Shown: one piece after another, positions 1 to 64,000 of the stretch | How the letters are laid out: each line of letters begins with the position of its first letter | How positions within the stretch are numbered: position 1 is the first letter of the stretch | NCBI RefSeq assembly: GCF_000143965.1 | Contig: NC_014365.1 | Location: 1,701,501-1,765,500, forward strand | Source of the DNA: Desulfarculus baarsii DSM 2075 | Lineage (GTDB): Bacteria; Desulfobacterota; Desulfarculia; Desulfarculales; Desulfarculaceae | DNA: 64,000 bases | Reading direction: 5' to 3' | The notes under the pieces: generated by a model | Database searches by the model: none | What the model was told of the DNA's origin: nothing | The model's input: the letters and a program-made list of their open reading frames with translations, nothing else | Made by a program: the position numbers and the translations under genes

Positions 1-972
1 GGCCGCGCCGGTGCCTTCGCCCAAGCGCATCTCCAGCGTCAGGATCGGCCGCAGGCCCAGCTTTTCCAGTTGGGCGCGGTGGCCGATCTCCACCGAGCCG
101 TGGCCCGAGAAGCAATAATCAATGGCCGTGGGGCACAGGCCGCCGGCCACCAGGGCCGCGGTGGTGCTGATGAAGCCGTCGAGCATCACCGGCACGCCCC
201 GGGCCGCCGCCTCCAAAATGTAGCCGCACATGGCCGCAATCTCCAGGCCGCCCACCTTGCACAGCACTTCCAAGGGGTTGGCCGGGTCGGGCTTGTTGAC
301 GTCCAGGGCGGTTTTCAGCGCGGCCAGCTTGCGCGAAAGCCCCGCGTCGTCGACGCCCGTGCCCCGGCCCATGACCTGCTCGGGCCGCAGGCCGCAGATC
401 ACGGCGGTGATGGCCGAGCACGGCGTGGTGTTGCCGATGCCCATCTCGCCGGGGATCAGCAGGTCGTAGCCTTTTTCGATCAGGCGCTGGGCGGTCTGGG
501 CCCCGACGACGATGGCGTCCAGGGCCTGGTTCATGGTCATGACCGGGCCCTTGGTCATGTCGGCGGTGCCGTGGGCCACCTTGGCCTGGATCAGCCCCTG
601 GGCCTGGCTCATGTCGCCGGCCACGCCCACGTCGATGACCCAGACGTCGGCCCCGGCCTGGCGGCAGAGCACGTTGATGCCCGCGCCGCCGGCCAGGAAG
701 TTGTAAATCATCTGCTGGGTCACTTCCTGGGGATAGGCGCTGACCCCGCCGGCGGCCACGCCGTGATCGGCGGCGAATACCGCCGCGGCCGGCTTGGGCT
801 GGGCCAGCTTGGCCGCGCCGCCGCGAATGATGCAGAGCTGTTTGGCGATATCTTCCAGACGGCCCAACGAGCCCTGGGGTTTGGTCAGGCTATCCAGGCG
901 GCGTTGGGCCTCCTGGCCGATGGCGTAGTCGGGCAATTTGACGCGGTTGATGATGTTTTCGAGTCTATCCAC
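1..972 (-). CDS. cobT: Nicotinate-nucleotide--dimethylbenzimidazole phosphoribosyltransferase, C-terminus outside window
   Basis: Transfers phosphoribose from nicotinate mononucleotide to dimethylbenzimidazole, making alpha-ribazole phosphate for the lower ligand of cobalamin. The frame is open from a GTG at 972 to the window edge (324 codons; the family is about 350), so only the last few dozen residues are missing. Visible family motifs are LTKPQGSLGRLE near residue 30, FAADHGVAAGGVSAYPQEVT near 65, GEMGIGNTT near 175 and LDGFISTTAAL near 280. The GTG start overlaps the cobU stop by 8 bases, so the two genes are translationally coupled in one operon. The cobU partner makes the GDP-cobinamide half. 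The exact start is inferred from this overlap. Confidence 0.95.
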   Translation of the reverse strand, partial: MDRLENIINRVKLPDYAIGQEAQRRLDSLTKPQGSLGRLEDIAKQLCIIRGGAAKLAQPKPAAAVFAADHGVAAGGVSAYPQEVTQQMIYNFLAGGAGINVLCRQAGADVWVIDVGVAGDMSQAQGLIQAKVAHGTADMTKGPVMTMNQALDAIVVGAQTAQRLIEKGYDLLIPGEMGIGNTTPCSAITAVICGLRPEQVMGRGTGVDDAGLSRKLAALKTALDVNKPDPANPLEVLCKVGGLEIAAMCGYILEAAARGVPVMLDGFISTTAALVAGGLCPTAIDYCFSGHGSVEIGHRAQLEKLGLRPILTLEMRLGEGTGAA

Positions 973-1528
973 GGGAAAGATCCTCCGGGGTCGAGCCGGC
1001 GGGCCGGCCTTTCAGGGCCAGGGCCAGGCCGGCGGCGACGAACAAGACGCGGGGGCAACTGGCGGCCATGGTTTGATGCAGCGCGCCGGCCAGATCCCTG
1101 AACCGGCGGGCAAGGGCGTTTTCGGGCACGATGCCCAGGCCCACTTCGTTGGAGACGAACAAGACCTGGCCGCCAAGCTCGCCCAGCAGGCCGGCCAGGG
1201 CGTCGAAGCGCTCGATGAGCTGGGCGTCGCCGGCCGGGGTTTGCAGCATGAGGTTGGTCAGCCACAGGCTCAGGCAATCGACCAGAACCAGCCGGTGGTT
1301 TCGCGCGGCGGCGCGCAGGGCGTCCTCCAGGGCCAGGGGCTCCTCGATGGTGGTCCAGGCCGGGCCGCGACGTTGGATGTGCTTGGCCACGCGCTGGCGC
1401 ATCTCGTCGTCCCAGGCCTGGGCCGTGGCGATGTAGGCCGGTCGGGGGCACAGGGCCAGGGCCAGGCGTTCGGCGTAGGCGCTTTTGCCGCTGGATGCTC
1501 CGCCCAATATCAGGGTATGCTCGGTCAT
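965..1528 (-). CDS. cobU: Bifunctional adenosylcobinamide kinase / adenosylcobinamide-phosphate guanylyltransferase
   Basis: Phosphorylates adenosylcobinamide and then attaches GMP, giving AdoCbi-GDP for nucleotide-loop assembly in the cytoplasm. The 187-aa protein has the family length (about 180). It starts with the P-loop GGASSGKS at residues 9-16 and carries the conserved YIATA near 33, the kinase-side histidine region KHIQRRGPAW near 48, the VLVDCLSLWLTNL segment near 80 and the SNEVGLGIVP motif near 125. ATG start at 1528; cobT follows with an 8-base overlap. It diverges from the small gene at 1610. Confidence 0.95.
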   Translation of the reverse strand: MTEHTLILGGASSGKSAYAERLALALCPRPAYIATAQAWDDEMRQRVAKHIQRRGPAWTTIEEPLALEDALRAAARNHRLVLVDCLSLWLTNLMLQTPAGDAQLIERFDALAGLLGELGGQVLFVSNEVGLGIVPENALARRFRDLAGALHQTMAASCPRVLFVAAGLALALKGRPAGSTPEDLSRG

Positions 1529-1609
1529 GGATCAGAGTCTTATAACAAAATCCACCGCCGCGCAACGCCCCAGACCGAGACGCCGGCGGCGGGGAAGGGC
1601 GGGCCAGCG

Positions 1610-1960
1610 TTGCTTTCCTGGCAAGAACTGAAAAACAGCCCCCAGATCATCGGCCTCATCGACTGGGAGATGACCCCGGCCCAGGCCTTCGAGGCCTATC
1701 AGATCAAATCCATCGACGCCTGGAAACATCGCGGCCTGGAGGACGTTTATTATTTTTACGTCTCGACCTGGCAAGGCCGGGGCCAGGTGATCCTGGTGCG
1801 ACGAACCATGGTCGACAGCCAGGAAATCGCCGTGGCCCCGGCCCCCGAGACGCTGGTGGCCGCCTGCCTGGCCGCCGGCGACGGCCAGCAATATCCTCGG
1901 GGCCAACTGCCCCTGGACGAAGCCTTGCGCCAGTGGCTGCGCGCCGAACTGGGGCTTTGA
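1610..1960 (+). CDS. Small conserved hypothetical protein, DVU0772-like
   Basis: A 116-aa acidic soluble protein with no signal peptide or membrane segment. It contains a tryptophan-rich start (SWQEL, then LIDWEMTPAQAFEAYQI), a central strand region with VYYFYVSTW and VILVRRTMV, and a C-terminal helix. From memory this pattern resembles the DVU0772 family of sulfate-reducer proteins of unknown function; that match is not verified. I chose the TTG at 1610 because a GGGGAAGGGC stretch lies just upstream. The first ATG in frame (1670) would cut off the conserved-looking N-terminus. Divergent from cobU. Function unknown. Confidence 0.6.
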   Translation: MLSWQELKNSPQIIGLIDWEMTPAQAFEAYQIKSIDAWKHRGLEDVYYFYVSTWQGRGQVILVRRTMVDSQEIAVAPAPETLVAACLAAGDGQQYPRGQLPLDEALRQWLRAELGL

Positions 1961-1973
1961 GCGGCGGCCGCCG

Positions 1974-2933
1974 TCATTTGGCGCGGATGGTCTTGCCGAT
2001 GGCCTGGGGCGGCAGTTGCGTCAAGGGCAGGCACGAGGCGTCGAGTCGGGCCAGGTCTCCCCGATGCAAGACGCGCGCCCGGCCCTTGCCGGCCAGGTAG
2101 GCCAGGCGCGGCCGCGCGCGCAAGGGGCGCGGAATCAGCGAGGCCAGGCCGTCTTCCCAAAACACGTTGCCGTGGGGGCAAAGGCCGTGGGCGGACAAAA
2201 CCTCCTCGGCCCTTTCGCCGGCCTTGGGCAAGACATAAAACACGCATCCACGGTCGGCCAGATTGTAAAGCCTGGCCATTTGCCGGGCGGCCTGGGGGTT
2301 GGGCGCGCCGAGGCGTTCTTGGGGCAACCACACGAAACCAAGGCGATAGCCCCAGCGCTCGATGAACATGCGCTCTCCTTCCAAAGCGGTGGCTCGCCAC
2401 TGGGCGTCGACTATCTTGAAAGTGCGGTTTTGCAGATGAGCCACCAGGGCGTCGCGGGCCACGGCGCTGAAATAGCCCAGATCCTGGGCGCGGCGGCAAT
2501 AATCGATGTCGGCCCACAAGCCGTAGGGATAGCTTTCGTCCAGGGGCCCCAGGGCCTGGTAGAGCCGGCGGCGCAGCAACAGACAATAGCCGCTGGCGAA
2601 GCTGGAGCGCTCCAACTGACCCGCCCATCGCTGGGCCAACCCGGCGGCCAAGCCGTCGTTGGTGCTTCTGGTCCAACCCTGGCTGGTTTCGTGGCGGATC
2701 AACACCATGGGCGCGCCGGGCCTTTTGACCTGATTGCCCAGCCAGCGGGCGGTGATCTGGCCCGAACCATCGTCGATGATGATCAGCCGGAAAGGGCTGG
2801 CGGTGTTTTTGCGCAGAAGCTCCAGGCAGTCGCAGGTCAGTTCCAGATTGTCGCGCACTGGCATGATGATGTCGCAGACCGGCTCCCGCTGGGGGATGCT
2901 GGCCGGCGTCTGTCGTAGAACGCTTTCGCTCAT
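1974..2933 (-). CDS. Family 2 glycosyltransferase
   Basis: Cytoplasmic GT-A fold sugar transferase, substrate unknown. The N-terminal domain shows CDIIMPVRDNLELTCDCLE near residue 20, the nucleotide-binding LIIIDDGSG near 52 and GWTRSTNDGLAAG near 88. It then has the catalytic-type region LLLRRRLYQALGPLDESY and WADIDYCRRAQDLGY near 125-160, where the acidic pair replaces the usual ED motif. The protein is 319 aa. ATG 2933 has AAGGCGA 5-11 bases upstream; an in-frame TTG at 2948 is less likely. The gene stands alone, with a long hairpin in its leader. It could modify a surface polysaccharide, lipid or protein, but no partner gene is adjacent. Confidence 0.85.
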   Translation of the reverse strand: MSESVLRQTPASIPQREPVCDIIMPVRDNLELTCDCLELLRKNTASPFRLIIIDDGSGQITARWLGNQVKRPGAPMVLIRHETSQGWTRSTNDGLAAGLAQRWAGQLERSSFASGYCLLLRRRLYQALGPLDESYPYGLWADIDYCRRAQDLGYFSAVARDALVAHLQNRTFKIVDAQWRATALEGERMFIERWGYRLGFVWLPQERLGAPNPQAARQMARLYNLADRGCVFYVLPKAGERAEEVLSAHGLCPHGNVFWEDGLASLIPRPLRARPRLAYLAGKGRARVLHRGDLARLDASCLPLTQLPPQAIGKTIRAK

Positions 2934-2952
2934 GGTTCGCCTTCGCAAAATA

Positions 2953-3005
2953 CGATTGATGGCAACGTGTTATGGCCCGCTGAGCGGGTCGTTGCCTTAC
3001 AATCG
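2953..3005 (-). promoter_or_regulatory. Large nested inverted repeat in the leader of the glycosyltransferase gene
   Basis: Three nested arms pair in order: CGATTG (2953-2958) with CAATCG (3000-3005), GCAACG with CGTTGC, and the inner CCCGCT/AGCGGG around a single base. The structure would sit about 20 nt upstream of the glycosyltransferase start codon in its mRNA. It has no T-run on that strand, so it looks like an RNA leader structure or a protein-binding site rather than a terminator. Confidence 0.5.
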
Positions 3006-3131
3006 CTTTGGCGGCGGCGAAGGATACAGGTTGGCTTGAATTATATGCCCCGAAAAAAAAGAAGTAGATAGTAGCCTTTTCGACGCGCCGCTCGGGGTGG
3101 CGGCGCGCCCATCTGGGCTTTGGCGGGGCGC

Positions 3132-4514
3132 TTAGCCTTGCCGGCCGCCCACGACAATGCTGGGGATGCGCAGCGTCGGCTGGGCGTCGGCCACCGGCGA
3201 ACCCTGGCCTTCCTTGCCGCAGGTGCCGATGCCAAAGCCCAGGTCGTTGGCCACGCGGTCGATGTCCATCAGCACCTTGGGGCCGTTGCCGGTGAGGGTG
3301 GCCCCGCGCACGGGCCGGCCCACGCGGCCGTTTTCGATCAGATAGCCCTCGGCCACCTCGAAGACAAAATCGCCGTTGGTGGTGTTGACCTGGCCGCCGC
3401 CCATTTTTTTGACCAAAAGCCCGTGGGGCGTATCGGCGATGATGGCCTCGGGGTCGTCGTGGCCGGGGGCGATGAAGGTGTTGGTCATGCGGGGGATGGG
3501 CCGTTGACGATAATTTTCGCGCCGGCCGTTGCCGGTGGGCCGGGCGTTCATTTTCATGGCCGAGAGCCGGTCGTGCAGATAGCCCTTGAGCACGCCGCCG
3601 GCGATGAGCACGTTGCGCCCGGTGGGGACGCCTTCGTCGTCGAAGCCGGCGGAGCCGCGCTTGCCGGCCAGGGAGCCGTCGTCGATGACGGTGATCAGCG
3701 GGCTGGCCACCTGCCGGCCCACTTGATCCTTGTAGACGCTCATGCCTTCCAAAACGATGTCGGCCTCCAGGCCGTGGCCCACGGCCTCGTGGATCATCGT
3801 GCCGCCGGCGGCGCTGTGCAACACCACCGCCATGGACCCGCCCGGCGCTGGTTGGGCCGCGAGCATCATCACCGCCTGGCGGGCGGCCCGGCGGGCGGCC
3901 TGTTCGGGCGGCTGGTCGTCGAAGAGCTCCAGGCCACACAGCCCGCCGATGGATTCGTAGCCGGTCTGCAACACGGCCCCCTCGGCGGCCACGCAGTGGA
4001 TGGCCATTAGCACCTGGGTGCGTTCGTCGCGGGCGTCGACGCCCAGCGAATTGACCACCCGCACGCGCTGGGTCCGCTCCAGGTAGATCACCCGCACCTG
4101 GCGCACGCGATTGTCGACGGCCCTGGCCGCGGCCTCGGCGGTGCGGGCCATTTCCACCTTGCGCGCGGTCTCCACGCCGATGGGCGGTTTGACGATGGCC
4201 GGGGCCAGGCCGGGCGCGATCGGGGCGAATGAATGGAGCCGGCCCGGCGCGGCGTCGCGCTCGGCGGCGATGTCGCTAGCCAGGGCCACCAAGGCCTGGG
4301 CGCGCAACTGGTTGCCAAAGGCGTAGGAGGTGCGCAGATCCTTGATCAGGCGCAGGCCAACCCCCAAGTCCTGTCCGCCCAGGACTTTTTCCACCTTGGC
4401 GTTGTCGATCACCACCATCAGGCTGGAACTGTCTTCCAAAAAGGCCTCGGCCATCTCTCCGCCGCCGCCGAGGGCGGCCTCCAACGCCGGCGTGACGTCC
4501 AATTCCAGGCTCAT
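3132..4514 (-). CDS. tldD: Metalloprotease TldD
   Basis: Zinc peptidase subunit that, with TldE/PmbA, removes leader segments from unfolded peptides (microcin B17 maturation and CcdA degradation in E. coli). The active-site helix HEAVGHGLEAD near residue 240 has the HExxxH zinc motif; the downstream TPHGLLVKKMGGGQVNTTNGDF and the C-terminal GTCGKEGQGSPVAD segment are typical. 460 aa, family length. Two ATGs compete: 4523 directly abuts AAGGGG, whereas 4514 has it at about nine bases, so 4514 is preferred. No tldE/pmbA gene lies in this window. A good promoter lies at 4566-4594. Confidence 0.95.
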   Translation of the reverse strand: MSLELDVTPALEAALGGGGEMAEAFLEDSSSLMVVIDNAKVEKVLGGQDLGVGLRLIKDLRTSYAFGNQLRAQALVALASDIAAERDAAPGRLHSFAPIAPGLAPAIVKPPIGVETARKVEMARTAEAAARAVDNRVRQVRVIYLERTQRVRVVNSLGVDARDERTQVLMAIHCVAAEGAVLQTGYESIGGLCGLELFDDQPPEQAARRAARQAVMMLAAQPAPGGSMAVVLHSAAGGTMIHEAVGHGLEADIVLEGMSVYKDQVGRQVASPLITVIDDGSLAGKRGSAGFDDEGVPTGRNVLIAGGVLKGYLHDRLSAMKMNARPTGNGRRENYRQRPIPRMTNTFIAPGHDDPEAIIADTPHGLLVKKMGGGQVNTTNGDFVFEVAEGYLIENGRVGRPVRGATLTGNGPKVLMDIDRVANDLGFGIGTCGKEGQGSPVADAQPTLRIPSIVVGGRQG

Positions 4515-4565
4515 CGTGGCCATCCCCTTGAAAAATATGGCTAAATATAATAAACTTATTTTATA

Positions 4566-4594
4566 AGGCTAGCACGACCGGCCGCCTTGGTCAA
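4566..4594 (-). promoter_or_regulatory. Sigma-70 type promoter for tldD
   Basis: Read on the minus strand: TTGACC (-35), 17-base spacer ending in TGC (extended -10), then TAGCCT (-10). Transcription would start near 4559, about 45 bases before the tldD start. Confidence 0.5.
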
Positions 4595-4619
4595 TTCGCG
4601 CCTGGCCCGCGCTATGGCG

Positions 4620-4648
4620 TTGACAGGGCCGCGCGGCCGGCTTTAACA
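4620..4648 (+). promoter_or_regulatory. Possible sigma-70 promoter for the rhodanese gene
   Basis: A perfect TTGACA at 4620-4625 is followed after 16 or 17 bases by TTTAAC/TTAACA. The -10 is weak. It lies back to back with the tldD promoter, about 42 bases before the start codon at 4690. Confidence 0.4.
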
Positions 4649-4689
4649 TCTGGCCGAGATGTTCAAGTATGGTTCCGAACGGGGGTGAC

Positions 4690-5322
4690 ATGCGCAAAAT
4701 TTTGGTCGTATTGCTGGCGTTTTCCCTCCTTGCCGCGCCGCTGGCCGCCGCGGCCCGCACCGCCCAAAAAGCCAAAACCATAACCCCCCTCGAAGCCTGG
4801 GAGATGATGTCCCAGGACGCCCGTGACACCTTCATGATCGACGTGCGGCCCCGGCACATGTACACCCTTTTGGGCCATCCGCCCCGGGCCTACAACATCC
4901 CCTGGCGCTTTCTGACCACCGACTTCCAGGTCGAGGGCGGCGCCTACGGCGGCGGCGCGGCCGAATACACCGGCTATCAACTCTCGGCCGAGCCCAACCC
5001 CAACTTCATCGGCGTGGTCACCAGCCTTTTCAAGCCTGGCGACCGGCTCATCGTCATCTGCCAAAACGGCGACCAGGCCGCCGACGCCGCCGACGCCCTG
5101 GTCGAGGCCGGCTTCAAAAACGTCCACGCCGTGCGTCACGGCGTCATGGGCGAGCCCTTCATCCCCGCCGACGAACAAAAACTGGCCCAAAAGTTTTCGC
5201 CCCATTACGGCCAAGGCGGCCGGGTCAACGGCTGGGTCTACTGGGGCCTGCCCCTGGTCCGCTCCATCGAGCCGCGCCTGATCTATCCGCCCGACCTGAA
5301 AAAAATGCAATCGACCCAATAA
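4690..5322 (+). CDS. Secreted single-domain rhodanese-like protein
   Basis: A 210-aa exported protein. Residues 1-21 (MRKILVVLLAFSLLAAPLAA) form a signal peptide. A rhodanese fold follows: ITPLEAWEMM, FMIDVRPRHMY near 48, AYNIPW near 70, the catalytic loop ICQNGDQAADAADAL near 122 and GFKNVHAVRHGVMGEP near 142. In sulfurtransferases the loop is usually CxxGxR; here the sixth position is glutamine rather than arginine, so substrate handling may differ. The C-terminus (GGRVNGWVYWGLP) looks like a conserved extension. I chose ATG 4690 because GGGGGTGA precedes it and it starts the signal peptide directly; an upstream ATG at 4669 lacks both. A monocistronic unit closed by a terminator. Confidence 0.85.
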   Translation: MRKILVVLLAFSLLAAPLAAAARTAQKAKTITPLEAWEMMSQDARDTFMIDVRPRHMYTLLGHPPRAYNIPWRFLTTDFQVEGGAYGGGAAEYTGYQLSAEPNPNFIGVVTSLFKPGDRLIVICQNGDQAADAADALVEAGFKNVHAVRHGVMGEPFIPADEQKLAQKFSPHYGQGGRVNGWVYWGLPLVRSIEPRLIYPPDLKKMQSTQ

Positions 5323-5345
5323 CGCCGAAAAACTTGTGCGCCGGC

Positions 5346-5372
5346 GGCGGGAGCGATCCCGCCGTTTTTTTT
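5346..5372 (+). terminator. Rho-independent terminator after the rhodanese gene
   Basis: Stem GGCGGG / CCCGCC with a six-base loop, followed by GTTTTTTTT. It lies 24 bases past the stop codon. Confidence 0.85.
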
Positions 5373-5424
5373 GCGCGCGCCGCGTCGTCGCGGCGGATTT
5401 GCCTTTACGCCGGCACTCGACTGT

Positions 5425-5470
5425 GCTATTTCCTGATTACTAAGTAGCTGCTATATAGCTAGCAAATAGC
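5425..5470. promoter_or_regulatory. Palindrome cluster upstream of the first thiolase-fold gene
   Basis: The perfect palindrome GCTATATAGC (5450-5459) is flanked by TAGCT/AGCTA half-sites. An outer pair, GCTATTT (5425-5431) and AAATAGC (5464-5470), encloses them. The central palindrome overlaps a possible extended -10 (TGC then TATATA at 5452). Such a layout fits a repressor operator, for example of a TetR-type lipid regulator; no regulator gene is adjacent. Confidence 0.4.
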
Positions 5471-5513
5471 TTCAAAGGGATACGCGGTCTGCCGACGAAA
5501 GGAGCGCCCAAAG

Positions 5514-6950
5514 ATGATTACGTTCAGTGATCGCCAGCTCAAAATCCCCAAAATGTCGCGGCCGGTCTATCTGGTCACGGCCGGCCAGTCCAAGTTCGAC
5601 CGAGCCATGCCCTACAAACGCACCGAGGAATTGTGCATCGACGCCCTGGCCATGGCCGCCCGGCTCATCGACAAGACGCCGGCCGAACTTAAAAAGTACA
5701 TCCACACCTGCTATTACGGCCATTTCGCCGATCACTTCGGCGACCAGCTTTTGGGCGAGGCGGTGATCCACGACCGCCTGGGCCTGGACCCGCTGGGCAA
5801 CGTCGGCGTGAAAACCGGCGGGGCCACTGGCGGCTCGACCCTGTGGGAGGCGGCCAAGGCCGTGGCCTCGGGATACTCCGACTGCGTGCTGGCCATGGGC
5901 TGGGAGCGCATGGACGAGGTGCCCACCGACGAAGGCAACAACTATATCTCGTGCGCCGCCGACAAGGACTGGGAAACGCCCCTGGGCCACATCTACACCG
6001 GCTACTACGCGGTCATGGCCCAGAAATATTGGCAGGTGTTCGGCAAGCAAGAGGAATCGTTCCGCCGCACGCTGGCCGAGATTTCGGTCAAGCACCACGG
6101 CTACGCCCGCTTCAATCCCTTTGCCCAGGCCCCGATGAAGATCAGCGTCGAGGACGTGCTGCAATCGCCGGTGGTGGCCTATCCCCTGCGGGCGCTGGAT
6201 TGCTGCCTGATGAGCGTGGGCGCGGCCTGCGCCATTGTCTGCGACGAACAAACCGCCCTGGAGCTGACCAAGGGCACGGCCAACAAGCCGCTGCGCATCT
6301 GGGTCACGGCCGGATCGCACACCCTGCGCCCGGCCTGCCGCCGCGACATGGCCATACCGCTATTGCCCAACGAGAGCGCCGACCAATACAAAGACCTGGG
6401 CCAGCGCTTCCCCGGCGGCGAACGTTACCCCGGCTTCACCGGCTTTTTGGCCGCGCGCATGGCCGCCTACTACGCCTACAACATGGTCGGCATCCAAGAC
6501 CCCAGCGAGGATCTCGACGTCATCGAGCTGCACGACGCCTTTACCATCAGCGACGTGCAGACCTACGAGGACGTGGGCATCCGGCCCTACGGCTATGGCC
6601 GCGACTACGTTGAAAGCGGCGATTGCTATCACACCAACCCCAAGACCGGCCAGCCCGGCAAGCTGCCCTCCAACCTCTCGGGCGGGCTCATCGGCTGCAT
6701 GCACGCGGTGGGGGCCACGGGCATCATGCAGGTCTTCGAGATCGCCCTGCAACTGTGGAACCGTTGGGCCGAGCTGCACGGCGATCCGGCCCTGTGGGAG
6801 GCCTTCGGCCGCGTCAAGCCCGACGACTGGACCGACCTCCAGGTCAAAGGCGCCAAGCGGGCCATGGCCATCAGCCACGCCGGCGTCGGTTCCCACGTCA
6901 CGGCCACTATCTTGATGGACCCCGACTGCCTGCTCAAGGCGGACGCCTAG
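5514..6950 (+). CDS. SCP2/thiolase-superfamily protein lacking the usual nucleophilic cysteine
   Basis: A 478-aa protein of the thiolase fold (SCP-x branch) paired with a DUF35 protein. Thiolases cleave or form beta-ketoacyl-CoA using a cysteine in a C-A-T/S-G-S loop. Here the equivalent loop near residue 104 reads VKTGGATGGSTLWEAAK, with glycine at the nucleophile position. The later LIGCMHAVGATG motif near 388 keeps the histidine of the GHPxGATG loop, and VIELHDAFTISD near 337 matches the family. This resembles thiolase-fold aldolases of the Ltp2 type that also work with a DUF35 partner, so acyl-CoA aldolase or thiolase-like activity is possible. ATG 5514 has AAAGGAG upstream. Operon with the next gene. 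Confidence 0.8.
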   Translation: MITFSDRQLKIPKMSRPVYLVTAGQSKFDRAMPYKRTEELCIDALAMAARLIDKTPAELKKYIHTCYYGHFADHFGDQLLGEAVIHDRLGLDPLGNVGVKTGGATGGSTLWEAAKAVASGYSDCVLAMGWERMDEVPTDEGNNYISCAADKDWETPLGHIYTGYYAVMAQKYWQVFGKQEESFRRTLAEISVKHHGYARFNPFAQAPMKISVEDVLQSPVVAYPLRALDCCLMSVGAACAIVCDEQTALELTKGTANKPLRIWVTAGSHTLRPACRRDMAIPLLPNESADQYKDLGQRFPGGERYPGFTGFLAARMAAYYAYNMVGIQDPSEDLDVIELHDAFTISDVQTYEDVGIRPYGYGRDYVESGDCYHTNPKTGQPGKLPSNLSGGLIGCMHAVGATGIMQVFEIALQLWNRWAELHGDPALWEAFGRVKPDDWTDLQVKGAKRAMAISHAGVGSHVTATILMDPDCLLKADA

Positions 6951-6965
6951 CCCCGGAGGATTGTC

Positions 6966-7562
6966 ATGGCGATTTTCGGACAAGTGAAGGTCAAAAACGG
7001 CCAATACAAGCTGAAGGGCGACTTCCACACCATCGCGCCCAGCCTGCCCATCCGCAACGAGGATGAGGGCTGGCGGCTGATGGGCGTGACCAATCCCCGT
7101 TCGATCACCCACATCCACATGTACGGCGGCGAGGCGGCCTTTTTCGAGGCCCTGGGCCAGGGCCGCATCCTGGGCACGCGTTGCGACAACCCGGCCTGCG
7201 AACACCCCGGCACGGTCTATCTGCCTTTTCGCATCCACTGCCCCGACTGCCTGGGCCGCAACAGCGTCATCGACCTCACCGACGTGGTTCGCCGCACGGC
7301 CAGGGTGCACACCTTCATGGTCTGCGAGCGCTCCGGGGCCTTCAACACCCTCGACAAACCCATCAAATTCATCAATGTCGAGTTCGAGGGCGTGGCCACC
7401 ATCCTCATGAGCTACCTGGTGGCGGGCGAGCCCGAGATCGGCCTGGCCGTGACGCCCATTTTCAAGACGATCAACCCCACCTACACCATCACCGACCTGG
7501 CCTTCGTGGCCCAGGGGACCACGGCCGCGCAACTGCCCATGGACTATACCTTCGGCGTCTGA
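6966..7562 (+). CDS. DUF35 / OB-fold zinc-finger acyl-CoA-associated protein
   Basis: A 198-aa partner of the upstream thiolase-fold protein, 15 bases downstream with a CCGGAGGA ribosome site. DUF35 proteins carry an N-terminal rubredoxin-like zinc ribbon and a C-terminal OB fold, and form complexes with thiolase-fold enzymes (for example BbsA with BbsB, ChsH2 with Ltp2). The ribbon is seen as CDNPACEHPG near residue 78 and CPDCLGRN near 95, followed by the OB-fold strands. It is longer than most DUF35 proteins because of a roughly 55-residue N-terminal extension. A strong terminator closes the two-gene operon. Confidence 0.8.
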   Translation: MAIFGQVKVKNGQYKLKGDFHTIAPSLPIRNEDEGWRLMGVTNPRSITHIHMYGGEAAFFEALGQGRILGTRCDNPACEHPGTVYLPFRIHCPDCLGRNSVIDLTDVVRRTARVHTFMVCERSGAFNTLDKPIKFINVEFEGVATILMSYLVAGEPEIGLAVTPIFKTINPTYTITDLAFVAQGTTAAQLPMDYTFGV

Positions 7563-7582
7563 GGCCAAAGCGACCCGCCTTC

Positions 7583-7618
7583 GCCGCGCCCGCCCTCGCC
7601 AGGCGGGCGCGGCTTTTT
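7583..7618 (+). terminator. Rho-independent terminator of the thiolase-fold/DUF35 operon
   Basis: A perfect 12-bp stem, GCCGCGCCCGCC / GGCGGGCGCGGC, with a seven-base loop and TTTTT, starting 20 bases after the stop. Confidence 0.9.
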
Positions 7619-7647
7619 CACGCGGCGTGGGAGCCGGCGGCGGCCTC

Positions 7648-7656
7648 TGCTATAAT
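7648..7656 (+). promoter_or_regulatory. Extended -10 promoter for the glcD-like gene
   Basis: TGC immediately followed by a perfect TATAAT (7651-7656). No good -35 is visible 17 bases upstream, as is usual for extended -10 promoters. The start codon lies 32 bases past the -10. Confidence 0.6.
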
Positions 7657-7687
7657 TGGCCAACAACGTTGAGAAAAGAGGTGCGCC

Positions 7688-9079
7688 ATGCATGAAGCCG
7701 CCCTGGAGGCCCTGCGCCTGGCCGCCGGACCGCCAAACGTTAGCGTCGATGTCGGGCGCAGGCTGATATTCGCCGCCGACGCCACCGGCCGGATGCAACC
7801 GCCCGCCGCCGTGGTGCGGGCGCTGGACGCGGCCCAGATCGGTCGGATACTGGCCGCCTGCACGGCCTTTGGCCTGAAAATCACGCCGCGCGGCGCGGGC
7901 AGCGGGCTCACCGGCGGGGCCACGCCCCTGGCCGGCGGCGTGGTGCTGGATCTGGCCGGCATGGACAAAATCATCCGCGTCGACCAGGCCGATCAACTGG
8001 CCGTGGTGCAGCCGGGCGTGGTCAACGCCGACCTGCAACGGGCCGCCCGCCAACAGGGGCTTTTTTATCCGCCCGACCCGGCCAGCGCCGATTTCTGCAC
8101 CATCGGCGGCAACGTGGCCGAAAACGCCGGCGGTCTGCGCGCGGTCAAATACGGCGTGACCCGCGATTATGTCCTGGCCCTGCAGGCCGTGCTGGCCGAC
8201 GGCCGGATCATGCGGGTGGGCTCGCCGACGATGAAGGGCGTTGTCGGCTACGACCTGACGCGGCTGCTGGTGGGCAGCGAGGGCACGCTGGCGGTGATCA
8301 CCGAGATCACCCTCAAGCTTTTGCCCCTGCCCGAGGCTACGGCCACGCTCTGCGCGCTCTACGCCCAGGTGGAGGCGGCGGCCCTGGCCGTGCGGCGCAT
8401 TCTGGCCGGCGGCGCGCGGCCGGTGGCCCTGGAGTTCATGGACGCGGCCAGTCTGCGGGCGGTGGAGGCCCACGCCGGCCTGGGCCTGGACCCGACGGCG
8501 GCGGCGATGATCCTGGTGGAGCTGGACGGCCCGCCCGAGGTGCTGGCTCGCCAGGCCCAGTGGATCGAGGCGACCTTGACCCAAAGCGGCGGCAAGGACG
8601 TGCGCCGAGCCAGCGGCGGGGCCGAGGCCGAGGCCATCTGGGCCGCTCGCCGGGCCATGAGCCCGGCCCTGCGCAAGATCGCCGCCGGCAAGCTAAACGA
8701 AGACATCGTCGTGCCGCTGGGCTCGCTGGCCACGATGATCCGCCGCCTGGAAGGCGTCGCCGCCCGGCGCGGCGTGGATATCGTCTCCTTTGGTCACGCC
8801 GGCGACGGCAACCTGCACGTCAACATCATGTACGACCCCGCCGACCAGGCCCAGACCCAGGCCGCCCGTCAGGCCCTCACCGACGTCTTCGCCCAGACTT
8901 TGGCCTTGGGCGGCACGGTCAGCGGCGAGCACGGCGTGGGCACGGCCAAACTGGCCGGCGCGGCGGTGGAACTGGATCCCACGGCGCTGGAGCTGATGCG
9001 CGCGGTGAAAAAGGTCTTTGACCCGGCGGGAATCTTGAACCCTGGCAAGGGCTTGCCGCCGCTGGAAGGCCAACGGTGA
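7688..9079 (+). CDS. glcD: FAD-linked (S)-2-hydroxy-acid dehydrogenase subunit, GlcD family
   Basis: Oxidises glycolate, D-lactate or a related 2-hydroxy acid, passing electrons to the Fe-S partner encoded next. 463 aa. The N-terminal PCMH-type FAD-binding domain shows the PRGAGSGLTGGATPLAGG loop near residue 65, GGNVAENAGGLRAVKYG near 140 and YDLTRLLVGSEGTLAVITE near 188. The C-terminal FAD-oxidase domain ends with FGHAGDGNLHVN near 370, GEHGVGTAK near 420 and the usual LNPGK at the end. The stop overlaps the next start (GTGA), which implies coupled translation. Substrate cannot be told from sequence; lactate is common in sulfate reducers. Confidence 0.9.
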   Translation: MHEAALEALRLAAGPPNVSVDVGRRLIFAADATGRMQPPAAVVRALDAAQIGRILAACTAFGLKITPRGAGSGLTGGATPLAGGVVLDLAGMDKIIRVDQADQLAVVQPGVVNADLQRAARQQGLFYPPDPASADFCTIGGNVAENAGGLRAVKYGVTRDYVLALQAVLADGRIMRVGSPTMKGVVGYDLTRLLVGSEGTLAVITEITLKLLPLPEATATLCALYAQVEAAALAVRRILAGGARPVALEFMDAASLRAVEAHAGLGLDPTAAAMILVELDGPPEVLARQAQWIEATLTQSGGKDVRRASGGAEAEAIWAARRAMSPALRKIAAGKLNEDIVVPLGSLATMIRRLEGVAARRGVDIVSFGHAGDGNLHVNIMYDPADQAQTQAARQALTDVFAQTLALGGTVSGEHGVGTAKLAGAAVELDPTALELMRAVKKVFDPAGILNPGKGLPPLEGQR

Positions 9080-10275
9080 GCCGGCCGGGGCCCATGGCCC
9101 AGGCGGCGGCCGCGGCCCAGGCCTGCGCCCAGTGCGGGGCTTGCCAGGCGGTCTGCCCGCTTTATCGGGCCACACGGCAAGAAGAAGTCTCGGCCCGGGG
9201 CAAGCTGCGCTTGATCGGCGCTCTATCCAAGGGTTTGCTCTCCCCGGGGCGCGATCTGGCCAAGGCCCTGGACGTCTGCCTGTTGTGCGGCCGTTGCAGC
9301 CAGAAATGCCCCAACCAAACTCCGGCCACCCAGGCCCAGCGGGCGGCGCGGGAGGTTCTGGCTCCGCTGGCCGGGCGGCTGTCGGCCCAGGCGCTGTTTG
9401 TCGACGACGTGTTGGCTGACAAAACGCGCCTGGAGGCCCTGGCCAAGGCCGGGCGCTGGTTGTGGCCGGCCGATGCGGGCTTGAATCTGCGCCTGCCTGG
9501 GCTGGAGGGCCTGGAAAAGTTGCCCCGGCCGGCGGCGCGCTTTTTTTTGCAAGACGCGCCCAAAATCATTCATGGCCCCAAGGGTCGGCCCACGGTGGCT
9601 TTTTTCGTGGGCTGCCTGGCCAATTATCTGCGGCCCGAGTTGGCGCGCCAGGTGGTGACGCTTTTGGCCCGGCGCTTCACGGTGGTCATCCCGCCCGATC
9701 AGGGCTGCTGCGGGTTGATGGCCCATGGCGCTGGCCACGCCGCGGCCGCCCGCGCCCTGGCCCAGGCCGGCATGCGAGCCTTTGCCGGGGCCGATCTGGT
9801 GGTGACGGCCTGCGCCTCGTGCGCCCACGCCATCGCCTCGGCCTGGCCCGAACTGCTCGATGGCCCCGCCGCCGAGCAAGCCCAGGCCCTGGCCGGCCGC
9901 GTGGCCGAGGTAAGCGGCGTGCTGGCCGAGGCCGGCGGCGTTTCGGCCGCCGACCCCGGCCGCGTGGCGGCCTTGCACGTGCCCTGTCACCAATCGGTGG
10001 GCCTGGCCGACGGGCCATCGCCGGGCCGGTTGTTGGCGGCGGCCGGCGTGGAGCTTGCCGCGATGGACGGCCACGACCAATGCTGTGGCGGCGGCGGGTT
10101 GTTTTCGCTGCGTCGGCCCGATCTGAGCCGGGCGGTGTTCGCGCCGCGCCGCCAGGCCCTGGCCGACAGCGGAGCCAGGGTGCTGGCCACCAGTTGCAGC
10201 GGCTGTTTTGTGCAGTGGCGGCGCGGCTTGCCGGCCGAGGTGGCGGTGCTGCACCCGGTGGAGTTGCTGCGTTGA
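9076..10275 (+). CDS. glcF: Fe-S subunit of glycolate/lactate dehydrogenase, GlcF/LldE-like
   Basis: Electron-transfer partner of the GlcD-like flavoprotein. 399 aa from a GTG that overlaps the glcD stop by four bases. Two [4Fe-4S] ferredoxin motifs lie near the N-terminus: CAQCGACQAVCP (about 16-27) and CLLCGRCSQKCP (about 70-81). Two CCG domains follow, with FFVGCLANYLRPE near 178, GCCGLMAHGAGH near 212, PCHQSVGL near 302 and DQCCGGGGLFSL near 333, the pattern used for an additional cofactor in GlcF and HdrB-type proteins. No membrane segment is obvious, so the complex probably meets a membrane quinone reductase or a soluble acceptor. Confidence 0.88.
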   Translation: MSRPGPMAQAAAAAQACAQCGACQAVCPLYRATRQEEVSARGKLRLIGALSKGLLSPGRDLAKALDVCLLCGRCSQKCPNQTPATQAQRAAREVLAPLAGRLSAQALFVDDVLADKTRLEALAKAGRWLWPADAGLNLRLPGLEGLEKLPRPAARFFLQDAPKIIHGPKGRPTVAFFVGCLANYLRPELARQVVTLLARRFTVVIPPDQGCCGLMAHGAGHAAAARALAQAGMRAFAGADLVVTACASCAHAIASAWPELLDGPAAEQAQALAGRVAEVSGVLAEAGGVSAADPGRVAALHVPCHQSVGLADGPSPGRLLAAAGVELAAMDGHDQCCGGGGLFSLRRPDLSRAVFAPRRQALADSGARVLATSCSGCFVQWRRGLPAEVAVLHPVELLR

Positions 10276-10419
10276 GCGGCGCGGCGCAAAAAAAATATGC
10301 GCGCCCGTGAAAGTGGTGCGAAATAATTATGCATTGTTTTGGGCAAGATGGGTTATCATAAGCAGCTAATCGTGGCTAACATACTGAAAACAAACGCATT
10401 GATCGATCTCATCGCCGCT

Positions 10420-10435
10420 TGGCACGGCTTGTGCT
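10420..10435 (+). promoter_or_regulatory. Sigma-54 (-24/-12) promoter of the zraP-zraS-zraR unit
   Basis: TGGCACGGCTTGTGCT: GG and GC are separated by exactly ten bases, with a near-consensus -24 block. Transcription would start near 10446, about 45 bases before zraP. The NtrC-type activator encoded two genes downstream is the obvious candidate to act here. Confidence 0.8.
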
Positions 10436-10490
10436 CTTATCGTGGGTCAAGAGGAAACGTTAACCAAACCCAACAATAGGAGTTGAAGCC

Positions 10491-10934
10491 ATGAAGTACA
10501 TGAAGTCTTACGCCGCCTTCGCCTCGCTGGCCCTGGTCGCCCTGCTCACCACCGCTGTCTGGGCCGGCCCTGGCGGTGGCATGGGGCCCGGTCACGGTCG
10601 CGGCATGGCCATGGCCCAGTTGACTCCCGAGCAGCAGGCCGCCTTTGAAAAGGACCGGGCCGCGTTCCTGACCGAGACCGAAGGCCTGCGCAAGGAAATG
10701 GCCGCCAAGGCCATCGAGTTGCGCACCCTCCAGGCCCAGGCCAATCCCGACCCGGCCAAGGTGCGGGCCCTGTCCGATGAACTGGTCGACCTGGGCGCCC
10801 AAGTGGCCAAGAAGCACAACGCCTACATGAGCAAGTATCCCGGCATGGGCGCTGGCTGCGGCATGATGGGCGGCATGGGCGGCGGTCACGGGCGCATGGG
10901 CGGCGGCATGGGCATGGGCTTCTGCGGTCGCTAG
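10491..10934 (+). CDS. zraP: Periplasmic zinc-binding stress chaperone, ZraP/Spy-CpxP family
   Basis: A 147-aa exported protein with a signal peptide (residues 1-25, cleavage after AVWA). The mature protein begins with a Gly/Met/His stretch, then the LTPEQQAAFEKDRAAF helix typical of the LTxxQ family, a central all-helical segment, and a Met/Gly/His/Cys-rich tail (GAGCGMMGGMGGGHGRMGGG and beyond) very like the tail of E. coli ZraP. ZraP is an octameric zinc-dependent chaperone that dampens ZraSR signalling. The gene lies directly behind a sigma-54 promoter and upstream of the matching kinase and regulator, all in one direction; in E. coli zraP is divergent from zraSR. TAGGAG precedes the ATG. 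Confidence 0.85.
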   Translation: MKYMKSYAAFASLALVALLTTAVWAGPGGGMGPGHGRGMAMAQLTPEQQAAFEKDRAAFLTETEGLRKEMAAKAIELRTLQAQANPDPAKVRALSDELVDLGAQVAKKHNAYMSKYPGMGAGCGMMGGMGGGHGRMGGGMGMGFCGR

Positions 10935-10952
10935 TCAAAGGGCTGATCATGC

Positions 10953-10983
10953 CTCGGGGCCGGCTCGACGGGCCGGCCCCGAG
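10953..10983 (+). promoter_or_regulatory. Intercistronic hairpin between zraP and zraS
   Basis: A perfect 11-bp stem, CTCGGGGCCGG / CCGGCCCCGAG, with a nine-base loop and no T-run. It ends 18 bases before the zraS start. It probably stabilises the zraP message or partly attenuates readthrough, letting the abundant chaperone be made in excess over the sensor. Confidence 0.55.
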
Positions 10984-11001
10984 CCTTGACGAAACAGGTG
11001 C

Positions 11002-12558
11002 ATGATGCTCGTCGGCGGGGCCAACAACAAAAACAGCGCTCCCTGGAACTGGCTGGTGTTCTGCGGGGTGCTGTTGATTTTGCTGGCCGTGCTCAGCGTG
11101 CTCACCGAAAACCGGCTCAGTCGGGCCCGCGAGCTGATGAGCAACTCGCTGACCAACCAGGGCGCGCTGATCATCCGCTCGCTGGAGAGCGCCTCGCGGG
11201 CCAGCATGCGCCACGGCAGCACCGGCCAGCGGGTGATGATGAAAGTGCTGGTCGAGGAGATGATCGACCATCCCGGCGTGCTGTCGCTGACCCTGGTCGG
11301 GCCGGGCGGTTGGTACGTCACCGCCAGCGAAAACCCCCGCGACCCGGTGCTGGCCCTGCCCAAGGACATGGTCGCCCTCATCGCCAAGGGCGAGCCGATC
11401 AACCTCTTCGATCATGGCGTGCTGTGGGTCGGTCGGCCCTTCGAGCCTTTCCGGCGTTTCGCCCGCCAGGGCCGGCCCTTGCCCGAGTGGGCCTGCTCGC
11501 CCTGGGAGCCGCCGACGACCAAGGAAGCCGTCGACGCCAATGACCATCAGCGGTCCGACCACGGCCGGCGTGGCCGTGGCCGCGAACGTGAACGGGAGTT
11601 GGTGCAGAACTGCCCGCCCGAACAACTGCCACCGCCGCCGGAGGCCGCCATGGCCCCGATTTTTCCCGCCGGCGACAGCCCTGGCGGCCGGCCGCTCAAG
11701 GCCTATGCCCTGGTGCGCATGAGCACCGAGGAGTTCGCCAAGATCGCGCGACAGGATCTGCGCCACGCCCTCTATCTGGCCGGGCTGATTTTTCTGGCCG
11801 CCGCCAGCTCGGCCGCGGCCATGGTCATGTTCGCCCGCCGGCGCACGGCCGAGTTGGAGCGCCTGCGCCGCGAGATGGCCCAGTCCCAGCACATGGCCGC
11901 CGTGGGCCGCCTGGCCGCCTCGGTGGCCCACGAGATTCGCAACCCCCTGTCGGCGTTGCGCGGCCTGGTGCAGTTTTTGGTCAAGGATCAGCCCAAGGAC
12001 AGCCGTCAGGCCGAGTACGGCAAGGTGGCCGTCGAGGAGGTCGATCGCCTGGAGCGGGTGGTCTCGGGGCTGTTGGAGTACGCCAGGCCCAAGGAGCCGC
12101 GTCGCGTCACCATGGATTTGGCCGAATCGGCCGAAAGCACCCTGGCCCTGATGCACGATGACCCACGGGCCCAGGGCGTGCGAATCACCGTCAGCGCCGC
12201 CGACGACCTGCCCCTGATCCAGGCCGACCCGGATCAGATACGCCAGTTGATCCTCAACCTGGTGGTCAACGCCCTGGAGGCCCTGGATGGCCGGGGCAGC
12301 TTGGATCTGCGGCTGCGGCGCGAGGGCAAATTTCTTGTTTTGGAGGCCGCCGACGACGGCCCAGGCCTGCCCGATGACGTCGGAGAAGAATTGTTCAACC
12401 CGTTTTTCAGCACCAAGGAGCGCGGCAGCGGCCTGGGACTGGCCATTGCCCGGCGCATCGCCCAGGCCCACGGTGGTCAGCTTTTCGCCGGCCGCTCGGA
12501 TCTGGGCGGGGCCAGCCTGACGTTGCGCCTGCCCATCTCGACGGAGGCGGCCTCGTGA
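11002..12558 (+). CDS. zraS: Membrane histidine kinase, ZraS-like
   Basis: A 518-aa sensor kinase. TM1 spans about residues 15-36. A periplasmic sensor domain follows to about 252 and includes an Asp/His/Arg-rich insert near 176-200 (DANDHQRSDHGRRGRGRE) and a proline-rich stretch. TM2 is about 253-277. The HisKA box SVAHEIRNPLSAL places the phosphorylated histidine near 310. The HATPase domain has LNLVVNALEAL (N box) near 417, DDGPGL (G1) near 451 and GSGLGLAIARRI (G2) near 475. The stop overlaps the regulator start (GTGA). The zinc role is inferred from the zraP neighbour; another envelope signal is possible. Confidence 0.85.
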   Translation: MMLVGGANNKNSAPWNWLVFCGVLLILLAVLSVLTENRLSRARELMSNSLTNQGALIIRSLESASRASMRHGSTGQRVMMKVLVEEMIDHPGVLSLTLVGPGGWYVTASENPRDPVLALPKDMVALIAKGEPINLFDHGVLWVGRPFEPFRRFARQGRPLPEWACSPWEPPTTKEAVDANDHQRSDHGRRGRGRERERELVQNCPPEQLPPPPEAAMAPIFPAGDSPGGRPLKAYALVRMSTEEFAKIARQDLRHALYLAGLIFLAAASSAAAMVMFARRRTAELERLRREMAQSQHMAAVGRLAASVAHEIRNPLSALRGLVQFLVKDQPKDSRQAEYGKVAVEEVDRLERVVSGLLEYARPKEPRRVTMDLAESAESTLALMHDDPRAQGVRITVSAADDLPLIQADPDQIRQLILNLVVNALEALDGRGSLDLRLRREGKFLVLEAADDGPGLPDDVGEELFNPFFSTKERGSGLGLAIARRIAQAHGGQLFAGRSDLGGASLTLRLPISTEAAS

Positions 12559-13925
12559 GCGCCCGCCAGCAGACAGTGCTCGTCGTCGATGACGAGAGGG
12601 GTCATCGCCTGATGCTGCGTGCCCATCTGGAAGACGCCGGCTATCGGGTGATCGACGCCGCCGACGGCGAGGCGGCCCTGGTGCAACTGGAGTCCGAGCC
12701 GGTGGAGCTGGTGCTGATGGACCAGGTCATGCCGCGCATGGATGGCCTCAGCGCCTTGAAGCGCGTCAAGGCCCAGCGCCCCGAGCTGCCCGTGCTGATG
12801 ATGACCGCCTTTGGCAGCATCGACAACGCCGTCACCGCGCTCAAGGAAGGGGCCGACGACTACCTGACCAAGCCTCTGGACGTGGAGGAGGTGCTGATCA
12901 AGGTGGGCCGCCGCCTGGAGCAGGCCAGACTGGCCCGCCAGGTGGAGGAGCAGGCCCGCCGCCTGGGCGAGCGCTTTGATTTTTCGGCCCTGATCGGCGA
13001 AAGCCACCCGATGCTGCGCCTAAAGGAGTCGCTGGCCCTGGTCGCCCCGACCCAGGCCACGGTGCTGATCACCGGCGAAAGCGGCACCGGCAAGGAAGTG
13101 GCCGCCCAGATCCTCCACCAGCACTCCAAGCGCGCCAAGGGCCCGCTGGTGGGCGTAAACTGCGCGGCTTTGCCCGAGAGCCTCTTGGAGTCGGAGCTTT
13201 TCGGCCACGAAAAGGGCTCGTTCACCGGGGCCACGGCCCGTCGAGACGGCCGCTTCAAGACCGCCGACGGCGGCACGCTGTTTTTGGACGAGGTGGGCGA
13301 GATGAGCCCCTCGACCCAGGCCAAGCTGCTGCGCGTGCTGCAAGACGGCGAATATTCGCCGGTGGGTTCGGACAAGGTCTACACCTGCGACGTGCGGGTC
13401 ATCGCCGCCACCAACCGCGATCTGCAACAGGCCGTGCGCGACAGCGAATTTCGCGAGGACTTGTTCTATCGGCTGAACGTCATCAACATCGAAATGCCCC
13501 CGCTGCGCCAACGCGGCGAGGACATCATGCTTTTGGCCGATCACTTTCTGCGGCGCTTCGCGGCCCAAAACCAGCGCCGTCTGGGCGGCTTTGGCCAAAA
13601 CGCCCGGCTGCGCATGCTGGCCTATCGCTGGCCCGGCAACGTGCGCGAGCTGATCAACGCCGTGGAGCGGGCGGTGATCATGAGCCGCGGGCCACAGGTC
13701 GAGCTGGAAGACCTGCCTTCGTCGCTGCAAAGCCAGCCGGCGGTGGACCAGATGCTCCTGCGGCCGGGCCTGAGCGTGCGCCAGGCGGAAAAGACCCTGA
13801 TCATCCTGACCCTGGAGGCCACCGCCGGCAACCGCACCCAGGCCGCTCAGATGCTGGGCATCACCCGCAAAACCCTGCAAAACAAGATCAAGGAATACGA
13901 GGCCGAGGGCGAGCGCCTGCCCTGA
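12555..13925 (+). CDS. zraR: Sigma-54-dependent response regulator, ZraR-like
   Basis: A 456-aa NtrC-family activator. The receiver domain has the acidic pair D12-D13, phospho-acceptor D56 (in LVLMDQVMPRMDG) and K106. The AAA+ domain has Walker A GESGTGKE near 174, the sigma-54-contacting loop as GSFTGA near 222 (Ser in place of the usual Ala), LFLDEVGEM for Walker B near 247 and FREDLFYRLNV near 300. A C-terminal Fis-type helix-turn-helix is seen at NRTQAAQMLGITRKTLQNKI. Starts at a GTG overlapping zraS. It probably activates the sigma-54 promoter at 10420 and so its own operon. Confidence 0.9.
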   Translation: MSARQQTVLVVDDERGHRLMLRAHLEDAGYRVIDAADGEAALVQLESEPVELVLMDQVMPRMDGLSALKRVKAQRPELPVLMMTAFGSIDNAVTALKEGADDYLTKPLDVEEVLIKVGRRLEQARLARQVEEQARRLGERFDFSALIGESHPMLRLKESLALVAPTQATVLITGESGTGKEVAAQILHQHSKRAKGPLVGVNCAALPESLLESELFGHEKGSFTGATARRDGRFKTADGGTLFLDEVGEMSPSTQAKLLRVLQDGEYSPVGSDKVYTCDVRVIAATNRDLQQAVRDSEFREDLFYRLNVINIEMPPLRQRGEDIMLLADHFLRRFAAQNQRRLGGFGQNARLRMLAYRWPGNVRELINAVERAVIMSRGPQVELEDLPSSLQSQPAVDQMLLRPGLSVRQAEKTLIILTLEATAGNRTQAAQMLGITRKTLQNKIKEYEAEGERLP

Positions 13926-13934
13926 GCGCCGCCG

Positions 13935-13981
13935 CGAAAAAACGCCCGGCGCGGAGTCAGGCTCCACGCCCGGCGCTTTTT
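13935..13981. terminator. Bidirectional terminator between convergent genes
   Basis: The stem GGCGCGGAG / CTCCACGCC (one mismatch), extended by repeated CGCCCGGCG blocks, is flanked by AAAAAA on the left and TTTTT on the right. It therefore serves zraR on the plus strand and the autotransporter-barrel gene on the minus strand. Confidence 0.7.
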
Positions 13982-13995
13982 GCATTGCCGCCGGC

Positions 13996-15675
13996 CTAGA
14001 AAGACAGACACAGGCCCAGTTGCAGGGCGTGCTGGCTGGCGGCGCTGTTAAGTTGGCCGTCGTAGCGGCCATAAAACGACCAGCCGCCGGCGGCCTGGGC
14101 CAGCAGCGTCAGGCTGGGCGCCAAGGCATCGCGGTCGTCGTCGTCGCCGGTCACGCTGAACCAGCCGGGCTGGCCGGCCAGGCGCGCGCGCAGGGCGCGG
14201 TCGTCCAGGGGCGCGAAATGCAGCCAGGCCAGGCCGAACTCCGGCCGCAAGTCAAGGCCCTCGGCCAGGGCAAAGGCCCGGCCGGCGCGCAGCTCCAGCC
14301 GGCCGACCATGGTGCTCGCCTCGTGCTCGTCCAGGGTCAGGTTGAGGCTGCCGGCGTTGGTCTCGTCAAAAGAGTCTTGGCGGGAATAGGCGTAGGTCAG
14401 GGCGGCCAGGGGCTGGACCAGCCAGCCGGCGCATTCCAGGTTGAGCCCGCCGCCAAGGCGCGCCGCCGCCGTCTGGCCGTCGGGCGAACCATCGGCCAGG
14501 CGATCGACGCCCTCAAAAGCCACGCGGCGGCTCACGTCGGCCCGGCACAGGCCGGCGCTGACGGCCCCTTCCACGAAATAGCCGCCGCCATCGTAATCGG
14601 CCCGCAGGCCCAGGTTAAGGTGATCGGCGTGGCCGTCGCCACCGTTGGCCGACCAGTCGAAATCGGCCCTGGTAAAGCCCACGGCCAGGCCAAGCAGCCA
14701 GCGTTGGCCCAGGGCCCAGTCCTGGCCGGCAGCCAGCCCGGCCAGGGAGTAGTCAAAGCCAACACGCCTGTCGCTGTCTTGATAATCGCCGCGCGCGCCC
14801 ACGGCCCTGGCCCAGGTCTGGTCGCGGCCGCCGCCACTCGGCCCGGAGGCGCGCAGTTCCTGGCGGCGTTGGCCCAGGCCGTCGAGAAACAGCAGCGAAT
14901 CCTGCAACGAAAGCTCGACCATGGCCCCATGGGCTTCGGGGCCGATGGCGCGCATGGCTTGGCTCAGGGGCGCGGGCTCCAGGAAATTGAGCCGGTTGAA
15001 GACGTAATCCAGGTCGGAGTAGTTGGCCGGCGTGGCCAGCGAATCCAGATAGCCGGCCACCGCGCCGGGGTTGCCGCCGCCCACCCACGGCCCATAATAA
15101 AGCGACGGCCCGCTGGTCGGCCGGCCAAAGACGTAGTCATCGGCCGAGATGCGCTCCATCAGGAGTATCTGCTGGCCGCCGCCCTCGCCCCAGCCGACGA
15201 TGGGCCCGGCCACGCCGGTGCGGATGACCACGCCCGCCGGCACGCGCACGGCGATGATATGATCGGGCAGGGTGGGCAGGGCGAACTTGTCGGCCACTTC
15301 TTGCAGGCTCAGGCCGCGCACGCTGCTGGCGCGCATCAGCCAACTGCCCACGCCGCCGCCCTTGAGCCGGCTGGCGTCGTAGGCGTAAAACCGCACGTAA
15401 TAGTCTTCCTGGCCCAGGCGAACATCCTCGACCGTCGTTCCGGTCTCGAAGGGCAGGGTGGTTGGCGTGGCCCGGCCCTGGTCGATCAGCTCTTGGTTGA
15501 CAAAGGCGGCTGTGTAGACGCCTAGCAGCGGCCCGGGCGGCAGGTCGATGGGGTTGACCATGCGGGCCGGGGCGCTGCTGGCCAGGGCCAAAAACAGGGC
15601 CACGGCGAGGCAAACAGCCACGACCCCGCGCCGCCGCCGGCCAAGCCACGCCGGCGCTGTCTTTATCAGCCTCAT
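13996..15675 (-). CDS. Autotransporter-barrel outer-membrane protein
   Basis: A 559-aa exported protein. After a basic N-terminus and signal peptide (cleavage near residue 38, SSAPARM) comes a region of about 240 residues with no recognisable passenger repeat. From roughly 285 to the end there are amphipathic strands of an autotransporter beta-domain (TWARAVGARGDYQDSD, GLAAGQDWALGQRWLLGLAV, FYGRYDGQLNSAASQHALQL), finishing in phenylalanine as outer-membrane barrels do. The N-terminal domain resembles the non-helical domain seen in some deltaproteobacterial secreted proteins, function unknown. No protease triad or adhesin motif seen. Monocistronic; ends at the shared terminator. Confidence 0.75.
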   Translation of the reverse strand: MRLIKTAPAWLGRRRRGVVAVCLAVALFLALASSAPARMVNPIDLPPGPLLGVYTAAFVNQELIDQGRATPTTLPFETGTTVEDVRLGQEDYYVRFYAYDASRLKGGGVGSWLMRASSVRGLSLQEVADKFALPTLPDHIIAVRVPAGVVIRTGVAGPIVGWGEGGGQQILLMERISADDYVFGRPTSGPSLYYGPWVGGGNPGAVAGYLDSLATPANYSDLDYVFNRLNFLEPAPLSQAMRAIGPEAHGAMVELSLQDSLLFLDGLGQRRQELRASGPSGGGRDQTWARAVGARGDYQDSDRRVGFDYSLAGLAAGQDWALGQRWLLGLAVGFTRADFDWSANGGDGHADHLNLGLRADYDGGGYFVEGAVSAGLCRADVSRRVAFEGVDRLADGSPDGQTAAARLGGGLNLECAGWLVQPLAALTYAYSRQDSFDETNAGSLNLTLDEHEASTMVGRLELRAGRAFALAEGLDLRPEFGLAWLHFAPLDDRALRARLAGQPGWFSVTGDDDDRDALAPSLTLLAQAAGGWSFYGRYDGQLNSAASQHALQLGLCLSF

Positions 15676-15745
15676 GCTCTCACCGCCTTATTTTTGCTTG
15701 CGGGTGAATCCGTTTGTCCAGGACGCCGGACCGGGCCGACGGCGT

Positions 15746-17020
15746 TCACACGAAAAAACCCTTGGGCACGACGGTGATGCCCCGCGGCGTAACCTTGAAG
15801 AGCTTGCGGTCCTCGCTCGGGTCGATGCCGATCTGGGTGTTGTCGGGGATATAGTTATGCTTGTCGATGATCGCCTTTTTGATCTTGCAGTTGCGCCCGA
15901 CGATCACGTCCTCGAGGATCACGCTTTCATCGACTTCCGACCACGACTCGACGATGACGTTGGACGAAAGCACGCTATTGCGCACGATGCCGCCGCTGAT
16001 GATGCAGCCCGAACCCACCAGCGAATCCAAGGCCTTGCCGGCGCGGGGCGGGTTGCCGCGTTCGTCTTGGAAGACGAACTTGGCCGGCGGAAACTGCATG
16101 CGGTGGGTGCGCAGGGGCCACATCTCGCCGTAGAGGCTGAAATAGGGGTCCACGCCGCAGAGGTCCATGTTGGCGTTCCAATAGGCGTCGAGGTTGCCCA
16201 CGTCGCGCCAATAGCCGCTGTCCTTGGTGCGCTCCTCCAGCACGCGCCGTCGCCGTCCCTGTTGGTCGTGGATGCGGGCGTAGTCGGAGATGACGTTGTT
16301 GCGCCGGTAGGGATAGGCCACCACCTTGTAGCGGCCCAGCAGCGCCGGGATGATGTCGTGGCCGAAATCGGTGCCGTCGAACTCGGCCAGCACCTGCATC
16401 ATCACCTCCTTGCGGAACAAATATATGCCCATGCTGGCCAGGGAGTGATTGGGGTCGCCGGGGATGCAACTGGGGTTGTCGGGCTTTTCCTGGAACTCGC
16501 GGATGGAAAAGTCGTCGTTGACGCCGACGACGCCGAACTGACAGGCGTTTTGGCGATCGACCTCGATGACGCTGATGGTCACGTCGGCGTTGTGTTCCTC
16601 GTGGTAGCGCCGGAATAAGCTGTAGTTCATCTTATATACGTGATCGCCGCTGAGGATGATCACCCGGCGCAGGCTTGGGTCGCGGTCGAGCAGGTAGGCG
16701 TTTTGCCGCACCGAGTCGGCCGTGCCCTGGTACCATTTTTCGCCGGTGCGCATCTGGGGCGGCACGATGCGCAGATAGTGGCCCAGGTCGTAGTTGAAGA
16801 TGTTCCAGCCGGCCTCCAGGTGGTCGACAAGCGACTGGCTCTTGTATTGGGGCAGGACCATGATTTTGTAGATCCCGCTGTTGATGACGTTGCTGAGGGT
16901 GAGGTCGATCAGGCGATAGATGCCGCCGAAGGGGACCGATGGTTTGGAGCGGTCCTGGGTCAGCGGGGCCAGGCGTTCGCCCTTGCCGCCGGCCATGATC
17001 ACGGCCAGTGTGTCCTTCAA
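15746..17020 (-). CDS. glgC: Glucose-1-phosphate adenylyltransferase
   Basis: Makes ADP-glucose for glycogen synthesis in the cytoplasm. 424 aa, normal length. The N-terminal nucleotidyltransferase domain has VIMAGGKGERLAPLTQDRSK (residues 8-27), FGGIYRLIDLTLSNVINSG, EWYQGTADSVRQ-type segment KWYQGTADSVRQN near 110, LSGDHVYKMNY near 135 and FQEKP near 185. The C-terminal part is the left-handed helix domain (ISGGIVRNSVLSSNVIVE onward). The start is a TTG at 17020 with GGAGA about nine bases upstream; there is no ATG before the GGKGERL motif except one inside it. No other glycogen gene is nearby. Confidence 0.95.
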   Translation of the reverse strand: MKDTLAVIMAGGKGERLAPLTQDRSKPSVPFGGIYRLIDLTLSNVINSGIYKIMVLPQYKSQSLVDHLEAGWNIFNYDLGHYLRIVPPQMRTGEKWYQGTADSVRQNAYLLDRDPSLRRVIILSGDHVYKMNYSLFRRYHEEHNADVTISVIEVDRQNACQFGVVGVNDDFSIREFQEKPDNPSCIPGDPNHSLASMGIYLFRKEVMMQVLAEFDGTDFGHDIIPALLGRYKVVAYPYRRNNVISDYARIHDQQGRRRRVLEERTKDSGYWRDVGNLDAYWNANMDLCGVDPYFSLYGEMWPLRTHRMQFPPAKFVFQDERGNPPRAGKALDSLVGSGCIISGGIVRNSVLSSNVIVESWSEVDESVILEDVIVGRNCKIKKAIIDKHNYIPDNTQIGIDPSEDRKLFKVTPRGITVVPKGFFV

Positions 17021-17188
17021 CTTGCAGTCTCCGTGTGGATGGTTTGGGCCAAAGACGCCGCCGGACGCCGCCGGGGCCTATCTTTATATTTGATCATGCC
17101 CGCCGGCGCGATGCAACGGCCATGGCGGCCCAAAAGCCCGGCAATCGCGCGCGGCCCCGCGCCGTGGCCACAGCCGAAGAGAAAGTGT

Positions 17189-17217
17189 TTGACATTTTAT
17201 AAGACTATCAACATACT
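17189..17217 (+). promoter_or_regulatory. Strong sigma-70 promoter upstream of a candidate small RNA
   Basis: Perfect TTGACA (17189-17194), exactly 17 bases, then CATACT (17212-17217). The surrounding bases are AT-rich. The predicted start is near 17224, and no start codon with a ribosome site follows before the terminator at 17371. Confidence 0.6.
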
Positions 17218-17223
17218 GCCTTG

Positions 17224-17371
17224 CTAACACGGCTGGGCGGCGGTCGCCGTTTAGAAAAGCGGGCTGGAAGCCCCTTGATCGCTCCGAGTCCGGCCGCGCG
17301 ATAAATACAAAATCAAGTCACCATCAGGATCATGAAGACCCGGAATCGCCTTTGGCGGCTCCGGTTTTTTT
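17224..17371 (+). ncRNA. Candidate small RNA or attenuated leader (about 148 nt)
   Basis: Between a good promoter (17189-17217) and a Rho-independent terminator. The terminator stem CCGG...CGCC / GGCG...CCGG (17340-17364) has a TTT loop and is followed by seven Ts. The transcript contains a GGGCT/AGCCC hairpin near 17261-17274 and unpaired GGA triplets (CTGGAAG, CAGGATC, CCGGAAT) of the kind CsrA binds. Alternatively it is the terminated 5' leader of the TonB receptor gene 270 bases downstream, that is, a riboswitch-like attenuator. It matches no cobalamin, TPP, glycine or c-di-GMP motif I could recognise. Confidence 0.4.
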
Positions 17372-17637
17372 GTTGCGTCGATCGGCTCGGGCTCCGTTTA
17401 CGAGGCCCCGGTCGGCGAGGGGAGGGCTTTGCTTTTCGGCGCCGGGTCGCCTTGGGCGGGGGGCGTTTCGGGCCGAGTCAACAGGCGAAAGTAAGCGGTG
17501 GGGTGAGCGGCCGATCCTTCTTGGCTGGTTGGCGCGGCCGCCCACCCGTGGGCGCAAGGGCGTGGCCCCTGCAAATCCATTCTCCGCGCGCCTTCGTCGA
17601 TAGTCAATAAACACGCAAAAAAAGGAGAATGGACGAG
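17372..17637. other. Intergenic stretch before the TonB receptor gene
   Basis: Very GC-rich, about 265 bases. Both strands carry short open frames (for example 94 codons on the minus strand, 17330-17614, rich in Arg and Pro), but none has a ribosome site or a recognisable domain, and I treat them as chance. The last 20 bases hold the AAAAAAAGGAG ribosome site of the receptor gene. Confidence 0.5.
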
Positions 17638-19713
17638 ATGGGAAACTGGCGAAAAGCCGGTCGGGCGGCGCTGTTTTTGCCGGCGCTGATCCTGGCGCTT
17701 GCGCTATGGGCCGTGGGCGATTGCCGGGCCGAGGCCGCGGAGGACAAAAGCGCCCAGGCCACGACCCAGGAGCAGGCCGACAACAAGCAAAAAATCAACC
17801 TGGAAGACATGCAGGTGCTCGGCAAGGCCGATTCGGCCGTGGTGCAGTCCACCAGCGCCACCGTGCTGGATAACGAGCAGATCGTCGGCCGCGTTTACGT
17901 CACGCCCATGGATATGCTCAAGCTCTCGCCGGGCGTGAGCATCTCGCAATATCACCAGGGTGGCGTGGTCCCCGCCGTGCAGATGCGCGGCTTTTCCACG
18001 GTGGGCCATTCGCGCGATGGCGCCATCGCCCTCAACGGCGTGCCGCTCAACACCCTCGACAACGCCGACACCAACGTGATTATCCCCATGGAGGTCGAGG
18101 ACATCGAAGTGGTCAAGGGCCCGTCCTCGCCCTTCTTCGGCAACTTCAACAGCGCCGGCTCCATTGGCTTCCGCACCTACCAGAGCGGCGACTTCACCCG
18201 GGCCAAGCTCAGCTACGGCAGCTTCAACACCCAGGACGCCGCGGCGGTGATCGCCCGCGGCGACGGCAAGCTGGACCAGATCTACTCCGGCGAGGTCTAC
18301 CACACCGACGGTTATCAGGACAACTGCGACTGGGACAAGCAGATCGCCTCGGGCCGCTGGAACTATCGCTTCACCGATCAGTTACAGGCCGGCATGGGCC
18401 TGCGTTTCTACAACACCCGGTGGGATTCGGCCGGCTACATCCCCCAGAGCGTCTATGACTCCAACCCCCAGCGGGCCGTCTCCGACGTCAACGGCGGCTG
18501 GCGCAAGTGGGGCCTGGTCGACGGCCACGCCGACTACGCCCTCACCGATACGTCCAAGCTGCGCTTCCTGGCCTGGTACACCCAAGAGGACTACAACCGC
18601 TGGTATCAGAACTGGATCTCCTCGGCCCAGAAGGTCGGCGGCAACTACGGCTCCCAGTACCAACGGCCCCGCGAGGCCTTTGGCTCCAGCCTGGCCTATC
18701 ACTACAACGGCCAGGTGCTCGAACGTGACACGGGCGTGGTTTTCGGCGTCAGTTGGCAGCGCGAGTTTCAGGAATATCGTTATTGGAACTTGGTTGTCGG
18801 CAACGGCCGCAACAAGGGCTCCATGACCCAGGACGACGAACTGACCCTCTACACCACCGCCCTCTATGGCCAGGTGGATTATCGCGTGCTCAAGCCCCTG
18901 CGCTTCATCGTGGGCGCGCGCTACGACATGATGAACGGCGAACTGGACAGCAAGCTGACCCCGGCCAACTCCGGCGACCGCAATGGCCCGGAAATCTTCA
19001 GCCCCAAGCTGGGCCTGATCTACACCGTCTGCGACGGTTGGGATCTGTTCGCCAACTATTCCCAGGGGTTCGCCCTGCCCGGCGGCACGGAGTTCGTCTC
19101 GCGCTCGTACCTGGAGCCGGCCATCCGCACCCAATACGAGGCCGGTCTGCGCGCCAATCCCAACGGCTGGAGCAGCTATATCCTCAGCATCTGGCGCTTG
19201 GACACCAAGGACGACTTCCAGCCCACCCTGGCCGACCCCAACAAGTATGAAAACGCCGGCGAGACCAGGCGCGAGGGCGTCGAGGTGGGCGCGGACTTCC
19301 TGCCCTGGAAGGCCCTGCGCCTGCACGTGGACTACGCCTACATCCACTCCGAATACCTCAGCTATGTTTCCGGCGGCAAGAGCTACGACGGCAACGAGCT
19401 GCCCAGCGTGCCCAACAATATCTTCAACGCCGAAATCGCCTGGGCCCCGCCCCAAGGCCTGGGCGCGCGCCTGAACTATCGCTTGCAGAGCGAATGGAAC
19501 ATCGCCGCCGACAACATCGTCAAGGCCGACGGCTTTGACGTGGTCTGCGCCCAGGTGTCGTACAAGTTCAACAAGCGCTACACCCTGGCCCTGGACGTGA
19601 TCAACCTCTTCGATCGCAAGTATTCGGAATATTTGGGCTCGGCCAACGGCCAACTGACCTACGCCCCGGCCGACCCGCTTTCGGCCTACCTGACGCTGAC
19701 TATCGATTGGTGA
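17638..19713 (+). CDS. TonB-dependent outer-membrane receptor
   Basis: A 691-aa receptor that imports a scarce ligand using TonB energy. The signal peptide covers residues 1-32 (ALILALALWAVGDCRAEA). The plug domain shows DMQVLGKADSAVVQS near 55, VYVTPMDMLKLSPGVSIS near 85, MRGFSTVGHSRDGAIALNGV near 115 and EDIEVVKGPSSPFFGNFNSA near 155. The 22-stranded barrel ends in a C-terminal aromatic (TLTIDW). ATG 17638 is chosen over 17629 because GGAG lies nine bases before it but only one base before 17629. The next two genes encode periplasmic proteins resembling Ni/Co uptake components, so a metal complex is the likeliest cargo. Confidence 0.9.
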   Translation: MGNWRKAGRAALFLPALILALALWAVGDCRAEAAEDKSAQATTQEQADNKQKINLEDMQVLGKADSAVVQSTSATVLDNEQIVGRVYVTPMDMLKLSPGVSISQYHQGGVVPAVQMRGFSTVGHSRDGAIALNGVPLNTLDNADTNVIIPMEVEDIEVVKGPSSPFFGNFNSAGSIGFRTYQSGDFTRAKLSYGSFNTQDAAAVIARGDGKLDQIYSGEVYHTDGYQDNCDWDKQIASGRWNYRFTDQLQAGMGLRFYNTRWDSAGYIPQSVYDSNPQRAVSDVNGGWRKWGLVDGHADYALTDTSKLRFLAWYTQEDYNRWYQNWISSAQKVGGNYGSQYQRPREAFGSSLAYHYNGQVLERDTGVVFGVSWQREFQEYRYWNLVVGNGRNKGSMTQDDELTLYTTALYGQVDYRVLKPLRFIVGARYDMMNGELDSKLTPANSGDRNGPEIFSPKLGLIYTVCDGWDLFANYSQGFALPGGTEFVSRSYLEPAIRTQYEAGLRANPNGWSSYILSIWRLDTKDDFQPTLADPNKYENAGETRREGVEVGADFLPWKALRLHVDYAYIHSEYLSYVSGGKSYDGNELPSVPNNIFNAEIAWAPPQGLGARLNYRLQSEWNIAADNIVKADGFDVVCAQVSYKFNKRYTLALDVINLFDRKYSEYLGSANGQLTYAPADPLSAYLTLTIDW

Positions 19714-19736
19714 GCCAAAACCAAAGGAGAGCAGTC

Positions 19737-20507
19737 ATGAAAAACATGAAGCAGTTGAAATCATTGACCGTCGTCGCCGCCATGTCCCTGACCCTGGCCT
19801 TGGCCGGCCTGGCCCAGGCCCACGATCTGTGGCTGAGCGCCAATCAACCCGCCGAGGGCAAGGCGCTCAGCGTGCTGGTGGGCTATGGCCACGGTTTCCC
19901 CGCTGGCGAGGAGATCGAATTCGACATGCTGGAGCCGGTGGAGATCATCGGGGCCCAGGGCAAGATCGCCACCAAGCCCGGCCAGAAGCAGGAGTTCGTC
20001 AGCGACGCGCCCCTGGCCGCCGGCACGTACGTGGTCACCGGCGGGCGCAAGGCCCAGTGGTACACCAAAACGCCGGCCGGCTCGGTTAACGTGCCCAAAA
20101 ACGAGGCCCCCGAGGCCATCTCGTGCCTGCGTTCGGTCAAATACGCCAAGGCCATCGTCAACCTGGGCGCGGCGGGCGACGTCTCCCAGCCCGTGGGCCA
20201 GACCCTGGAGATCGTGCCCCTGGCCAACCCCGGCGCGCTGAAGGTGGGCGATGATCTGCCCGTGCGGGTGCTGTTCGAGGGCAAACCCCTGGCCAAGGTC
20301 GAGGTGTTGGGCCTCTACGCCGGCTTCAGCCAGCACGAGGGGTCTTACGCTTTTTACGCCCGCACCGACAAGGACGGCAAGGCCTACGTCAAGCTGAGCG
20401 CCGCCGGCCAATGGCTGGTGCTGGCCAAACACAAGGTTCCCTTTGCCGACAAGGCCCAGTGTGACGAATACGCCCACACGGCCACCTTGACCTTTGACGT
20501 GAAATGA
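19737..20507 (+). CDS. Periplasmic DUF4198 protein (metal uptake associated)
   Basis: A 256-aa exported protein. Signal peptide to about residue 28 (LALAGLAQA), leaving a mature N-terminus HDLWLSANQP. DUF4198 proteins are found beside TonB receptors and nickel/cobalt transporters (NikM/NikK-like) and are thought to bind the metal with the exposed N-terminal histidine. A second conserved part, GKAYVKLSAAGQWLVLAKHK near 220, is typical of this family. RBS AAAGGAG precedes the ATG. It overlaps the following gene by four bases (ATGA), so receptor and both periplasmic proteins form one operon. Confidence 0.8.
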   Translation: MKNMKQLKSLTVVAAMSLTLALAGLAQAHDLWLSANQPAEGKALSVLVGYGHGFPAGEEIEFDMLEPVEIIGAQGKIATKPGQKQEFVSDAPLAAGTYVVTGGRKAQWYTKTPAGSVNVPKNEAPEAISCLRSVKYAKAIVNLGAAGDVSQPVGQTLEIVPLANPGALKVGDDLPVRVLFEGKPLAKVEVLGLYAGFSQHEGSYAFYARTDKDGKAYVKLSAAGQWLVLAKHKVPFADKAQCDEYAHTATLTFDVK

Positions 20508-21016
20508 CGACCAAGCTTCGACGGGAAACGCAAGCGGCCGGCCTCGTTTGGGGGCCGGCCCTGGCCGCGCTATTGCTGGCGGGTCTGTTGTTCGTGGGCG
20601 GCAGACCGGCCCTGGCCCACGGCGTGAGCCTGGAGGCCGGCCAAGGCCGGGCGGCCTGGGTCTTGGCCCAATATTCCGACGGCGAGCCCATGAGCTTTGC
20701 CAAGGTGCGCGTGCTGGGCCCACGGGGCCAAACGTATCAGATGGGCAACGCCGACGCCTCGGGGCGCTTTTGCTGGCAGCCCGACCAGCCTGGCCAGTGG
20801 ACGGCGGTGATCGAGGACGGCCAGGGCCATCGCGGCCAGGTGAGCCTGGATTGGACCGGCGGCGACGCCCCCGTGGCCAGTCAACGCGGTGGCGGCGAAA
20901 TGGTCGCCCAACCGCTGTGGACGCGGGCGTTGCTGGGCCTTTCGGCGATATTCTGCCTGGCGGGCCTGGTGTTTTGGCTGCTGGGCCGACGCGGCGCGGC
21001 GGTTGACAAGGGCTGA
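20504..21016 (+). CDS. Small membrane-anchored periplasmic protein with N-terminal histidine (NikL-like)
   Basis: 170 aa. A signal segment (residues about 14-36) ends at RPALA, so the mature protein would begin HGVSLEAGQG, mirroring the DUF4198 neighbour. The middle is an Ig/carboxypeptidase-regulatory type beta domain (FAKVRVLGPRG, GNADASGRFCWQPDQPGQWTA), followed by a single C-terminal membrane helix (LLGLSAIFCLAGLVFWLLG, about 140-160) and a short basic tail. The layout resembles NikL accessory subunits of nickel ECF systems. Function inferred from context; no transporter gene follows in this window. Confidence 0.65.
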   Translation: MTTKLRRETQAAGLVWGPALAALLLAGLLFVGGRPALAHGVSLEAGQGRAAWVLAQYSDGEPMSFAKVRVLGPRGQTYQMGNADASGRFCWQPDQPGQWTAVIEDGQGHRGQVSLDWTGGDAPVASQRGGGEMVAQPLWTRALLGLSAIFCLAGLVFWLLGRRGAAVDKG

Positions 21017-21067
21017 TTGCCCGAAAACTTCGAAGCCCCGGCGGTCGAAGGCGGCCGCCGGGACTTT

Positions 21068-22168
21068 TCACGGCGTGGGGCCGTCGCCCGGCGTTTCGAT
21101 GGGGCTATCCATGAAATAGTGCTCGTAGACCTCCAACAGCGAGATCAACACCGCCAGCACCAGCGGGCCCAAAATCAGCCCGACCATGCCAAAGACGCTC
21201 AAACCGCCAAGCACGCTGAAAAACGTCAGCAGTGGGTGGATGTTGCCGCCGCCGATCAGCCGTGGACGCAGAAAATTGTCGCAGATAACCTGCGAGGCCT
21301 CGCACCAGATCATCACGCCCACGCCCTGAAAGACATCGCCGCTGAGGATCAGGTAGGTTCCGGCCGGGATGAACAAAAGCGCCGTGCCCACCAGCGGCAC
21401 CACCGAGGCGAAGACCATCACCGTGCCCCAGAACAAGGCGTGGGGCACGCCAAAGACGCCAAAACCCAAGCCGCCGGCCGTGCCCTGGATGACGGCCAGG
21501 AAAACCGTGCCGCGCATGGTGGTGCGCAGGGTGGAGAGGATGTCGTCGCGGATCTGGTTGGTGGTGTCGGCCGGCAGCGGCGAGAGGCGGATGGCCTTCT
21601 GGGCCATGCTCTGGCCGTCCATCAATAGATAAAAGGCCACGAACATCATCAGCGCGAAGCCGATGGCCAGGTTGGTGGCCCCGCGCAGCAGGTCGGTGAG
21701 GTTGGAGTAGAGCAGGTTGCTGACGTATTTGAGCGCCTCGGCGGCGTGTTGCAGGATGTCCATGCGGGTGATGCCGGTGTGCTCCTCGAGCTTGTCCAGG
21801 AAAGGCCCCAGGCGGCCCATGCCGCTGTTGAACATCTCGCTGAGCGAGTTGCCGGCCAACATGGCCGAGACGGTGTTGTAGAGATCCAAGGCCTGGGAGG
21901 TGATGACGCCGGTGATCAGCACCAGCGGCACGACGATGATGAGGATGAACAGCAGGCAGGTCAGGGCCGAGGCCAGGCCGCGCCGTTGGCGGGTGAGCTT
22001 GAGCATGAGGTCGTAGACCGGCCCGCCCACCACCACCAGCACGATGGCCAGAAAGATCGAGGTGAGGAACGGCTCGACCAGCAGATAGGCGCAGTAGAGC
22101 ACGAAGAGGATGCAGGCGGCGAAAAACCAGCGACTGGTCGAGCTGGCAAACGGCTGATTGTGACTCAT
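21068..22168 (-). CDS. AI-2E/PerM family inner-membrane permease
   Basis: A 366-aa polytopic protein of the TqsA/PerM family, whose members export autoinducer-2 or act as ion or solute permeases. Hydrophobic segments occur near residues 12-30, 33-53, 65-90, 155-180, 215-245, 250-275 and 310-345. The family signature GTALLFIPAGTYLILSGD near 255 and GGLSVFGMVGLILGPLVLAV near 325 are visible. ATG 22168 overlaps the stop of the nitrilase gene upstream (ATGA). Substrate unknown. Confidence 0.85.
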   Translation of the reverse strand: MSHNQPFASSTSRWFFAACILFVLYCAYLLVEPFLTSIFLAIVLVVVGGPVYDLMLKLTRQRRGLASALTCLLFILIIVVPLVLITGVITSQALDLYNTVSAMLAGNSLSEMFNSGMGRLGPFLDKLEEHTGITRMDILQHAAEALKYVSNLLYSNLTDLLRGATNLAIGFALMMFVAFYLLMDGQSMAQKAIRLSPLPADTTNQIRDDILSTLRTTMRGTVFLAVIQGTAGGLGFGVFGVPHALFWGTVMVFASVVPLVGTALLFIPAGTYLILSGDVFQGVGVMIWCEASQVICDNFLRPRLIGGGNIHPLLTFFSVLGGLSVFGMVGLILGPLVLAVLISLLEVYEHYFMDSPIETPGDGPTP

Positions 22169-22995
22169 GGGCGGCCTTTCGCGCGCCAAGCGCGGGGCAG
22201 CAGCCTGGCGTGAAGGGTGGAGTCGAGCCGGCGACGAAAGCCTTCGACCACCTCGGCGTTCACCTCGGCCAGGGCCAGGCCCGGCCCAGGCGGGCATTGG
22301 GCCACGACCTCGCCCCAGGGGTTGGTGATCATGGCTTGGCCGAAGCTCTCGCGGCCCTGGCCGTGGGGGCCCCACTGGGCCGCCGCCAGCACGAAGCAGG
22401 CGTTTTCGACCGCCCTGGCCCGGACGAGAAGCTCCCAATGGGCCTGGCCGGTGAGCTTGGTGAAGGCGCTGGGCGCGGCGATGACCTGGGCCCCCAACAG
22501 GCGCAGGCGGCGGTGCAGTTCGGGGAACCGCAGATCGTAGCAGACGCACGGGCCCAGGCGGCCGATGGGCGTATCGACCACCGTCAGGCGGCGGCCGGGA
22601 GCCACCCGCCGCGACTCCAACAACGGCGCTTGGCCCGGCGCGGCCAGGTCGAACAGATGAATCTTGCGATAAACCCCGACCAGGCGGCCGGTCGGGTCCA
22701 ACACCGGGCAGGTGTTGTGGGCCTTGCCGGGCGTGCGCGCGCGCTCGGCAAAGGTGCCGCCGACGATCCACAGGCCCAACTCGCGGGCCAGCGTCGCCAG
22801 GAAGCTCACCGTGGGGCCGGCGATGGTCTGGGGCTCGGCCAGGGGCAGGCCCTCGGGCTGCATGTGGGCGAAATGTTCGGGCAGCACGCACAGCCCCGCG
22901 CCCTGGCCGGCGGCGCGGCGCAACAGATCGGCGGCCTGGGCCAGATTGGCTTGGCGGTCGGCGCTGGAGTTCATTTGGATCACGGCGGCCAGCAT
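22165..22995 (-). CDS. Carbon-nitrogen hydrolase (nitrilase superfamily, Nit1/Nit2-like)
   Basis: A 276-aa cytoplasmic amidase, probably of the Nit branch that hydrolyses deaminated glutathione or omega-amides. The catalytic triad is visible: E40 in LPEHFAHM, a lysine near 112 in YRKIHLFD and a cysteine near 151 in VCYDLRFPEL. Later RARAVENACFVLAAAQWGPH and SFGQAMITNPWGEVVAQ are typical of Nit proteins. It precedes the permease with a four-base overlap, so the two are co-expressed; why is unclear. Confidence 0.88.
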   Translation of the reverse strand: MLAAVIQMNSSADRQANLAQAADLLRRAAGQGAGLCVLPEHFAHMQPEGLPLAEPQTIAGPTVSFLATLARELGLWIVGGTFAERARTPGKAHNTCPVLDPTGRLVGVYRKIHLFDLAAPGQAPLLESRRVAPGRRLTVVDTPIGRLGPCVCYDLRFPELHRRLRLLGAQVIAAPSAFTKLTGQAHWELLVRARAVENACFVLAAAQWGPHGQGRESFGQAMITNPWGEVVAQCPPGPGLALAEVNAEVVEGFRRRLDSTLHARLLPRAWRAKGRP

Positions 22996-23075
22996 CGGCT
23001 CTCTCCGGGGCTGAATGGGGTCATTATATGCGCCGCCAGCGCCGTCGGGAAGGCCAAAGCGCCGCGGCCAATTTA

Positions 23076-23104
23076 TTGCCGGGCCCGGCGGCCTGTGCTA
23101 GCAT
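23076..23104 (+). promoter_or_regulatory. Sigma-70 promoter of the GAF sensor/HIT operon
   Basis: TTGCCG (23076-23081), 17-base spacer ending in TGC, TAGCAT (23099-23104). It lies 46 bases before the ATG at 23151. Confidence 0.55.
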
Positions 23105-23150
23105 GGGCCCGTATGTGGCCACGCCGGGCGCGCGGAGGGAGCTATAGCCT

Positions 23151-23996
23151 ATGAACGGGCCGCCGGACATCGGGGCCTTGCTGGAGCAGGCCAGGCGCAA
23201 CGAGGAGATCCTGCGGCGCACCGACCAGCTCGAGGAGTTCCTGCTTTCGCCAAGGGCGCTGAGGCCGCTGCTGGAGGGCCTGTGCCAGCGCGTGGCCGCG
23301 ATATACGGCCTGGACGCGGTGAGCCTGGCCCTGGCCGACGACCACGCCGGCCTGCGCCTGGCCCTGGAGGCCGATGGCCCCCAAGCGCTGCCCGCTGGTT
23401 GTTTTCATTGCGCGCGGGTGGAGCTGCGCATGCTGGTGGGCGACCTGGAGCGGCCGCTTTTGAGCAACCGGGCCAGCGACGAGGCCTTGCGCTTTTTGTT
23501 TGGCCAGCGCGGCGGATTGTGCTCGGCGGCGGTGTTGCCGTTGTGGTCGCGGGGCCGCTGGCTGGGCTCGCTCAATCTGGGTTCGACCTCGCCCGAGCGC
23601 TATCATCAGGGCCTGGAGACCCACTTCGTGCGGCGGCTGGCCGCCAAGACGGCCCACAGCCTGGACGCGGCCGTGCTCTACGAGCAGAACCGCCTTTTCG
23701 AACGCCGCGAGGCGGCCATGGAAATGGCCGGGGCGGCCTGCCACGAGTTGGCCCAGCCCCTGACCGCCCTGGCCCTGCGGCTGGAGACGCTGATGCGCGG
23801 CCTGCCGGAGGGCGACCCGTTGCGCGGCCAGATGAACTCGCTGACCGCCGAGGTGGATCGAGTGGGCGAGCTGCTGCGAAAAATCAGTGAGGTCAACCGA
23901 TACGTGACCAAGCCCTACGCCCAGGGCCTGCGCATAATCGATCTGCGAGCGGCCAGCGCCGCGGGCAAACCCTCAACGCCACCGGAGGAAGCTTGA
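23151..23996 (+). CDS. GAF-domain protein with an isolated histidine-kinase dimerisation helix
   Basis: 281 aa, soluble. Residues about 25-185 form a DUF484/GAF-type sensory domain (LCQRVAAIYGLDAVSLALAD, SAAVLPLWSRGRWLGSLNLG). A HisKA-like helix pair follows: ACHELAQPLTALALRLE near 200-216, where the histidine sits as in an H box. The protein then ends after MNSLTAEVDRVGELLRKISE with no N, G1 or G2 ATPase boxes. It may be a phosphotransfer or dimerisation module, or serve as a partner of a separate kinase. GGGAG precedes the ATG; the HIT gene starts five bases after the stop. Confidence 0.75.
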   Translation: MNGPPDIGALLEQARRNEEILRRTDQLEEFLLSPRALRPLLEGLCQRVAAIYGLDAVSLALADDHAGLRLALEADGPQALPAGCFHCARVELRMLVGDLERPLLSNRASDEALRFLFGQRGGLCSAAVLPLWSRGRWLGSLNLGSTSPERYHQGLETHFVRRLAAKTAHSLDAAVLYEQNRLFERREAAMEMAGAACHELAQPLTALALRLETLMRGLPEGDPLRGQMNSLTAEVDRVGELLRKISEVNRYVTKPYAQGLRIIDLRAASAAGKPSTPPEEA

Positions 23997-24000
23997 GAAA

Positions 24001-24420
24001 ATGAGCGACGAAACCTGCATCTTCTGTGACATCGCCGCCAACAAAATGCCGGCTTTCCGCATCTATGAAGACGACCGCACCCTGGCCTTCGCCGACATCA
24101 ACCCGGCCACGCCCGGCCACACCCTGGTCATCCCCAAGCAGCACTACGTCAACATCATGGAGCTGACCCCCGGTGACGTGGCCGCCGTGCATCAGACCGT
24201 CCAGCGCGTGGCCCGGGCCATCAAGGCCACCCTCAAGCCCGAGGGCATCATGATCGCTCAGCTAAACGGCGCGGCCGCCGGTCAGGTGATCATGCACTAT
24301 CACGTGCATCTGATCCCCCGCAACCCCGGCGACGCCCTTTCGGCCATGAGTTGGCAGATGAAGCCCGGCGACATGGCCCAGATCGAAAAATTGGCCGCCC
24401 AGATCGCTTCGGTGCTGTGA
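24001..24420 (+). CDS. HIT-family nucleotide hydrolase
   Basis: 139 aa, a HINT/histidine-triad hydrolase that cleaves nucleoside phosphoramidates or aminoacyl-AMP. It has the N-terminal zinc-type CIFCDIAANKMPAFRIYEDD, FADINPATPGHTLVIPK near 35-52 and the triad HYHVHLIPR near 100-108. GGAGG lies 11 bases upstream. Co-transcribed with the GAF protein. Specific substrate unknown. Confidence 0.92.
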   Translation: MSDETCIFCDIAANKMPAFRIYEDDRTLAFADINPATPGHTLVIPKQHYVNIMELTPGDVAAVHQTVQRVARAIKATLKPEGIMIAQLNGAAAGQVIMHYHVHLIPRNPGDALSAMSWQMKPGDMAQIEKLAAQIASVL

Positions 24421-24433
24421 GGATCGCGCGCGG

Positions 24434-24472
24434 CGGCCCGCCGGCCGATGGCGCATCGGCGGGCCGTCCTTT
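24434..24472. terminator. Stem-loop between convergent HIT and MscS-type genes
   Basis: Perfect ten-base arms CGGCCCGCCG (24434-24443) and CGGCGGGCCG (24457-24466), then TCCTTT. The T-run is poor, so this is a likely but not certain terminator, and it may serve both convergent genes. Confidence 0.5.
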
Positions 24473-24475
24473 GGG

Positions 24476-25996
24476 CTAGAGGCCAAGGGCGCTTTTGATC
24501 TTGCGCAGAATCTGGCCGATGCCGCCGGCGGCGTCGGCCGTCTTTTGCTGGGCCAGGGCTTGGGCCAGCTCCTGGTTGGCTCGCTGGCGTTGGTCCACCA
24601 ACCGCGAGAGGTGATCGAGAAAGCTGGGGTGAGCGCGGATCAACTCGCGGAACAGGTCGGCCTTGATCTCCACCACCCGCGAGTCGCGCTCCAGGCGCAC
24701 GCTTGCCGTGCGCGGCAGGCCCAGCAGCAGGGCCATCTCGCCCAGGCATTGGCCTTCCTCCAGGGTGGCCAACAGGGCTTGGCCGCCTTCGGGCGTCCGC
24801 TTGATGACCTGGGCGCGGCCCTGGGCCAGCAGGTATAGGCTGTCGCCGTGGTCGCCTTCGTTGAAGAGCATTTCGCCCGCGCCAAAGGTCAAAAGATTCA
24901 TGCGGTCGGCCACGGCCAGCAGGTCGGGGGCCGAGACGCCCTGAAAGACCTCGCTATCGAGCAAAAGCGGCACGATGCGTTCGATCTGATCCTGGCGCTG
25001 CTCGTGGGCGCTGGGCTCGGGCGGCGGCGCGACCAGCGTGCGGATGGGGAAGGGGATTTCGATGCCCTCGCGCTGGAACTGATACCAGATCAGGCAGTTG
25101 ACCTCGTCGCGGATGGCCTCTTGTCGGCCATAGTCCATGGTCCAGGCGTTTAGGCGATAGTTGATCGACGAATCGCCGAAGGACTCCAGAAACACCGACG
25201 GCGCGGGTTCGGCCAGCACCTCCGGGCACTGGCGGGCCGCGGCGATCATCGCCGCCTTGACCTGGTTGGGCGGGTGGCGGTAATGGGCCCCAACCTCCAC
25301 GCGCACGCGGTGCAATGGCGAGGGCAGGGTATAGTTGGTGACGGTGTCTTTCATCACCACGTTGTTGGGCAGCAGGATGAAGTCGCCGTCGCGGGTCTCG
25401 ATGCGCGTGCGCCGCCAGGTGACGTCGACCACCCGGCCCTCCATGCCGTTGACGTTGACCCAGTTGCCGTGGGCGATGGGCCGCTCGACGCCGATGACCA
25501 GGCCGGCCAGGACGCTGCCCAGCAGATCCTGGGAGGCCAGGCCCACCACGAACGACACCACCGCCGAGGTGGCCACCAGCGAGGTGACGTCCAGGTTGAG
25601 GTATTGGCGCAGGACGATCAGGGCGGCGATGAAGTCGGCCAGCAAGATCGCGCCCTGGCGCAGGATGTGGGGCACGTGGCGTTTTTGCAGACGGGCCAGC
25701 AGATAGCCCACGCCGATGGCGTCCACCGCCCGGATAATCAGCACCACGCCGGCGAAGATGATCAGGGCCTCGGAATAGGGCAGCAGGCGGGCCGGCCATG
25801 GCGTGGGCAGGTTGGCCGCGCCCACGCGCAATAAAAGCCCCAGCGCCGCCAGGTGCAGCGGAACTTTCAGCGCCGCCAGCGCGCCCAGCCGGCGCTGGCC
25901 CACGTGCATCACCACCAAAAAGGCCGCGTAAGCCAACAAGGGCAGGGCCATGGTCAGGTAACCGGGCAGTTGCTGGAGATCCAAGTTTCGTTCCAC
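24476..25996 (-). CDS. MscS-type mechanosensitive channel with C-terminal cyclic-nucleotide-binding domain
   Basis: 506 aa, inner membrane. Several N-terminal helices (about 15-150) lead to the MscS pore and beta domain: SAVVSFVVGLASQDLLGSVLAG near 148-168, then GNWVNVNGMEGRVVDVTWRRTRI and LLPNNVVMKDTVTNYT near 190-235. Residues about 345-470 form a CRP-like cNMP-binding domain (LTFGAGEMLFNEGDHGDSLY, EGQCLGEMALLLGLPRTASV, the latter with the phosphate-binding GE and R). A short coiled coil ends the protein. GTG start with AAGG upstream. Such fusions are osmotic channels gated or modulated by cyclic nucleotides. Confidence 0.88.
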   Translation of the reverse strand: MERNLDLQQLPGYLTMALPLLAYAAFLVVMHVGQRRLGALAALKVPLHLAALGLLLRVGAANLPTPWPARLLPYSEALIIFAGVVLIIRAVDAIGVGYLLARLQKRHVPHILRQGAILLADFIAALIVLRQYLNLDVTSLVATSAVVSFVVGLASQDLLGSVLAGLVIGVERPIAHGNWVNVNGMEGRVVDVTWRRTRIETRDGDFILLPNNVVMKDTVTNYTLPSPLHRVRVEVGAHYRHPPNQVKAAMIAAARQCPEVLAEPAPSVFLESFGDSSINYRLNAWTMDYGRQEAIRDEVNCLIWYQFQREGIEIPFPIRTLVAPPPEPSAHEQRQDQIERIVPLLLDSEVFQGVSAPDLLAVADRMNLLTFGAGEMLFNEGDHGDSLYLLAQGRAQVIKRTPEGGQALLATLEEGQCLGEMALLLGLPRTASVRLERDSRVVEIKADLFRELIRAHPSFLDHLSRLVDQRQRANQELAQALAQQKTADAAGGIGQILRKIKSALGL

Positions 25997-26030
25997 CTGG
26001 CCTTGCGCGGCGTCGGGCGCGCCCGGCGGC

Positions 26031-26684
26031 TTAGGGCATGTCGAGGATGTAGCTGTACATCAGCCAGAAATGGCAGAAGCTGCCGCCCAAAACGAAAAAG
26101 TGGAATATCTCGTGGAAGCCCAGGATTCCTGGCCAGGGGTCGGGCTTTTTGAACCCGTAGATCGCCGCGCCGATTGTGTAGGAGAGCCCGCCGCCGGCCA
26201 GCCACAACATGCCGCCCAGGGGGATGGCCTGGACCAGGGGGTAGATGGCCACCACGCACAGCCAGCCCATGGACAGATAAAAGATGGTGGTTAGCCAACG
26301 AGGCGCGTCCATCCAGACCAAAGTGAAGATCATGCCCACCAGGGCCATGCCCCAGGCCGCGCCGAAGATGCTCCAGCCCCAGCCGCCGCGGATGGCCACC
26401 AGGCAGAAAGGCGTGTAGGTGCCGGCGATGAGCATGTAGATCATGATATGATCAATGGCTCGGAAAATGCGTGTGCCCTTTTCGGAGAGGGGCAGCATGT
26501 GGTACAACGAGCTGGCGGTGTAGAGCAAGACCATCGACGAGCCGTAGATCGAAAACGACACCACGTGCCAAGCCGTGGCTTCCTTGGCGGCCAGAGTCAC
26601 CAGCACCGCCAGGGCGATCACCGACAGGATGGCCCCCACCAAGTGCGACAGGCCATTGACCGGCTCTCTTAGGCGTAAAACCAT
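26031..26684 (-). CDS. Hemolysin III / PAQR-family membrane protein
   Basis: 217 aa with seven hydrophobic segments. PAQR metal-binding residues are in place: the SHLVGA start, then SSLYHMLP and the DH of AIDHIMIYMLIAGTYTPF near 75-95, and the C-terminal HEIFHFFVLGGSFCHF near 190, which supplies the second and third histidines. The bacterial members (YqfA, hemolysin III) act in membrane-lipid homeostasis. ATG 26684 is preferred because AAAGG lies about nine bases upstream and the length fits the family; ATGs further upstream (26717) lack a ribosome site. Confidence 0.85.
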   Translation of the reverse strand: MVLRLREPVNGLSHLVGAILSVIALAVLVTLAAKEATAWHVVSFSIYGSSMVLLYTASSLYHMLPLSEKGTRIFRAIDHIMIYMLIAGTYTPFCLVAIRGGWGWSIFGAAWGMALVGMIFTLVWMDAPRWLTTIFYLSMGWLCVVAIYPLVQAIPLGGMLWLAGGGLSYTIGAAIYGFKKPDPWPGILGFHEIFHFFVLGGSFCHFWLMYSYILDMP

Positions 26685-27054
26685 GGGGCGCAACCTTTGC
26701 AAGAGATATTTATCCATTATTGATTTTAGGATATCCGCAACCAGGACCACGGTCAATGGTTCTGGGCGGGCCTTGGCCAAGAAAAAAGCTTGCCGCCGAC
26801 GGCGCGCGGCGATAAGAAATCATGAATTACCGCTCATTTTTTCTTGACATGGCGGCCATAGTTCAACAAATTTTGTCAGTCCATGAAATCCCTTCGTGAC
26901 AACGGCGCGTCGACGGCCGGTTTGGGCGCCGCGAGGGGCATGATGGGCCGCCCGGCCGTCGATGTAGCGGCGCGGCAAAATGCTAAGTCAAAATCGCCGG
27001 GCGCTTTCAGCTTGGCTGTGCAAAAACAACAGGCCCACAGAAAGGGGTATTTTA
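26685..27054. promoter_or_regulatory. Long leader and probable promoter of the acyl-CoA dehydrogenase gene
   Basis: A perfect TTGACA at 26844-26849 with a weak CAAATT 17 bases on. The palindrome ATGGC-G-GCCAT (26849-26859) lies within the spacer and a TGACA/TGTCA pair (26845-26849, 26874-26878) brackets the promoter, which would suit an operator. Downstream, TCGACGGCCGG (26910-26920) pairs with CCGGCCGTCGA (26952-26962) across a 31-nt loop, so the roughly 180-nt mRNA leader carries a long hairpin. AAAGGGG precedes the start codon. Confidence 0.45.
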
Positions 27055-28875
27055 ATGGGACTCAACTTCTTCAATCGTGACGACCGCGATATGAGGTTCG
27101 TGCTCTTCGAGTGGCTGGACATGGAAAAGGTTCTCGGCTACGAGAAATTTTCCGAGTTCGCCCTCGACGACTTCGCCATGATGTTTGACGAGGCCTACAA
27201 GATCGCCCGCGACTTCATCGGCCCCACCTTCAAGGACGGCGACGAGATCGGCGTCAAATATGAAGGCGGTCAAGTCACCGTGCCGCCGTCGTTCCACGAG
27301 GCCTTCAAGGCCATGGCCGAAAACGGCTGGATCGGCCTGGCCAGCCCGCCCGAGTACGGCGGACAGGGCATGCCCGCGGTGGTCAGCGGCGTGATCAACG
27401 AGTTCTTCAACGCCGCCCACTTCGCCTTCATGACCTATGTCGGCCTGTTGGTCTCCAACTCCGGCGTCATCGTCAACTATGGCACCGACAAAGACAAAGA
27501 GATGTTCGTCGAGCGGATGATCACCGGCGAGTTCGGCGGCACCATGTGCCTGACCGAGCCTGACGCCGGCTCCGACGTCGGCGATCTGCTGACCAAGGCC
27601 ACCCCCGATCCCGACGCCGGCGATCCGCGCATCTACAAGATCGAAGGCAGCAAGCGCTTCATCACCTGCGGCCGCCACGACATGGTCGACGTCATCATCC
27701 ACCTGGTGCTGGCCCGCATCGAGGGCGCGCCCAAGGGCACCAAGGGCATCAGCCTGTTCATCGTCCCCACCAAATGGGTCAACGAAGACGGCTCCATCGG
27801 CGAGGACAACGACGTCTTCTGCACCGGCATCGAGCACAAGATGGGCATCCATGGCTCGGCCACCTGCTCGCTGAGCTTCGGCGAAAACGGCAAGTGCCGG
27901 GGCATCCTCTTGGGCGAGCCCAACAGCGGCATGGCCAAGATGTTCCAGATGATGAACGAAGCCCGCATCGGCTGCGGCGTCCAGGCCAACGCCGCCGCCG
28001 CCGCCGCCTACGACGCCGCCCTGCAATACGCCAAGGAGCGCGTCCAGGGCCCGCCGTTCGTCGATCGCAGCAAGCCCCGCGTGCCGATCATCCAGCACGA
28101 GGACGTGCGCCGCATGTTGATGAACCTCAAGGCCGGCACCGAGGCCGCCCGCGCCATGATCGCCTACAACTTCTGGATGGTCGACGTCGCCCACAACGAC
28201 CCCGATCCCGAGGTGCGCAAGGCCATGGGCATGCGCTCCGAGCTGATGACCCCCCTGCTCAAGTCCTACATCACCGACATGGGCGCCCAGCTCTGCCGCG
28301 ACGCCATGCAGATCCTGGGCGGCGTGGGCTACTGCGCCGAGTTCCCCATCGAGCAGCACTACCGCGACATCAAAATCCTCTCCATCTGGGAAGGCACCAA
28401 CTTCATCCAGAGCCTGGACCTGGTCGGCCGCAAGCTGGCCATGGCCGGCGGTTCGGTCTACCAGAACTTCCTCAAGGAGATCTTCGACTACACCGCGGCC
28501 TACAAGGAAGACCCCGACTTCGCCAAAGAGTTCAAGATGCTCTTCAAGGCCGCCCAGGCCACCGGCGACATCTCCATGAAGTACATGACCTACTTCAAGG
28601 AAGGCAAGATCCAGCTCATCCCCTTGAGCAGCACCCGCTTCCTGGACTGCCTGGCCGAAGTGACCATGGCCTACCTCATGCTCCAGCAGGGCCTCATCGC
28701 CCGCGACAAGCTGGCCGAGGCCAAGGAAGGCAGCGCCAACCACGCCTACTACACCGGCAAGGTGGCCAGCGTTAAGTACTTCTGCAACAACTTCCTGCCC
28801 AACATCTTCGCGCGGCACACCGCCATCTCGCAGGAAGACACCTCGGCCATCGATATCCCCGAGGCCAGCTTCTAA
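27055..28875 (+). CDS. Long-type acyl-CoA dehydrogenase
   Basis: A 606-aa flavoprotein that oxidises acyl-CoA to enoyl-CoA. The central region has CLTEPDAGSDVG near 163-175 and the C-terminal catalytic base in IWEGTNFIQSLDLVGRK near 445. The roughly 150-residue extension beyond the normal end (about 450) marks the long FadE-like family common in proteobacteria and sulfate reducers. ATG 27055 follows AAAGGGG. The gene is alone and closed by a strong terminator; electrons probably pass to ETF. Chain length of the substrate cannot be told. Confidence 0.9.
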   Translation: MGLNFFNRDDRDMRFVLFEWLDMEKVLGYEKFSEFALDDFAMMFDEAYKIARDFIGPTFKDGDEIGVKYEGGQVTVPPSFHEAFKAMAENGWIGLASPPEYGGQGMPAVVSGVINEFFNAAHFAFMTYVGLLVSNSGVIVNYGTDKDKEMFVERMITGEFGGTMCLTEPDAGSDVGDLLTKATPDPDAGDPRIYKIEGSKRFITCGRHDMVDVIIHLVLARIEGAPKGTKGISLFIVPTKWVNEDGSIGEDNDVFCTGIEHKMGIHGSATCSLSFGENGKCRGILLGEPNSGMAKMFQMMNEARIGCGVQANAAAAAAYDAALQYAKERVQGPPFVDRSKPRVPIIQHEDVRRMLMNLKAGTEAARAMIAYNFWMVDVAHNDPDPEVRKAMGMRSELMTPLLKSYITDMGAQLCRDAMQILGGVGYCAEFPIEQHYRDIKILSIWEGTNFIQSLDLVGRKLAMAGGSVYQNFLKEIFDYTAAYKEDPDFAKEFKMLFKAAQATGDISMKYMTYFKEGKIQLIPLSSTRFLDCLAEVTMAYLMLQQGLIARDKLAEAKEGSANHAYYTGKVASVKYFCNNFLPNIFARHTAISQEDTSAIDIPEASF

Positions 28876-28901
28876 GGCCGCCTAGGCCGCGAAAGCGAAC
28901 C

Positions 28902-28936
28902 GTCCGGGCTCCCCACGCGGGGGGCCCGGACTTTTT
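28902..28936 (+). terminator. Rho-independent terminator after the acyl-CoA dehydrogenase gene
   Basis: Stem GTCCGGGCTCCCC / GGGGGGCCCGGAC with a small loop, followed by TTTTT; 26 bases past the stop. Confidence 0.9.
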
Positions 28937-29002
28937 CGCCGGGCGATCGGGCCGATCGAGCATTTCCTTGCCAGCCGGCCCGAGCCGGGGCATAATGCCG
29001 CC

Positions 29003-30361
29003 ATGACGGAAACCGGCGAAAAAAATCTCGCCCTGGGCGTCCTCGTCGTCGATGACGAGGCCAACATCCGCAAGACTGTCTCCTATTGCCTGAGCGACCA
29101 AGGCCACCGTGTCGTCGCCGTCGGCAACGCCGCCGACGCCCTTGAACAGGCCCGCCGCCGCTCCTTTGACCTGGCCTTTGTCGATCTGCGCCTGGGCGCG
29201 GAAAACGGCATGGCGCTGATCCCCGCCTTGCTGGCCGATTCACCCTGGGTCAAAATCGTCGTCATCACCGCCCACGCCTCCATCGAAAGCGTCGTGGAGG
29301 CCGTCAAGCTGGGCGCGGCCGACTACCTGGCCAAGCCCTTCACCCCCGATCAACTCCGGCTGGTCGCCGGGCGCATGGGCCAACTGCGGCGGATGGAAAG
29401 CGAACTGGCCGCCCTCCAGGCCGATGCGCGGGGACGCGGCCCGGAGGCCAGATTGCAAAGCCGCAGCGCCGGCATGCAACGGCTCATCGAGACGGCCCGA
29501 AAGGCCGCCGACTCGGAGGCCATCGTCCTGCTTTGCGGTGAAAGCGGCACGGGCAAATCTGTTTTCGCCAAGGCCATCCATCGCTGGAGCCCCAGGGCGG
29601 CCAAGCCCATGGGCGTGGTGGCCTGCCCGGCCATGCCCGCCGACCTGCTGGAGAGCGAGCTGTTCGGCCACGCCAAGGGCGCTTTCACCGGGGCGGTGCG
29701 CGACAACCCCGGGCGCATCGCCGCCTGCGAGGGCGGCACGCTTTTTTTGGATGAAATCGGCGACATGGCTCCCACCGTCCAGGCCAAGCTGCTGCGCTTC
29801 ATCCAGGATAAAGAATACGAGCGGCTGGGCGAGTCCAAGGCGCGCAAGGCCGATGTGCGCATCGTCGCCGCCACCAACGCCGACCTGGAAGGCCGCGTGG
29901 CCGATGGTCGCTTTCGCGAGGATCTGTTCTATCGGCTCAACGTCATTTGCCTGACCATACCCCCCTTGCGCCAACGGCCGGAAGACATCATGCCCCTGGC
30001 CGCCGATTTTCTGGCCCATTTTTGCCGCGCCAACCACAAGGCCATTAGCGGCTTCAGCCCCCGGGCCGAACAGGCGCTGATCGGTCACGCCTGGCCGGGC
30101 AACGTGCGCCAACTGCGCAACGCCATCGAGCGGGCCGTCATCCTGGGCGGCGGCGCGTTGGTTGATCTGGCCGATCTGCCCGGCGACATCGCCCCCGACA
30201 TCGGCGCGCCGGCCATCGGCGACAGGGCTCCGCTGGCGCTCATCGAAGAGCTGCACATCCGTGGCGTTTTGGCCAACACCGCTTCGCTGCAAGAGGCGGC
30301 CGAGGTGCTGGGCATCGATCAGGCCACCCTCTGGCGCCGGAGGAAGGCCTACGGCGTCTGA
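29003..30361 (+). CDS. Sigma-54-dependent response regulator (NtrC/AlgB type)
   Basis: 452 aa. The receiver domain has D17-D18, acceptor D61 in LAFVDLRLGAENG and a conserved lysine in ADYLAKPF. The AAA+ domain has Walker A GESGTGKS near 178, the consensus GAFTGA loop near 230, LFLDEIGDM (Walker B) near 250 and FREDLFYRLNV near 305. A C-terminal Fis-like helix-turn-helix (LQEAAEVLGIDQATLWRRRK) binds DNA. A consensus sigma-54 promoter lies 117 bases past its stop, in front of a KinB-like kinase gene, so this protein most likely activates that operon and pairs with that kinase. Confidence 0.9.
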   Translation: MTETGEKNLALGVLVVDDEANIRKTVSYCLSDQGHRVVAVGNAADALEQARRRSFDLAFVDLRLGAENGMALIPALLADSPWVKIVVITAHASIESVVEAVKLGAADYLAKPFTPDQLRLVAGRMGQLRRMESELAALQADARGRGPEARLQSRSAGMQRLIETARKAADSEAIVLLCGESGTGKSVFAKAIHRWSPRAAKPMGVVACPAMPADLLESELFGHAKGAFTGAVRDNPGRIAACEGGTLFLDEIGDMAPTVQAKLLRFIQDKEYERLGESKARKADVRIVAATNADLEGRVADGRFREDLFYRLNVICLTIPPLRQRPEDIMPLAADFLAHFCRANHKAISGFSPRAEQALIGHAWPGNVRQLRNAIERAVILGGGALVDLADLPGDIAPDIGAPAIGDRAPLALIEELHIRGVLANTASLQEAAEVLGIDQATLWRRRKAYGV

Positions 30362-30477
30362 CCGTTGGCCCATCCGCCTTGCGTTTTGCAAGCCGGCGGC
30401 GGCCCCGGCATTTCATATTTCAAGGCCAATCCCAGCTCTTATCGCGTTATCATGCTGAAATAATTGGGCTTGTATTG

Positions 30478-30493
30478 TGGCACGCCCATTGCT
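30478..30493 (+). promoter_or_regulatory. Consensus sigma-54 (-24/-12) promoter of the kinase-trk operon
   Basis: TGGCACGCCCATTGCT matches the -24/-12 consensus at every conserved position, with ten bases between GG and GC. Transcription would start near 30505, about 26 bases before the kinase ATG. Confidence 0.88.
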
Positions 30494-30530
30494 CCCTTGT
30501 CTGGCGCGGCCAAATGGAGGGGCGCTTCCC

Positions 30531-32363
30531 ATGACATTGAAACGGAAAATCCTGACCGGCTATGGCGTGTCGTTCGTGCTTATGGGGCTGGTGGTGGCTT
30601 GGGCCATCGCCAACCTGATCGCGCTGGGCCGGGCCACCGACGCCATCCTCAGCGAAAACTATCGCAGCATCCTGGCCGCCGAAAACATGATCGACGCCCT
30701 GGAGCGCCAGGACAGCGGAGTGCTGTTGACGTTCCTGGGCGACGACGGGGAGGGGATCGCGCAGTATCGGGAAAACGAGGCGGTTTTTCTGGAGTGGCTG
30801 GCGCGGGCCAAGGACAACGTAACGGTCCGGGGTGAGGCCGATCTCGTCCGATCGATCGAAGCCGATTACGGGGCCTATCGCAAACTGTTTTCCGCGCCAG
30901 GCGGCCCGCGCGGGGCGGAAGCCGCGGCCAGGCCCGGCGTTCGTTACCAGCAGGCGATTCACCCGATTTTCGCCAAAGTGCGCCAGGCGTGCATAGACCT
31001 GCGCAATCTCAACGAACGGACCATGTACGCCGCCAGCGTCAGGGCTGGCGACGTGGCGCGTCGGGCGATCTGGTCGACGGCGCTGGTGGCGGCCTTGGCC
31101 CTGACGGCGGCCTTGGCGTTCAGCTTGTTGTTGTCCGAACGCCTGGTGCGGCCGTTGCGGCGCGTCACGGAGGCTTCGCGGAAAATCTCCTCGGGCGATT
31201 ATGGCGTCCAGGTGCCGGTGGAGGCCGGTGACGAACTGGGAAACCTGGCCGGCGAGTTCAACCAGATGGCCCGGCGGCTGGCCAGCTATCACGAAATGAA
31301 TATCGAGCAGATCATCGCCGAAAAAAACAAAAGCGAGGCGATCATCTCCAGCATCGAGGATGGCCTGGTGGTTTTCGACACCAATCTGAGGGTGGCCAGC
31401 ATCAACCCGGCCGCCCGGGCCCTGCTGGAAATGCCTTTGGGCCAGGGTTCGGCTCCGTCGTGCGCCGACATCCTGCCCGACGAGCGCCTCTGCCAGATCA
31501 TCCGCGCCGCCGTCGAAAACGGCGCGCGGCCCGCCCTGCCCGATGAACGCCGCGTCATCGCCATCCGCAAGGGCGAAACGACCAAGGAGTGCCTGTTTTC
31601 GGTCACGGCCATCCGTGGCGGGGACCGCCGGCTCTCCGGCGTGGTGCTTCTGCTCAGGGACGTCACCCGCCTCAAGGAAGTGGAGCGGCTCAAAAGCGAG
31701 TTCGTCATGGCCGCCTCCCACGAACTGCGCACGCCCCTGACCAGCCTGGGCATGAGCGTCGGCTTGTTGCTGGAGCACGCCGTCGCCGGGCTGGCCGAGC
31801 GGGACAGAGAGCTGCTCCAGGCCGCCCACGAGGAGATCCAGCGCATGAAGGCCCTGGTCGACGACCTGCTCGATCTTTCCAAGATCGAGGCCGGCCGGAT
31901 CGAGTTGGAGTTCGAAAGCGTGTCCGTGGCGACCCTGTTCGATCACGCCAAGGCCGTGTTCAAAAACCAGTTGGAAATGAACGGAGTTTCGCTGACCGCC
32001 GAACTGGACGCCGCCGCGCCGCCCGTCCGCGCCGACGCCAACAAGATCACCTGGGTGCTGACCAACCTGATCTCCAACGCCTTGCGCTACGTGGGCAAGG
32101 GCGGCCACATCGCCCTGGCGGCCAGCGTGATCGGGCCGTGCGCGCATTTGTCGGTTCGAGATGATGGTCCGGGGATTCCGCCGGAGTTTCAGTCCAAGAT
32201 TTTCCAGAAATTCGTCCAGGTTCAGGGCCGCGAGGCCGGGGGGACCGGCCTGGGGCTGGCAATCTGCAAGGAGATCGTGCGCGCCCACGGCGGGGCGATC
32301 TGGGTGGAGTCCGCGCCCGGCCAGGGCAGCAAGTTCATCTTTACGCTGCCTTTGGCCCGGTAG
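30531..32363 (+). CDS. Membrane sensor histidine kinase, KinB-like
   Basis: 610 aa. TM1 about residues 9-31. A periplasmic helical domain follows (ATDAILSENYRSILAAENMI, LERQDSGVLLTFLGDD) of the type found in KinB. TM2 is about 176-202, then HAMP (RPLRRVTEASRKISSGDYGV) and PAS (SSIEDGLVVFDTNLRVASIN near 275). HisKA follows with ASHELRTPLTSLGM, phospho-histidine near 396, and HATPase with the DDGPGIPPEF and GGTGLGLAICKEIV boxes. GGAGG lies ten bases before the ATG. First gene of a tight operon running through trkH under a sigma-54 promoter. It may sense osmotic or envelope state. Confidence 0.88.
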   Translation: MTLKRKILTGYGVSFVLMGLVVAWAIANLIALGRATDAILSENYRSILAAENMIDALERQDSGVLLTFLGDDGEGIAQYRENEAVFLEWLARAKDNVTVRGEADLVRSIEADYGAYRKLFSAPGGPRGAEAAARPGVRYQQAIHPIFAKVRQACIDLRNLNERTMYAASVRAGDVARRAIWSTALVAALALTAALAFSLLLSERLVRPLRRVTEASRKISSGDYGVQVPVEAGDELGNLAGEFNQMARRLASYHEMNIEQIIAEKNKSEAIISSIEDGLVVFDTNLRVASINPAARALLEMPLGQGSAPSCADILPDERLCQIIRAAVENGARPALPDERRVIAIRKGETTKECLFSVTAIRGGDRRLSGVVLLLRDVTRLKEVERLKSEFVMAASHELRTPLTSLGMSVGLLLEHAVAGLAERDRELLQAAHEEIQRMKALVDDLLDLSKIEAGRIELEFESVSVATLFDHAKAVFKNQLEMNGVSLTAELDAAAPPVRADANKITWVLTNLISNALRYVGKGGHIALAASVIGPCAHLSVRDDGPGIPPEFQSKIFQKFVQVQGREAGGTGLGLAICKEIVRAHGGAIWVESAPGQGSKFIFTLPLAR

Positions 32364-32371
32364 GGGGGGCC

Positions 32372-33088
32372 ATGAACGACAAACGACTTCTGGTGGTGGA
32401 CGACGAAAAGAACATCCGCCTGACCGTGACGCAGGCCCTGGAAGACCTGGGCTTGCCCGTACGCACGGCCGTCAACGGTGAGGAAGCCATGACCATGCTG
32501 GACGAGGAGCCATTTGACGTGGTGTTTCTTGACCTGAGGATGCCTGGCATGGACGGCATGGAGGCGTTGAGGCGCATCAGGGATGGCTGGCCGAAAACGC
32601 GGGTGATCGTCATCACCGCCCACGGCAAGATCGAATCGGCCGTGCAGGCCATGAAACTGGGCGCGCTGGATTTCGTCCAAAAGCCTTTCAGCCCGGCCGA
32701 GGTGCGCGAACTGGCGCTCAGGGCGCTGGAGGGCGGCGCGGAGGAAGCAAACGACGCCGAGGATTACTTTTCCCTGGTCCATCGCGTCAAGAATCACATC
32801 GCCGCCGGCGACTACCCCGCCGCCCGCCGCGCGGCCAGAAGGGCCATGGCCGCCGATCCGGCCCGGCCCCAGGCCTACAACCTGCTGGGCGCGCTGCTGG
32901 AGATCAAGGGCGAAGTCCTGCGGGCGCAGAAGTTCTATCGCGCGGCCCTGGATATCGATCCGGCCTTCGAGCCGGCTCAGGCCAACATCCGGCGCACAAC
33001 ATCGAGCAATGAATTCGGCGGGATCGACCTGGGGCCGGACGAAGGCGAGGCCCGGCGACCGGCCATGGAAAAGCAAAATGAAAAATGA
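32372..33088 (+). CDS. Receiver-domain protein with TPR-type C-terminus
   Basis: 238 aa. The receiver domain (1-120) has D10-D11, acceptor D54 in VVFLDLRMPGMDG and lysine in DFVQKPF. No DNA-binding or enzymatic output follows; instead residues about 130-210 form TPR-like helices (YPAARRAARRAMAADPARPQ, AYNLLGALLEIKGEVLRAQK). The output is therefore likely protein-protein contact. The gene starts nine bases after the kinase stop and overlaps the following trkA-like gene by 11 bases, so it may link the kinase to the potassium transporter. Confidence 0.8.
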   Translation: MNDKRLLVVDDEKNIRLTVTQALEDLGLPVRTAVNGEEAMTMLDEEPFDVVFLDLRMPGMDGMEALRRIRDGWPKTRVIVITAHGKIESAVQAMKLGALDFVQKPFSPAEVRELALRALEGGAEEANDAEDYFSLVHRVKNHIAAGDYPAARRAARRAMAADPARPQAYNLLGALLEIKGEVLRAQKFYRAALDIDPAFEPAQANIRRTTSSNEFGGIDLGPDEGEARRPAMEKQNEK

Positions 33089-33518
33089 CCGCTACATCAT
33101 CGTCGTCGGTTGCGGCCGGCTGGGCTCCCTGCTGGCCAATCAGCTCAGCCGCGCCGGCAACTCCGTCGTGGCCATCGACAAAAACGAACCCACTTTTGGC
33201 GCGCTGTCGCCCGAGTTCAGCGGCTTCAAGATTCATGGCGACGCCTCGCGCATGGCCGTGCTCAAGCAGGCCAAGCTCGATCGGGCCGACGTGTTGATCG
33301 CCACCACCCACGCCGACAACGTCAACCTGATGGTGGCCCAGGCCGCCCAGGTTATTTTCGGGGTGCGCCGTGTGTTGGCCAGGGTTTTCGACCCCAAGCG
33401 CGAGGAAGTTTACGCCCGCTTGGGCATCGAGACCATCTGCCCCACGTCCGTGGCCGCGGAGCTGTTTCTGCGCGCCCTCGCAGGCGGCGAGGCCCGGCGG
33501 CCAGGAGCGCGGGCATGA
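33078..33518 (+). CDS. TrkA-N (RCK) nucleotide-binding protein, N-terminal domain only
   Basis: 146 aa. One Rossmann RCK-N domain: VVGCGRLGSLLANQL (GxGxxG) at 10-24, the ribose-binding VVAIDKNEPTFGAL near 33 and IHGDASRMAVLKQA near 55. There is no RCK-C domain; the protein ends soon after CPTSVAAELFLRAL. E. coli TrkA has two N-C pairs on one chain; here this half and the next gene share that role. ATG 33078 overlaps the upstream gene; its stop overlaps the next start (ATGA). Confidence 0.82.
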   Translation: MKNDRYIIVVGCGRLGSLLANQLSRAGNSVVAIDKNEPTFGALSPEFSGFKIHGDASRMAVLKQAKLDRADVLIATTHADNVNLMVAQAAQVIFGVRRVLARVFDPKREEVYARLGIETICPTSVAAELFLRALAGGEARRPGARA

Positions 33519-34177
33519 AAGCGCTCATCGCGGGGGGCGGCAAGGCGCTGTTTTTTATTTGCCGCAATCTGGCCGCGCGCGGCTGCCAGATCGTGGTCAT
33601 CAACGGCGATAGCGAGGAATGCGTCCAACTGGCCCGCCAACTGCCGGCCACGGTGATCTGCGGCGACGCCAGCGACGCCGAGATTCTCGGTGAGGCCGGC
33701 GCGCGCCAGGCCGACGTGGTGCTGGCCATCACGCCCAACGACCAGGACAACCTGGTCATCTGCCAGTTGGCCGCGCGCACATTCGGCGCGCCCCGGACCG
33801 TGGCCCTGGCCAACGACCCGGACAACGTGGAGTTGTTTGAAAAACTGGGCGTGACCGGTTTTTCGATCACCAATATCGTTGGCAGCCTGATCGAGCAGCG
33901 GGCGGCGCTGGAGCAGATCACCAACCTGCTGCCGCTGGGCGACGGGCGGGTCAACGTCACGGAAATCGTCATCGACGAGCGTTCGCCGGTGGCGGGCAAA
34001 TTCTTGCGCGACATCGTTCTGCCCGAAAACGCCCTGGTGGCGGTGGTGATCCGCGGCGAAAGGCCCATCGTGCCACGTGGGGCCAACGACCTTTTGGTCG
34101 GCGACCGCGTGGTGCTGATAACCTTGCCGGAAAACCACGGCCCGGCGCTGCGGGCGCTGGTGGGCCAACAAATTTGA
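33515..34177 (+). CDS. trkA: TrkA-type potassium-transport regulator (RCK-N + RCK-C)
   Basis: 220 aa. RCK-N at about 1-120 (IAGGGKALFFICRNLA, VVINGDSEECVQLARQL, VICGDASDAEILGEAG), then RCK-C at about 135-218 (VTEIVIDERSPVAGKFLRDI, RGANDLLVGDRVVLITL). It binds NAD(H) or ATP and gates the TrkH channel from the cytoplasm. GGAG lies eight bases upstream and the start overlaps the previous stop. The glycine loop reads GGGKALFF rather than GxGxxG, unlike its upstream paralogue, so ligand binding may differ between the halves. Confidence 0.85.
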   Translation: MKALIAGGGKALFFICRNLAARGCQIVVINGDSEECVQLARQLPATVICGDASDAEILGEAGARQADVVLAITPNDQDNLVICQLAARTFGAPRTVALANDPDNVELFEKLGVTGFSITNIVGSLIEQRAALEQITNLLPLGDGRVNVTEIVIDERSPVAGKFLRDIVLPENALVAVVIRGERPIVPRGANDLLVGDRVVLITLPENHGPALRALVGQQI

Positions 34178-34190
34178 ATAGGCGCCAACC

Positions 34191-35708
34191 TTGCGTGAAA
34201 AACAATATCTTCTGCAACGTTACGCGGCGATAGCCTCGTCGATAGGCTTGATTTTGCTCTTGACCGGCGCGTTGATGTTCACGCCGCTTTTGGTTTTGCC
34301 CTGGCGCCCGGAAGAATTGGGCCAGGCCTGGGCCTTTGTCTTGCCCGCCGTCTGTCAATGCTCCTTGGGCCTTGTGCTGTGGCGGGCGTTCGGCGGCCGC
34401 GCCAGGGATGCGCTCACCGTCCAGGAGGGCGGGGTGATCGTGGTGCTTGGCTGGGCGCTGGTGATCTTGTTTTCGGCCTGGCCGTTCACGGCGGTGCTGG
34501 GCTTGCCATTTTCGCGGGCCGTGTTCGAATCGGTCAGCGGATGGACCACCACCGGGCTTTCGGTGGTGGATGTGACCCGCGCCGGCTGGATGATCCTGCT
34601 CTGGCGCAGCGTGATTCAACTGGCCGGCGGCGCGGGGCTGGCCATCATCATGCTTTCGGCCATCGTGGGGCCGGTGGGCGCGGGCGTGACCAGCGCCGAG
34701 GGGCGGGGCGATCAACTGGCCCCTCACGTGCGGCGATCGGCGCGGCTGGTGCTGGTGATCTATGGCTGCTACGCCATCGCCGGGACCGTGGCCTATTGGC
34801 TGGTGGGCATGTCGTTTTTCGACGCGCTCAATCACTCCTTCGCCGCGGTCTCCACGGGCGGATTTTCCACGCGGGTGGAAAGCATCGGCTATTGGGATTC
34901 GGCCGTCATCGAGGCCGTGACCATCCCGCTGATGATATTGGGCAACTTGAGCTTTGTCACGGCGTGGCTGCTGTGGCGCGGCCGGCTGCGCCTGGTGGCG
35001 CTCAACGGCGAGGCGCGCCTGATGGCCGTGCTGATCCCGTTATGCGCGGCGGCGGTTTTTTTGCTGACAAGCCGGGCGCTCTACCCGACGCTGGAAAAAT
35101 CGCTGCGCGTGGCCCTGTTCGAGACGGTCACGGCCCTGACCACCACGGGCTTTTCCACCGTCGGCTATGGCGATTGGAACGCCTTTGGCTTGATGGCGCT
35201 GATCGTGCTGATGATCATCGGCGGCGGAACCTGCTCCACGGCCGGCGGCGTCAAGCAGTTTCGCGTCTATTTGCTGTGGCGGATGCTCTGCTGGGAAATC
35301 AAGCGCGGCCTCGTGCCCAAGTCCGTGGTTTTGGAGCGCCCATTGTGGGAAGGCGAGGCGCGCGTTTTTGTCGACGACGGCCGCGTGCGCCAAGCGGCGG
35401 TGTTTGTTTTTCTCTACCTGGCGACCTACATGCTGGGAGTCATGGTTTTGTGCGCCTGCGGTTACGATCTGAGCCAGGCGCTTTTCGAGTTCGCCTCGGC
35501 CATGGGCACGGTGGGCCTTTCCATCGGCGTGACCAGCGCCCAGATGCCCGACGTGGCCCTGTGGGCCGAGACGCTGGCCATGTTTCTGGGGCGGTTGGAG
35601 TTGATCGTGGTGGTGGTCAGCCTGCTCAAGCTGGGCGTGGACGGCCGCAAGATGCTGGCGCGTCGGCGGGGCGGCCGCACTCGGTCATTACATTGGGCGG
35701 CCCGATGA
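34191..35708 (+). CDS. trkH: TrkH-type potassium uptake channel
   Basis: A 505-aa inner-membrane K+ translocator. All four pore-loop filter glycines are visible: VSGWTTTGLSV near 118, AVSTGGFSTR near 221, LTTTGFSTVGYGD near 318 and AMGTVGLSIG near 437, each followed by a hydrophobic M2 helix. The third M2 helix has the glycine/serine kink segment GGGTCSTAGGVK near 345 that forms the intramembrane gate. TTG start at 34191, 14 bases after the trkA stop. Last gene of the operon that begins at the sigma-54 promoter. Confidence 0.93.
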   Translation: MREKQYLLQRYAAIASSIGLILLLTGALMFTPLLVLPWRPEELGQAWAFVLPAVCQCSLGLVLWRAFGGRARDALTVQEGGVIVVLGWALVILFSAWPFTAVLGLPFSRAVFESVSGWTTTGLSVVDVTRAGWMILLWRSVIQLAGGAGLAIIMLSAIVGPVGAGVTSAEGRGDQLAPHVRRSARLVLVIYGCYAIAGTVAYWLVGMSFFDALNHSFAAVSTGGFSTRVESIGYWDSAVIEAVTIPLMILGNLSFVTAWLLWRGRLRLVALNGEARLMAVLIPLCAAAVFLLTSRALYPTLEKSLRVALFETVTALTTTGFSTVGYGDWNAFGLMALIVLMIIGGGTCSTAGGVKQFRVYLLWRMLCWEIKRGLVPKSVVLERPLWEGEARVFVDDGRVRQAAVFVFLYLATYMLGVMVLCACGYDLSQALFEFASAMGTVGLSIGVTSAQMPDVALWAETLAMFLGRLELIVVVVSLLKLGVDGRKMLARRRGGRTRSLHWAAR

Positions 35709-35717
35709 TGCTAGCAT
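35709..35717 (+). promoter_or_regulatory. Extended -10 promoter for the second thiolase-fold gene
   Basis: TGC then TAGCAT (35712-35717), directly behind trkH and 48 bases before the next start codon. It suggests the next two genes can be transcribed separately from the trk operon. No convincing -35. Confidence 0.4.
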
Positions 35718-35764
35718 GGGAAAGTGGCCGTTCCGCCGCGCGCGACAACGAAAGGGGCTTGCCA

Positions 35765-36928
35765 ATGGGCTTGAGAGGAAAATACGCCATCGTCGGCGTG
35801 GGCTATACGCCGCAAGGGCGCTTGCCGGACCGCACAACCTTTAGCTTTCACCTGGAGGCCGTGGCCAACGCCATCGCCGACGCCGGCCTGAAAAAAGACG
35901 CCATCGACGGCTTGATCGCCTATCGGCACTTTCCCGCCTGCCCCGGCGAGCCCGACGTCACGCCTCAACTGATCGCCCAGGGCCTGGGCCTGACGCCGGA
36001 CTACCTCTGCCAGGACGCCAACTGCTCGCGCAGCCACTTGCAGCAGGCCATCGGCGCCATCGAGGCCGGCTTTTGCAATTACGTGGCCATCTCCTACGGC
36101 CACAGCGGCCTGTCGGGCGGCGGCATGAATTTGCTGCTGGAGGAGATGGCGGGCAACGAGGTGGTTTTCGGGCATTTTGGCGCGGCGGGCGGCTACGCCC
36201 TGGCGGCGCGGCGGGGCATGCACGAGTTTTCCGCCGGCCCGGAAACGTGGAAGCACATCGCCATGGGCCAGCGCAAGTGGGCCGATCGCAACCCGGCGGC
36301 GATCATGCGCGGAAAGCCCATGACCGAGGCCGATTATTATGGCGCGCCGATGGTGGTCGATCCGCTGCGCCTGTTCGACTGCTGCCTGGTCAACGACGGC
36401 GGCCGGGCAATCATCGTCACCACCGCCGAAAGGGCCCGCGACCTCAAACAGCCGCCGGTGTTGATCCTGGGCCTGGGCCAGCACAACCCGTCCACCGAGA
36501 TCGGCCAATCCCGATACATGGCCGGCCCCACGGGCTCGAAAAAGGCCGGCGAGGCGGCCTTGCGCATGGCCGGCGTGGGCTTGGCCGACGTCGACGCCTG
36601 CCAGATCTACGACTGCTTCAGCTACACCGTGGAGCTGACCCTGCAAGACTACGGCTTTTTCGGGCGCGGCGAAGGAAAAGACTGGTTTCAGGGCGGGACC
36701 ATCGAGCCCGGCGGCCGCCTGCCCATAAACACCTCGGGCGGCCAGCTCTCCGAGGCCTATTTCATGGGCCTGACGCCCATTTCCGAGGCGGTGATGCAGT
36801 TGATGGGCCGCTGCGAAGATCGGCAATTGGGGCCGAAAACCAACACCAAAACGCCGGAAATCATCATGTGCAGCGATAACGGCGCTATTTTGCAATCGCA
36901 GTCTTGCTTCATTTTCGGGAGGGGATGA
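35765..36928 (+). CDS. Thiolase-fold (SCP2/Ltp2-like) protein with altered active site
   Basis: 387 aa, thiolase superfamily, paired with a DUF35 gene. N-terminal AIVGVGYTPQGRLPDRTTFS. The nucleophile region reads CQDANCSRSHLQQAIGAIEA near 83-102: a cysteine is present but the usual A-T-G-S loop is replaced by S-R-S-H. The histidine of the GHPxGATG loop is missing; the region near 338 reads SGGQLSEAYFMGLTPISEAV, much as in Ltp2-type retro-aldolases, which use tyrosines. CQIYDCFSYTVELTLQDYGF near 280 is typical. A DUF35-assisted acyl-CoA lyase or aldolase is more likely than a true thiolase. AAAGGGG precedes the ATG. Confidence 0.8.
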   Translation: MGLRGKYAIVGVGYTPQGRLPDRTTFSFHLEAVANAIADAGLKKDAIDGLIAYRHFPACPGEPDVTPQLIAQGLGLTPDYLCQDANCSRSHLQQAIGAIEAGFCNYVAISYGHSGLSGGGMNLLLEEMAGNEVVFGHFGAAGGYALAARRGMHEFSAGPETWKHIAMGQRKWADRNPAAIMRGKPMTEADYYGAPMVVDPLRLFDCCLVNDGGRAIIVTTAERARDLKQPPVLILGLGQHNPSTEIGQSRYMAGPTGSKKAGEAALRMAGVGLADVDACQIYDCFSYTVELTLQDYGFFGRGEGKDWFQGGTIEPGGRLPINTSGGQLSEAYFMGLTPISEAVMQLMGRCEDRQLGPKTNTKTPEIIMCSDNGAILQSQSCFIFGRG

Positions 36929-36930
36929 TC

Positions 36931-37341
36931 ATGCCCACGAACAGGCTTTTGCCCACGCCCGACGCCGATAGCAAACCGTTTTGGGACGGCTGCCGCGAGC
37001 ACAAATTATTGTTTCAAAAATGCGCTTCCTGCGGCCATGTGCGTTGGCCGGCCGGCGTGATTTGCCCCCAATGCCACGGCCGCGACGCGCAATGGATCGA
37101 GGCCCGTGGTCAAGGCGTCGTTTATAGCTACGCCATTTATCACCAGGCGTTTCATCCGGCCTTTAAAGATAACCTGCCCTACGTTGTCGCCGTGGTGGAG
37201 CTGGCCGAGGGGCCGATGCTGCTCGGCAACATCGTCGATTGCCCCCAGCATGACCTGCGCTGCGACATGGCCGTGCAAGCGGCGTGGGACGACGTCACGG
37301 CCCAATGCAGCCTGCCCAAGTTCCGGCCGCTGGGGCCATAG
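36931..37341 (+). CDS. DUF35 / OB-fold zinc-ribbon partner protein
   Basis: 136 aa. A zinc ribbon, CASCGHVRWPAGVICPQCHGRD (two CxxC pairs near residues 29-47), followed by an OB fold that begins ARGQGVVYSYAIYHQAFHPA. It starts just past the thiolase-fold gene; ATG 36931 is chosen since GGGAGG lies eight bases upstream, while ATG 36925 overlaps that site. It is expected to form a complex with the upstream protein and help bind acyl-CoA. Confidence 0.85.
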   Translation: MPTNRLLPTPDADSKPFWDGCREHKLLFQKCASCGHVRWPAGVICPQCHGRDAQWIEARGQGVVYSYAIYHQAFHPAFKDNLPYVVAVVELAEGPMLLGNIVDCPQHDLRCDMAVQAAWDDVTAQCSLPKFRPLGP

Positions 37342-37363
37342 GGAAGCCTGACTTCGGCCGGAC

Positions 37364-37813
37364 TTATCGGCCCATGCGGCCGAGGTGGCGGTCCAGGGCG
37401 GCGGCGAAGCGTTCCTTGTCCTTGCGACCATAGGGCGCGGGGCCGCCGGTCTGCACGCCGGCCTCGCGCAGGCCGGTGAGGAAATCGCGCATGGAAAGGC
37501 GTTCGCGGACGTTTTCGGCGGTGTAGGTCTCGCCTCGGGGATTGATGGCCACGGCCCCGCGCTCGACCACCGCCGCGGCCAGGGGCAGGTCGGCGGTGAC
37601 GACCAGGTCGCCAGGGCTGATTTCTTGAGCGATGTGCTTGTCGGCGCTATCCATGTCGCGGGGCACCACCACCGCGGTGATCAGCGGCGAGGGCGGGCGA
37701 AAGACCGGCCGGTCAGCCACCATGACCACGGCCACGGCCAGGCGGGCCGAGGCGCGAAAGACCAACTCCTTGGCCGGCTTGGGGCAACCGTCGGCGTCTA
37801 TCCAAATCTTCAC
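37364..37813 (-). CDS. YaiI/YqxD family protein (DUF188)
   Basis: 149 aa, family length. It has the DUF188 hallmarks IWIDADGCPKPAKELVFRAS at 3-22, DMDSADKHIAQEISPGDLVV near 53 and the PIN-like acidic residues, plus the C-terminal GRKDKERFAAALDRHL. GTG start. The family is widespread with a PIN-like fold, but its substrate is not established. Convergent with the DUF35 gene. Confidence 0.92.
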   Translation of the reverse strand: MKIWIDADGCPKPAKELVFRASARLAVAVVMVADRPVFRPPSPLITAVVVPRDMDSADKHIAQEISPGDLVVTADLPLAAAVVERGAVAINPRGETYTAENVRERLSMRDFLTGLREAGVQTGGPAPYGRKDKERFAAALDRHLGRMGR

Positions 37814-37855
37814 GTGTTTGACCTGATTTTCTTTTAAATTAAAAATGATAAGCAG

Positions 37856-39514
37856 TTAGCCAATAAAACGTTTGAGTGGTTGTCCCTGGGCCTGGCGCAC
37901 CTGACGCGTCAGAAAAAAGGCCCGCCGCGCCAGGGTCAGTTCATCGTCGAGGCGCTTGTCGCCCCAGCCCAGTTCACGGGCCATGATCGTCGCCGCCCGC
38001 CTGACGGCCTCGTCCGGCGGCGGGCCGAACTTGCCCATCTCCGTGCGCCGCAGGATCACGTCGGCCAGGCGCGCGGCCATTTCGCGCCTGGCGGCGAAGG
38101 CCACCTGGCAGCCCAAGACCGGGCAATCGGCTGACAATGGCTGGGCCAGGGCTTGATCATCGGCGGCCAGGGCGGCCACCTGGGCGGCGTTATGACCGTA
38201 ATCGACGGCCAAGCGATCCAGGGACGCCTGGTCGATGGCGGACGGCGGGTTGGCCGTGAGCGCGGCGGGCTCGTCCCACAGCGGCTGGCGAGCGGTGCGG
38301 CAGGCCCGCCCGCGCAGGCCCAGATGGGCCAAGACCAGGTCCACCGCCCGTTGGGCCAGGGCCCTGGCGGTGGTGAGCTCGACCGGGCTCAGGGCGAAAA
38401 GCCGCTTGGGGCCGCCCGAGATGGCCATGGCCCGCACCTGGGGCCTGGTGGAAAGGCCGCCGCCCAGCGGGGCCACGCCGCCCTGGGCCAGGGGCAGCAA
38501 GCCCCAGCGCACGGAGCACACTTCTTGCGGCTGAAGGGCCAGCTCTGGGCAAGCCCGGTTGAAAAGGCCCAAAAGGGTCAAAAAATCGTCGGCCCAGACG
38601 GCTGGGCGCTGGGGCGCGCCCAGGCTGAGGCGATAGGAAGCGCCCAGGATGGTTCGACCGCGCCACGGGGCCATGAACAGCAAGCGACCGCCACGGAGCG
38701 GATCCTTGTGGCGGCCAAACGGTGAACGCAGGGCCACCGCCGCCCGGCCGATCGGCCGGTCCAACACCACGTTGCAGCCCAGGGCCCATTGGGGCTGGCG
38801 CGGAGCCTGCCCCGTCAGCTCCCTGGTCCAGGGCCCGGCCGCCACCAGCACGGCCCTGCCGCGGATTTCCAACTCCGCGTCGTCGATGACGTCCCTGGCC
38901 CGCACGCCCACGGCCCAACCGTTGCGCGTGATCACCTCACGCACGTCCACGTAGTTGGCCACGGCCGCTCCACCGCGCCAGGCGGCGTCGGCCAGGGCCA
39001 GACAAAGGCGTTGGGCGTCGTCCAACTGGCCGTTATGCCACAGCAGGCCGGCTCGCGCGCCCCTGACCAGCGGCTCGGGCGCCCATCGGCCCAACTCGGC
39101 GGCGGGGATGACCTTGGCCTTGGGCGGGAGTGGTTCGTCCATGCCGCCGCGCAGCAGGCTGTGGGCTCGGCAGGCGGCGTTCAACAATGGCGGGAACTGC
39201 TTGAGGCCGTGACGCAAGGGCAACAGACAGGGCAGGGGCTGGGCCAGATGGGGGGCCAGGCGCAGGATGGTGGCGGTTTCCGCCAACGAAGTCCGCAGGC
39301 TGGCGACATCCAGCAGTCGCGGAGGGCTGGGCCAGCAGTCGAGCATTTGCAGGCTGTTGCCCGAGGTGGCCCCGCCAAAGTCGCCGCGTTCGACCAAGGC
39401 CACCTTCAGCCCGCGCAGTACGGCGTCCCAGGCCGCCCAAGCGCCGTGAACGCCCGCGCCGACCACGATCAGGTCGTATTCCCGGCTGGTCAATTGGGCC
39501 AGATCACGCCGCAT
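37856..39514 (-). CDS. FAD-dependent glycerol-3-phosphate dehydrogenase/oxidase family protein
   Basis: 552 aa. The N-terminal FAD-binding motif is LIVVGAGVHGAWAAWDAVLR at 15-34, followed by LVERGDFGGATSGNSLQML, the GlpD/GlpO segment that contacts flavin. The FAD/substrate domain (TILGASYRLSLGAP near 290) and the alpha-helical GlpD C-terminal domain (DYGHNAAQVAALA, REMAARLADVILRRTEMGKF) are present. It would oxidise sn-glycerol 3-phosphate at the membrane surface. The sequence around the active site deviates from classical GlpD (no SSKLLHGG motif; CSGNSLQML in its place is SGNSLQML), so the substrate may differ. GAGG precedes the ATG. Confidence 0.8.
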   Translation of the reverse strand: MRRDLAQLTSREYDLIVVGAGVHGAWAAWDAVLRGLKVALVERGDFGGATSGNSLQMLDCWPSPPRLLDVASLRTSLAETATILRLAPHLAQPLPCLLPLRHGLKQFPPLLNAACRAHSLLRGGMDEPLPPKAKVIPAAELGRWAPEPLVRGARAGLLWHNGQLDDAQRLCLALADAAWRGGAAVANYVDVREVITRNGWAVGVRARDVIDDAELEIRGRAVLVAAGPWTRELTGQAPRQPQWALGCNVVLDRPIGRAAVALRSPFGRHKDPLRGGRLLFMAPWRGRTILGASYRLSLGAPQRPAVWADDFLTLLGLFNRACPELALQPQEVCSVRWGLLPLAQGGVAPLGGGLSTRPQVRAMAISGGPKRLFALSPVELTTARALAQRAVDLVLAHLGLRGRACRTARQPLWDEPAALTANPPSAIDQASLDRLAVDYGHNAAQVAALAADDQALAQPLSADCPVLGCQVAFAARREMAARLADVILRRTEMGKFGPPPDEAVRRAATIMARELGWGDKRLDDELTLARRAFFLTRQVRQAQGQPLKRFIG

Positions 39515-39641
39515 GGAAAACCTCGCAATATAATCGGGCGTTGGGGCGCTGATGGCCGCAACGGGCCATTACGTGGCCATCAGCTTGCCGCGCCTGGCGA
39601 ATATTACTCTGGCCCGGCCCCGGAAGCAAGCCGTGGGCGCT

Positions 39642-40829
39642 TTAGGATGTCGCCCGCGCGCTCATCGGCTCCAGGCCGGCCAGGCTGTGACGCATGGCCA
39701 CCAGCGCCACAAACGCCGTCGCGCCGCCGACCATGGCCAGCGCGCCGATGACCGCGGCCTTGTCGGCCCAGGCCAATGAGGCCACGAACATGGCCACGGC
39801 CCCCGAGGACATGATCGCCAAGGCGATCAGCGAAGAGGCCGAACCCGTGTCGGCGCTGACCTGCTCCAGGATCAGGTTGTTGGCCGGCGGGCGGTTGAGG
39901 CCGATGCAAAACGACACAACCCACATCGGCAGGGCCACCATCCACGGGCTTTGTTGATGGGGCAGAAAGACCAGGCCGGCCCCGCCGACGGCCATGCCCA
40001 CGAAACTGGTCAGCATGATCTTGAGCGGGCTGAAACCTCGTCCGAAAAACGAATAGCCATAAGCTCCCACCATCATGGCCAGGGCGTTGAAGCCGAAAAA
40101 ATAGCCGAAAACGCTTTCACTGAGGCCAAAGCCGCTGATATAGATGGCCGGCGAGGCGGCGATAAAGGCGAACATGGCCAGGTTTGGCAGGGCCATGGCC
40201 GCGTTAAGGCAAGAAAAACGCCAGTTTTTGAACAGACGCGCATAGGCCAGAACGGCGTGGGACGCCTTTACCTTGATCGGCGCCTGGAGCGGCTCATTCA
40301 TGCGCGCGATCTGCGGCAACACCGCCGCCGCCAGCAGCGCCTGGGCCGCGAAGACCCAGCGCCAGCTAAGCCAGGCCATGATCCAGCCGCCAAGCGTCGG
40401 GGCGAGCATGGGGGCCAAGGCGTTGATCACGCTGATGTAGGCCAGCACCTTGGCCCGTTGGCGCATTTCGAACAGATCCTTGGCCATGGCCATGGCCATC
40501 ACCGTCGAGGCCGCCGCGCCGGCCGCCTGGGCCACCCGCGCCGCCAGCAGCATGGTCAACCCGTCGGCCATGGCGCAGCCCAGGCTGGCCACGATGAACA
40601 AACCCACGCCCCATAGCAGCGGCGGCCGTCGGCCCACGCGGTCGGAGACCGGCCCATAGACCAGCAAAAACACGCAATAAGTCACGAACCACAAGACGAG
40701 CGTCAGGTTGATCGCCGCTTCGGGCTGGCCCCAGAGTTTGCCCAGCAGCGGCAGTGCTGGCAGATACATGTCGGTGGACATGGGCGGGAAGGCCGTCAAA
40801 AGGGCCAGCAATATGATCGTTTTTCGCAT
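39642..40829 (-). CDS. Bcr/CflA-type MFS drug exporter
   Basis: 396 aa with twelve hydrophobic segments. The DHA1/Bcr signature FPPMSTDMYLPALPLLGKLW is at 15-34; motif A in the 2-3 loop reads GPVSDRVGRRPPLLWG near 66. The second half begins after KASHAVLAYARLFKNWRFS near 205. H+-coupled efflux of antibiotics or small metabolites is expected. ATG 40829 begins the family-typical N-terminus; AAGGA lies about 12 bases upstream, a bit far. It borders an accessory region rich in hairpins. Confidence 0.85.
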   Translation of the reverse strand: MRKTIILLALLTAFPPMSTDMYLPALPLLGKLWGQPEAAINLTLVLWFVTYCVFLLVYGPVSDRVGRRPPLLWGVGLFIVASLGCAMADGLTMLLAARVAQAAGAAASTVMAMAMAKDLFEMRQRAKVLAYISVINALAPMLAPTLGGWIMAWLSWRWVFAAQALLAAAVLPQIARMNEPLQAPIKVKASHAVLAYARLFKNWRFSCLNAAMALPNLAMFAFIAASPAIYISGFGLSESVFGYFFGFNALAMMVGAYGYSFFGRGFSPLKIMLTSFVGMAVGGAGLVFLPHQQSPWMVALPMWVVSFCIGLNRPPANNLILEQVSADTGSASSLIALAIMSSGAVAMFVASLAWADKAAVIGALAMVGGATAFVALVAMRHSLAGLEPMSARATS

Positions 40830-41030
40830 ATGGACGATTGGATCCTTAAAGTCGGCGCGGGCCGAACAACGGCCCGTAACCGGGGTGCGCGCCAAAAAGT
40901 CGCCATGGCCGGGCAGGACATCTATAAGAATTTACCGGCACCGGGGAGTGACGTCAAACAGGCCCCGGCGCGACCTCGTAAAAAAACGAATCGGCGGCCG
41001 GCGGGCGATATGGCCCAGTTCGAGAGTGCT

Positions 41031-41229
41031 GCACGGGGGCGTCCTACCCCGTGCGGCATCAGCTTGGCAAAAGCGCGGTTTTGCCAAGCCTCACGAATCG
41101 CTCGCCTGATCAGGCTCGCGATTTGGCGCGCCGTCCATGGCGCGCTTCGGCTGCTGCACGGTAGAATTCATGTTTCACAGGTTATTATCTGTTTTTACAA
41201 CATTTGTTATGTTTCACCGTGCAGCAGCC
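41031..41229. repeat. Array of five consecutive perfect hairpins
   Basis: In order: GCACGGGG/CCCCGTGC (41031-41054); GCTTGGCAAAA/TTTTGCCAAGC (41062-41089); AATCGC and GCGATT around GCCTGATCAGGC (41096-41123); GCGCGCC/GGCGCGC (41126-41145); and GGCTGCTGCACGGT (41149-41162) with its exact complement at 41216-41229, 53 bases apart. The right arm lies in the codons just after the HELG of a truncated gene. No transposase or reverse transcriptase is adjacent. It could be a small non-autonomous mobile element, an attachment or recombination site, or a structured RNA. Confidence 0.6.
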
Positions 41230-41563
41230 CCAGTTCGTGGATCAGCGTCGAGGCGTCGCCATATTTGAGGATTTGGATCACGGCCTGGCCGTCGGGCGGA
41301 AAATGCACCGCCCCGCGCTTTCGCGCGTTTTGGCCGGTTTGCAGGTAGGTTTTCCCGCCCCGGGCCTTGATTCCGGCCAGCAGGTCTTTTAAACTGATTT
41401 CAGTGCCTGACGTGGAGTGTGCCCATCCGGCCCCCTGGGGTCGGCCCGGTACATGCGTTCCGTCAGGCACTTCTTTTTCCAGCTTGGCGTCATAGGCGCT
41501 GGGCGCGACACAACTGACAGCCACGACGCGCTCTTGTTGCCGGAAGATGAGTGACGGCGGCAA
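41207..41563 (-). pseudogene. Truncated zincin-like protein fragment
   Basis: An open frame of 118 codons. Its second half, from ISLKDLLAGIKARGGKTYLQ through FPPDGQAVIQILKYGDASTL to IHELG, looks like the metalloprotease segment of large phage or plasmid polyvalent proteins, where the motif continues HELGH and a long C-terminus. Here it breaks immediately after HELG and stops within eleven codons, exactly where the hairpin array begins. The N-terminal third is probably not coding. Interpreted as a remnant cut by an insertion or deletion. Confidence 0.35.
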
Positions 41564-41620
41564 TCATCCGTTTGGTTCTTGAAAACGGCCAGGCATGACG
41601 CCTTCGAGGGCCTCTCGCCA

Positions 41621-41656
41621 AAGAAAAGGCCGACCAGGGCGCGCCCCCGGCCGGCC
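41621..41656 (-). terminator. Terminator of the secreted-protein gene
   Basis: On the minus strand, GGCCGGCC pairs with GGTCGGCC (one G-U) across a twelve-base loop and is followed by TTTTCTTT. It lies about 30 bases past the stop of the gene at 41684. Confidence 0.65.
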
Positions 41657-41683
41657 TCGTGATCGAGGTGAAGCTCCCCGCGG

Positions 41684-42175
41684 CTACTGCCACTTTTCGC
41701 AGGGCGGAACCGCGGCGCAGTTGCCCATGGAAACGCCGCTGGGGCCTTTGACGCCTTTCAGGCCCAAAACGATATTGTTGGGCCCCATGGAGCACTTTTG
41801 TAGTTCGGCGGTGACGCTGACGCTGCCATCGGGCATCGCCGTTGGGTCAACGATCACGATGCCATGCACCGTGGCGGCGACCCATGTCCCGCTTTGCTCC
41901 ATGTCGTAATTGAGTTCCAAAGCGAATTTCGTGAGGTTGTTGCCCATATTGTTCCACACGTAGGTGGGGTTGCCGGCTGGGCCGTTGTCCCAGAATTGGC
42001 AACTGCCGTCCGGGCTGACCATGTTGCCCCAACGCAGATTTTGCACGGAGCCGTCGGTCGGCCCCACAATGTTGAAGGTGATCTGCGATGGGCCCTCGGC
42101 AAGGGCCCGCGCGCAGGCGACCGCGCCAACGAACAAGGCAATGGCCAGGCTCACAAACACCACTCTCAGCTTCAT
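41684..42175 (-). CDS. Secreted hypothetical protein
   Basis: 163 aa. Signal peptide about 1-26 (FVSLAIALFVGAVACARALA). The mature part reads as a small beta-rich domain (ITFNIVGPTDGSVQNLRWGN, TKFALELNYDMEQSGTWVAA, VSVTAELQKCSMGPNNIVLG) with four cysteines that could form two disulfides. No family recognised. GGGGG lies before the ATG and a terminator follows, so it is probably a real single gene. It sits between the hairpin array and the prophage end and may be accessory. Confidence 0.65.
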   Translation of the reverse strand: MKLRVVFVSLAIALFVGAVACARALAEGPSQITFNIVGPTDGSVQNLRWGNMVSPDGSCQFWDNGPAGNPTYVWNNMGNNLTKFALELNYDMEQSGTWVAATVHGIVIVDPTAMPDGSVSVTAELQKCSMGPNNIVLGLKGVKGPSGVSMGNCAAVPPCEKWQ

Positions 42176-42419
42176 CAGTTGCCCCCTTTGGTTATTTGAT
42201 TCCAGCGTGTGCGGCTTGCGCCGCGGTGGAGCTTGGTTGCCCCCGAGACGAACTCAAAAGCCGGGGGCATGCGGATGGTTGGTGGCCGAAGACGCCGTGC
42301 GGCCTCGTTGCGGGCGGTGGCGTTTTGGTGGCGAAGCCAATGCCACGCATTTTATTAATGAATATATAGTAATAATATAGATATTACTCGGCAATGATCG
42401 GTGAAGTCCACAACATTTC
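42176..42419. other. Non-coding stretch at the edge of the prophage
   Basis: No supported gene. It contains the ribosome site of the secreted-protein gene at its left end and an AT-rich patch (42350-42390, TATATAGTAATAATATAG) that contrasts with the surrounding high-GC DNA and could hold a promoter or mark host target DNA next to the prophage end. Confidence 0.4.
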
Positions 42420-42478
42420 TGTGCTTTGCCACGCGAAACGCAAAAATCTGTCAAACGAAACGCAAAAACCGGCGTGGC
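42420..42478. repeat. Direct repeat copy 1, Mu-end-like
   Basis: A 59-bp unit starting TGTG, then GCCACGC, two copies of CGAAACGCAAAAA separated by TCTGTCAAA, and ending GCGTGGC, so the unit is also bracketed by a GCCACGC/GCGTGGC inverted repeat. It is nearly identical to the unit at 42661 (five differences, four in the bases just after TGTG). Paired CGAAA-containing blocks next to a 5' TG resemble MuA-type transposase sites at phage Mu ends. Alternatively a dispersed host repeat. Confidence 0.6.
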
Positions 42479-42660
42479 CGTTGGTGACTGTTCGTGGGTG
42501 CGGGGCGGCGGCTACTCCGCCAGCAGCCGGGCGAATTTGGCGCGCAGCCCTTGGCGCAGCGGCTCGGCCCCCGCGCTCAGGGCCGGGCTGTTTTGCGTGG
42601 GGGCGGATGGAAAAACTGGTGTGGGGTTAGCTGGGCTATATCCGCGCGCGCGAGCATCGC
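42479..42660 (-). other. Spacer between the two repeats with a small minus-strand frame
   Basis: 182 bases. A minus-strand frame ends with TAG at 42512 and can be read back into repeat copy 2 (GTG at 42673, 53 codons); its C-terminus (EPLRQGLRAKFARLLAE) looks protein-like, but there is no ribosome site and no recognisable domain. It may be the tail of a gene deleted when the repeats formed, or chance. Confidence 0.25.
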
Positions 42661-42719
42661 TGTGAGCCGCCACGCGAAACGCAAAAATCTGTCAAACGAA
42701 ACGCAAAAACCAGCGTGGC
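42661..42719. repeat. Direct repeat copy 2, Mu-end-like
   Basis: Second 59-bp unit, with the same order of TGTG, GCCACGC, two CGAAACGCAAAAA blocks and GCGTGGC. It ends four bases from the stop codon of the last phage gene, which is where the right end of a Mu-type prophage would be expected. Confidence 0.6.
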
Positions 42720-42723
42720 TGTC

Positions 42724-43287
42724 CTACTTCTTCTCTTCTTCTTCGCTTTCGCCCCACAGCCCATCCAGGCTATCCAGCTCGTGGGGGTTCCATTTTTCCG
42801 GCGGGCGGGTGGCCAGGTCCACCGGCAGGGGCCGGGTCAGATGGGGCGCGGCCAGGCGCAGCAGGGTGGCCACGGCCTCACTGCAAAACAGCGCCCGTGG
42901 GCTGTCCAGGTCCAGGGCCAGGGGTTCGGCGGCGCAGCCGACAAAGTCGTAGGCCACGCCCGAGGCGGCCCAGGCGCGGGCCTGGTCGACCATGGCCTGG
43001 GCGGCGGCCGGGGTCAGGCCAGCCGGTCGCCGAAACCAGATCATCACGTCGCGGTCGATAAAAAGCGGGCCCAGCGGGCTGACGCCAAAGCCCGAGGCCA
43101 GGGCCTCGGCCACGTGCTGGTGGTCGAGCACCAGGCCGCAGTGGGTGGCCACCAGCCGGCCGGCGAAGTATCGCCCGGCGGCGGTGATGGCGGCGATGGG
43201 CCCGGCCAGCAGCCCGCGCCTGGTCGAAAACATCACCCAGCCGGGGCCGAAGTCCCGGCCGGGCCTGGGGCAAAGATTCAAGAGCAT
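42724..43287 (-). CDS. Permuted papain-like (YiiX/NlpC-P60 type) cysteine hydrolase
   Basis: 187 aa. The order of catalytic residues is that of permuted papain-fold enzymes: histidine in VATHCGLVLD near 49 and the nucleophile in the later RALFCSEAVATLLRL near 133, the FCSEAV block being characteristic of YiiX-like hydrolases. These cut amide or ester bonds in cell-wall peptides or lipids. It is the last phage gene and begins right after the lipoprotein stop. It could assist lysis or modify the lysogen envelope. The C-terminus ends in a run of acidic residues. Confidence 0.7.
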   Translation of the reverse strand: MLLNLCPRPGRDFGPGWVMFSTRRGLLAGPIAAITAAGRYFAGRLVATHCGLVLDHQHVAEALASGFGVSPLGPLFIDRDVMIWFRRPAGLTPAAAQAMVDQARAWAASGVAYDFVGCAAEPLALDLDSPRALFCSEAVATLLRLAAPHLTRPLPVDLATRPPEKWNPHELDSLDGLWGESEEEEKK

Positions 43288-43842
43288 CTACTGGGCCTCG
43301 GGTTCGGCGGTGGTGGTGACGTCGTGGCGGTCGGTTGTCGTCGTGGTGGTGGGGTCCAGGCGCAGAATGGAGCCGTCACCGGGGCCATAGCCAGCCAGAC
43401 TCTGATCACCGCTGGCGTTGAAGCTGCTGACATAGCGCGTGCCGGCGGCCGCGCCCACCGTCGCGGCCAGTTCGTTAGCAAAATAGCCGCTCACGCCCGC
43501 GCCCAGGATCGCCCCGGCCACGCCGCCGTATTGGGACAACACGTTCCAGCCGGGGTGGACGTATTGTTTGATCCCGTTGGCGTCGCCGCTGTAGACGCGC
43601 AGCGCCTTGACGTTGTTGAACACCATGGGTTGGTCGTTGTCGGCGGCGATGATCTCAAGGGTGGGCTTGCGCGCATCTTTCTGTGCCTGCATGTAGGCGT
43701 ATTCGTCGGTGATCTCTTGCGTTTCGGTGACCTGGCGGCCCTGTTCGTCGGTGTAGGTTCGGGTGATCGTGCTGGTGGTGGCGCAGCCGCCAGCGGCCAG
43801 GGTCAGGGTCAGCAGTAGGGCCAGCGTCTTGAGTCGCGCCAT
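43288..43842 (-). CDS. Phage-encoded lipoprotein
   Basis: 184 aa. A lipobox, LTLAAGGC, at residues 13-20 follows a short hydrophobic signal, so the protein is lipidated at the first cysteine. A central glycine/alanine-rich stretch (GGVAGAILGAGVSGYFANEL) could insert in membrane; the C-terminus is Thr-rich (TTTTTTDRHDVTTTAEP). It sits in the lysis cassette after the endolysin and a tiny membrane protein, where spanin or lipoprotein genes are usual. ATG 43842 overlaps the stop of the preceding gene by one base. Confidence 0.6.
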   Translation of the reverse strand: MARLKTLALLLTLTLAAGGCATTSTITRTYTDEQGRQVTETQEITDEYAYMQAQKDARKPTLEIIAADNDQPMVFNNVKALRVYSGDANGIKQYVHPGWNVLSQYGGVAGAILGAGVSGYFANELAATVGAAAGTRYVSSFNASGDQSLAGYGPGDGSILRLDPTTTTTTDRHDVTTTAEPEAQ

Positions 43843-43976
43843 CACAGCACCCCCAGCAGCCAGGCCCAGAGATCGGCCAGCGGCTCGGGGCAGGCGTAGC
43901 CCAGCGCGGCGGCCCCGGCGGCCAGGCCCGCGCCGATGGCGGCGATGATCTTCTTGTGCTTTTTGATCCAGTTCAT
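43842..43976 (-). CDS. 44-aa membrane protein, holin candidate
   Basis: MNWIKKHKKIIAAIGAGLAA begins the protein, a basic head followed by one hydrophobic helix (about residues 10-28) and then CPEPLADLWAWLLGVL, a second amphipathic segment. GGAGAGACC precedes the ATG at 43976. Its start overlaps the endolysin stop (ATGA) and its stop overlaps the lipoprotein ATG. The position directly after the endolysin and the membrane-helix composition fit a small holin or holin-like protein; no sequence family was recognised. Confidence 0.6.
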   Translation of the reverse strand: MNWIKKHKKIIAAIGAGLAAGAAALGYACPEPLADLWAWLLGVL

Positions 43977-44524
43977 GGTCTCTCCTTCGATATGAATTGA
44001 CAAAGGGCGGCGCAGCGCCTGGTCCAGCCGAGCAAAAACACGGCCTGATCGGGCTTGGCGGCCACGCGCTGGGCGTGGGCCTCCATGCGCCGCCAGATCA
44101 GCGCGCCGGCCAGGCCGTGGGGGTTGGCATGGGCCTTGGCGGCGGCGATGCTGCGCGGGCCGATCACGCCGTCGGTGGCCACGCCCAGGGCCTCTTGCAG
44201 CCAGCGGGCCGGGCGGTCGGGGCCAAAGAGCACGGCCGCATCCATAAGCGTCACGGCCAGCGGCGGGGACAGCTCATCGCCGCCGATGGCCCGCCAATAC
44301 TCGCGGTGGTAAAGCTCCAAGGCCCTGGCCAGCGTCGGCGGCCCGTCTCGCCAGGCCTCGGGGTGATGGGCGCGGGCTATGCCGTAGCGCGTCGCGCCGC
44401 CCGCGTCGGCCGGGTGGTCGCTGGTGGCGTCCCAACCTTCGTGCTCCAGCGTGAAGCCCATCGCCGCCAAAAATGCCGGTGGGTATTGGGCGGCAAAGGG
44501 TTGCAGGCGCGGATCGAGGCGCAT
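43973..44524 (-). CDS. GH108-type phage endolysin (N-acetylmuramidase)
   Basis: 183 aa. The GH108 catalytic segment is seen at FTLEHEGWDATSDHPADAGG near 21-40 with the catalytic glutamate, then ATRYGIARAHHPEAW, where the family has GGATNKGIT. The C-terminal peptidoglycan-binding part contains WLQEALGVATDGVIGPRSIA near 115-134. It cuts glycan strands for host lysis. ATG 44524 lies two bases after the preceding stop; the stop overlaps the holin-candidate start. Confidence 0.85.
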   Translation of the reverse strand: MRLDPRLQPFAAQYPPAFLAAMGFTLEHEGWDATSDHPADAGGATRYGIARAHHPEAWRDGPPTLARALELYHREYWRAIGGDELSPPLAVTLMDAAVLFGPDRPARWLQEALGVATDGVIGPRSIAAAKAHANPHGLAGALIWRRMEAHAQRVAAKPDQAVFLLGWTRRCAALCQFISKERP

Positions 44525-44526
44525 GG

Positions 44527-45105
44527 CTATTGCCCGGCCATGGCGGCCTGCAGTTGTGCCGCCGTGGGCAGCGCCGCCAGCACGGCCGCCACATCGTCCG
44601 GCGTCTGGGCGGCGCTGATGGCCGCCCGCAAGGGCCGCATCAGGCCGATGAGCCGGGCGCGCATGGCGTCCCACTGCTGCTTGTTGGCCAGTATCCGCGC
44701 GGCCAGTTCGGCCACGCCCTGGCCGGTCGGCGCGGCCAGGGCGGCCAGCATGGCCGCCGCCGTGGCGTCAGTCTCATACGTCTTTGCCCAGAGCACCTGG
44801 GCGTCCTGGCTGTCGCGCTCGAACTGGGGGTAGCGGCTGGCCGGCTCGATCTGGTCGACCAAATGCTGGAAATGGGCCGCCAGCCCACGCAGGCCGTCGG
44901 CAACGGCCGTGGCCAATTGCTCGGCCGCGCTGGGCGCGGGGATGGCCGCAAACGCGCCGTCCACGTAGACATGGGCTTCGCGGTCGTACTGGCCGGTGGC
45001 TTCAATAACGCGCAACCCGGCGGCCAGGGCCTCGGCCTCTTGCTCGGCCGTCTGGCCGGCCAGCACGGCCACGATGCGCCCGCTATCATCTATATGGTAG
45101 ATCAC
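44527..45105 (-). CDS. Phage tail-fibre-associated protein (assembly-type)
   Basis: 192 aa. The N-terminus MIYHIDDSGRIVAVLAGQTA and the pattern of a short beta start followed by long Ala-rich helices resemble tail-fibre assembly or tip-attachment proteins encoded right after fibre genes. The middle has the DUF4376-like helix content. GTG start with AGGAGG upstream. Function inferred mainly from position after the fibre gene. Confidence 0.5.
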   Translation of the reverse strand: MIYHIDDSGRIVAVLAGQTAEQEAEALAAGLRVIEATGQYDREAHVYVDGAFAAIPAPSAAEQLATAVADGLRGLAAHFQHLVDQIEPASRYPQFERDSQDAQVLWAKTYETDATAAAMLAALAAPTGQGVAELAARILANKQQWDAMRARLIGLMRPLRAAISAAQTPDDVAAVLAALPTAAQLQAAMAGQ

Positions 45106-45115
45106 CTCGATCCTC

Positions 45116-46345
45116 CTATCTGGCCATGCCGTATGGAACGTCCATGGCCGCCATGTTCAGGCGCAGGAGATTGGGCGTGCCCGCGCCGCCCGCGCCGTGC
45201 AACCGGATGAACGCCGTGCCGCTGGTCGTGCGAATGCTCACGCCGCCGCTGGCCACGCGGCTGGTCGCGCCGCCGCAACTGTCCTCGATTGCGGTTTGCC
45301 CGCCGATGACCAGCGCAACGCCGGGGCCGCCGGGGTTGCGGATGGTCGCCACGTAATCGGCGTTGAGGTAATCGGGGAAAGGCGGCAGCCCCACGGCCAT
45401 CTCGGTCGACGCCGTGGGCGGCGCGGCGGTGTCGATGATGGTCTGGTGGAATGGCAAGACGTAACGGCCACCCATGGTGCGGAACACCACGACCGCGTTG
45501 CCCACCCCCGGATAGAGCCCGATCACCCGGTGGCCGTTTTCGGTGATGACCCAACCCGGGGCCCAATGGACCGGCCGCAGGCCAGGGTCGAAGGTGCCGA
45601 AACAATACGGGGCGGTCAACGTGTCGCCGCTGGCCGGCGGCCGCACGGCCAGGTAGCGCCAGCCAAAGCCGCTCCCGGTCGGCGCGTTCACGTACGTGTC
45701 GTTGGGCAATGTGTAGAGCCGGCCGCCGATTTCCAGCGCGCCGCGCCGCACCAGCACCTGTGTGTCGGAATGCCGCCGCAGTTGCAGCCCGCTGATGTAG
45801 CCGCCCAGCCGGCCCAGGGTCGCCAGGGCCTGGTCGGCCGCCGCCTGGGCGACGTCGATGCGCGTCCCGGCCTGGGTCAGGGCCACGCCCACGGCGTCCA
45901 GGGCCGCATCCGCCGCGTCGATGCGCGCGCCGGCCCGGGTCAGCGCCGCATCCACGGCGTCCAGGCCCGCCTCCGCCACGTCGATGCGCGCGCCGGCCTG
46001 GGTCAGGGCCGCGCCCACGGCGTTCAGGCCCGCCTCGGTCGCATCCAGGCGCTGGCCCGCGCCGTCAACAGTGTCGACCATGTCCGACCACGACTGGTTG
46101 ATGTGTTCCCACTGCCGGCGCGTGTCGTCGATCATCGCCCCGGCCTGGTCCAAGGTCGGCAAGATCAGGCCGTTGATGCGCTCCAGGCCCACTTGTTGCA
46201 CCTGGCGCACCGCGTCTTCCCAAGAGACCCCGAGGCCCTCCAGGGCGTGGCAGCGCAGGTCCAGGTCGAAAAACCGGGCGTTGAGCTCCTCGGCCGAGAG
46301 CGGGGTGACGCCGTCCCGGAAGGCGTAGCGTTCCAGCTTGCGCAT
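45116..46345 (-). CDS. Phage tail fibre protein with coiled-coil repeats
   Basis: 409 aa. N-terminal attachment region (GVTPLSAEELNARFFDLDLR). About residues 90-170 carry a 21-residue repeat of the form xGAALTQAGARIDVAEAGLDA, at least three copies, forming a trimeric coiled-coil shaft. The C-terminal half is beta-rich with a glycine-rich end, likely the receptor-binding tip (GGPGVALVIGGQTAIEDSCG, LHGAGGAGTPNLLRLN). The DNA repeats may allow length variation by recombination. Confidence 0.7.
   Translation of the reverse strand: MRKLERYAFRDGVTPLSAEELNARFFDLDLRCHALEGLGVSWEDAVRQVQQVGLERINGLILPTLDQAGAMIDDTRRQWEHINQSWSDMVDTVDGAGQRLDATEAGLNAVGAALTQAGARIDVAEAGLDAVDAALTRAGARIDAADAALDAVGVALTQAGTRIDVAQAAADQALATLGRLGGYISGLQLRRHSDTQVLVRRGALEIGGRLYTLPNDTYVNAPTGSGFGWRYLAVRPPASGDTLTAPYCFGTFDPGLRPVHWAPGWVITENGHRVIGLYPGVGNAVVVFRTMGGRYVLPFHQTIIDTAAPPTASTEMAVGLPPFPDYLNADYVATIRNPGGPGVALVIGGQTAIEDSCGGATSRVASGGVSIRTTSGTAFIRLHGAGGAGTPNLLRLNMAAMDVPYGMAR
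45853..46047 (-). repeat. 63-bp tandem repeats inside the tail-fibre gene
   Basis: About three copies of a 63-bp unit (21 codons) with the shared core GCGCGCCGGCCTGGGTCAGG on the plus strand. They encode the coiled-coil shaft and keep the reading frame. Confidence 0.7.
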
Positions 46346-46352
46346 CTTCGGC

Positions 46353-48704
46353 CTACCTGGCCACGTCCACGCGCTTGGCCACGTGGAAGACGTCGATGGG
46401 GCTGGCGGCCGAGCCGGTGATGACGATCTTGTAGCGGTCGATGGCCGGATCGGGGGCGAAGGTGAAGGCCCGCTCGATGGCGTAGCGCTTCTCGTCGCCT
46501 TCGCCGTCGGCGTCGAGCTCCTTTTGGCTGTAGCCGATGTCCGGCCGCGCGGGGTCGGGCGCGACGGGGTCGATCCGCGCGCCGTCCACTTCCAGATGGA
46601 CGCGGCAGTCGTGATCGTCGTAATTCCAGCCTTCCAGGCGCAGCGTCACCGTGATGTCGCCGCTGGCCGCCTCCAACAGGCGCTCGCTGGAAAAGTGCTT
46701 GAAGGACGTGTCCGGCCGCTGCACGCGCAGGATGCTCGTGCCGAAGTTGACGCCCGGGGCGATGTCGGCCGTGCCCACGAAGACCCCCCGCAGCTTGAGC
46801 ATGGCCGGAAGATTCTTGAGCTTGCCGGCGTGGTCGAGGACCATGGGATACCAGGTGGGGTCGCCGTCGCGCTGAAACTCCAGATAAAACTCGCAACTGG
46901 CCGGCTCGACGCCCTCGGTCCACAGCTCGATGTCGGCGATGCCGCCGTCCAGGTTCACGGGGCTGAGGTCGACCACGGTGCGGTTCTGCTTGAAACTGGC
47001 GTAGCGCAGGCCAAACATCAGGTCTTTTTCCAGGTTGCCGTCGAAAAAGGCCCCGTCGGTGGAGACGAACAAGGTGCCGGCGGTGTAGGCGGTCCCGGAG
47101 ATGGTGACCACCTTGTGGGCCCCCAGGGTGGTCAGGATGATGGCGTAGCGCTTGCCTGTCTCCACGTAGAGCGGGCTGGGGAAGGTGAACCTGGTGGCCT
47201 CGGGGTATTTTTTGAGCGCGGCCGCGTCCAGGTAGGTGTAGCCGATGGCCCTGGAGGGGTCGGGCACGCCGTTGACGGTCTCGCAAAAGTGCAGATGGAC
47301 CCGGCCATCGGCGGCCACGTCGTCGAAAAAGAGATTGACGCCGGTGAGCCAGCCGTTGCGGCCCATGAGCAGGGTCTGGGCGATCTGGGCCCCGTCGATG
47401 GTGTGGGTTTCGGGGTCCACGTACCAATAGGGCTCGTTGATGGTGTCGACCCAGACCTGGCGCACCCGCAGCCCGGCGTTGCGCAGGTATGTCGCGCCGT
47501 TGGGGTTGGCGATGCCGTGGAAGTTGGTCTCGTAGGGGCTGACTTCCCAGGTCTCGCCGTCTTTTTGAAAGATGCCGGTGAAGGGGTCGAACTCGCCGGA
47601 CTTCCACCACTCGGAGTTGGTGCAGACGTCGCGGGTCGGGCCGTAGCGCTTGATCGTGCGGGTGTGCGCGCCCTGCTTGAACACGTTGGTGGTGAACTCG
47701 TATTGGCCCACGGCGATGGAGCCGGCGTAACCGGCCGCCTTGTTGGAGCCGCCCACCTCGCCGTAGGCCGGCAGGACCAGCCCGGCCCCGCTGCCGGCGG
47801 CGTGGACCTTGACCGCCTGCTCATAGGGATTGAACAGCGTCAGCCGCCCCTCCGAGGCGTTGCGCCACGGGAAGCGCACGCCTTCCTCCACCCGGGCGTG
47901 GTATTCGGTGTCGGCGGCGTCGGATTCGTCCTTGGTCAGGAAGTGATCCGCGCCGTAGCTGCTGTAATCGTCGGGCACGTCCAGCCGCTCCTTCAGTTCG
48001 GCCACGTCCATGGCCACCTCCATGAGCATGCGGTGATTGGCCAGCCCCGGCAGGCGGCGGTAGAGTTCGGCCAGGTCGCTGGCCAGGGAGTCCAGCAGGC
48101 CCTCGATGCGCGTCTTCCATTCCTCGAGGCTGGCGATCTTGCGCCAGGCCTCGAAAAGGCGCACCAGCCGGGCCGTTTCGGAGGGAACCACCTGAATGAT
48201 GCCCGCCGAGCCCAGCAGCACGTTGGCGATGGCCGTGTAGCCGGTGCTGGGCAGGGGAACCTGCGGGTCGGGAGACTCCAGCCCGGCCTTGACCTCCACC
48301 ACCACCTCGCGGACCCGCTCCATGGCCACGGCGCGGGGCTCCAGTTGGCCGGTTTGCAGGTCGATTTTGAAATCCCTGGGTTGCAGGTCGGTATCCTGTT
48401 CCTGGCCCATGACGCTGATGACCAGCCAGCGTTTGTCTTGCAGGGGCAGGTGGCTGAAGACGCTCAAGGTCTGGGTTTCGGCGTGGCGGTAGACGCGGCC
48501 CTGGTCGCCCACCCACAGGTGGATGGGCGCGATCCGCAGCTCGGTGGCGGAGTATTGCGAGACGTTGCCGCCGTGGAACATGCGCTCCGGGGTGATAGCC
48601 TGGGTGATGATGCTTTGCAGGCTTTCATCCACGAAGAGCTGGATGTTGTTTGGATCGTCGGCCCGGGCTTCCTGCCGGTCGCGAAAGATGACTTTTCGTT
48701 CCAT
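46353..48704 (-). CDS. Large phage tail/baseplate-associated protein, DUF4815-like
   Basis: 783 aa. The N-terminus (ERKVIFRDRQEARADDPNNI, FHGGNVSQYSATELRI) and the body with long beta stretches (IDLTG-like segments, WTEGVEPASCEFYLEFQRDG, VTLRLEGWNYDDHDCRVHLE) match the DUF4815 type of Mu-like phages, found between tail protein I and the fibre. ATG 48704 overlaps the upstream stop; an open frame continuing to 49736 lies antisense-frame to the gpI gene and is not used. Probably a baseplate or fibre-base component. Confidence 0.65.
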   Translation of the reverse strand: MERKVIFRDRQEARADDPNNIQLFVDESLQSIITQAITPERMFHGGNVSQYSATELRIAPIHLWVGDQGRVYRHAETQTLSVFSHLPLQDKRWLVISVMGQEQDTDLQPRDFKIDLQTGQLEPRAVAMERVREVVVEVKAGLESPDPQVPLPSTGYTAIANVLLGSAGIIQVVPSETARLVRLFEAWRKIASLEEWKTRIEGLLDSLASDLAELYRRLPGLANHRMLMEVAMDVAELKERLDVPDDYSSYGADHFLTKDESDAADTEYHARVEEGVRFPWRNASEGRLTLFNPYEQAVKVHAAGSGAGLVLPAYGEVGGSNKAAGYAGSIAVGQYEFTTNVFKQGAHTRTIKRYGPTRDVCTNSEWWKSGEFDPFTGIFQKDGETWEVSPYETNFHGIANPNGATYLRNAGLRVRQVWVDTINEPYWYVDPETHTIDGAQIAQTLLMGRNGWLTGVNLFFDDVAADGRVHLHFCETVNGVPDPSRAIGYTYLDAAALKKYPEATRFTFPSPLYVETGKRYAIILTTLGAHKVVTISGTAYTAGTLFVSTDGAFFDGNLEKDLMFGLRYASFKQNRTVVDLSPVNLDGGIADIELWTEGVEPASCEFYLEFQRDGDPTWYPMVLDHAGKLKNLPAMLKLRGVFVGTADIAPGVNFGTSILRVQRPDTSFKHFSSERLLEAASGDITVTLRLEGWNYDDHDCRVHLEVDGARIDPVAPDPARPDIGYSQKELDADGEGDEKRYAIERAFTFAPDPAIDRYKIVITGSAASPIDVFHVAKRVDVAR

Positions 48705-50050
48705 CAGATGACCTCCAGACGGTATTCGCCGGCGACGACCGACCCGGCGAGCAGCCCCGCGCTGGCCCGGACGATCCGGCGGTTGGTGACGACGAGTTCG
48801 ACCTTGTCCGACAGCCGGGCGGCCAGGCGGCCCACGCCCCGCACCTGGGCGATGCGGACGGCGGCGTCGGAGACGTCCCACAGGTCCTGGCCCCAATGGG
48901 CGTCGCCCCAGAACCAGGCCCGGGGCCGGGCTTGGCCCTGGCAGTCCACGGCCACGTCGGCGTGGTGGGCGGGCGCGGACCCCACGCGGAACGCGCCCCA
49001 GTAAACCGCGTCGGCCCGCGTCAAGGCCCTGGCCCGGCCGGGCTCGAAGAGCTTCAGGCGCTTGTAGAGGCGGAGATGGGGCTCGGAGGGCGCGAAATAA
49101 ATGTCGGCCCCCCAGAAATTGTTGCCGCCGCCCACGCCTTGATAGGCGTCGGTCCAGCGATTGCCCCAGCAGGTCTCGGCCCCGGCCTGGCCCGCCTCGG
49201 CCACGGCCTCGTAGTTGGTGCGCATGGGCCGTGGGCCGGGGGTGATCGACAGGGTTTGCCGCCGCTCGATCTCGTCCTGGTAGGGCCGCTCCAGGTCCAG
49301 GGTGAACAGCCGGCCGTTCGCGCCGTGGTCGACCCACTGGCCCTCCATCGCCTCGCCCCAGCAGAGGCCCGCCGCCGTGGCGGGCAGCCTCGCCTCCACC
49401 CGCTGGCTGGCGGCGCGCCAGGCCTGCTCGCCGCTGACGGCCAGCACGTTCAGGGCCTGGGCCTGGCCCGTCAGCGGGTCGAAAAGCTCCACCATGTCGC
49501 CGATGCGCAGGATGGCCTCGCCCGTGGCGAGAAAACAGCCCTCGCCCGGGCCGCCCAGCGTCTGGCCCCAAAAAAACGATTGCCGATTGACGCCGCCGTG
49601 GCGGAAGGGATAGACGCGGATCTCCGGGTGCGGGGCCTCGCGGGCGGCGCGCTCCTGGGCGGAGATGTTCACGCCCCAGATGGATTTGCCCGGTGGGCTG
49701 GCCCCCAGCATGGCGCGGCCCAGCAGCACCCGCCAATACAGGGCCAGGCCGTGGGCCGTGCCCTTGTGGGCGTGCCAGTCGTAAAAATGGCGGATCAGCC
49801 AGATTTTTAGTTCGCGGGTGGCGGCGTGCTCCCAGCCGTCGATGTGCAGGCCCCAGCCAAGGTGTTCCAGCACCGCGTCGGGCAGCTCGTCCAGCCGGGC
49901 CCAGATCAAGGCGCGGTCGGTCAGGGCCCGCAGGCGCTCTTCCTCGGCCCCGGCCACGGTGGCCACGGCGGCCATGGTCTGGTCTTGGGCGATGGACGGC
50001 GGCAGCAGCCGGGCCAGGGCGGTCATCAGCTCGGCCATGGGCTCACTCAT
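48704..50050 (-). CDS. Phage tail protein I (P2 gpI / Mu gp48-like)
   Basis: 448 aa. The N-terminal 150 residues are the gpI fold: DQTMAAVATVAGAEEERLRA, LDELPDAVLEHLGWGLHIDG near 52, LIRHFYDWHAHKGTAHGLAL near 85. The C-terminal 300 residues are an extension with its own beta domain (PGPRPMRTNYEAVAEAGQAG, AYWGAFRVGSAPAHHADVAV-like segment), longer than P2 gpI (176 aa). It is a baseplate-edge protein. ATG 50050 overlaps the gpJ gene stop by eight bases. Confidence 0.8.
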   Translation of the reverse strand: MSEPMAELMTALARLLPPSIAQDQTMAAVATVAGAEEERLRALTDRALIWARLDELPDAVLEHLGWGLHIDGWEHAATRELKIWLIRHFYDWHAHKGTAHGLALYWRVLLGRAMLGASPPGKSIWGVNISAQERAAREAPHPEIRVYPFRHGGVNRQSFFWGQTLGGPGEGCFLATGEAILRIGDMVELFDPLTGQAQALNVLAVSGEQAWRAASQRVEARLPATAAGLCWGEAMEGQWVDHGANGRLFTLDLERPYQDEIERRQTLSITPGPRPMRTNYEAVAEAGQAGAETCWGNRWTDAYQGVGGGNNFWGADIYFAPSEPHLRLYKRLKLFEPGRARALTRADAVYWGAFRVGSAPAHHADVAVDCQGQARPRAWFWGDAHWGQDLWDVSDAAVRIAQVRGVGRLAARLSDKVELVVTNRRIVRASAGLLAGSVVAGEYRLEVI

Positions 50051-51173
50051 CGGCCAGGCCGCCATACGCCAGGCCGCCGTCGGCCCGGCCCAGCGCCGCC
50101 TGCCAGGGGTCCAGGGCCCGGTAAACGGGGGCCGCCAGCTCCACCCGCTGCACGCCGCCGATGGCCCGCACCCGGTTGATCAGTTCGTCCGGGCTGATGT
50201 CGCGGCCCAGCTTGGCCCGTTGCCAGGCCAGATAGTCGACCACCGCCGTGGCCACCGCCGCCTGAACCTGGCCGGCCCTGGCCCCGTGGCTGGCCCGCAG
50301 CCAATAGCGTCCGGCCACCTGAAACTCGACCACCTCCGGGGCCAGCACCTGCACCAGGTCGGTCAGCGGCCGGCGGGCCTGGTCGCTGACGGCCGCGTGG
50401 ACCAGGGCCAGCAGCTCGGCCGAAGGGGCCACGCCGCCGGCGCACCACGGGGCCAGGTTGACCTGGCCGGGGGCCGGGCTCCACACGGCCACATCGGCGA
50501 TCAGGGGGCTGGCGCTCAGGGCCCAGTAGCGATAGGCCCCGGCCGGCCCGCAGGCGCTCAGGCGCTCCGGGGCCAGTTGGACCCGCGCCCGCAGGCGCGC
50601 GTCGCCCTCGCCATCGCCGCCGCCCATGGTCGTGGTGGTGTTGGCCACACTGGAAACGTAAGTGACGCGGTCGAAAAAGCGGTTGATCTGGCCAGGGGCC
50701 AGGCCGCTGCCTTGCGCGCCGGCGGTCTGGCACTGGGCCGGGGCGTCGGCGTCAAGCGCGCCGGCGGCGATCGTGGCCTCGGCCGTGGTCGCCCACAAAA
50801 GCGCGCCGTCGTGGCTGGCCCGGCTGCCGGCCGGGATGACCACGTCAAAGTCCAGGGGCCGGGCCAGGCTGTAGCGCAAGGTGGTCGTGGCGGCCTGGCC
50901 GCCCAGGCGGCTGGTGTTCAGCAGAGCGGCCAGGTGGTCCAGATAGGCCCCCTCGGCGTGGCTGATCAGGTTCATCTTGCCGGCGTAATCGATCAAAAAC
51001 CGCTGCTGCCCGATTAGGTAGGCCACGGCCTCGACAAACAGCCGCTGGGGATCGCCGGGATAGAGCGAGCGGCCGGTGATCGCCTCGAAATCGGCGATCA
51101 AGGCCGCCTCCACCGCCGCCGTTTCGGTGGGGCAGAAGCTGACCGGCGGCAGGTTTTCCAGCACCAGCGTCAT
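50043..51173 (-). CDS. Baseplate J-like protein (gpJ / Mu gp47)
   Basis: 376 aa, forms the baseplate wedge. Characteristic N-terminus: AALIADFEAITGRSLYPGDP, QRLFVEAVAYLIGQQRFLID near 45-62, then AYLDHLAALLNTSRLGGQAA near 75; the central beta part has LDFDVVIPAGSRASHDGALL. C-terminal domain AAVATAVVDYLAWQRAKLGR and LINRVRAIGGVQRVELAAP is typical of gp47. Overlaps gpW-like and gpI-like neighbours. Confidence 0.93.
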   Translation of the reverse strand: MTLVLENLPPVSFCPTETAAVEAALIADFEAITGRSLYPGDPQRLFVEAVAYLIGQQRFLIDYAGKMNLISHAEGAYLDHLAALLNTSRLGGQAATTTLRYSLARPLDFDVVIPAGSRASHDGALLWATTAEATIAAGALDADAPAQCQTAGAQGSGLAPGQINRFFDRVTYVSSVANTTTTMGGGDGEGDARLRARVQLAPERLSACGPAGAYRYWALSASPLIADVAVWSPAPGQVNLAPWCAGGVAPSAELLALVHAAVSDQARRPLTDLVQVLAPEVVEFQVAGRYWLRASHGARAGQVQAAVATAVVDYLAWQRAKLGRDISPDELINRVRAIGGVQRVELAAPVYRALDPWQAALGRADGGLAYGGLADE

Positions 51174-51499
51174 CGGTCCTCCAGCAGGTCGATGACCACG
51201 ATCGGCCGCAAGCCGCCGTCCATGGCCTCCAGTTCGCTTTCGGCCCAGTCCACCCGCGCCACCCTGGCCCGTGGCTCATACCTGGCCACCTGGCGCACGA
51301 TCTCGGCGGCCAAAAGCGCCCGCGCCCGGGGCAGGGGCTGGTCGAGCAAGGAAAAATCCAGGCCAAAGTCGCGGTCCAGGGGCACGCTGCCCTTGGGCGT
51401 GGCCATAATCATGCGCACGTTCTGGCTCACCTCGGCGGCCAGATCGTTGGGCGCGAAATCCACGGCCGCCGCCTGGCCTTGCACCAAAAGCCGGGCCAT
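51170..51499 (-). CDS. GPW/gp25-family baseplate protein
   Basis: 109 aa. VSQNVRMIMATPKGSVPLDR near 25 and the following DFGLDFSLLDQPL are the gp25/GPW signature; the C-terminus EIVRQVARYEPRARVARVDW completes the domain. It is part of the baseplate wedge. Four-base overlap with the gpJ gene. Confidence 0.92.
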   Translation of the reverse strand: MARLLVQGQAAAVDFAPNDLAAEVSQNVRMIMATPKGSVPLDRDFGLDFSLLDQPLPRARALLAAEIVRQVARYEPRARVARVDWAESELEAMDGGLRPIVVIDLLEDR

Positions 51500-51891
51500 C
51501 AGCGATACTCCCGCAGACGCAGACTGGCCTGGGCCAGGCGCGTCCGGCCGTGGTTGTCGGCCTGGTCGATCACCTGACTGAGTTCCTCCAAAACGAACTG
51601 GCCGAAATTCTTGCCGCCGATGACCAACTCGTGGGCCTGGTGGCCGGCCAGCACGCCGCGCAGGGCCTCCAGTTCGTCATCGGGCGTGCAAAAGGCGTGG
51701 TGAAAGGTCATCTCCAGGTCGGCCTCGGCCAGCTCCAGGGTGATGAATTGCAGCTTCTGATCGCCGCTCAAGACATCGTGGGTGGCGAAACGGGCCCGGC
51801 GGCGCTCGCTGAGGCGCTCGAAGGTCTTGACGTAGCCCAGCGAGGCCTCGAAGACCACCGGCCCGAAACTGCCGATCCGCCCGCTAGTCAT
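51499..51891 (-). CDS. Phage tail protein U-like
   Basis: 130 aa. GRIGSFGPVVFEASLGYVKT at the start, RARFATHDVLSGDQKLQFIT near 31 and DDELEALRGVLAGHQAHELV near 70 match P2 gpU-type proteins that terminate the tail tube. Overlaps the gpV gene by eight bases and abuts the gpW-like gene by one. Confidence 0.85.
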   Translation of the reverse strand: MTSGRIGSFGPVVFEASLGYVKTFERLSERRRARFATHDVLSGDQKLQFITLELAEADLEMTFHHAFCTPDDELEALRGVLAGHQAHELVIGGKNFGQFVLEELSQVIDQADNHGRTRLAQASLRLREYR

Positions 51892-52429
51892 GGGGCCACT
51901 CCTCGGGCGCGGGGATGGGCGATGGCTCCACGGGCCTCAGTTCCGGCTGGCCCAGGTTGGGCGCGGGGATGGGGCACTTCAGGATCGGCGCGTCGATGAT
52001 CACCGCCTCGCCGGCGGCCAGGCGAATGGTGCGCGGCGCGTGGACCTGGGCCTCGCCCGTGGCCCGGTCGTACTCCAGCCAGCCGCCGTCGAGAAAGCGC
52101 AGATGGCGCTTGTCCGGGTCGGTCAGCGGCGGCGGGTCGGCCTGGCTGAAAAAACTGCCCACGATGAACCCCCGCTCCAGGCCGTAGGGCAGGCACAGGC
52201 ACAAGACCTGCTCGCCCAAGTCGGGCAGCCACCAGTCCTTGTTGCAGCGGGTCTGGGGCGTCAGCACGCCGAACTTGAACGTCTCGATCATGTCCGCGTC
52301 GCGGAACTCCACGCGGACCTTGCCCTCGGCCGGGATCTGCTCCACCACGAAGCCCACCCGCACCAGTTGGCGCAGGGCGCTTTCCAGGGCCGTCAGGCGG
52401 CGGCCGATCTCTTCGAATGGGCCCGCCAT
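51884..52429 (-). CDS. Baseplate assembly protein V (tail spike)
   Basis: 181 aa. LVRVGFVVEQIPAEGKVRVE near 22, DWWLPDLGEQVLCLCLPYGL near 62 and GFIVGSFFSQADPPPLTDPD near 85 are gpV hallmarks (OB-fold). The C-terminal part (GEAQVHAPRTIRLAAGEAVI) forms the triple-helix spike, but the tail end is short and proline-rich (PSPIPAPEEWPHD) rather than an iron-binding tip. Confidence 0.9.
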   Translation of the reverse strand: MAGPFEEIGRRLTALESALRQLVRVGFVVEQIPAEGKVRVEFRDADMIETFKFGVLTPQTRCNKDWWLPDLGEQVLCLCLPYGLERGFIVGSFFSQADPPPLTDPDKRHLRFLDGGWLEYDRATGEAQVHAPRTIRLAAGEAVIIDAPILKCPIPAPNLGQPELRPVEPSPIPAPEEWPHD

Positions 52430-53445
52430 CAGTACGCGATCACCTGCCGCAGCGAGAGGGTTGTCTGATAAACGCCGCCGCCGGAGAGCCCGTGCCGGGC
52501 CTCGGCCACGAAATAACGGCCGTCAAAGCGGCCAAAGCCGCTCATCCGCACCACCTCGGTGGCCCGGCGAAAGGGCGCGCCCTTCAGCGTGATCTCGGCG
52601 GTGACCTCCACCTTGTTCTTGCGGCGCAGGCTGGTCTGGGCCAGCTTGGCCGCCTCGGCGGCGTCTTTCACCGGCTGGTTGACGCGCAGCACGTCCTGGC
52701 TGGCCGGGGCCGGATCGGGCCAAAATTCGCCGACGATGTGCTCCTTGAGTTCCGGGCGCCAATAGCTGACCACCGCGCCCTTGTAGAGATCGTGGCTGGT
52801 GGTGGCGAAGCGATAGCCGATGATGTCGCTGTGGCCACGGGTCAGGGTGGCGTGGGGCCCGCGCTGGTCGTACTTGTGCCCGGCGTAGACGATCAGCTTT
52901 TCATGGGCCGTCTTGACGCTGTTGCCGTGTTCGCGGGCCAGGCGGGTGAGAAAGCCCAGGTCCGACTCCTCGCGTTGATCCACCCGCTCGAAATGATGGT
53001 CCAGGCCTTCCCAGTGCAGGCCCAGGCCGCACTTTTCGGCCACGTGGGCGGCAATGTGCGAAAGCGCCTTGTCTTCCCAGGCCTTGGTTTTCTTCTGCAC
53101 GCGGGCGGTGGATTTCACCCTGGCGCTGGCCGCCGTGATCTCGACCATGTCCGGCGGGCCGCTGAGGGTCACCTCGCCGATCTCCATCAGCCCGCAGTCC
53201 AGGCGCGGGGCGTCGCCGGGGCCGTCCCAGTCGAAACACCTGATATAGGCGCGCACTTCCTCGCCCTTGCCGGGAAACCACGGCCCTTGCCAGCGCAACT
53301 CGCGGTCTTCCAGGGTGCAGCGCAGTTCGTCCACCTGGCCCTCGGCAAAGTCGACGTACTCGGCGCTTTCGCAGTGTTCGGCGATGTCCACGCCCCGGTA
53401 GATCAGCTCCAGCCGGGCGCGGCGGGGCTCTAGCGTTGCTGCCAT
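52429..53445 (-). CDS. Phage late control gene D-like tail hub protein
   Basis: 338 aa. The gpD/VgrG N-terminal fold is seen: RLELIYRGVDIAEHCESAEY, WFPGKGEEVRAYIRCFDWDG, LDCGLMEIGEVTLSGPPDMV, then KTKAWEDKALSHIAAHVAEK near 115, RVDQREESDLGFLTRLAREH near 150 and ATEVVRMSGFGRFDGRYFVA near 300. It caps the spike and connects to the tube. Overlaps the gpX gene. Confidence 0.92.
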   Translation of the reverse strand: MAATLEPRRARLELIYRGVDIAEHCESAEYVDFAEGQVDELRCTLEDRELRWQGPWFPGKGEEVRAYIRCFDWDGPGDAPRLDCGLMEIGEVTLSGPPDMVEITAASARVKSTARVQKKTKAWEDKALSHIAAHVAEKCGLGLHWEGLDHHFERVDQREESDLGFLTRLAREHGNSVKTAHEKLIVYAGHKYDQRGPHATLTRGHSDIIGYRFATTSHDLYKGAVVSYWRPELKEHIVGEFWPDPAPASQDVLRVNQPVKDAAEAAKLAQTSLRRKNKVEVTAEITLKGAPFRRATEVVRMSGFGRFDGRYFVAEARHGLSGGGVYQTTLSLRQVIAY

Positions 53446-53639
53446 GGCGGCGGCTCCTCACTGGCCGGCGGCGTCAGCGCCGGGACTATCAGCTCCACGC
53501 CGGCGGCGAAAATCACCGTGCGGCGGTGGGACGGGTTGGCGGCCAGCAGGTGGTGGGTCATGTCCTCGCGGCCCCAGATGGCGTGGGCGATCTGATCCCA
53601 GGTCTGGCCCTGGCTGGTGATGTGCCTACGCGCCGACAT
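53430..53639 (-). CDS. Phage tail protein X (LysM-like)
   Basis: 69 aa, gpX family. ITSQGQTWDQIAHAIWGRED and MTHHLLAANPSHRRTVIFAA form the LysM-like fold; ELIVPALTPP follows. Overlaps both neighbours (gpD and tape measure genes). Confidence 0.9.
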   Translation of the reverse strand: MSARRHITSQGQTWDQIAHAIWGREDMTHHLLAANPSHRRTVIFAAGVELIVPALTPPASEEPPPWQQR

Positions 53640-56607
53640 TGCCCATGCTCGTGCGCTGGTTGCGCGCCCACATCTCGTTGACGGTTCGTTCGATCAGCCG
53701 GGTCAACTCGGCGTTGGCCTGGTCCAGGGCGGTTTTCAGGCCGGCCTTGTCCGCGCCGCTGGCGTTGATGGTCTGGTGGATGGTGATCTGGGCCGGCGCG
53801 GCGGCGGCCGGCCCCTGGGCCTGGCCCCGCGCCGCGTTCAGCTCGCCCTGGGCCTTGGCCAGGCCGCCGCTTGGCCCGCCCAGGCCCAAGAATTCGGCCG
53901 CCGCGCCGGCCGCGCCTTGCAGACCACTCCAGGCGCTCTGGGCCAGGCCGGCCACGGCCTGGATCAACTGGCCCGCGCCCTGGCCGATGCCGGCGGCAAA
54001 GGTTCCGGCGAAGGCTTGGCCCGACAAAGTCAGCGTGGAAAGCGGCCCGCGCTTGGCGTCGCTGAAGGGCAGATACTGGCGCACCTGGGCCAGCAGCGCC
54101 TTGACCGCCTCGATGGGTTGGCCCACCGAGGCCTTGATCCCCTCCACGAAGGTGCCGATCAGCTTGGCCCCGGCCTGGTACAAAGACGTGCCCCGCAGCC
54201 AGTCCAGGGCCGAGGCGAAGGCCGCCCGGATTCCCGCCGTGGCCACCGCCGCGCCGGCCTTGACGCCATCCCACAGCCCGCCGAAAAAGCCCGAGACCGT
54301 CGACCAGGCGCTCTTGATCCAGTCGATGGGGGCCAGGACCGTGGCCTTGACCAGGCCCCACGCCGCGCTGGCCCCGGTCTCCAGGCCGCGCCACAAGCCG
54401 CCGAAAAAGCCCGAGACCGCCGACCAGGCGCTTTTGATCCCCTCGACGGGGGCCAGGGCCGTGGCCTTGACCATGCCCCACGCCGCGCTGGCCCCGGTTT
54501 CCAGGCCGCGCCACAAGCCGCCGAAAAAGCCGGAGACCGTCGACCAGGCGCTTTTGATCCACTCGACGGGGGCCAGGACCGTGGCCTTGACCAGGCCCCA
54601 CGCCGCGCTGGCCCCGGCCTCCAGGCCGCGCCACAAGCCGCCGAAAAAGCCCGAGACCGTCGACCAGGCGCTCTTGATCCCCTCGACGGGGGCCAGGGCC
54701 GTGGCCTTCAGCCAATCCCAAACCGCCGCCGCGCCGGCCTTGATCCAGCCCCACAGCCAACCAAAAAATTCAGCCACCTGGTCCCAGTATTTGATCAGCA
54801 GGTAGGCCCCGGCGGCCAGGGCGACCACGCCGGCCACCACCCAGGTGATGGGGTTGGCCCACATGGCCGCGTTGACCAGCCCCTGGGCCACGGCCCAGGC
54901 CTTGCTGACGGCGACGATCAACCACTGCTTGGCCGCCAGGGCCATGCTCACCGCCTTCTGCCGGGCCAGGGCCAGGGTCTGCAACCGGGTGGCCAGCCTG
55001 GCCGCCAGCTGCGAGGACCGCAACAGGCGTAGCGTGGCGACCATCTCCTTGACGCCGCCCACCAGATAGCCGCCCACCGCCGCGCCCAGCTTCCAGGCCG
55101 TGACCAGGGCCAGGCCGCCCACCACCACCCCGCTGATCGCCCCGCTGACAATGGGGAACGCCTCCTGGAAATCGGCCAGCAGGTCCAGCACCCAGCCGGC
55201 CGCGCCCACCAGCGCGCCGATCACCGGCAGCAGCACCGTGCCGGCGTTGATGGCCAGGCGGCTGAGCTTGTTGCCCAAAAGCTGCAGTTGGTTGGCCGTG
55301 GTGGCCGAGCGGTTTTCAACCTCCCTGGTCATCGAACCCAGGTAGTCGGCCTGCTTGCCCGTGAGCTTCAGGGCCTGTTTGTATTTGTCCAGGCCGCCGA
55401 CCAGGATGGCCAGGTCGTCGGCGTACTCCAGCCCGAACATGTCCATGAGCACCATGGCCCGCTCGGAGGGGTCCAGCCCCTCCACGGCCTCGAGAAAGCC
55501 CAGCAGCGCGCCCTGGGCGTCATTTTGGATGGCGTCCTTGAGGCCCTGGGCGTCCAGGCCGATGGCCGCCAGGCCTTGCTGGAATTTTTCACCCTGTTTG
55601 TCGGCCGTCTGCAGCTTGTTCAGCAAGGTGTTGATGCCCGTGGCCGCCACCTCGGGCGGCCGGCCCAGGGCCAGAAAGGCGTTGCCCAGGGCCGCCGTCT
55701 GCACCGCGCTCAGGCCGAACTGCTTGCCCATGCCGCCCACCCGGGTCAAGACATTGATCATCTCCGGGGCCTTGGCGGCGGTGTTGTCGCTGAGGTGGTT
55801 GATGGCGTCGCCCAGGGCCTCCACCCGCTCGATGGGGATATCCCAGACGTTGCTGAGCTTGGCCGAGGCCTCGCCGGCCGCCTCGGCGCTCATGTCCCAG
55901 GCCACGGCCATCTTGGAGGTCGTCTGGACAAAGGCCAGGATGTCTTTCTCCTTGACGCCCAGTTGGCCGCCGGCCGCCGCGATGGCCGCCAGTTGCTCGC
56001 CGCTGAGGGGAATCTTGACGGCGCTCAGGCGCAGCAGATCCTGGCCCAGCTTTTCCAGGCCGTCCGGGGCGCTGAAGTCCATCACCTTCTTGACGTCGGC
56101 CATGGCCGATTCAAAGCCGATGGCCTTGACCACCGGCGCGGCCACCGCCGCCCCGGCCGCCACGCCGCCCAGCAGCCCGCCGGCCACGCCGCCAAGGCCG
56201 CCCATGGCCGCCTGGCGCTGGGCCCTGGCCGCCTGGACTTGCTGGAGCGCCCGCTCTTTTTGGCTCAGGCGCTGGGCCTGGTTGGCGGCGGCCGCCTGCT
56301 CCCGGGCCAACTGCCGCGTGGCCTTGGCCGCCCGCGTCGCCGCGATGGCGTTTTGGCCCAGTTGCCTGGCGCTGGCGGCAAAATCCCGCCCGGCCGTGAG
56401 CGCCGCTTGGCCCGCGCCCGCCGCCGACAGCCGCAGCCCGCCCAGCATGGCCCGCAGCCGCTGCTGACCACCCACCCGGCCGGCCGCCCGGTCGGCCTGC
56501 TCCACCTGCCCCCGCAGACGCTGGGCCTCCTGGGCCAATCCGCCAAAGGCCGCCGCCGCCTGAGCCTGGCCATGCAGGGCGAATCTGAAGAGCAGGGTCT
56601 TGTCCAA
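53626..56607 (-). CDS. Phage tail tape-measure protein
   Basis: 993 aa. The N-terminal helical region (MDKTLLFRFALHGQAQ-type start at a TTG, then coiled coils) leads to the TMP core (VVKAIGFESAMADVKKVMDF near 160, LSVGQLAAIAAAGGQLGV-like segment near 190, FLALGRPPEVAATGINTLLN near 300). Hydrophobic segments lie near 480-620. About residues 620-780 have four tandem 40-residue repeats (IKSAWSTVSGFFGGLWRGLE). The protein sets tail length. TTG 56607 is chosen because GAGG precedes it; the open frame extends 36 codons upstream into the chaperone frameshift region, so the start is uncertain. Confidence 0.88.
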   Translation of the reverse strand: MDKTLLFRFALHGQAQAAAAFGGLAQEAQRLRGQVEQADRAAGRVGGQQRLRAMLGGLRLSAAGAGQAALTAGRDFAASARQLGQNAIAATRAAKATRQLAREQAAAANQAQRLSQKERALQQVQAARAQRQAAMGGLGGVAGGLLGGVAAGAAVAAPVVKAIGFESAMADVKKVMDFSAPDGLEKLGQDLLRLSAVKIPLSGEQLAAIAAAGGQLGVKEKDILAFVQTTSKMAVAWDMSAEAAGEASAKLSNVWDIPIERVEALGDAINHLSDNTAAKAPEMINVLTRVGGMGKQFGLSAVQTAALGNAFLALGRPPEVAATGINTLLNKLQTADKQGEKFQQGLAAIGLDAQGLKDAIQNDAQGALLGFLEAVEGLDPSERAMVLMDMFGLEYADDLAILVGGLDKYKQALKLTGKQADYLGSMTREVENRSATTANQLQLLGNKLSRLAINAGTVLLPVIGALVGAAGWVLDLLADFQEAFPIVSGAISGVVVGGLALVTAWKLGAAVGGYLVGGVKEMVATLRLLRSSQLAARLATRLQTLALARQKAVSMALAAKQWLIVAVSKAWAVAQGLVNAAMWANPITWVVAGVVALAAGAYLLIKYWDQVAEFFGWLWGWIKAGAAAVWDWLKATALAPVEGIKSAWSTVSGFFGGLWRGLEAGASAAWGLVKATVLAPVEWIKSAWSTVSGFFGGLWRGLETGASAAWGMVKATALAPVEGIKSAWSAVSGFFGGLWRGLETGASAAWGLVKATVLAPIDWIKSAWSTVSGFFGGLWDGVKAGAAVATAGIRAAFASALDWLRGTSLYQAGAKLIGTFVEGIKASVGQPIEAVKALLAQVRQYLPFSDAKRGPLSTLTLSGQAFAGTFAAGIGQGAGQLIQAVAGLAQSAWSGLQGAAGAAAEFLGLGGPSGGLAKAQGELNAARGQAQGPAAAAPAQITIHQTINASGADKAGLKTALDQANAELTRLIERTVNEMWARNQRTSMGNVGA
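54258..54740 (-). repeat. 120-bp tandem repeats in the tape-measure gene
   Basis: Four near-identical 120-bp units; the shared block GCCGCCGAAAAAGC recurs at 120-bp steps near 54281, 54401, 54521 and 54641. Each encodes 40 residues ending in LAPVEG or LAPVEW alternately, so there is a two-unit super-period. Copy number would change tail length in steps of 40 residues. Confidence 0.85.
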
Positions 56608-56611
56608 AACC

Positions 56612-56781
56612 TTAGCGCCTCGCTTTGTTGTGCCGCTTGATGACCTTGGCCGCCGCCCGCAGCCAGCCTTCCAATTCCGCCGCCGGCCGCTCCAGCCAGC
56701 CGGCCGCCCCGCCAAACCCGGCCTGGGCCAGCTCCAGGGCGGCGCTCAACAACAGCTCCGCCCCCGGCCGGCCTAGGCGTT
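56612..56781 (-). CDS. Frameshift-extension of the tail assembly chaperone (gpE'-type)
   Basis: A 56-codon frame with no start codon, in the -1 phase relative to the chaperone gene. It runs from just after the slippery site to TAA at 56612. It encodes ERLGRPGAELLLSAALELAQ, then GWLERPAAELEGWLRAAAKV and a basic end KRHNKARR. Many tailed phages fuse such an extension to the chaperone by programmed -1 slippage to make a long form for tape-measure chaperoning. The position between tube and tape-measure genes is exactly that of these fusions. Confidence 0.65.
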
Positions 56782-57054
56782 CAAAAAACCGCCCACCGCC
56801 TCCACGCAGCGCAGAAAATCCTTGGCCGACAGCCGCAGCACATCCTCCACCGGCCGCTTCAACGCCTTGGCCGCCACGCCGGCCTGATAGCCCACCTGCA
56901 GGCTGGGCACGCCCACGAAACCGGGGTTGCGCGCGCCGAACTCCCGCTCCGCCGCCACCAAATCCGCCCCGGTCAGGGCCTCCAGCTCCAGGGTCAGCTC
57001 CGAATGCTCCTTGCCGTCCCAGTTGATCGCCTTGCTCAGCTTGATCTTGCTCAT
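56773..57054 (-). CDS. Phage tail assembly chaperone (P2 gpE / Mu gp41-like)
   Basis: 93 aa. SKAINWDGKEHSELTLELEA near 6-25, LTGADLVAAEREFGARNPGF near 26-45 and DVLRLSAKDFLRCVEAVGGF near 71-90 match the gpE/gp41 family. It is the short product; it ends FLNA-stop just after the slip site at 56782-56788. Confidence 0.85.
   Translation of the reverse strand: MSKIKLSKAINWDGKEHSELTLELEALTGADLVAAEREFGARNPGFVGVPSLQVGYQAGVAAKALKRPVEDVLRLSAKDFLRCVEAVGGFLNA
56782..56788 (-). promoter_or_regulatory. Slippery heptamer for programmed -1 frameshifting
   Basis: T TTT TTG in the zero frame of the chaperone gene, four codons before its stop (the same heptamer used in phage P2 gpE). Slippage by -1 joins the 56-codon extension frame. 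Confidence 0.7.
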
Positions 57055-57063
57055 CGCTTGCCT

Positions 57064-57591
57064 CTACTTGCCCAGGTCGGCGCGGACGCTCTCCAGATAA
57101 TCCGTGTCGCCGATCTTGCAGATATAATTGAACTTGTCGATCTCCAGCACCTCGTCGTCATCCAGGGTGATCTTGATGTAGAGCACCTCGAACTCGGCGC
57201 TGGCGTCCATCTGTTCGCCGGTGTCCAGCTTGCCCAGGCCCGTCTTTTTGGGCGCGGCCTTGACCACCACCTTCAACGGGGCCGTGGCGTGCTCGCCCGT
57301 GCCGGCGTCGTAGTGCTGGATGCTGCCCCGGATGGTCAGGTCGTGGGCCTTGGGCGCGCTCAGGGCGATGTGATTGCCGGTGATGGCCCGCCAGTTGATG
57401 GTCAGGCCCATGCCGCCGTAGTGGCCCATGATCGGCATGTCGGCCGCCCCGGCGATGCCCGCGCCCTTGATCTCCACCGTGGTCGCCTCCAGGTCGGGCA
57501 GCTCCACGTCGGCCACGCCGATCATCTCGTCGCTGTCGCCGTAGACGGCAAAGCCGATCAGCGTCTGGGGAATTTTGTTCACGTCGGCCAA
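57064..57591 (-). CDS. Phage major tail tube protein (FII-like)
   Basis: 175 aa. IPQTLIGFAVYGDSDEMIGV at 7-26, VADVELPDLEATTVEIKGAG near 26, GLTINWRAITGNHIALSAPK near 62 and KLDTGEQMDASAEFEVLYIK near 120 are FII hallmarks. TTG start at 57591 with a strong GGAGG upstream. Follows the sheath gene by 12 bases. Confidence 0.93.
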   Translation of the reverse strand: MADVNKIPQTLIGFAVYGDSDEMIGVADVELPDLEATTVEIKGAGIAGAADMPIMGHYGGMGLTINWRAITGNHIALSAPKAHDLTIRGSIQHYDAGTGEHATAPLKVVVKAAPKKTGLGKLDTGEQMDASAEFEVLYIKITLDDDEVLEIDKFNYICKIGDTDYLESVRADLGK

Positions 57592-57603
57592 GGCTTGCCT
57601 CCT

Positions 57604-59055
57604 TTAGTTGCCGAACAACACGGCCAGATAGCCGGGGTCGTATTCGATCAGGCCGTTGATCTCCCGCGCCGGGCTGGGCGGGGTGACATACAGATGAAAG
57701 GTGATCGCCCCGTCCATCAGCTCGCTGGCCGGGTTTTCGGCCCGCAAAAACTCCACCCGCCCGCCCAGGATGGCCTCGCGGGCGGCCAGGCCGTTCAAGC
57801 GGATGTTGTAGGAATCGACGATGGTCTCCACCAGCCGCCGGGTGATCGGCCGGTCCACCTTTTGCCAGAAGGTCAGCACGAACTCGTTGCCCAGCCAGCA
57901 AAACATCCGCTGTACGCCGATGAAGGCGTCTTTCACGTCGGTGTTGGCCGGGTAGCAGCCCGTGCGGTTGCCCCACAAACGCCAGGAGCCGTTCCAGTTC
58001 AGCGCCGTGACCACGCCCTGGCTGTTCAAATAATTGGCCTCCGCCGGCCCCAGCCACACCGCCTGGCCGGCGGCCACCGCCCCGTTGATCTCCAGGGCCT
58101 TGTTGCTGGGGCTCTCGAAGGGCACGCCGCCGTTGTCGGCGTCGGTGGCGGCGATCCGCCCGGCCACCTGGGTGCTCAGCCAGAACTCCTTGCCCGCCAG
58201 GGCCACCTTGGGCCAGCAGACGATCATGTTGCTGTCGGCGTAGTTGTTCTGGGCCTTCCAGGCCGCCACGTCGGCGTACTTGGCCGCGCCGTCGGGGCCG
58301 GAGTCCACGTCCACCACGGCCATGGCCCGGAAATGGCCGTTGACGTTGGCCGCCTTGGCCGCCATCACCGCCGCCACCAGCGGGTGTCGGCTCCAGCCGG
58401 GGGCCACGATCAGCCCGGGCAACAGGCCAAAGCGCGGAAAAATCTGGTCCACCAACTCCAGGCCCGAGGCCGCGCCCGTGGCCGCGTCGATGCCGCCGAT
58501 GACGTCGTCGGCGGTGAGCTTGCTTGGGTCGCCGTACACATAGTCCACCGCCACCGTGGCCCCGGCGGCGATGGCCGAGCCCTCGCTCAAGCGGATCACG
58601 CCCGCTATCGGGTCCACGTGGTAGTCGGCCCCGGCCGCGTGGGTGGTCTGGCCGTCGGCGCTCTTGACCACCGGCGCGGCCACCAGCCCGGCATGGGCCA
58701 GCGTGGCCCGGCCGCCGCTGAAGCTCACCGCCTCGGCCGTCACCGCCGTCTTGTGCCGGGCCGGGTCAAAGACGTTGATCAAGATCACCGGCCCGGCGGC
58801 GTGGAGCACGAACTGGCTGTAGACGAACTCGCACAGGCCATAGGCCGCCCAGTCGTCGCTGTAGCCCAGGGCCGTTACGGCCTCGGCGTGGGAATGGGCC
58901 AGCACCGGCTGGTTGACCGGGCCGGTCTGGCCTTCTTCGATCATGTGCGCCGGGGCCGCGCCCACCACCACCGGGATGGCGCAATCGACCCGGCGCGGCG
59001 GGATGATCGAGGTGGGCAGTTGGCTGACGTAGACGCCGTGACGATAGGCGCTCAT
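57604..59055 (-). CDS. Phage tail sheath protein (FI-like)
   Basis: 483 aa. HGVYVSQLPTSIIPPRRVDC at 6-25, then VVGAAPAHMIEEGQTGPVNQ. The middle has FPRFGLLPGLIVAPGWSRHP near 225, typical of the sheath, and WLGPAEANYLNSQGVVTALN near 325. The C-terminus NRTGCYPANTDVKDAFIGVQ, FVLTFWQKVDRPITRRLVET is the conserved sheath handshake region. Its presence makes the phage a myovirus. Confidence 0.95.
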   Translation of the reverse strand: MSAYRHGVYVSQLPTSIIPPRRVDCAIPVVVGAAPAHMIEEGQTGPVNQPVLAHSHAEAVTALGYSDDWAAYGLCEFVYSQFVLHAAGPVILINVFDPARHKTAVTAEAVSFSGGRATLAHAGLVAAPVVKSADGQTTHAAGADYHVDPIAGVIRLSEGSAIAAGATVAVDYVYGDPSKLTADDVIGGIDAATGAASGLELVDQIFPRFGLLPGLIVAPGWSRHPLVAAVMAAKAANVNGHFRAMAVVDVDSGPDGAAKYADVAAWKAQNNYADSNMIVCWPKVALAGKEFWLSTQVAGRIAATDADNGGVPFESPSNKALEINGAVAAGQAVWLGPAEANYLNSQGVVTALNWNGSWRLWGNRTGCYPANTDVKDAFIGVQRMFCWLGNEFVLTFWQKVDRPITRRLVETIVDSYNIRLNGLAAREAILGGRVEFLRAENPASELMDGAITFHLYVTPPSPAREINGLIEYDPGYLAVLFGN

Positions 59056-59360
59056 GGCCTGCCTCCCTGGCCGGCCTTGACCGCCGCCCGATAGATTTTG
59101 CTCAAGCCCGAGGACGGATCGGCCAGCTCCAGCTTGGCCCTGGGCAGATCGGCCAGGGCCACGATCAAGGCCGGATCGACGCCCGCGGCCGCCGGCGGCA
59201 AGCCGCCGCGAAAGACCTGGCCGTGCAGCAGGCCGCCGCCGGGCTGGTTGGGGCCAAGATAGATCACGGCCGAGGGGGCGGCCGCCGGTTTGAGCGACGC
59301 GGCCGGGGCCGCGACGGCCGGCGTGGCCGGGGCTTCGCTTTTGTCAGTAGATCGAGCCAT
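59052..59360 (-). CDS. Small phage protein, Mu gp38 position
   Basis: 102 aa. Ala/Pro-rich N-terminus, then VIYLGPNQPGGGLLHGQVFR and GLPPAAAGVDPALIVALADL. It has no clear family, but a short gene occurs at the same place (between gp37 and the sheath) in Mu-like phages. Four-base overlap with the sheath gene and 17-base overlap with the gp37-like gene. Confidence 0.6.
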   Translation of the reverse strand: MARSTDKSEAPATPAVAAPAASLKPAAAPSAVIYLGPNQPGGGLLHGQVFRGGLPPAAAGVDPALIVALADLPRAKLELADPSSGLSKIYRAAVKAGQGGRP

Positions 59361-59841
59361 GGTGCTCCAGTGCCTCCTTGTCGCGCGCCCGGGGCCGGGT
59401 CAGGCAGACGGCCAGTTCCAGGGCGCAGACGGATATTTGGTTGTTGGCCCAGACCTGCCGCCAGCCGGTGGCGGTCAGCGAGGCCGCGTTGCCGCCGGGC
59501 CGCCAGGCCGTGGCCAGGGCCCGGCAGCGCTCCACCAGATGGGCCGCGCCGGGGTTGCGCTCGTCGCCGCGCCGCGCCGCCGCCGGCCCGCGCAGGTTTT
59601 CCCCCGCGCAGATCAAGTACAGCGGGGCCGTCTCCAGCACGGTCAGTTGGTCCGGCTCGTATTTGCCGCCGCTGATGTAGCTGCCCACGGCCGGATAGCG
59701 CGCGAACAGCCGGCCGAAATCCTTGGCCTCGAAGCCGGGGATGGCCCGGGGCTCCACGCCCCAGTCGGCCAGGACGCGGTCGGCCCCCAGGTGCGCCAAC
59801 AACGCCGACTCCACCTCGACGATGGTGGGGTAGATGGTCAC
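59344..59841 (-). CDS. Mu gp37-like protein (DUF1834)
   Basis: 165 aa. TIYPTIVEVESALLAHLGAD at the start and PLYLICAGENLRGPAAARRG near 92 match the DUF1834/gp37 family, a head-tail connector region protein. GTG start overlaps the stop of the gene upstream (GTGA). Confidence 0.85.
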   Translation of the reverse strand: MTIYPTIVEVESALLAHLGADRVLADWGVEPRAIPGFEAKDFGRLFARYPAVGSYISGGKYEPDQLTVLETAPLYLICAGENLRGPAAARRGDERNPGAAHLVERCRALATAWRPGGNAASLTATGWRQVWANNQISVCALELAVCLTRPRARDKEALEHHGSIY

Positions 59842-60284
59842 AGCCCGGCCTTCGCGAAATGCCGGGTAATGGCCGCCTCGATCTCGGCCATCGCCACGGT
59901 CTTTTCGTCGGGCAAAAACGGCCGCGCCGGCAGGGTCACGGCGTGGCCGCGCCCGGCCCGGCCGCCAAACTGGTGGATCGCCGCGTAGACCCGGCTGGAG
60001 CCCACGATCACCGCATCGGGCATGAGCTCCACCTCATCCTGGAGACTGGCGCGCAACAGCCCCGAGTCGGCCAGGGTCTGGCCGCCGTGCAAGACGGCCC
60101 GTTGGCTGGGCTCCCACGGCGCGCCGTCCGGGCCGGCCTCGTCCTCGAAGCTATCCAGGGCCTGGCCCACGACGATCTGGCCCACCTCGGCCAACAGCGG
60201 CGCGACGTCCTTTAGCGCCGCCCGCAGGGCCAGAAGCGCCCGCTCCAACGCCGCGCTTTGCAACTCGATGCGCGCCCCGGCCAT
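59838..60284 (-). CDS. Phage virion morphogenesis protein (Mu gpG / P2 gpS-like)
   Basis: 148 aa. RALLALRAALKDVAPLLAEV near 14, GQALDSFEDEAGPDGAPWEP and LADSGLLRASLQDEVELMPD near 78 fit gpG/gpS. VYAAIHQFGGRAGRG and LPARPFLPDE near 115 are the family signature. ATG 60284 shares one base with the upstream TGA. Confidence 0.88.
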   Translation of the reverse strand: MAGARIELQSAALERALLALRAALKDVAPLLAEVGQIVVGQALDSFEDEAGPDGAPWEPSQRAVLHGGQTLADSGLLRASLQDEVELMPDAVIVGSSRVYAAIHQFGGRAGRGHAVTLPARPFLPDEKTVAMAEIEAAITRHFAKAGL

Positions 60285-60709
60285 CAGAAGCGCCTCAGCC
60301 GGCGGTCGCCGAAGTGGGGCGGCCGGCTGATCACGGCCATGGCGTGGGGCTCCAGCGGCCCGGCCGGGCCCTCGCCGCCGCCCAGGCTCAGCCGGCCCTC
60401 GGCGATGCGCTCCAGCAGCTTCAGCGCCCGCTGGTATTCCCCGGCCCACTCGCCGGCCTCCAGATGGGGCCGCCGGCGGTAGAGGTTGTACACGGCGATC
60501 TTGGCGCTGAGGTTGGCCACGATGGCCGGCGCAGGCTCCAACGGCACGGCCCGGGCCACGCCCAGGTAGGCGTCGATCTCCCGGTCGGCCTGCTCGATGG
60601 CCTCCAGCAACACCGTCTCGGGCGCGGGGCCGTCGGGGCCGTCGTCGGCCAGTTGGCCAAGAGTCTCCGGGGCCAAGAGTTTTTCCAGGTCGGCGGGCGT
60701 GCAGTACAT
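60284..60709 (-). CDS. Mu gp36-like protein (DUF1320)
   Basis: 141 aa. MYCTPADLEKLLAPETLGQL at the start, IEQADREIDAYLGVARAVPL near 38 and LSAKIAVYNLYRRRPHLEAG near 67 match DUF1320, a head-completion-type protein. The last 35 residues form a variable tail. Confidence 0.9.
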   Translation of the reverse strand: MYCTPADLEKLLAPETLGQLADDGPDGPAPETVLLEAIEQADREIDAYLGVARAVPLEPAPAIVANLSAKIAVYNLYRRRPHLEAGEWAGEYQRALKLLERIAEGRLSLGGGEGPAGPLEPHAMAVISRPPHFGDRRLRRF

Positions 60710-60726
60710 GGGCTCCCTCGCGCGTT

Positions 60727-60751
60727 TTGCACTAGTCTTGCACTAGTGCAA
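60727..60751. promoter_or_regulatory. Palindrome with adjacent half-copy after the capsid gene
   Basis: TTGCACTAGTGCAA (60738-60751), a perfect 14-bp palindrome, preceded one base away by the ten-base copy TTGCACTAGT (60727-60736). It lies between the capsid and gp36-like genes in an unusually long gap for this prophage (104 bases). Probably an operator or protein-binding site; it has no loop or T-run for a terminator. Confidence 0.5.
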
Positions 60752-60813
60752 ATTGTCCTCGGCCATAACGGCCCGGCCTGGGGCCGCCCGGCCGGCCACG
60801 GGCCGATTTTGCT

Positions 60814-61827
60814 TTAGGCCGTCACGATGGCCCGGGCCACGGCCTTGGGGGCCACCGCCGGCAGCGGCTTGCTCTCGGCCACCAGCTGGTAGCCGCTGGG
60901 GTTCTTGCGCTCCACGGGCTTGACGAACATGGGCAGGGCCTGGAGGTTGGCGTCCAGGTCGTCCACGGCCGCGTAGATCAATCCGGTGTAGCCCTTGGCG
61001 ATCATGCGAATCTCGCCCGCCGGCACCTTGGCCACCGAGGCCCCGCTTTGGGGGTTGCGCCAGACCTCGGCCATCTTGGCGATCTTGTGGCCGCCGATGT
61101 TCACGCTGCCGTCCTCGTTGATCCGCGTCGGCACCTTGGGCCGCTGGTTGTCGCCGGCGTCTTCGATCAGGGCCAGCAGGGCCGAAAAGGCGTTCTTGCC
61201 GGCCAGCACGTCCTTGTCGCCGCCGTAGCCGGCCCCGTCCAGGGCGTCGGCCATCTCTTCGAGCAGCTCGAAGACCTTGACCATGGTGCATTCGGCCGCG
61301 TTCCACTTGCTTCCGGCGGCCACGCTGATGGTCTGGATCACCTCGTTGTTGTATTCGACCTTGTAGTTGATGAACTGACCGTTGCTCTGCAAAAGCGGGT
61401 AGTTGACCGCGCCGTTCAGCAACGCCTGGCAGCACAGGGCCTCGGTGGTCAGGCGCACCGTCTGGCGCATGGCCTCCTGACGCCGGGTGGCCCAGGCCTC
61501 GCGGCTGTCCTCGCCGATGAGCTTCAGGTCGTTCAAATCCTTGGCCCCGACCTCGGTGTGGATGCGCACCGGCAGCGGCTCCACCCACTGATTGCTAAAG
61601 CCGCGCCCGTCGATGGAGACGGACTCGGCCCCCCGCGCCACCACCGGCACGGCGTTGACGATGGCCGTGATCACCTGCAGCGGGATGATCGGCATCTCGT
61701 ATTGATCGCGCACCGCCTCGGGGAAATAGCGGTCCATGATCGTGGATTTGAGCGGCGGCATGGCCTCGAAACGCTTGGCGATGCGCGCCCTGGTGAAATA
61801 TGGCTTCAGGTCTACGACCATGGGCAT
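60814..61827 (-). CDS. Phage major capsid protein, gpE family
   Basis: 337 aa, HK97-fold capsid of the lambda gpE type. PYFTRARIAKRFEAMPPLKS at 9-28, IMDRYFPEAVRDQYEMPIIP near 30, FEAMP-type start, SKWNAAECTMVKVFELLEEM near 158 and RPKVPTRINEDGSVNIGGHK near 222 are visible. It forms the head shell. Follows the decoration protein gene with a 28-base gap. Confidence 0.9.
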   Translation of the reverse strand: MPMVVDLKPYFTRARIAKRFEAMPPLKSTIMDRYFPEAVRDQYEMPIIPLQVITAIVNAVPVVARGAESVSIDGRGFSNQWVEPLPVRIHTEVGAKDLNDLKLIGEDSREAWATRRQEAMRQTVRLTTEALCCQALLNGAVNYPLLQSNGQFINYKVEYNNEVIQTISVAAGSKWNAAECTMVKVFELLEEMADALDGAGYGGDKDVLAGKNAFSALLALIEDAGDNQRPKVPTRINEDGSVNIGGHKIAKMAEVWRNPQSGASVAKVPAGEIRMIAKGYTGLIYAAVDDLDANLQALPMFVKPVERKNPSGYQLVAESKPLPAVAPKAVARAIVTA

Positions 61828-61855
61828 GGCCTGATTCCTCCCAAAAAACCGGGGC

Positions 61856-62209
61856 CTAGCCCACGGCGTAGATGTGACGGTCTTCCAGGGCCAAGAGCTG
61901 GGCCGTGGTCGGCGCGGCCGCGCCCACCTTCAGCGCGCCGCGATTGACCGTGCCCAAGACCAGCAGGTTGACCGAGGCCGCCTCGGCCGCGCTGTCAGCG
62001 AGGGCCACGCCCTTGACCTGGTCCAGGTCGGCGTTGGCCGGGTCGTAAGGGGCCGCCAGGCCGTCGGCCGCGCCGATGGCGCAGACCAGGCCGGCGGCGA
62101 TGGCCGTGGCGCCTTTGGCGTAGGTCCGCTCGATCCACGGGCCGCGCCCGCCTTTGATCTCCCGCTCAAAGCCGCTGTTTTGATAGATGGTTGCGTTGTG
62201 GTCGCTCAC
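61856..62209 (-). CDS. Head decoration protein (lambda gpD-like)
   Basis: 117 aa. TIYQNSGFEREIKGGRGPWI at the start and YAKGATAIAAGLVCAIGAAD near 30 are typical; the body (GVALADSAAEAASVNLLVLG) forms the decoration trimer fold. Lies between protease/scaffold and capsid genes, the standard order. Confidence 0.85.
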   Translation of the reverse strand: MSDHNATIYQNSGFEREIKGGRGPWIERTYAKGATAIAAGLVCAIGAADGLAAPYDPANADLDQVKGVALADSAAEAASVNLLVLGTVNRGALKVGAAAPTTAQLLALEDRHIYAVG

Positions 62210-62221
62210 GATCGGCCTCCG

Positions 62222-62662
62222 TTAAAATTTGGCCGCGAAATCGGCGCGGGGCGCGGCCTGGCTTTCGGTCGAGCCCGGCGCTTGGGCGAACTCGCCCAGC
62301 AGGCCGCTGCCCGGCCGGCTGGCCAGCAGCGACCAGAAGGCCTCCTCGGCCGGACGCCTGACCACCGCGCCGCCCTCGGCAAAGCAAAGCTCCACGCCCG
62401 CCTCCAGCGCGGCGGCGATGGCCAAGGCCGCGTCCTTTTCGCCGGGCAGGCACTTGCCGCCGGCCACCAGCTCATTGAAGCGGGCCTCGCGGTCCTTGGC
62501 GGCCTGTTTTTGCTGGGCCTCGGCGTGGGCCGCCTCGGCGGCCCGCCTGTCTTTTTCGGCCTGGGCGGCGGCGGCTTCGGCCTGGGCGGCCTTGCTTTCC
62601 GCCGCCTGGGCCTTGGCCTCCAGTTGGGCCAGCCTGGCCTTCATCTCCTCCAACTCGTTCAT
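62222..62662 (-). CDS. Nested scaffold protein (Mu gpZ-like, internal start)
   Basis: 146 aa from an internal ATG in the same frame as the protease gene. The bases ACGGAGGAGACG directly before the ATG are an excellent ribosome site. The product would start MNELEEMKARLAQLEAKAQA and be a pure coiled-coil scaffold. In phage Mu the scaffold gene Z is made the same way from inside gene I. Confidence 0.65.
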   Translation of the reverse strand: MNELEEMKARLAQLEAKAQAAESKAAQAEAAAAQAEKDRRAAEAAHAEAQQKQAAKDREARFNELVAGGKCLPGEKDAALAIAAALEAGVELCFAEGGAVVRRPAEEAFWSLLASRPGSGLLGEFAQAPGSTESQAAPRADFAAKF

Positions 62663-63097
62663 CGTCTCCTCCGTGGTTTGCTCCGCGCCTTCGCCAAACG
62701 CCCACTCTTGCCAGTCGTCGTCGCCGCCAAACTCCACCGGGCCCAGGCCCTTGACCGCCGGCGGCGCGGCCCCCAAAAGCCCCACGTGGCGCAACCCGCC
62801 ATCGCCGTAAAACGCCGCCGACTTGTGGCGATAACGCCCGGCGGCCACGGCCTGCTTGAGTTCCTCGGGCACGTCGTCGAGGCGGGCCAGGAGCCTGTCG
62901 CCCTCGCGCCGCAGTTGGCCCACCCAGCCCCAGGCCGGGGCGTCGGCGCGCGGGTGGCCGATGACCAGCGGGGCTGCGTGCCTGGCCGGGTCGTAGCTGG
63001 CCACGGCCCGGTCCAGGTCGGCGATGGTCCAGGCCCTGGTCTGGCCGGCGCTGTCGGTGTGGGTTCCGGCGCGGAATATGGCGGTCCAAACGCTCAT
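62222..63097 (-). CDS. Phage head maturation protease with scaffold domain (Mu gpI-like)
   Basis: 291 aa. The N-terminal protease region (AIFRAGTHTDSAGQTRAWTI, LVIGHPRADAPAWGWVGQLR, RYRHKSAAFYGDGGLRHVGL near 90-110) carries the His and Ser of the phage-I peptidase family. Residues about 146-205 are a highly charged Ala/Glu/Lys coiled coil (scaffold), followed by a C-terminal core-binding end. First gene of the leftward morphogenesis block; a nested scaffold start lies at 62662. Confidence 0.88.
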   Translation of the reverse strand: MSVWTAIFRAGTHTDSAGQTRAWTIADLDRAVASYDPARHAAPLVIGHPRADAPAWGWVGQLRREGDRLLARLDDVPEELKQAVAAGRYRHKSAAFYGDGGLRHVGLLGAAPPAVKGLGPVEFGGDDDWQEWAFGEGAEQTTEETMNELEEMKARLAQLEAKAQAAESKAAQAEAAAAQAEKDRRAAEAAHAEAQQKQAAKDREARFNELVAGGKCLPGEKDAALAIAAALEAGVELCFAEGGAVVRRPAEEAFWSLLASRPGSGLLGEFAQAPGSTESQAAPRADFAAKF

Positions 63098-63164
63098 GAC
63101 CCCAGCCTATCAACCGCCCATCGCCCTGATAATCCGGATCAAATCCTGATTAACCGGCCTGGCC

Positions 63165-63185
63165 GGCCGCAGGTATCCTGCGGCC
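63165..63185. promoter_or_regulatory. Perfect inverted repeat between the divergent phage operons
   Basis: GGCCGCAGG-TAT-CCTGCGGCC, nine-base arms. It sits midway in the 148-base gap between the leftward head gene block and the rightward DUF2730 gene, where a shared regulator would act. No T-run. Confidence 0.5.
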
Positions 63186-63245
63186 GCGACCGTGCGCGGG
63201 GCGATGCGCCGGTCGCCGCTGGCCAGATCGCTTTTGGGAGGAAAC

Positions 63246-63563
63246 GTGGAGAAACAAGTCCTGGAACTGGCCGTGGAGGCCTTGAAATACGCCGCACAGG
63301 TCGTGCAATACCTGGCGGCCCCGGCCGTGGGCTGGGCCCTGTGGTACGTGCGCGGCATCCGCAGGGATCAGGCCGATTTCGGCCAACGCCTGGTCCGGCT
63401 GGAATTCGATCACGCCGGCCTGAAAAAATGCGTCGACGACCGGCCCAGCGGCGTGGCCATCAAGGAGCTGGCCGGCGACATCAAGGCCGTGCGCGAGATC
63501 GTCGAGCGCGTTGAACGCATGGTCAACCGCCACGAAGACCACCTGCTGGGCGGGGGCCGCTGA
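63246..63563 (+). CDS. Phage DUF2730-type membrane-anchored protein
   Basis: 105 aa. A short N-terminal hydrophobic region (ALKYAAQVVQYLAAPAVGWA, residues about 11-30) is followed by a soluble helical tail (VEKQ start, EIVERVERMVNRHEDHLLGG). The pattern fits Mu gp25/DUF2730. GTG start with GGGAGG upstream. First of three rightward genes. Confidence 0.8.
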   Translation: MEKQVLELAVEALKYAAQVVQYLAAPAVGWALWYVRGIRRDQADFGQRLVRLEFDHAGLKKCVDDRPSGVAIKELAGDIKAVREIVERVERMVNRHEDHLLGGGR

Positions 63564-63874
63564 TGCCCGGCTACGACCAACTCATCGCCGAACACCTGCG
63601 CCTGACCATCCTGCGCTGTCTGGACGATCAGCCCGACTACGCCCTCAACGAGTCCCTGCTGCTGGACCTGGTCGAGCGCTTCGGCTTCGCCCCCAGCCAA
63701 GACCGCCTGGCCACGCAACTGGCCTGGCTGGCCGAACAAGGCCTGATCGGCCTGGGCGGGCCGGCCCAGTGCCGGGTGGCCACCCTGACCCGCCGGGGCC
63801 AGGACGTGGCCAAGGGCCGGGCCCATGCCCCCGGCGTCAAGCGGCCCCGGCCCGGCGAGACGGCATGGGCGTGA
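63563..63874 (+). CDS. Phage winged-helix protein, Mu gp26-like
   Basis: 103 aa. LRLTILRCLDDQPDYALNES, LLLDLVERFGFAPSQDRLAT and LAWLAEQGLIGLGGPAQCRV form a winged-helix typical of the gp26/VpaChn25_0724 family. Overlaps the preceding stop by one base (TGATG) and the following start. Confidence 0.8.
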   Translation: MPGYDQLIAEHLRLTILRCLDDQPDYALNESLLLDLVERFGFAPSQDRLATQLAWLAEQGLIGLGGPAQCRVATLTRRGQDVAKGRAHAPGVKRPRPGETAWA

Positions 63875-64000
63875 TCGAACTCGACGGCCGCGAATATCCG
63901 CCCGAGGCCGTGTGGCGGGCCCAGGAGCTCTACTGCGTGGCCCGGCTGACCTACGCCCAGGTGGCCGAGGAACTGGGCGTGGCCGTCAGCACCCTCAAGC
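63865..64000 (+). CDS. Phage HTH protein (DUF1804/gp27-like), cut by the window end
   Basis: The first 45 residues are visible: MGVIELDGREYPPEAVWRAQ, then ELYCVARLTYAQVAEELGVA, a helix-turn-helix. Small terminase-type or DUF1804 proteins follow gp26 in Mu-like phages. The rest lies outside the window. Confidence 0.6.
   Translation, partial: MGVIELDGREYPPEAVWRAQELYCVARLTYAQVAEELGVAVSTLK

Follow-up and report, generated by a model that had tools for sequence, protein, structure and literature searches.

MITEs are usually regarded as gutted insertion sequences with junk interiors, and MITEs with IS5-type ends are an already known kind. Among the named examples, QMITE1 and QMITE2 of Coxiella burnetii have been reported to yield small RNAs (available text of PMC10969869), and Chunjie of Geobacter uraniireducens is described in the same text as a 235-bp MITE. 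A different set of known systems is defined by the RNA regulator CsrA. Its sites present GGA in a hairpin loop, as an ANGGAN hexaloop (PMC7652899), and the CsrA/RsmE binding consensus is CANGGANG (PMC6849547). The feature described here lies in the window (the whole stretch of 64,000 nucleotides that was analysed) and is a non-autonomous, gene-less MITE inserted in a gene remnant (Table 1). We hold it very probable that MITE identity, an IS5-type origin and a conserved folded core apply jointly to this element.

Table 1. Positions of the element, its hairpins and the interrupted reading frame in the window.
Feature	Position	Strand	Basis
Complete MITE copy, 210 bp, hairpins A–E in this orientation	41022–41231	+	own-genome copies, aligned boundaries
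Left target-site duplication, AGTTC	41017–41021	.	identical to 41232–41236
Right target-site duplication, AGTTC	41232–41236	.	identical to 41017–41021
Left terminal inverted repeat (TIR), GAGAGTGCTGCACGG	41022–41036	+	pattern search, copy alignment
Right TIR, GGGGCTGCTGCACGG in the window copy (consensus GAGGCYGCTGCACGG)	41217–41231	-	copy alignment, pattern
Hairpin A, holds most of the left TIR; loop TCC (GGA on the minus strand)	41026–41059	+	fold
Hairpin B (TTGGCAAAA...TTTTGCCAA)	41062–41089	+	inverted repeats, fold, covariation
Hairpin C	41094–41125	+	inverted repeats, fold, covariation
Hairpin D, minus-strand loop AUGGAC	41126–41145	+	fold, loop tally, covariation
Hairpin E, 14-bp perfect inverted repeat, holds most of the right TIR	41149–41229	+	inverted repeats, fold
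Gene remnant that reads ...STLIHEL up to the element; part of a putative zincin	41237–41563	-	ORF list and PHROG; no Pfam or NCBIfam match
Opposite flank of the same interrupted frame	40932–41016	-	ORF 40932–41087 and sequence

The preliminary description of this locus had proposed an array of five hairpins at 41031–41563. The five hairpins are present, and the array folds with an energy of -114.4 kcal/mol (z = -9.4), a value reached by none of 200 shuffled sequences. The extent had to be corrected: the element is confined to the 210 bp listed in Table 1, and the part of the interval beyond the right target-site duplication belongs to the adjoining minus-strand gene remnant. The perfect inverted repeat of 14 bp (41149–41162 / 41216–41229) that was said to bound the array is real, but it forms the stem of hairpin E, within which the right TIR also lies, and is not a separate boundary. 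A search of Rfam 15 left the element unmatched at E = 1, and a known structured RNA was ruled out on that basis.

The genome of the window (a single contig of 3,655,731 bases, in which the window spans 1701501–1765500) holds 26 further full or partial copies, about 27 in total. The matches of these 26 copies were confined to the first ~200 bases of the region used as query, and the long copies were 91–97% identical to the window copy. Their alignment yielded imperfect TIRs (GAGAGTGCTGCACGG / GAGGCYGCTGCACGG). Perfect 5-bp target duplications were found for 25 of the 29 own-genome elements having both ends, AGTTC on both sides in the window copy, and the sequence of this 5-bp flank varied from site to site. 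The TIRs, the perfect target duplication and the copy number together establish transposition. They bear out the earlier proposal of a small structured element inserted into an older gene, for which further copies and target-site duplications were the suggested tests; a single copy without flanking duplication, named there as the contrary outcome, was not what we found. A single-copy relic or deletion scar was ruled out as well by the ~27 copies with their target duplications. At 210 bp, the element is too short to encode a transposase. Shortened forms of 172, 137, 46, 42, and 41 bp occurred among the 29 elements scored, those of 41–46 bp containing little beyond two TIRs that enclose a short loop. 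Five loci carry such 41–46-bp elements (L055, L056, L057, L071, and L072), four of them with perfect 5-bp target duplications; these elements are very small mobile units. The window element was unmatched among the PLSDB plasmids, which gave no sign of plasmid spread. A second small repeat is present in the window at 42427–42474 and 42671–42718, a near-identical pair (CCACGCGAAACGCAAAAATCTGTCAAACGAAACGCAAAAACC..GCGTGG) about 240 bp apart whose ends are able to pair.

The element adjoins the HELG codons of the interrupted gene, much as had been noticed before, and its last bases complete the Gly codon of the remnant. The insertion point is located inside the Glu-Leu codons of His-Glu-Leu-Gly, and Glu-Leu falls within the 5-bp target duplication. 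Read from its own copy of this duplication, the opposite flank continues as Glu-Leu-Gly-His and reaches a stop after ~25 codons. These readings fit insertion into a putative HExxH motif of a gene that was already short or decayed. Calling this gene a zincin is plausible, but the support is weak: besides the HELG motif there is one weak match in PHROG, to phrog_9880 (E = 0.0012, residues 69–112), and the remnant was unmatched in Pfam and NCBIfam. The search for intact zincin homologues, also proposed at the outset, returned none convincing. In 395 genomes of the phylum, nothing was found beyond this locus and one weak match of 33 residues in its own genome; there were no homologues in phages and no convincing ones in the PDB.

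In the genome of the window, no protein matching DDE_Tnp_1 or IS5 was found, and no autonomous partner was detected. This absence weakens the case for an element that is active here, not for a MITE. In a sister genome (G001), the MITE-like terminal sequence GAGAGTGCTGCACAG starts an element that encodes an IS5-family transposase of 345 aa. The IS5-family transposase matches NCBIfam NF033581 with 235–240 bits (cut-off of 140), as well as Pfam DDE_Tnp_1 and DUF772. Elsewhere in the family, homologous insertion sequences end in GAGGCCGATGCA- or GAGAGCAATGCA-type sequences that match the MITE ends. Insertion sequences in sister genomes are flanked by 5-bp duplications, namely TATTT (L081), CAGTT (L082), and TCATT (L085); the sole complete G001 copy had no visible target duplication. 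In another genome (G009), the MITE ends GAGACCATTGCACGG equal the ends of an insertion sequence fragment in G013, a member of the same genus. Because the transposases of sister species share such ends and 5-bp duplications, we infer that an IS5-family DDE transposase recognising GAGRSYGCTGCACGG-type ends mobilised the MITE in trans. The mobilising enzyme would then be extinct or undetected in the genome of the window.

BLAST comparison with G001, G003, and G020 gave matches limited to the middle of the element, and in these three genomes hairpins A–D are present, but the elements around them have unrelated ends. Aligning 24 cores, which came from five genera, yielded a consensus of 35 pairs. 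Double compensatory changes were seen in 19 of them, and 97.6% of the alignment cells were paired, compared with 83% in shuffles and 31–52% with slid partners; none of 500 shuffles reached this result. Covariation in palindromic DNA can, however, also come from arm-to-arm correction. Hairpins A–B–C–D are a module that keeps its fold from one species, and one phylum, to another and that occurs with more than one type of transposon end. A covariance model, the E-values of which are rough (down to 2e-18), was run on 63 genomes of the class and found the core in 10. In 395 genomes that sample the phylum evenly it found the core in 14, including four families outside the class; counts ranged from one to at least dozens of copies per genome and are lower bounds. 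A DNA pattern for hairpins C–D identified at least 120 loci in Deltaproteobacteria, Nitrospirae/Nitrospiria, Mariprofundus, Magnetococcales, and Deferrisomatales. Most of these were matched by the model along its whole length, the Mariprofundus and Magnetococcales loci being weaker (38–53 bits).

The core also occurs in other Desulfobacterota, Nitrospirae, Zetaproteobacteria, and Magnetococcales, where it usually lies between other inverted repeats and has a 4-bp CTAN duplication. Most copies from outside the Desulfarculaceae have the form CTAN-CAGG.TGTTGAAAAA ... CAACACCCTG-CTAN. Both ends could be recognised in 55 elements; in 24 of these the two 4-bp flanks agreed exactly, in almost every case as CTAA or CTAT. 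One and the same hairpin module thus travels with two or more types of ends and of duplication lengths. A search of the fetched loci for inverted TIR pairs 0.7–3.5 kb apart gave no convincing insertion sequence as autonomous partner of the CTAN-type elements. Five core elements in G001 (L015, L108, L109, L113, and L114) are flanked on both sides by near-identical hairpins of ~25–30 bp that resemble rho-independent terminators, as if the elements target terminators and duplicate them. In G004, five core matches lie in tandem with a 119-bp period (L138:1025–1628). The CTAN-type terminal sequence also occurs once in an IMG/VR viral contig (L293:6235–6254), a possible transfer vehicle.

In hairpins A and D the stems change with compensation, while the loops retain an almost unvarying plus-strand TCC, which reads as GGA on the minus strand. 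GGA was located in the loop of hairpin D in 18/18, A in 15/18, B in 0/18, and C in 1/14 distinct sequences; the 18 sequences of this tally were not chosen by the TCC pattern, but part of them were found by the covariance model, which leaves some sequence bias. The corresponding frequency in hairpin loops of shuffled sequences was 11%. The minus-strand contexts include C-AUGGAC-G, C-ACGGAC-G, and CAGGACG. Because GGA stands here in ANGGAN-like hairpin loops, loops A and D can be read as a putative CsrA/RsmE motif. The function we favour, tentatively and at less than an even chance, is that of a mobile candidate CsrA-binding RNA. The core would be transcribed as a minus-strand RNA, its ANGGAN-like hairpin loops would bind CsrA/RsmA, and transcription through the dispersed copies would titrate or recruit CsrA. 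Wobbles in the stems lean toward G.U on the minus strand (54 vs. 32, counts that are non-independent).

The csrA gene is present in the genome of the window and in 17 of 19 element-bearing genomes, being undetected in G009 and G015. The latter is 71% complete. G009 is 97% complete and rich in the element (45 matches), with an altered hairpin D. In genus g3, csrA was undetected in all eight genomes (G002, G007, G010, G012, G014, G017, G018, and G019), none of which has the element; this correlation may represent one ancestral event. Of 17 element-free genomes from outside the family that were scored for csrA, 16 lay above the cut-off and the 17th matched weakly. Several observations, among them the undetected csrA of element-rich G009, count against a CsrA role. 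Copies occur in either orientation relative to genes, with no strand preference seen in an ORF-based comparison using rough gene calls, and a fixed-strand RNA role predicts otherwise. Each element has two GGA loops, ~92 nt apart, and many stems exceed the length favoured by SELEX (PMC7652899).

The same lack of orientation preference towards genes agrees with a core that is simply the passive interior, rich in palindromes, of an ancient MITE lineage, with no function beyond transposition. Stem pairing would then be kept by template switching or by arm-to-arm conversion of imperfect palindromes, and the differing ends would have been gained by recombination or nested insertion. MITEs are often palindromic, and double changes with few intermediates agree with correction. 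Such correction leaves unexplained why TCC/GGA is conserved in loops A and D and variable loops are found in B and C, and why the order of four hairpins persists across phyla. We regard a passive body as a real possibility that still falls short of being probable, about as likely as the CsrA-binding function. The conservation of loops over covarying stems could also mean that the loops, folded as ssDNA or as RNA, are recognised by the transposition machinery or by some host protein besides CsrA, for instance to aid excision or target choice. The terminal repeats lie within hairpins A and E, and several 41–42-bp minimal elements retain a GGA-type loop between both TIRs, which suits a reader of this kind. 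IS5-family transposases, however, act on double-stranded ends, and the same loops accompany two end types and duplication lengths, which probably means that different transposases are involved. We judge this reading improbable.

The stable hairpins and the mostly intergenic positions of the copies would also suit a transcription terminator or an RNA-stability element of the REP/BIME kind, in place of a transposon. The perfect target duplications, the TIRs, and the insertion within a gene remnant contradict this assignment; moreover, no T-tract follows the hairpins of the window copy, and Rfam offers no match. It appears very unlikely on these grounds. A REP/BIME mobilised by a RAYT transposase, the mark of which is a short GTAG-type foot beside a hairpin, was not considered further, since TIRs and 5-bp duplications are the hallmark of a different mechanism.

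The interior of this element is more conserved than its ends, one hairpin module being kept across phyla while the transposon ends differ. With the covariance model, many copies that lack annotation can be labelled in Desulfobacterota, Nitrospirae, and elsewhere. If the module is functional, the candidate CsrA binding would link mobile DNA to a global RNA regulator; if it has no function, it offers a striking example of structure maintained by DNA processes alone. Either answer is informative. In the broadest version of the CsrA reading, mobile hairpin arrays spread across phyla would borrow various IS ends, carry a predicted two-loop CsrA-binding module, and seed CsrA decoys or CsrA-controlled UTRs. 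This broad version is possible but rather unlikely.

A literature search returned no account of a cross-phylum hairpin core combined with differing transposon ends and conserved protein-type loops. The CsrB/RsmZ decoy RNAs are alike in having GGA in hairpin loops, in CAGGANG / ANGGAN contexts. They carry many such loops, whereas the element has two, is mobile and dispersed, and lacks an Rfam match. QMITE1 and QMITE2 are similarly stem-loop-rich MITEs, for which the available text of PMC10969869 describes no CsrA-type loops or cross-phylum core, unlike the element presented here. Of the named elements Chunjie comes nearest; it is described (PMC10969869) as likewise a MITE, present in dozens of copies in the genome of a deltaproteobacterium, and on that description it could prove to be a relative. 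MITEs derived from the IS5 family share with our element the IS5-like terminal repeats (seen in sister genomes), a short target duplication, the lack of a gene, and multiple copies. The present element differs in that its own genome is without an autonomous copy, and in its core, a conserved four-hairpin module that is also carried, in several phyla, between different ends and CTAN duplications.
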